Part shown: piece after piece, positions 1-9,610 of the stretch | Layout: each line of letters starts with the position of its first letter | How positions within the stretch are numbered: the stretch's first letter is position 1 | Source of the DNA: a bacterium | Lineage (GTDB): Bacteria; JAJRZV01 | Direction: 5' to 3' | Assembly: GCA_024275095.1 (NCBI GenBank) | Contig: JAJRZV010000035.1 | Span: 1 to 9,610 of the forward strand | DNA: 9,610 nucleotides | Position numbers and translations under genes: made by a program | The notes under the pieces: model-generated | Seen by the model: only the letters and a program-made list of their open reading frames with translations | The model's database searches: none | What the model was told of the DNA's origin: nothing

Positions 1-186
1 CGCATCTGCGGCACCCTCAAGATGAGAGTACCTCAAGAGATTGGAAGAAGTCTTGCTCACCTGTACCGCCATCGAAGAAAACAGCACCGCAAGAATGAAA
101 ATAAGAGCAATTGTCACCATGGCTTCCGTAAGGGTAAAACCCTTCTGAAAATGGATATTTTTATTATTCAACAACACCTTCTTCAT
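1..186 (-). CDS. Type IV prepilin-like protein, N-terminal part (runs off window)
   Basis: This is a partial gene: 62 N-terminal residues are visible and the 3' part lies beyond the left edge. The protein starts MKKVLLNNKN and has a class III (prepilin peptidase) leader. The cleavage site is QKG|FTLTEA, with Gly16 at -1, Phe17 at +1 and Glu21 at +5, followed by a hydrophobic helix of about 20 residues. These are the hallmarks of type IV pilins and type II secretion pseudopilins, which are cleaved and N-methylated at the inner membrane and assembled into a filament. The start codon overlaps the stop of the upstream prepilin gene by 4 bases (ATGA). A GGGGAGG sequence at 198-204 lies 11 bases ahead. 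The position directly after a GspH/FimT-like gene suggests a PilV-like minor pilin, but the globular domain needed to decide is missing. Confidence 0.85.
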   Translation of the reverse strand, partial: MKKVLLNNKNIHFQKGFTLTEAMVTIALIFILAVLFSSMAVQVSKTSSNLLRYSHLEGAADA

Positions 187-728
187 CGTATGATCAACCT
201 CCCCGTGTAAGGATACAAAACAATGTGATACTCAGAATTTTGATTTGAAAGTTCTATATCAACACTGCCCACATCCTGTGGATATAACCCATCAACTATG
301 GCCTGCCCATTGGAGATAAAAATGATTGTATGCGGTGGGCTCGTCGTTGAAGAAGTATTGTTTATCTGAAAATCAGTTAACACGAGAGGAGTAAATTCAT
401 ATTCATTTATCTGCTCAAAATTAGCCGTGTTTAACCCCGTTATCGGATCATACCCTGCTCCAGGCGTTAGCTCCCGAAGTACAGTAACCCGATCCGTGTA
501 GATCTCAACCACAAACGTCCTCGTCTGCCCCATCGCTTTCGCTCTGGAACTGAGAATAAGCCCAAAAACATTGTTTGCTTTTTGATCAGCACGCGTGCGC
601 GCCACCATCGTGTTAAAGGAAAACCCGGCAATCGTCGCTATTGCCACCACCACCGCTATTACTACCATAAGCTCTACAAGCGTAAACCCTTTTGCCCCGT
701 TGTGTATAACTTTCTCTTTTATCAGCAT
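183..728 (-). CDS. GspH/FimT-like minor prepilin
   Basis: The protein has 181 residues with a class III leader: a short basic start, then AKG|FTLVELMVV with Gly14 at -1, Phe15 at +1 and the invariant Glu19 at +5. A hydrophobic helix follows to about residue 36. After the helix comes an arginine-rich segment (ARTRADQKANN) and a beta-rich domain with the usual GspH/FimT layout and length, ending in a Tyr/Arg-rich strand. Proteins of this family are minor pseudopilins that prime or cap type IV pili or type II secretion pseudopili. The ATG start is supported by AAGGGGAGG at about 733-741, a few bases upstream. It is probably the first gene of a minor-pilin operon, since the next prepilin overlaps it by 4 bases. 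I saw no convincing -35/-10 pair upstream. Family assignment is firm; the choice between pilus and secretion system is not. Confidence 0.85.
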   Translation of the reverse strand: MLIKEKVIHNGAKGFTLVELMVVIAVVVAIATIAGFSFNTMVARTRADQKANNVFGLILSSRAKAMGQTRTFVVEIYTDRVTVLRELTPGAGYDPITGLNTANFEQINEYEFTPLVLTDFQINNTSSTTSPPHTIIFISNGQAIVDGLYPQDVGSVDIELSNQNSEYHIVLYPYTGRLIIR

Positions 729-976
729 TTTTGCCTCCCCTTGGTATAGTTAGCAATTTCCATTCCACTGGTAGTAACCAAAAAGTTCTCATTTTTCAAG
801 AGATTACAAGACGGACCTGTGGCTTCACTCACACTATCTGACACAAACTTGCTCATTTTTCTCTTTATTGTGCAACTTTTTCATAGAAAAGTAAATACGC
901 GAAAGAAAAAGAAAAATAGATTTTGTAATCCTAAAAAGAATCTCTGAAAAGTTGTCCGAAAGGACGCGCCTAATGT
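729..976. other. Intergenic region between OB-fold operon and prepilin operon
   Basis: This is a 248-base AT-rich non-coding stretch between the end of the OB-fold gene and the start of the prepilin gene, both on the minus strand. It holds the prepilin ribosome binding site (about 733-741) and a short hairpin next to the OB-fold stop codon. Homopurine/homopyrimidine runs lie around 890-950. I found no clear sigma-70 promoter; a TTGAAA at about 796-801 on the minus strand has no good -10 partner. I also found no -24/-12 sigma-54 match, although many pilin genes use one. No supportable gene lies here. Confidence 0.5.
954..965 (-). terminator. Possible weak terminator hairpin after OB-fold operon
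   Basis: A perfect 4-bp inverted repeat GTCC/GGAC with a 4-base loop lies 11 bases after the stop codon of the last OB-fold gene. On the minus strand it is followed by AACTTTTC and, further on, CTTTTT. The position suits an end-of-operon terminator, but the stem is short and the T-tract is interrupted, so the function is only a guess. Confidence 0.25.
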
Positions 977-1456
977 TCAGACTTTCAGCTCAAAATAGAG
1001 AATGTCACCGAGTTCACCGGATCTTTCAGCCGGAGGCTTCAGCACGGCTTTCACTTCGGCGCCCGTTAAAGATTCTTTTGAAAAATCCTTCGCAACGATT
1101 TTGTGAATTATGCCTCCGTCGGTATTGTAGATATTGATAAACCCAATGAGCTCGGGTTTCTCTAACAGCGAACCGCGACTGTCGCGGGTTACTTCTGTCC
1201 AGGTAACCACCCTTCCCTCTGGTTGCACTTCTACGAATTCCTCCACGTCTTCCATGCATACCTCACAGTAAATACGAGGTGGCAAATATACCTTTCCACA
1301 TTGTCTGCACCTTACTGCCACAAAAACACCTTTCTCTTTCAAAGCCGTGAAAAACTTCTCTCCTGCAGGACCTACAGTGTAGGAGAAGTAAATGGGAATG
1401 TCCCCTTCCCATGCATGTGCCTTCTTGTTTACATGGACTTTACGCCAGATGCTCAT
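977..1456 (-). CDS. Zn-ribbon/OB-fold (DUF35) acyl-CoA-binding partner protein B
   Basis: The protein has 159 residues. An N-terminal helical part is followed by a rubredoxin-like zinc ribbon with Cys50-x2-Cys53 and Cys64-x2-Cys67 (VRCRQCGK ... YCEVCMED), then an OB-fold from about residue 78 to the end. The C-terminus keeps the family signature GDILYFEL. Such proteins (COG1545) do not act alone; they form complexes with thiolase-like or HMG-CoA-synthase-like enzymes and help bind or channel acyl-CoA. The frame is open further upstream, to an ATG at 1499-1501, but that start would run into the preceding gene. I chose the ATG at 1454-1456 because GGAGGAG lies just ahead and it sits 1 base after the upstream stop. 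It is the last gene of a four-gene operon. Compared with its paralogue it has a shorter N-terminus and a different OB-fold sequence, so the two are unlikely to be redundant. Confidence 0.88.
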   Translation of the reverse strand: MSIWRKVHVNKKAHAWEGDIPIYFSYTVGPAGEKFFTALKEKGVFVAVRCRQCGKVYLPPRIYCEVCMEDVEEFVEVQPEGRVVTWTEVTRDSRGSLLEKPELIGFINIYNTDGGIIHKIVAKDFSKESLTGAEVKAVLKPPAERSGELGDILYFELKV

Positions 1457-1457
1457 T

Positions 1458-1961
1458 TCACTCCTCCAGTGGTTTGAAATAAAGAATATCGGTGATGGCA
1501 CCGGTTCTTTCCTTTTCGGGTTTCCATACCGCTTTGACCTTCATTCCAATCTTTACATTCTTTGGATCATCCACTTCACCAAGTTTGTGAAGTATTCCCA
1601 CTCCAGGGGAAGCCCCGTCTATCTCAATGACAGCAGGAATTTCTGGCTCTTCGAGACGTTTTACGTCCATGGATACGTAGGAAATACTGAACGTGTTCAC
1701 TGTGCCTGTATCTTTGAGTTCCAACCATTCATCTATGGGGACAAAACAAAGTTCGCAAAAAGCTCTCGGTGGGACCAGAATACGCCTGCAACGCCTGCAC
1801 CTGACTCCCAGGATCTTCCCCTGTTTGAGCCCTTCCAGAAATTTACCTACAGCATATCCCGCATCCCATGCGTATCTGGCTTCAGGGTGATATTCAACTT
1901 TGAGGGCCTTTTCGAATTCGTCTCTTTTTAAATCCCTGCCTCTGATGACCTTCGGTTCCAT
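1458..1961 (-). CDS. Zn-ribbon/OB-fold (DUF35) acyl-CoA-binding partner protein A
   Basis: The protein has 167 residues. A helical N-terminal segment of about 45 residues contains the pattern AGYAVGKFLEGLKQGK, typical of the helix that packs on the thiolase partner. A zinc ribbon follows with Cys55-x2-Cys58 and Cys69-x2-Cys72 (VRCRRCRR ... FCELCF), then an OB-fold from about residue 80. The C-terminus GAITDILYFKP matches the family. All four metal ligands are present, so the zinc site should be intact. Known relatives are BbsA (benzoylsuccinyl-CoA thiolase), the DUF35 part of ChsH2 (with Ltp2) and PhlB (with PhlA and PhlC), all partners of thiolase-fold enzymes. The ATG start follows GAGGAGGAG at 1965-1973, 12 bases after the stop of the thiolase-like gene. 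It probably pairs with one of the two thiolase-like proteins encoded just upstream. Confidence 0.9.
   Translation of the reverse strand: MEPKVIRGRDLKRDEFEKALKVEYHPEARYAWDAGYAVGKFLEGLKQGKILGVRCRRCRRILVPPRAFCELCFVPIDEWLELKDTGTVNTFSISYVSMDVKRLEEPEIPAVIEIDGASPGVGILHKLGEVDDPKNVKIGMKVKAVWKPEKERTGAITDILYFKPLEE
1461..1467 (-). promoter_or_regulatory. Ribosome binding site that fixes the start of the last OB-fold gene
   Basis: On the minus strand GGAGGAG lies 4 bases before ATG 1456 and inside the last codons of the upstream gene. It favours the start at 1456 over the ATG at 1501 and implies translational coupling of the two OB-fold genes. Confidence 0.8.
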
Positions 1962-1973
1962 GGTCTCCTCCTC

Positions 1974-3149
1974 TTAATTGACACTGAGAATAACGACAGT
2001 ACCCACCTGCATGAGGTCTCCCCATGCCTGGGCAAGCCCTGTTTTGGGATTATTCTTGACCTGACGTTTCCCAGCTTCACCACGGAGTTGCCAGAAAATT
2101 TCACATACCTTCATCAATCCAGCAGCAGCAATAGGATTCCCAACGCCCAGGAGACCACCTGATGGACATGAAGGCAGTTCCCCATCACGATCGAATACAC
2201 CTTTTTTCAAAAGTTCAGGGGCTTTCCCCCTGTCTGCGAGCAAAAGACCTTCAAGATGATGAAGTTCCTTGTACGCAAAGGGGTCGTATGGTTCAACCAC
2301 GTGAATTTCTTTTCTCGGGTTGGTGATTCCGGCCATTTCGTATGCCATCCGAGCAGCCTTTTCAACGTAGTCAGGGTAATAGAGGTCCCGGTTGGTCCAG
2401 AAGGCAGTATCAAGATTCCAGCCCACACCCTTAATCCATACAGGCTGTTCGGATACCCTTCGGGCGATATCGTCCCTGGCGATTACTATAGCTGCAGCAG
2501 CATCTGATGTAGGCGAAACCATCAGGCGGTGTACGGGCCAGGCCATGATTTCTGATTCAAGCACTTCTTTGACGGTTACTTCCGCGCCCACCTGAGTACA
2601 CGGATGATCAAGGCCGTTTCGCTTGTTTTTTACGCTGACAAGAGCAATGTCTTCAAGTGGTATTTTGTGTACGCTCATGTACCGGTTCATCTCAAGGGCG
2701 AAAATCCACAAAAGGTTAACGCCGAGGGGACGTTCCAGAGTATGGTCATAAATAGAGTTAAACGCAGCCTGTGGATGTGGCTGAGCGCTCGACATTTTCT
2801 CTTCTGCAACGACCAGACACGTTTTGAACATTCCCGAGGCTACCATATACCATCCGTGAATGATGGCAAAAACACCGGAACCACCACCCACGTAAGAGCG
2901 CATGTAAGGTTTACGAAATGCTCCTGCGCCGTCGGCGAGATATTCCCCTTTCATGTGTACACCGTCAAAAGCATCCGGCGCTGTGGCCATAACCACGCAC
3001 TCTACGTCTTCGATGGTAAGACCTGAATTTTTGAGCGCTTCCTTAACTGCGTAGAAACTCAGTTCCCTTCCTGTTTCCTCGGCACGACGCATCACATTGC
3101 TCATTCCTGCGCCTACCACGGCAACCTTATGTTTAATATTCAGCCCCAT
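1974..3149 (-). CDS. Thiolase-like protein B (SCP2/Ltp2-type) lacking classical catalytic residues
   Basis: The 391-residue protein has the full two-domain thiolase fold: an N-terminal VAVVGAG strand, the LVVAEEKMS segment near residues 112-120, and a C-terminal GG-rich loop at 331-344. Where classical thiolases have the nucleophile in C-A-S-G, this one reads YVGGGSG (residues 86-92), so the Cys position is Gly89. The catalytic His of the G-H-P loop is replaced by Asn338 (GVGNPIAAAG). The YxGGG pattern resembles, from memory, the steroid retro-aldolase Ltp2, which also lacks the Cys. A segment at 286-300 (EPYDPFAYKELHHLE) holds Tyr and His residues that could serve as an alternative active site. 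The start has GGAGGGAG at 3154-3161, 12 bases after the upstream stop. It probably acts on an acyl-CoA together with the OB-fold proteins. Fold assignment is firm; reaction and substrate are unknown, and a plain acetyl-CoA acetyltransferase label would be misleading. Confidence 0.87.
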   Translation of the reverse strand: MGLNIKHKVAVVGAGMSNVMRRAEETGRELSFYAVKEALKNSGLTIEDVECVVMATAPDAFDGVHMKGEYLADGAGAFRKPYMRSYVGGGSGVFAIIHGWYMVASGMFKTCLVVAEEKMSSAQPHPQAAFNSIYDHTLERPLGVNLLWIFALEMNRYMSVHKIPLEDIALVSVKNKRNGLDHPCTQVGAEVTVKEVLESEIMAWPVHRLMVSPTSDAAAAIVIARDDIARRVSEQPVWIKGVGWNLDTAFWTNRDLYYPDYVEKAARMAYEMAGITNPRKEIHVVEPYDPFAYKELHHLEGLLLADRGKAPELLKKGVFDRDGELPSCPSGGLLGVGNPIAAAGLMKVCEIFWQLRGEAGKRQVKNNPKTGLAQAWGDLMQVGTVVILSVN

Positions 3150-3161
3150 GATTCTCCCTCC

Positions 3162-4313
3162 TTAATCCCGTGAAAGAATGCAGGTAGCGCCACTCCGCGT
3201 GGGGAGACCGCGCCACGACTGAATAATACACCTGTAAGGATCCGAAAGTTGCATACGCCCTGCCCTGCCCAGCAACTGATCCGCTGCAAAAGCCAGCTGA
3301 TACAAAGCCGTTGCTTCCTCCATCATACCAATACCCATGTGAGCGCCGGAGAGATTCACCGGCAGGGTACCTTCCTTGGAAAAGAAACCGTCCCGAAGCA
3401 GTTGTGCAGGATTGCGCCCATCAGTTAACGCGCACGCTTCAATGTGTTGAAGCATTTTATATGCATAACGTGAATCTACTTCTGCGAAAGAGATTTCCTT
3501 AGATGGACATGATATACCGGCCATTTCATATGCTTTCCTGGCAGAAAGTTCAGCATAGGTGGCCCTTTCCCACACCCAGGTATCAAAAGAGGGTTCAGAT
3601 GTGTAAAAACCCATCCCTTCTATCCATACAGCCTGGTTCTTTTTTTGCGACCGGATGACATCTTCACTGGCAAGAACCACAACGACCGCTCCATCCGCCG
3701 GCTGAGCCACCATCCCTTCGGTAAGGGGTTCCGCCACGACCTCCGTGAGCAATACGTCATCCGGAGAAAATTTGCCAGGGTATGCAGCAAGAGGATTCCA
3801 GATCGCATTGGTTCGCTGATGTGTAGCTGCCCGGGCTACACTTTCCGCGTCAATACCGGAAGCCTCCATGTATGCTCTCATCTCCAACCCTGCGAGAAAT
3901 CTCGGATCCACTCCTGTGTGTCGCAGGTAAACCGGATCAAGGGCCAGCTCCAGAATTTTTAGATGATTGAGTACATTGGAGGCTTTACTATGAGCTTCAA
4001 CCACACCAATGCGGAACATGCCGGTCATAATCTGCATGGCAACAGAAATTACTCCATAAAGCCCGTCTCCTGATATGGTGTGTACAGGCTTGAGCACCGC
4101 CCCCAGCTGATCCGGTACATACTCATCGAAAATGCTCACTCCTTCGTTGAAGTCCTCGGATACAGACACAAAGGTGTCCACATCAAAGGGCTCTATACCC
4201 GCATCTTCGTATGCCTTAACAGCTGCTTCAAAGATAAGTTCTCTGTAGGAAACATCGCTGCTGAGGGCTCTCGCAGGTACGATTCCGATTCCAAGAATGC
4301 CGACCTTGCTCAT
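3162..4313 (-). CDS. Thiolase-like protein A, degenerate active site
   Basis: The 383-residue protein is the first gene of the operon and a distant paralogue of the next one. Shared landmarks are VGILGIGIVP at the N-terminus, the MTGMFRIGVVEAHSKAS segment, AYEMAGI near residue 261, and a C-terminal ILS strand. The nucleophile loop reads HTISGDG (residues 78-84), with Ser81 at the usual Cys position. The G-H-P loop reads MGIGMMEEAT (326-335), with no His. Both classical catalytic residues are therefore absent. This is consistent with the second, possibly structural, subunit of a heteromeric thiolase-fold enzyme, as in complexes combining a catalytic and a non-catalytic thiolase chain with an OB-fold protein. 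The ATG follows AGGAGGG at 4317-4323, and a promoter lies upstream. Several residues (Tyr283, Tyr285, His290) could still form an unusual active site, so inactivity is an inference. Confidence 0.85.
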   Translation of the reverse strand: MSKVGILGIGIVPARALSSDVSYRELIFEAAVKAYEDAGIEPFDVDTFVSVSEDFNEGVSIFDEYVPDQLGAVLKPVHTISGDGLYGVISVAMQIMTGMFRIGVVEAHSKASNVLNHLKILELALDPVYLRHTGVDPRFLAGLEMRAYMEASGIDAESVARAATHQRTNAIWNPLAAYPGKFSPDDVLLTEVVAEPLTEGMVAQPADGAVVVVLASEDVIRSQKKNQAVWIEGMGFYTSEPSFDTWVWERATYAELSARKAYEMAGISCPSKEISFAEVDSRYAYKMLQHIEACALTDGRNPAQLLRDGFFSKEGTLPVNLSGAHMGIGMMEEATALYQLAFAADQLLGRAGRMQLSDPYRCIIQSWRGLPTRSGATCILSRD

Positions 4314-4381
4314 GATCCCTCCTCTATTTAATTATTACCATCTTTATTACCGCGCAACGTGTTCTGATTCAGGTTCTTTTA

Positions 4382-4410
4382 TTTATGTAAACTTCCACCC
4401 CTTGCGTCAA
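4382..4410 (-). promoter_or_regulatory. Sigma-70-like promoter of the thiolase/OB-fold operon
   Basis: On the minus strand TTGACG (4405-4410) and CATAAA (4382-4387) are separated by exactly 17 bases. They match the consensus at 5 of 6 and 4 of 6 positions. Transcription would start near 4375, giving a leader of about 60 bases before the first thiolase-like gene. This suggests the four-gene operon can be expressed independently of the upstream lipoprotein gene. Confidence 0.6.
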
Positions 4411-4430
4411 TAAAAATCATCCTGTAGCAG

Positions 4431-4445
4431 ACCGGTATTGCCGGT
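4431..4445 (-). terminator. Hairpin after the lipoprotein gene, possible terminator
   Basis: A perfect ACCGG/CCGGT stem with a 5-base loop starts 1 base after the lipoprotein stop codon. On the minus strand a TTTTT run occurs only about 14 bases after the stem, so it is not a textbook intrinsic terminator. It could separate the lipoprotein from the thiolase operon, whose promoter begins some 20 bases further on. Confidence 0.3.
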
Positions 4446-4446
4446 G

Positions 4447-5853
4447 TCAAAAAAGGAGCAGAAAGAGAAGACTGTAACCCAGCTGGTTTTCTTCTGTGAA
4501 GTATCTGATAGCGGTAACGCCAATGCCCACTCTATCCTCGCAAGATGCAGCCCTGGGGTTGATTCCCGCTATTCCTCTCGTGTACAGGCGTTGAACTACA
4601 GGCGGCTCTTCGCCTTCATTGATGGTATAGGCGACAAGGTCTTCATGGGTGGTGTCTCTGTAAAAAATGTGTACAAGGTCCGCTTTATCTACAGCCAGAG
4701 CAATCGGACTGGTTTCGAAACCCGGAAGGTCTAAATCCTTAATAACCCATTCTCCGTTATTAAATGAAGCGACCACAGGTACTCCTCTGGATTCGTCAGT
4801 ATAGACCACATAGGTAACTCCCTCAGGTGATGACTTTGCAGAAATGTAGCGCCCGTGTTTTCTTATTTGAGATACACGGGGTTTTTCATAATCGACTGTA
4901 TAAAGTGATAAAGGAGAATACACAGACGCTGAAATAAACAATTGGTTTTCATTGATAATTTGGTACGTATCAGAAGATTGGGGTATGCCGTCGCGGTAGA
5001 GCACAACGTTTTCTACTCCTGGAGCTGTCTCGTCTATGGTGGCAATAAACCCGTTAGCCGTGGCAGTAAATGAGAGGCGCCTGGCATAAACTTTTTCCCA
5101 TTCTGGACGTTCGTCTGTAATTACTCGATCGGAATTTTCATCTATCACAATGTGGCGAAGGCTCTGAAGTACAAGGTCGGTGAAAAATAAATGGTGAAAT
5201 CCATCTCGATCTACAACAGCGGCAAGCGAGCGTGACAGGCCCGAAAATGTACCGGTGTCCCCTGAAATCGTGTAAACGGCCCGGGAAGACGTTGTTCCTC
5301 CTCTCCAGGCGGGTATCACATGAATTATGCGCTGATGGGAGTCAGTAACTGCGTGAAGGTAGATATGAGGACGGCCATTATCAAAAACCAGAGCCACGTC
5401 AGGGATGTATTCCTGGTTGGTTGAATAAACTTCCTCTTCTGTCCAGTTGCCGCTTTTGTCGCGAGTGTAAAAGGTGACTGTGTAACGATTTTTGCAGGCA
5501 TTTGCTGAGACAGCGTATACATTTGGCCCCTCTATGGCTGCATCTATATCCACACCCTTGAAACAATCTATGTCAAAGTTTGAGACCTGTTCCTGCGCCC
5601 AGGTGTTATTTGCTGGATACGCGTACATTACCACCCCAGCCATGTCGTCGCTGTATACTACATGGGGAGTGCAATCCGCATCGAACACGATAGATTTCAT
5701 AAGACCCACGTTAATATTTGCATCCACAAAAATTGAATTCACGTTCCACTGCCATCCTTTTTCAATTTCCGATTTTTCAGGGGATGAACACGAACACAAA
5801 AAAATCGCCCAGACCACCCCCCCAAAAAACATTTTCTTTTTTAAATTTCCCAT
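4447..5853 (-). CDS. Putative lipoprotein with beta-propeller-like repeats
   Basis: The 468-residue protein begins with a lipoprotein signal peptide: basic MGNLKKK, a hydrophobic stretch (residues 8-19), and a lipobox-like LCSC giving Cys22. Ser at +2 suggests sorting to the outer membrane. The mature part is made of repeats of about 40-60 residues with the theme 'V-x-D-x-D-G-x-x-H-x-x-Y-x-D ... Y', for example FDADCTPHVVYSD, FDNGRPHIYLH, VDRDGFHHLFFTD and VDKADLVHIFYRD. Six to eight copies can be made out, so I expect a beta-propeller related to sialidase/NHL-like folds. There are no clear sialidase Asp-box motifs (SxDxGxTW) and no recognisable catalytic centre, so a binding or surface role is more likely than enzymatic. 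The C-terminus ends in a hydrophobic SLLFLLLF. It begins 6 bases after the glycosyltransferase stop and is probably co-transcribed with it. A GGAAGGG sequence lies somewhat far upstream (about 5868-5874). The start of the gene is rich in homopolymer runs. Confidence 0.75.
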   Translation of the reverse strand: MGNLKKKMFFGGVVWAIFLCSCSSPEKSEIEKGWQWNVNSIFVDANINVGLMKSIVFDADCTPHVVYSDDMAGVVMYAYPANNTWAQEQVSNFDIDCFKGVDIDAAIEGPNVYAVSANACKNRYTVTFYTRDKSGNWTEEEVYSTNQEYIPDVALVFDNGRPHIYLHAVTDSHQRIIHVIPAWRGGTTSSRAVYTISGDTGTFSGLSRSLAAVVDRDGFHHLFFTDLVLQSLRHIVIDENSDRVITDERPEWEKVYARRLSFTATANGFIATIDETAPGVENVVLYRDGIPQSSDTYQIINENQLFISASVYSPLSLYTVDYEKPRVSQIRKHGRYISAKSSPEGVTYVVYTDESRGVPVVASFNNGEWVIKDLDLPGFETSPIALAVDKADLVHIFYRDTTHEDLVAYTINEGEEPPVVQRLYTRGIAGINPRAASCEDRVGIGVTAIRYFTEENQLGYSLLFLLLF

Positions 5854-5859
5854 GTAAAA

Positions 5860-6828
5860 CTATTCTACCCTTCCACAGTCTGAGTTGGAAGACTTTGATT
5901 CGTGTGGATGTACTGATGCACTTTTCTTTTTATTAAAAACAAGGGCGGAGGAGAAAATGTTATACATGTTCAAAAAAGCGGAAAACAGTGAAAGGCTTAC
6001 CATCTTTATGCATGCAAATGGATGGGTTGAGTACAATCTTAAAGATTTCAAGATTCGACCGCCGGGTAATGCCAGGACTCCATAGTAAATCGTGGATGCC
6101 AGGGGACGAGAGGTGGGATATTGCGGCCAACCTGTAAAACCGTACAACCTGGCCGTTCTCAACACAAGCTTCCAGGTCCGTGCTTCAAATAGAACCCGCT
6201 GAAAAGTAAAAGCCCGCGGTTCATGATACACCTTCAATCGAGGGGCAAAGGTACTATCCCCAAACCCGCGCACTCGAGATGCAAAGTCAACATCCTCATA
6301 CGCCGGGTACGGGAAGGTTTCGTCAAATCCCCCTGCCTGAAGAAACACCTTCTTTTTGACCAGCAAATTCGCCGTGAGGAAAACCCCCCCGGACTCATTT
6401 CGCGGACCTACTGTAAGCGGCCCGTAACGGTAAGGCTCGAGCAATGTCACATTCCCTTCAATAACACCAACCTGAGTAGTGATATTGTCCAGCACACTCT
6501 CCAGTTCTCGAATATAGTAGGGAGCAGGAATAACATCATCGTCGAGAAATAGTATCCATTCAGTTGTTGCGTGCAGGGCTCCCTGGTTGCGTGCAGAGGC
6601 CGGACCCTTCCGTTCTCCCGTCGCGACAAAATTGATCCAGTGTGGCCAGGTGATGTTTTGAAACGTGTGTCCGGATTGGGTGCTGGAGCCTCCGTCCAGA
6701 ACAACAGAGACTTCTTGAGGACGTAACTTGTACCGCTTGGCCTGGTGTACCAGGATGGTCAATAATTTTATGACTCTTCCTGACTCAGGGAGTGCAGGAA
6801 TTACGATGGTCACTGGAAGGATTTTCAT
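5860..6828 (-). CDS. Family 2 glycosyltransferase (GT-A fold)
   Basis: The 322-residue protein opens with the GT2 strand VTIVIPAL. It contains GPASARNQG (residues 75-83), the nucleotide-sugar/metal-binding motif FLDDDV (Asp96-Asp98), GGFDE (166-170) and the acceptor-side base motif YEDVDF (Glu178-Asp179-x-Asp181). These support an inverting GT-A glycosyltransferase using a nucleotide-sugar donor. The donor-side motif reads VVLDGGSS (about 42-49) instead of the usual VDDGS. A hydrophobic stretch at about 271-298 suggests membrane attachment, followed by a polar Ser/Lys-rich tail. The ATG start gives a typical GT2 N-terminus, but no clear Shine-Dalgarno sequence precedes it. It is the first gene of a pair with the propeller lipoprotein. 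The sugar and acceptor are unknown; extracellular polysaccharide or glycoprotein synthesis is plausible. Confidence 0.88.
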   Translation of the reverse strand: MKILPVTIVIPALPESGRVIKLLTILVHQAKRYKLRPQEVSVVLDGGSSTQSGHTFQNITWPHWINFVATGERKGPASARNQGALHATTEWILFLDDDVIPAPYYIRELESVLDNITTQVGVIEGNVTLLEPYRYGPLTVGPRNESGGVFLTANLLVKKKVFLQAGGFDETFPYPAYEDVDFASRVRGFGDSTFAPRLKVYHEPRAFTFQRVLFEARTWKLVLRTARLYGFTGWPQYPTSRPLASTIYYGVLALPGGRILKSLRLYSTHPFACIKMVSLSLFSAFLNMYNIFSSALVFNKKKSASVHPHESKSSNSDCGRVE

Positions 6829-6889
6829 AACCGAGCTATGTTAAATATGTTCAATTTTATGCTCAAGACAATACGGACAATCCAAGGTG

Positions 6890-6919
6890 GATGCTCTCAT
6901 GCTCGGAAGGAGCAGCATC
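6890..6919. repeat. Bulged inverted repeat in divergent intergenic region
   Basis: GATGCT (6890-6895) pairs with AGCATC (6914-6919), and inside it GCTC (6901-6904) pairs with GAGC (6910-6913) around a GGAAG loop. A 5-base bulge sits on the left arm. No T-run follows on either strand, so it is not a standard terminator. It could be an operator or an RNA element for the leftward transcript. Confidence 0.4.
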
Positions 6920-7019
6920 AATATTTCACAAAAAACAGTTTCACAGGGCATTGGGTGAAATGGAGGAAATATAGAAAGTTCGACACAAGAAAAGTCTAAA
7001 AAGGATCATCCGGGTAACG

Positions 7020-7048
7020 TTGAGAATGTGTTGTTGATGAATTATTAT
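7020..7048 (+). promoter_or_regulatory. Sigma-70-like promoter of the sulfotransferase/CHR operon
   Basis: TTGAGA (7020-7025) and TATTAT (7043-7048) each match consensus at 5 of 6 positions with a 17-base spacer. A second -10-like TATAAA overlaps 3 bases downstream. Transcription would start near 7055, giving a leader of roughly 58 bases before the sulfotransferase ATG. Confidence 0.65.
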
Positions 7049-7112
7049 AAATAAGTTGTTTTTTGAAATACCTGTGATAACCAAGGAAAGCTGATCATAT
7101 CTTGATACCGTT

Positions 7113-8063
7113 ATGGATTTTAAGATAAAAATTTATCATGGATATTTTCGGTTCTGTATCGGAGTTGTTTTATTTCTAATCTGCGGTTTAATTCCTTCCT
7201 GTAAAAGTGATCGTGGTGTCTCATGTCAAGACAGAACTACCCGGCGTTTGCAAGGTTTGAGCCTTAACCGTTCAGAAACGAAAACTTCGAACAAATGTGA
7301 TCGTCGTTTCCACATAATAAATTTGAGTTTACCGAGAACGGGTTCCACCTCTCTCGCCGCCATGTTCCAGAATTACCGCTCCAAACACGAATTTATGCAG
7401 AGGGAACTCGTTAACACGATTTCCTATTATTTTAACGGGAAAATCAGTGAGAACGAACTCGACGCATTTCTGATACTACGCGACAAAAAAGGCTCTCTCG
7501 AGGTTGACGCAAGTACCTCACTGCAGTTTGTGGCAGAACGGGTTGTGTCTCTTTTCCCGGATGCCAAATTCATATTTATCGTTAGAGACGGAGCTTCCTG
7601 GATTTTGTCTTCCCTGGCGATGTTGAGATGGCTTGGCAGAACCGGGAAAGAGGAGGATCCCGCCTACGTTGATTGGATTGAAAGATATGGGAAACTGTTT
7701 ATTTCGTCTTTCAAGTTCCCTCTTTTCGCAACTGATGTTTACCTCAGGAATCATTCGAAGCACATAATCTCCGGGCTCGCCGATTTCTGGGGAAAACAAA
7801 CATTGAATGTTCTCGAATTGTTGAGAGGGTTGCCTGAGGACAGAAGGCTCGTACTCCAATTGAAAGACTTGGATTATTCCATTCAGCGTTTGGCTCAATT
7901 TGCCGGTGTAGATCCCGGAACCCTGGTGAAAGCACATCTGAACAGAGCCAGGACTCATGACAAGGAACAGATTAAAAGGCTTGTAGGAGGAAAGAAGGTG
8001 CTGGAAGCGGCTGCGAAGGATTACCAGAGAAAGATCAACATGGTTCTGAAAGAATTCGAGTAA
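7113..8063 (+). CDS. Sulfotransferase family protein with lipoprotein-like N-terminus
   Basis: The 316-residue protein has the two PAPS-binding signatures of sulfotransferases. The 5'-phosphosulfate loop is LSLPRTGSTSLAAMF (about 71-85), and the 3'-phosphate motif is FIFIVRDGASWILSS (about 153-167), with Arg158 and Ser166/167 as likely ligands. Such enzymes move sulfate from PAPS to hydroxyl or amino groups of sugars, lipids or small molecules. Unusually, residues 11-25 form a hydrophobic segment followed by LIPSC, so Cys30 could be a lipidation site, and a polar linker (30-65) leads to the catalytic domain. No alternative in-frame ATG lies between the signal and the catalytic loop. The ATG at 7113 is the first start after an in-frame stop at 7092-7094, but it lacks a nearby Shine-Dalgarno sequence; AAGGAAAG at 7083-7090 is about 22 bases away. 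It is the first gene of an operon with two CHR transporters. The domain is secure; acceptor substrate and topology are not. Confidence 0.82.
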   Translation: MDFKIKIYHGYFRFCIGVVLFLICGLIPSCKSDRGVSCQDRTTRRLQGLSLNRSETKTSNKCDRRFHIINLSLPRTGSTSLAAMFQNYRSKHEFMQRELVNTISYYFNGKISENELDAFLILRDKKGSLEVDASTSLQFVAERVVSLFPDAKFIFIVRDGASWILSSLAMLRWLGRTGKEEDPAYVDWIERYGKLFISSFKFPLFATDVYLRNHSKHIISGLADFWGKQTLNVLELLRGLPEDRRLVLQLKDLDYSIQRLAQFAGVDPGTLVKAHLNRARTHDKEQIKRLVGGKKVLEAAAKDYQRKINMVLKEFE

Positions 8064-8069
8064 ATTTTT

Positions 8070-8666
8070 ATGAATAAGCATACTTTATCTCGCGGGAATT
8101 TACGCCTATTGGAATTGTTTGATATTTTTCTTGTTTTTCTAAAGATAGGCGTTATGAGTTTCGGTTCTGGAACAAGCGAAGTGATGTTTGAAATGATTGT
8201 CGAAAAACAGAAATGGCTCTCCATCGACGAGTTTCAGGATCAGATGGCAATAGCCGGAATGTTACCAGGCCCGTTCCATATCAATCTTGCCATAGCCTGC
8301 GGATATAAATATGCAGGTTTTCATGGTTCCATTGTGGGTGCCCTGGGGTTTGTACTTCCTGGCTTTCTGTTTGCTGTCTTGTTGGCATTGAGCATTCGGA
8401 GTGATTTCGTCGTGAACTTTCTGTCAACTCACCTCAACATCATTTCTGGAATACTCCTGGCTGTTGCCGGATTGCTTCTCAGTATAATATTAAAATTGGG
8501 CAGGCAGGTGGTGGGGAATCTGTACCTGTGGGCATTTGTTATTTTGCTCTCGCTTATGATTGTTTTATTTAAGGTTTCTCTTGTGCTCGTCCTTCTTCTA
8601 TCCGGGGTGACCGTCATGGTCGTATCAGGCATGGGTGACAATAAAAAAGGACATAACAAATGTTGA
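8070..8666 (+). CDS. CHR (chromate transporter) family protein, half-size, first of pair
   Basis: The 198-residue membrane protein corresponds to one CHR domain (PF02417). It contains the FGSGTSEV loop (31-38) after the first helix, then KWLSIDEFQDQMAIAGMLPGP (about 48-68) with the family PGP signature, GYKYAGFHGSIVGALGFVLPGF (about 78-99), and further hydrophobic helices to about residue 186. Long ChrA proteins contain two such domains fused; here they are encoded by two overlapping genes, as in other short-chain CHR pairs. Characterised members export chromate or related oxyanions, but many homologues have untested substrates. The start is 6 bases after the sulfotransferase stop and has no Shine-Dalgarno sequence of its own, so translation may be coupled. 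The tail GDNKKGHNKC is short and polar. Confidence 0.87.
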   Translation: MNKHTLSRGNLRLLELFDIFLVFLKIGVMSFGSGTSEVMFEMIVEKQKWLSIDEFQDQMAIAGMLPGPFHINLAIACGYKYAGFHGSIVGALGFVLPGFLFAVLLALSIRSDFVVNFLSTHLNIISGILLAVAGLLLSIILKLGRQVVGNLYLWAFVILLSLMIVLFKVSLVLVLLLSGVTVMVVSGMGDNKKGHNKC

Positions 8667-9226
8667 CAAGGTCATTGTTGTTATACCTGAGTATTCTTCA
8701 ATTATCTTTTTTGAGCTTCGGTGGAATTTACCCCCTATGGGCGTTCATCGAGGATGAGATGGTTGTTGAATGCCATCAAGCCGGGGCAAAACCTGCGGAA
8801 AGGGATAAAATATGCCGGCAGGATTTCAACACAATATTTACCCTGTCATATCTTGTTCCTGGTCCAAGACTCAACGGAGCATCTATTGTGGGATACGAAA
8901 TTCAGGGTTTTACCGGAATGGTTTTGTTCATTTTGGCAGGGATGACTCCCGGATTGGTTTTAATACCCATCTTGATGAATTTATATGTGAAATATCAGGG
9001 TAATCCCTGGGTGAAAAATTTTTTCAGGGGGACAAAATTTGGTATAATCCTTGTTCTTACTGGATTTTTAGCAAACATTCTTGTTGCATTTATACACGGT
9101 GCTTTTGTGAAACAGGTGATGGCAGCAGGTATTTTTGCCCTTACATTCTCTATGTCATATTTTTTCAGGATCAATCCCCTGATTATAGTTATGGTGGGGG
9201 CGGCATGGGGATACATATTTCTATAA
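8660..9226 (+). CDS. CHR (chromate transporter) family protein, half-size, second of pair
   Basis: The 188-residue membrane protein has a CHR domain: LSFGGIYPLWAFIEDEMV (about 18-35), the PGP motif at 67-69 (LVPGPRLNGASIVGYE), then GFTGMVLFILAGMTPG and several hydrophobic helices. It should form a heteromer with the upstream half. The ATG overlaps the end of the first gene by 7 bases and has AAGGA at 8647-8651 with an 8-base spacer, so translation is coupled. Between the FGG loop and PGP this copy is about 12 residues longer than its partner. The extra loop carries Cys38-His39 and Cys52, which the partner lacks. Substrate is unknown; chromate, sulfate or another oxyanion are all possible. No clear terminator follows. 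Confidence 0.87.
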   Translation: MLTRSLLLYLSILQLSFLSFGGIYPLWAFIEDEMVVECHQAGAKPAERDKICRQDFNTIFTLSYLVPGPRLNGASIVGYEIQGFTGMVLFILAGMTPGLVLIPILMNLYVKYQGNPWVKNFFRGTKFGIILVLTGFLANILVAFIHGAFVKQVMAAGIFALTFSMSYFFRINPLIIVMVGAAWGYIFL

Positions 9227-9471
9227 CGGGCTCAAAAACGTCTCCTCAATTGACCCAAAACCAAAGCTACTTATGGTCGGCTTTGAAGATGCACTGTAAG
9301 TATTAGTTCAAGCGGCTGTTATCAGCTCTGGACCTTTATCTCTTGTTCTGGGTCCGTTCCATATAAGTGATCCTCCCTTTCTTTATCCCATGATACATTA
9401 CCCTACACACCAGCTCGATTGTCATGATCTCGTATTAGAGATACAATTTTATAATCTTTAATGATTTATCC
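9227..9471. other. Intergenic region between CHR pair and tRNA gene
   Basis: This is a 245-base stretch without a supportable gene. It contains a loose inverted repeat CAAAGC/GCTTTG (9262-9267 and 9280-9285, 12-base loop) and GGACC/GGTCC (9330-9334 and 9351-9355, 16-base loop). Either might weakly terminate the CHR operon, but neither has a T-tract. The tRNA promoter -10 lies at its right end. Confidence 0.4.
9450..9455 (+). promoter_or_regulatory. -10 element of the tRNA-Ala promoter
   Basis: A perfect TATAAT lies 16 bases before the mature tRNA 5' end, suiting a short leader. No good -35 hexamer is visible at the usual spacing (9427-9432 reads ATCTCG). Confidence 0.55.
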
Positions 9472-9544
9472 GGGGCTGTAGCTCAGGTGGGAGAGCGCAG
9501 CTTTCGCACGGCTGAGGTCGGGGGTTCGAGTCCCCCCAGCTCCA
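9472..9544 (+). tRNA. tRNA-Ala (anticodon CGC)
   Basis: The 73-base gene folds into a full cloverleaf. The acceptor stem is GGGGCTG/CAGCTCC with the G3:U70 wobble pair that marks alanine tRNAs. The D stem is GCTC/GAGC. The anticodon stem is CAGCT/GGCTG with loop TTCGCAC (anticodon CGC at positions 34-36, reading GCG). The variable loop is AGGTC. The T stem is GGGGG/CCCCC with loop TTCGAGT, and the discriminator base is A73. The 3' CCA is not encoded; the sequence continues TATTTT, so CCA must be added by the nucleotidyltransferase. A TATAAT box lies just upstream. Confidence 0.96.
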
Positions 9545-9584
9545 TATTTTATATTACCCACCCGCCCTATCCCTGATGATGGTT

Positions 9585-9609
9585 TGGCGCGCAGGCAGCA
9601 CGCGCGCCA
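9585..9609. repeat. GC-rich inverted repeat at window edge
   Basis: TGGCGCGC (9585-9592) and GCGCGCCA (9602-9609) form a perfect 8-bp stem around a 9-base loop, 40 bases after the tRNA. It could be a transcription terminator, but the sequence that would show a T-run is outside the window. On the minus strand no T-run directly follows the stem. Confidence 0.45.
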
Positions 9610-9610
9610 G

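Follow-up and report, generated by a model that had tools for sequence, protein, structure and literature searches.

We found that four adjacent genes in the window (the whole 9,610-nucleotide stretch of bacterial DNA that was analyzed) encode two thiolase-fold proteins, T1 and T2, and two DUF35 proteins, D1 and D2 (Table 1). In the reading that we favor, and to which we give roughly even chances, the four proteins would form one heteromeric complex, with T2 as the catalytic subunit and T1 as its degenerate counterpart, and the complex would perform an aldol or retro-aldol reaction on a short β-hydroxyacyl-CoA. The fold, the gene order and fusions, the invariant residues, their alignment with the aldolase base and the gene neighborhoods are computed results; the complex in vivo, its chemistry and substrate, and the parts played by Asn338 and T1 are inferred from them. 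The original prediction of one heteromeric enzyme acting on C–C bonds of acyl-CoA by non-classical chemistry draws support from the gene order, the T2-D1-D2 fusions, the fold and a T2 devoid of the thiolase Cys and His.

Table 1. The four-gene module, occupying positions 4313-977 of the window
Gene	Product	Coordinates	Strand	Family matches
T1	Thiolase-fold protein, 383 aa	3162..4313	-	Thiolase_C_1 5e-16 (Pfam)
T2	Thiolase-fold protein, 391 aa, presumed catalytic	1974..3149	-	Thiolase_N and Thiolase_C_1 (Pfam); NF004721
D1	DUF35 protein (zinc ribbon and OB fold), 167 aa	1458..1961	-	zf-ChsH2 and OB_ChsH2_C passed (Pfam)
D2	DUF35 protein, 159 aa	977..1456	-	zf-ChsH2 only passed (Pfam)

The open reading frames, the intergenic gaps of 12, 12 and 1 bases and the Pfam domains all agree with the tightly spaced pair of thiolase-like and pair of zinc-ribbon/OB-fold genes described initially. 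The claim that the operon has its own promoter fared worse: the promoter scan returned two promoter-like sites, not above the 4.1 expected from shuffled sequences. The module turned out to be widespread. A scan with one genome per species gave 416 relatives of T2, and the best 80 of them, 67–78% identical over the best segment, belong to deep lineages of both bacteria and archaea. The complex therefore probably has an old and central function in anaerobes. A search with T1 alone confirmed no relatives, and no close relatives were found within the phylum, which this genome alone represents in the collection searched. One cluster, c21, resembles a spurious ORF and was dropped. The four genes travel together more often than chance would give: the order T1-T2-D1-D2 is kept in 64 of the 66 loci with room for it, across many phyla from Bathyarchaeota to Chloroflexota, and in two bacterial genomes (G180 and G315) T2, D1 and D2 make up a single polypeptide, T1 remaining separate. 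These arrangements bear directly on the idea that two separate enzymes merely share an operon, T1 working with one DUF35 protein and T2 with the other. Having two genes of each kind fits this idea, as BbsAB, Ltp2-ChsH2 and Sal-Shy use one of each. However, both fusions attach the two DUF35 domains to T2 and none to T1, the genes do not alternate in nearly all loci, and T1 keeps no catalytic column, making such a division of labor very unlikely.

The AlphaFold2 models of T1 (pLDDT 91.7) and T2 (pLDDT 88.3) have the thiolase fold, matching thiolases with Z scores of 38–56 over most of the chain. The closest structure to both is 6esq_A (T1: Z 53.6, rmsd 1.8, 379 aligned; T2: Z 55.7, rmsd 2.0, 380 aligned), and more generally the best matches of both are DUF35-associated and SCP2-type enzymes (Z 43–56), with classical thiolases at about 38–40. 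At the sequence level, T2 scores 647.4 bits against NF004721 (PRK06065), above the curated cut-off of 455, whereas the best family for T1, NF004722 (PRK06066), gives 389.4 bits, below its curated cut-off of 516. In NCBIfam both families are named only 'thiolase domain-containing protein', with no assigned function, and our literature search found no paper describing the four-gene set. In a FastTree phylogeny of the C-terminal region, where the PDB sequences are only partial, T1 and T2 constitute their own clade (support 0.96), while Ltp2, Sal and 4u4e group with thiolases (0.999); a common clade of T1/T2 with Ltp2 and Sal was not recovered. T1 and T2 are therefore not members of the Ltp2, Sal or thiolase families. 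This separation from Ltp2 and Sal counts against the aldolase reading, as does the lack of a recurrent hydratase gene next to the module.

Aligned to the reference PDB chain 7yvy, T2 has Gly89 at the thiolase Cys site and Asn338 at the GHP His site, and T1 has Ser81 and Met330, the same substitutions that had been predicted. The third catalytic site, HDCF in SCP2-type thiolases and absent from the original prediction, reads YDPF in T2 (Tyr288-Asp-Pro-Phe). Residues G89, Y288, D289, P290 and N338 are invariant in 84 of 84 orthologues; neither the nucleophilic Cys expected where the N-alpha-3 helix starts nor the GHP His (the motif reads GNP) occurs in any of them. Around all three sites conservation is high, with 168 of the 391 positions reaching at least 95% identity across these 84 sequences, a sample that favors close relatives. 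Classical thiolases that neighbor the module in 12 archaeal loci display Cys, HDCF and GHP in the same columns, providing a positive control. T2 cannot carry an acyl group covalently on Cys as a thiolase does, and its membership, like that of T1, in the classical thiolase, BbsB or PhlC groups was ruled out on residues.

What T2 has instead is a tyrosine. Tyr288 aligns with Tyr294 of Ltp2 (YDHF) and Tyr302 of Sal (YDCY), the catalytic bases of DUF35-bound aldolases (PMC12329534). The correspondence does not extend to the second acid/base of the two known aldolases (Tyr344 in Ltp2, Cys304 in Sal), and this counts against the aldolase reading: Asn338 aligns with the acid Tyr344 of Ltp2 and Gln352 of Sal, and Pro290 stands where Ltp2 has His296 and Sal has Cys304. 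In addition, thiolase-like proteins that come in pairs and form a third clade carry Tyr at this site as well, so that Tyr alone may not mean an aldolase. A different outcome would be a Cys-independent Claisen-type enzyme that condenses or cleaves β-ketoacyl-CoA, or transfers an acyl group, with no covalent acyl-enzyme and with Asn338 stabilizing the thioester enolate. The thiolase fold, the DUF35 partners and the pairing of thiolase-fold subunits known from PhlACB and MucABC would all be in keeping with it, and the Asn of GNP, in place of the GHP His, is reminiscent of the Asn of KAS III. A classical thiolase gene also adjoins the module in the 12 archaeal loci and in L131; in archaea, however, this neighbor already supplies thiolysis. 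With Cys in 0 of 84 T2 sequences, and with Tyr as the sole invariant acid/base residue across the three aligned sites, we consider Claisen-type chemistry unlikely.

T1 is different. Its three thiolase sites read Ser81, Asp280-Ser-Arg-Tyr and Met330, and among 78 orthologues these columns vary freely (S/A/T/P/C/G; D/N/S/H/C; H/Y/N/W/D/L). Cys occupies the nucleophile column in only five of them, and His is found at the GHP column in 29, the column being variable otherwise. Thus, orthologue alignments place no conserved Cys or His in the catalytic columns of either protein. The variability of these columns led us to reject T1 as a second enzyme, and judging by its sequence T1 is best read as a homologous partner of T2 with a decayed active site. 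Since the T2 site is invariant and Tyr-based and the T1 site varies freely, the pair of related enzymes that the original prediction had offered as its other option is unlikely.

As anticipated, both DUF35 proteins retain four zinc Cys (CRRC...CELC in D1, CRQC...CEVC in D2). In phmmer searches of the PDB, D1 matched 3irb, 6esq_E, 9myr_B and 9skh_E. In the aldolase reading, D1 and D2 would bind to the paired thiolase-fold subunits and contribute to the channel for acyl-CoA, which is the role of DUF35 proteins in Ltp2-ChsH2 and Sal-Shy. Tyr288 of T2 would most likely serve as the general base on the β-hydroxyl of a β-hydroxyacyl-CoA, and the Gly88-Gly90 turn, Asn338 and the AQAWGD loop might hold the CoA-thioester enolate. 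The expected products are an aldehyde or ketone and a shorter acyl-CoA, unless the complex catalyzes the reverse aldol addition.

The window had been said to contain no acyl-CoA dehydrogenase, hydratase or ligase gene that would reveal the substrate, but genome comparison does give a context. In 23 of 83 loci, a gene for a B12-dependent acyl-CoA mutase lies no more than about 9 kb away, against a roughly estimated 0.014 expected per locus; the mutase is of the Phe (isobutyryl-CoA-mutase) type in 20 of the 21 classifiable cases, although most of these module genomes have one Phe/Gln and one Tyr/Arg (methylmalonyl-type) mutase. Overall, a mutase is present in 38 of 38 module genomes vs 211 of 386 bacteria. 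An acyl-CoA dehydrogenase lies near 21 loci, and ETF and CoA-transferase are recurrent neighbors as well. Together, the mutase, the short-chain acyl-CoA dehydrogenase/ETF and the CoA-transferase suggest a C3–C5, perhaps α-branched substrate, although common regulation, rather than a common pathway, might explain the neighbors. The commonest neighbors, mutase and dehydrogenase genes, would also suit an acyl-CoA activity with no change of a C–C bond, such as a hydratase, a thioesterase or a delivery partner of the mutase or dehydrogenase; T1 is degenerate, and DUF35 proteins have been proposed as acyl-CoA carriers (PMC2954200). Yet the conservation of T2, even allowing for its sampling, is much too high for a passive scaffold, and we find this explanation rather improbable.

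Within the aldolase reading, one specific reaction would release propionyl-CoA and formaldehyde from 3-hydroxyisobutyryl-CoA by retro-aldol cleavage, in valine or isobutyrate breakdown, or run in reverse. The isobutyryl-CoA-type mutase, an acryloyl-CoA-reductase-like acyl-CoA dehydrogenase and ETF near the module fit this choice, as does the methylmalonyl-type mutase of most module genomes, which could handle propionyl-CoA. In 39 module genomes, matches to the 3-hydroxyisobutyryl-CoA hydrolase model (PF16113) are nearly all partial and crotonase-like, which might favor an alternative to the canonical valine route but tells little about that route; moreover, this hydrolase is rare in anaerobes anyway. 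Other contexts also occur: an aromatic amino acid lyase plus a CoA ligase at L148 and L169, and a branched-chain aminotransferase plus an acyl-CoA carboxylase at L112. This substrate is thus a decidedly doubtful choice. The broader proposal of an ancient, widespread CoA-dependent aldolase, with a single-Tyr site and a dead twin, acting on small α-branched hydroxyacyl-CoAs made via an isobutyryl-CoA-type mutase and acyl-CoA dehydrogenase (that same cleavage being an example), is a long shot; if true, anaerobic bacteria and archaea would have a so far undescribed branch of branched-chain or C1 metabolism.

Databases label the complex 'thiolase', and pathway reconstructions will count it as a β-oxidation thiolase despite the missing thiolase nucleophile. 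The case would tie the aldolase chemistry of DUF35-bound enzymes, until now known from steroid side chains, to the metabolism of small acyl-CoAs; Tyr288 and Asn338 give a clear mutational test.

Several known DUF35-associated enzymes can be compared with the module. Sal-Shy, the bile acid aldolase (PDB 9myr), is the best PDB sequence match of T1 and, like T2, has a Gly at the Cys site (PMC12329534) in addition to the catalytic Tyr and a DUF35 partner, but its substrate is a steroid. The steroid aldolase Ltp2-ChsH2 (PDB 6ok1) shares the fold, the DUF35 partner and the aligned Tyr; in its published complex the thiolase-fold chains are of one type, whereas here there are both T1 and T2. Paired thiolase-fold subunits with DUF35 are found in the acyltransferases PhlACB and MucABC (5m3k, 9vbo), PhlABC combining thiolase-superfamily subunits, one active and one inactive, with a DUF35 subunit (PMC2954200); these differ in having one DUF35 protein instead of two, and the catalytic Cys of PhlC is absent from T2. 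Benzoylsuccinyl-CoA thiolase BbsAB (7pxp; Z 52 to T2) likewise couples a thiolase-fold subunit to a DUF35 partner, but BbsB retains HDAF and GHP. The archaeal acetoacetyl-CoA thiolase/HMG-CoA synthase complex (6esq), the top structural match, also includes a DUF35 subunit and has HDCF and GHA in contrast to YDPF and GNP of T2. Finally, the best PDB match of D2 is 3irb (1.8e-19), presumably SSO2064 from Sulfolobus solfataricus (PMC2954200); in SSO2061-SSO2064 of that species, a possible counterpart of the module, SSO2061 is annotated as an acetyl-CoA acetyltransferase.

The window is a complete contig of 9610 bases from a draft bacterial genome of 2.45 Mb, and the genome collection searched contained no relatives from the same phylum. 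Pfam confirmed the original prediction that its four-gene set encodes two thiolase-fold proteins (T1 and T2) and two zinc-ribbon/OB-fold DUF35 proteins (D1 and D2), but the promoter of its own also proposed for this module found no support in a promoter scan of the window. T2 lies above the cut-off of NCBIfam family NF004721 (647 bits versus 455); the best family for T1 is NF004722, at 389 bits, below the cut-off of 516. The sole NCBIfam name for each family is 'thiolase domain-containing protein'. The sulfotransferase-like gene lies shortly upstream of the chromate transporter, itself two overlapping half-size genes.

Features of the window
Feature	Position	Strand	Basis or remark
T1, thiolase fold	4313-3162	minus	ORF + Pfam
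T2, thiolase fold	3149-1974	minus	ORF + Pfam
D1, DUF35 zinc-ribbon/OB-fold	1961-1458	minus	ORF + Pfam
D2, DUF35 zinc-ribbon/OB-fold	1456-977	minus	ORF + Pfam
Prepilin-like, N-terminal methylation motif	183-728	minus	
Prepilin-like, N-terminal methylation motif	1-186	minus	by eye; cut off by contig end
Sulfotransferase-like	7113-8063	plus	
Chromate transporter, half-size gene	8070-8666	plus	
Chromate transporter, half-size gene	8660-9226	plus	
tRNA-Ala, anticodon CGC	9472-9544	plus	

Alignment to solved thiolases upheld the predicted loss of classical catalytic residues: the thiolase Cys site is Gly89 in T2 and Ser81 in T1, and the GHP His site is Asn338 and Met330, respectively. The HDCF of SCP2-type thiolases, at the third site, corresponds to Tyr288-Asp-Pro-Phe in T2 and to Asp-Ser-Arg-Tyr in T1. 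Gly89, Tyr288, Asp289, Pro290 and Asn338 are unchanged across 84 T2 orthologues, and the matching columns vary freely among 78 T1 orthologues; the 80 named loci are the best 80 of 416, picked up via conserved T2 peptides, which inflates overall conservation, not specifically that at the three catalytic sites. In 12 archaeal loci (L121, L138, L154, L163, L164, L166, L170, L171, L173, L178, L181 and L186) the opposite strand encodes a classical SCP2-type thiolase close to the module, immediately upstream of T1 in all except L178. These thiolases, mostly with their own DUF35 gene, possess Cys, HDCF and GHP in the same columns, which serves as an alignment control.

Both AlphaFold2 models are confident (pLDDT 91.7 for T1, 88.3 for T2), and for each the nearest structure is 6esq, the archaeal acetoacetyl-CoA thiolase (T1: Z 53.6, rmsd 1.8, 379 aligned; T2: Z 55.7, rmsd 2.0, 380 aligned). 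All structures down to rank 27 are DUF35-associated or SCP2-type relatives (Z 43-56), with classical thiolases lower (Z ~38-40). In the T2 model, helix 88-104 starts at the Gly89 site. The common fold with thiolases is no demonstration of function.

Gene order T1-T2-D1-D2 is kept in 64 of the 66 loci with space for four genes, among 83 compared (80 named plus those of genomes G130, G180 and G315); one exception is interrupted (L113) and the other has D1-D2 on the opposite strand (L144). By record names, the module occurs in Bacteroidetes, Armatimonadetes, Ammonifex, Zixibacteria, Chloroflexi, Planctomycetota, Acidobacteria, WOR-3, Elusimicrobia, Actinomycetota, Deltaproteobacteria, Bathyarchaeota and others. 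In G180 and G315 a single open frame joins T2 and both DUF35 domains, and the zinc Cys are absent. The zinc motif is missing from the fused DUF35 domains in L088 and L089, and in an Armatimonadetes/ANGP1 group (L115, L116, L117, L132, L135) the fourth zinc Cys of D1 is Asp (CELDF). One further locus (L194:16-696; G000:C125) has a thiolase-like frame with one internal TGA, followed by a DUF35 gene (757-1218); this frame is a decayed or misassembled copy. The best PDB match of D2 is 3irb, presumably the Sulfolobus solfataricus protein SSO2064 (PMC2954200); SSO2061 is annotated as acetyl-CoA acetyltransferase (PMC3518317).

At distances of up to about 9 kb from the module, a B12 acyl-CoA mutase large subunit is encoded in 23 of 83 loci, its small subunit in 13 and an acyl-CoA dehydrogenase in 21; MeaB, cobalamin adenosyltransferase, ETF, 3-hydroxyacyl-CoA dehydrogenase and CoA-transferase also recur. 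Among 21 classifiable neighbour mutases, Phe (RxF.G) replaces the Tyr of methylmalonyl-CoA mutase in 20, and in most of these Gln (AQK) replaces its Arg, residues that mark the isobutyryl-CoA-mutase type. Since most module genomes possess one mutase of each type, this preference provides an internal check, although it weakens after lineage pooling (8/9, sign test ~0.02). A mutase is present in all 38 module genomes searched, compared with 211 of 386 bacteria, relatedness being uncorrected. The source genome of the window has one of each type, both on other contigs. A described isobutyryl-CoA mutase cluster likewise combines both subunits, MeaB and cobalamin adenosyltransferase (PMC5017805). 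Other contexts, with several genes named by eye from sequence, include acyl-CoA carboxylase, CoA-transferase, thiolase and branched-chain aminotransferase (L112), and aromatic amino acid ammonia-lyase-like and acyl-CoA ligase genes immediately upstream of T1 (L169:4695-7843, L148:2181-5332); the lyase and ligase suggest arylacrylyl-CoA as substrate in that lineage. For the module, a short substrate linked to the mutase is somewhat favoured, and any single named substrate is improbable.

The four proteins very likely form one complex, in which T2 is probably the catalyst and T1 a degenerate, non-catalytic twin; for aldol-type chemistry the chances are about even. D1 and D2 would dock in the manner of Ltp2-ChsH2 and Sal-Shy. 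The beta-hydroxyl would pass its proton to Tyr288 (or receive it back), and backbone NH groups together with Asn338 would hold the CoA-thioester enolate. Tyr at the Tyr288 site also occurs in a third clade, which consists of thiolase-like proteins encoded in pairs (L093, L095, L098, L101, L104, L105 and others in G019, G039, G185, G257, G306, G384 and G000). There, the paired genes accompany one or two DUF35 genes, and one member of the pair combines Y-x-P-x with T/A-N-P, the site of its partner being degenerate. Heteromeric non-classical thiolase-fold modules look common. The parts of the four-gene set come from known superfamilies, and the T2 family is already numbered in NCBIfam; the open literature searched yielded neither function nor description for the set, which is new within DUF35/thiolase-fold complexes.

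The comparison with the known DUF35-bound aldolases used partial sequences of Ltp2 (6ok1) and Sal (9myr), alongside those of 4u4e, BbsB and 7yvy. Ltp2 uses Tyr294 as base and Tyr344 as acid; Sal has catalytic Tyr302 and Cys304, with Gly replacing the thiolase Cys (PMC12329534). T2 Tyr288 aligns with Ltp2 Tyr294 and Sal Tyr302 (326 in chain numbering), Pro290 with His296 and Cys304, and Asn338 with Tyr344 and Gln352. Thus, T2 has the Gly and the Tyr base in common with Sal, and the Tyr base in common with Ltp2, but neither known acid, Sal Cys304 being replaced by Pro and Ltp2 Tyr344 by Asn. In a C-terminal-half tree T1 and T2 group together (0.96), outside the clade that unites thiolases with Ltp2 and Sal, so T2 is not a member of either aldolase family. 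Given the shared Gly and Tyr and the separate tree position, T2 may work as the Ltp2 and Sal aldolases do, yet outside their families.
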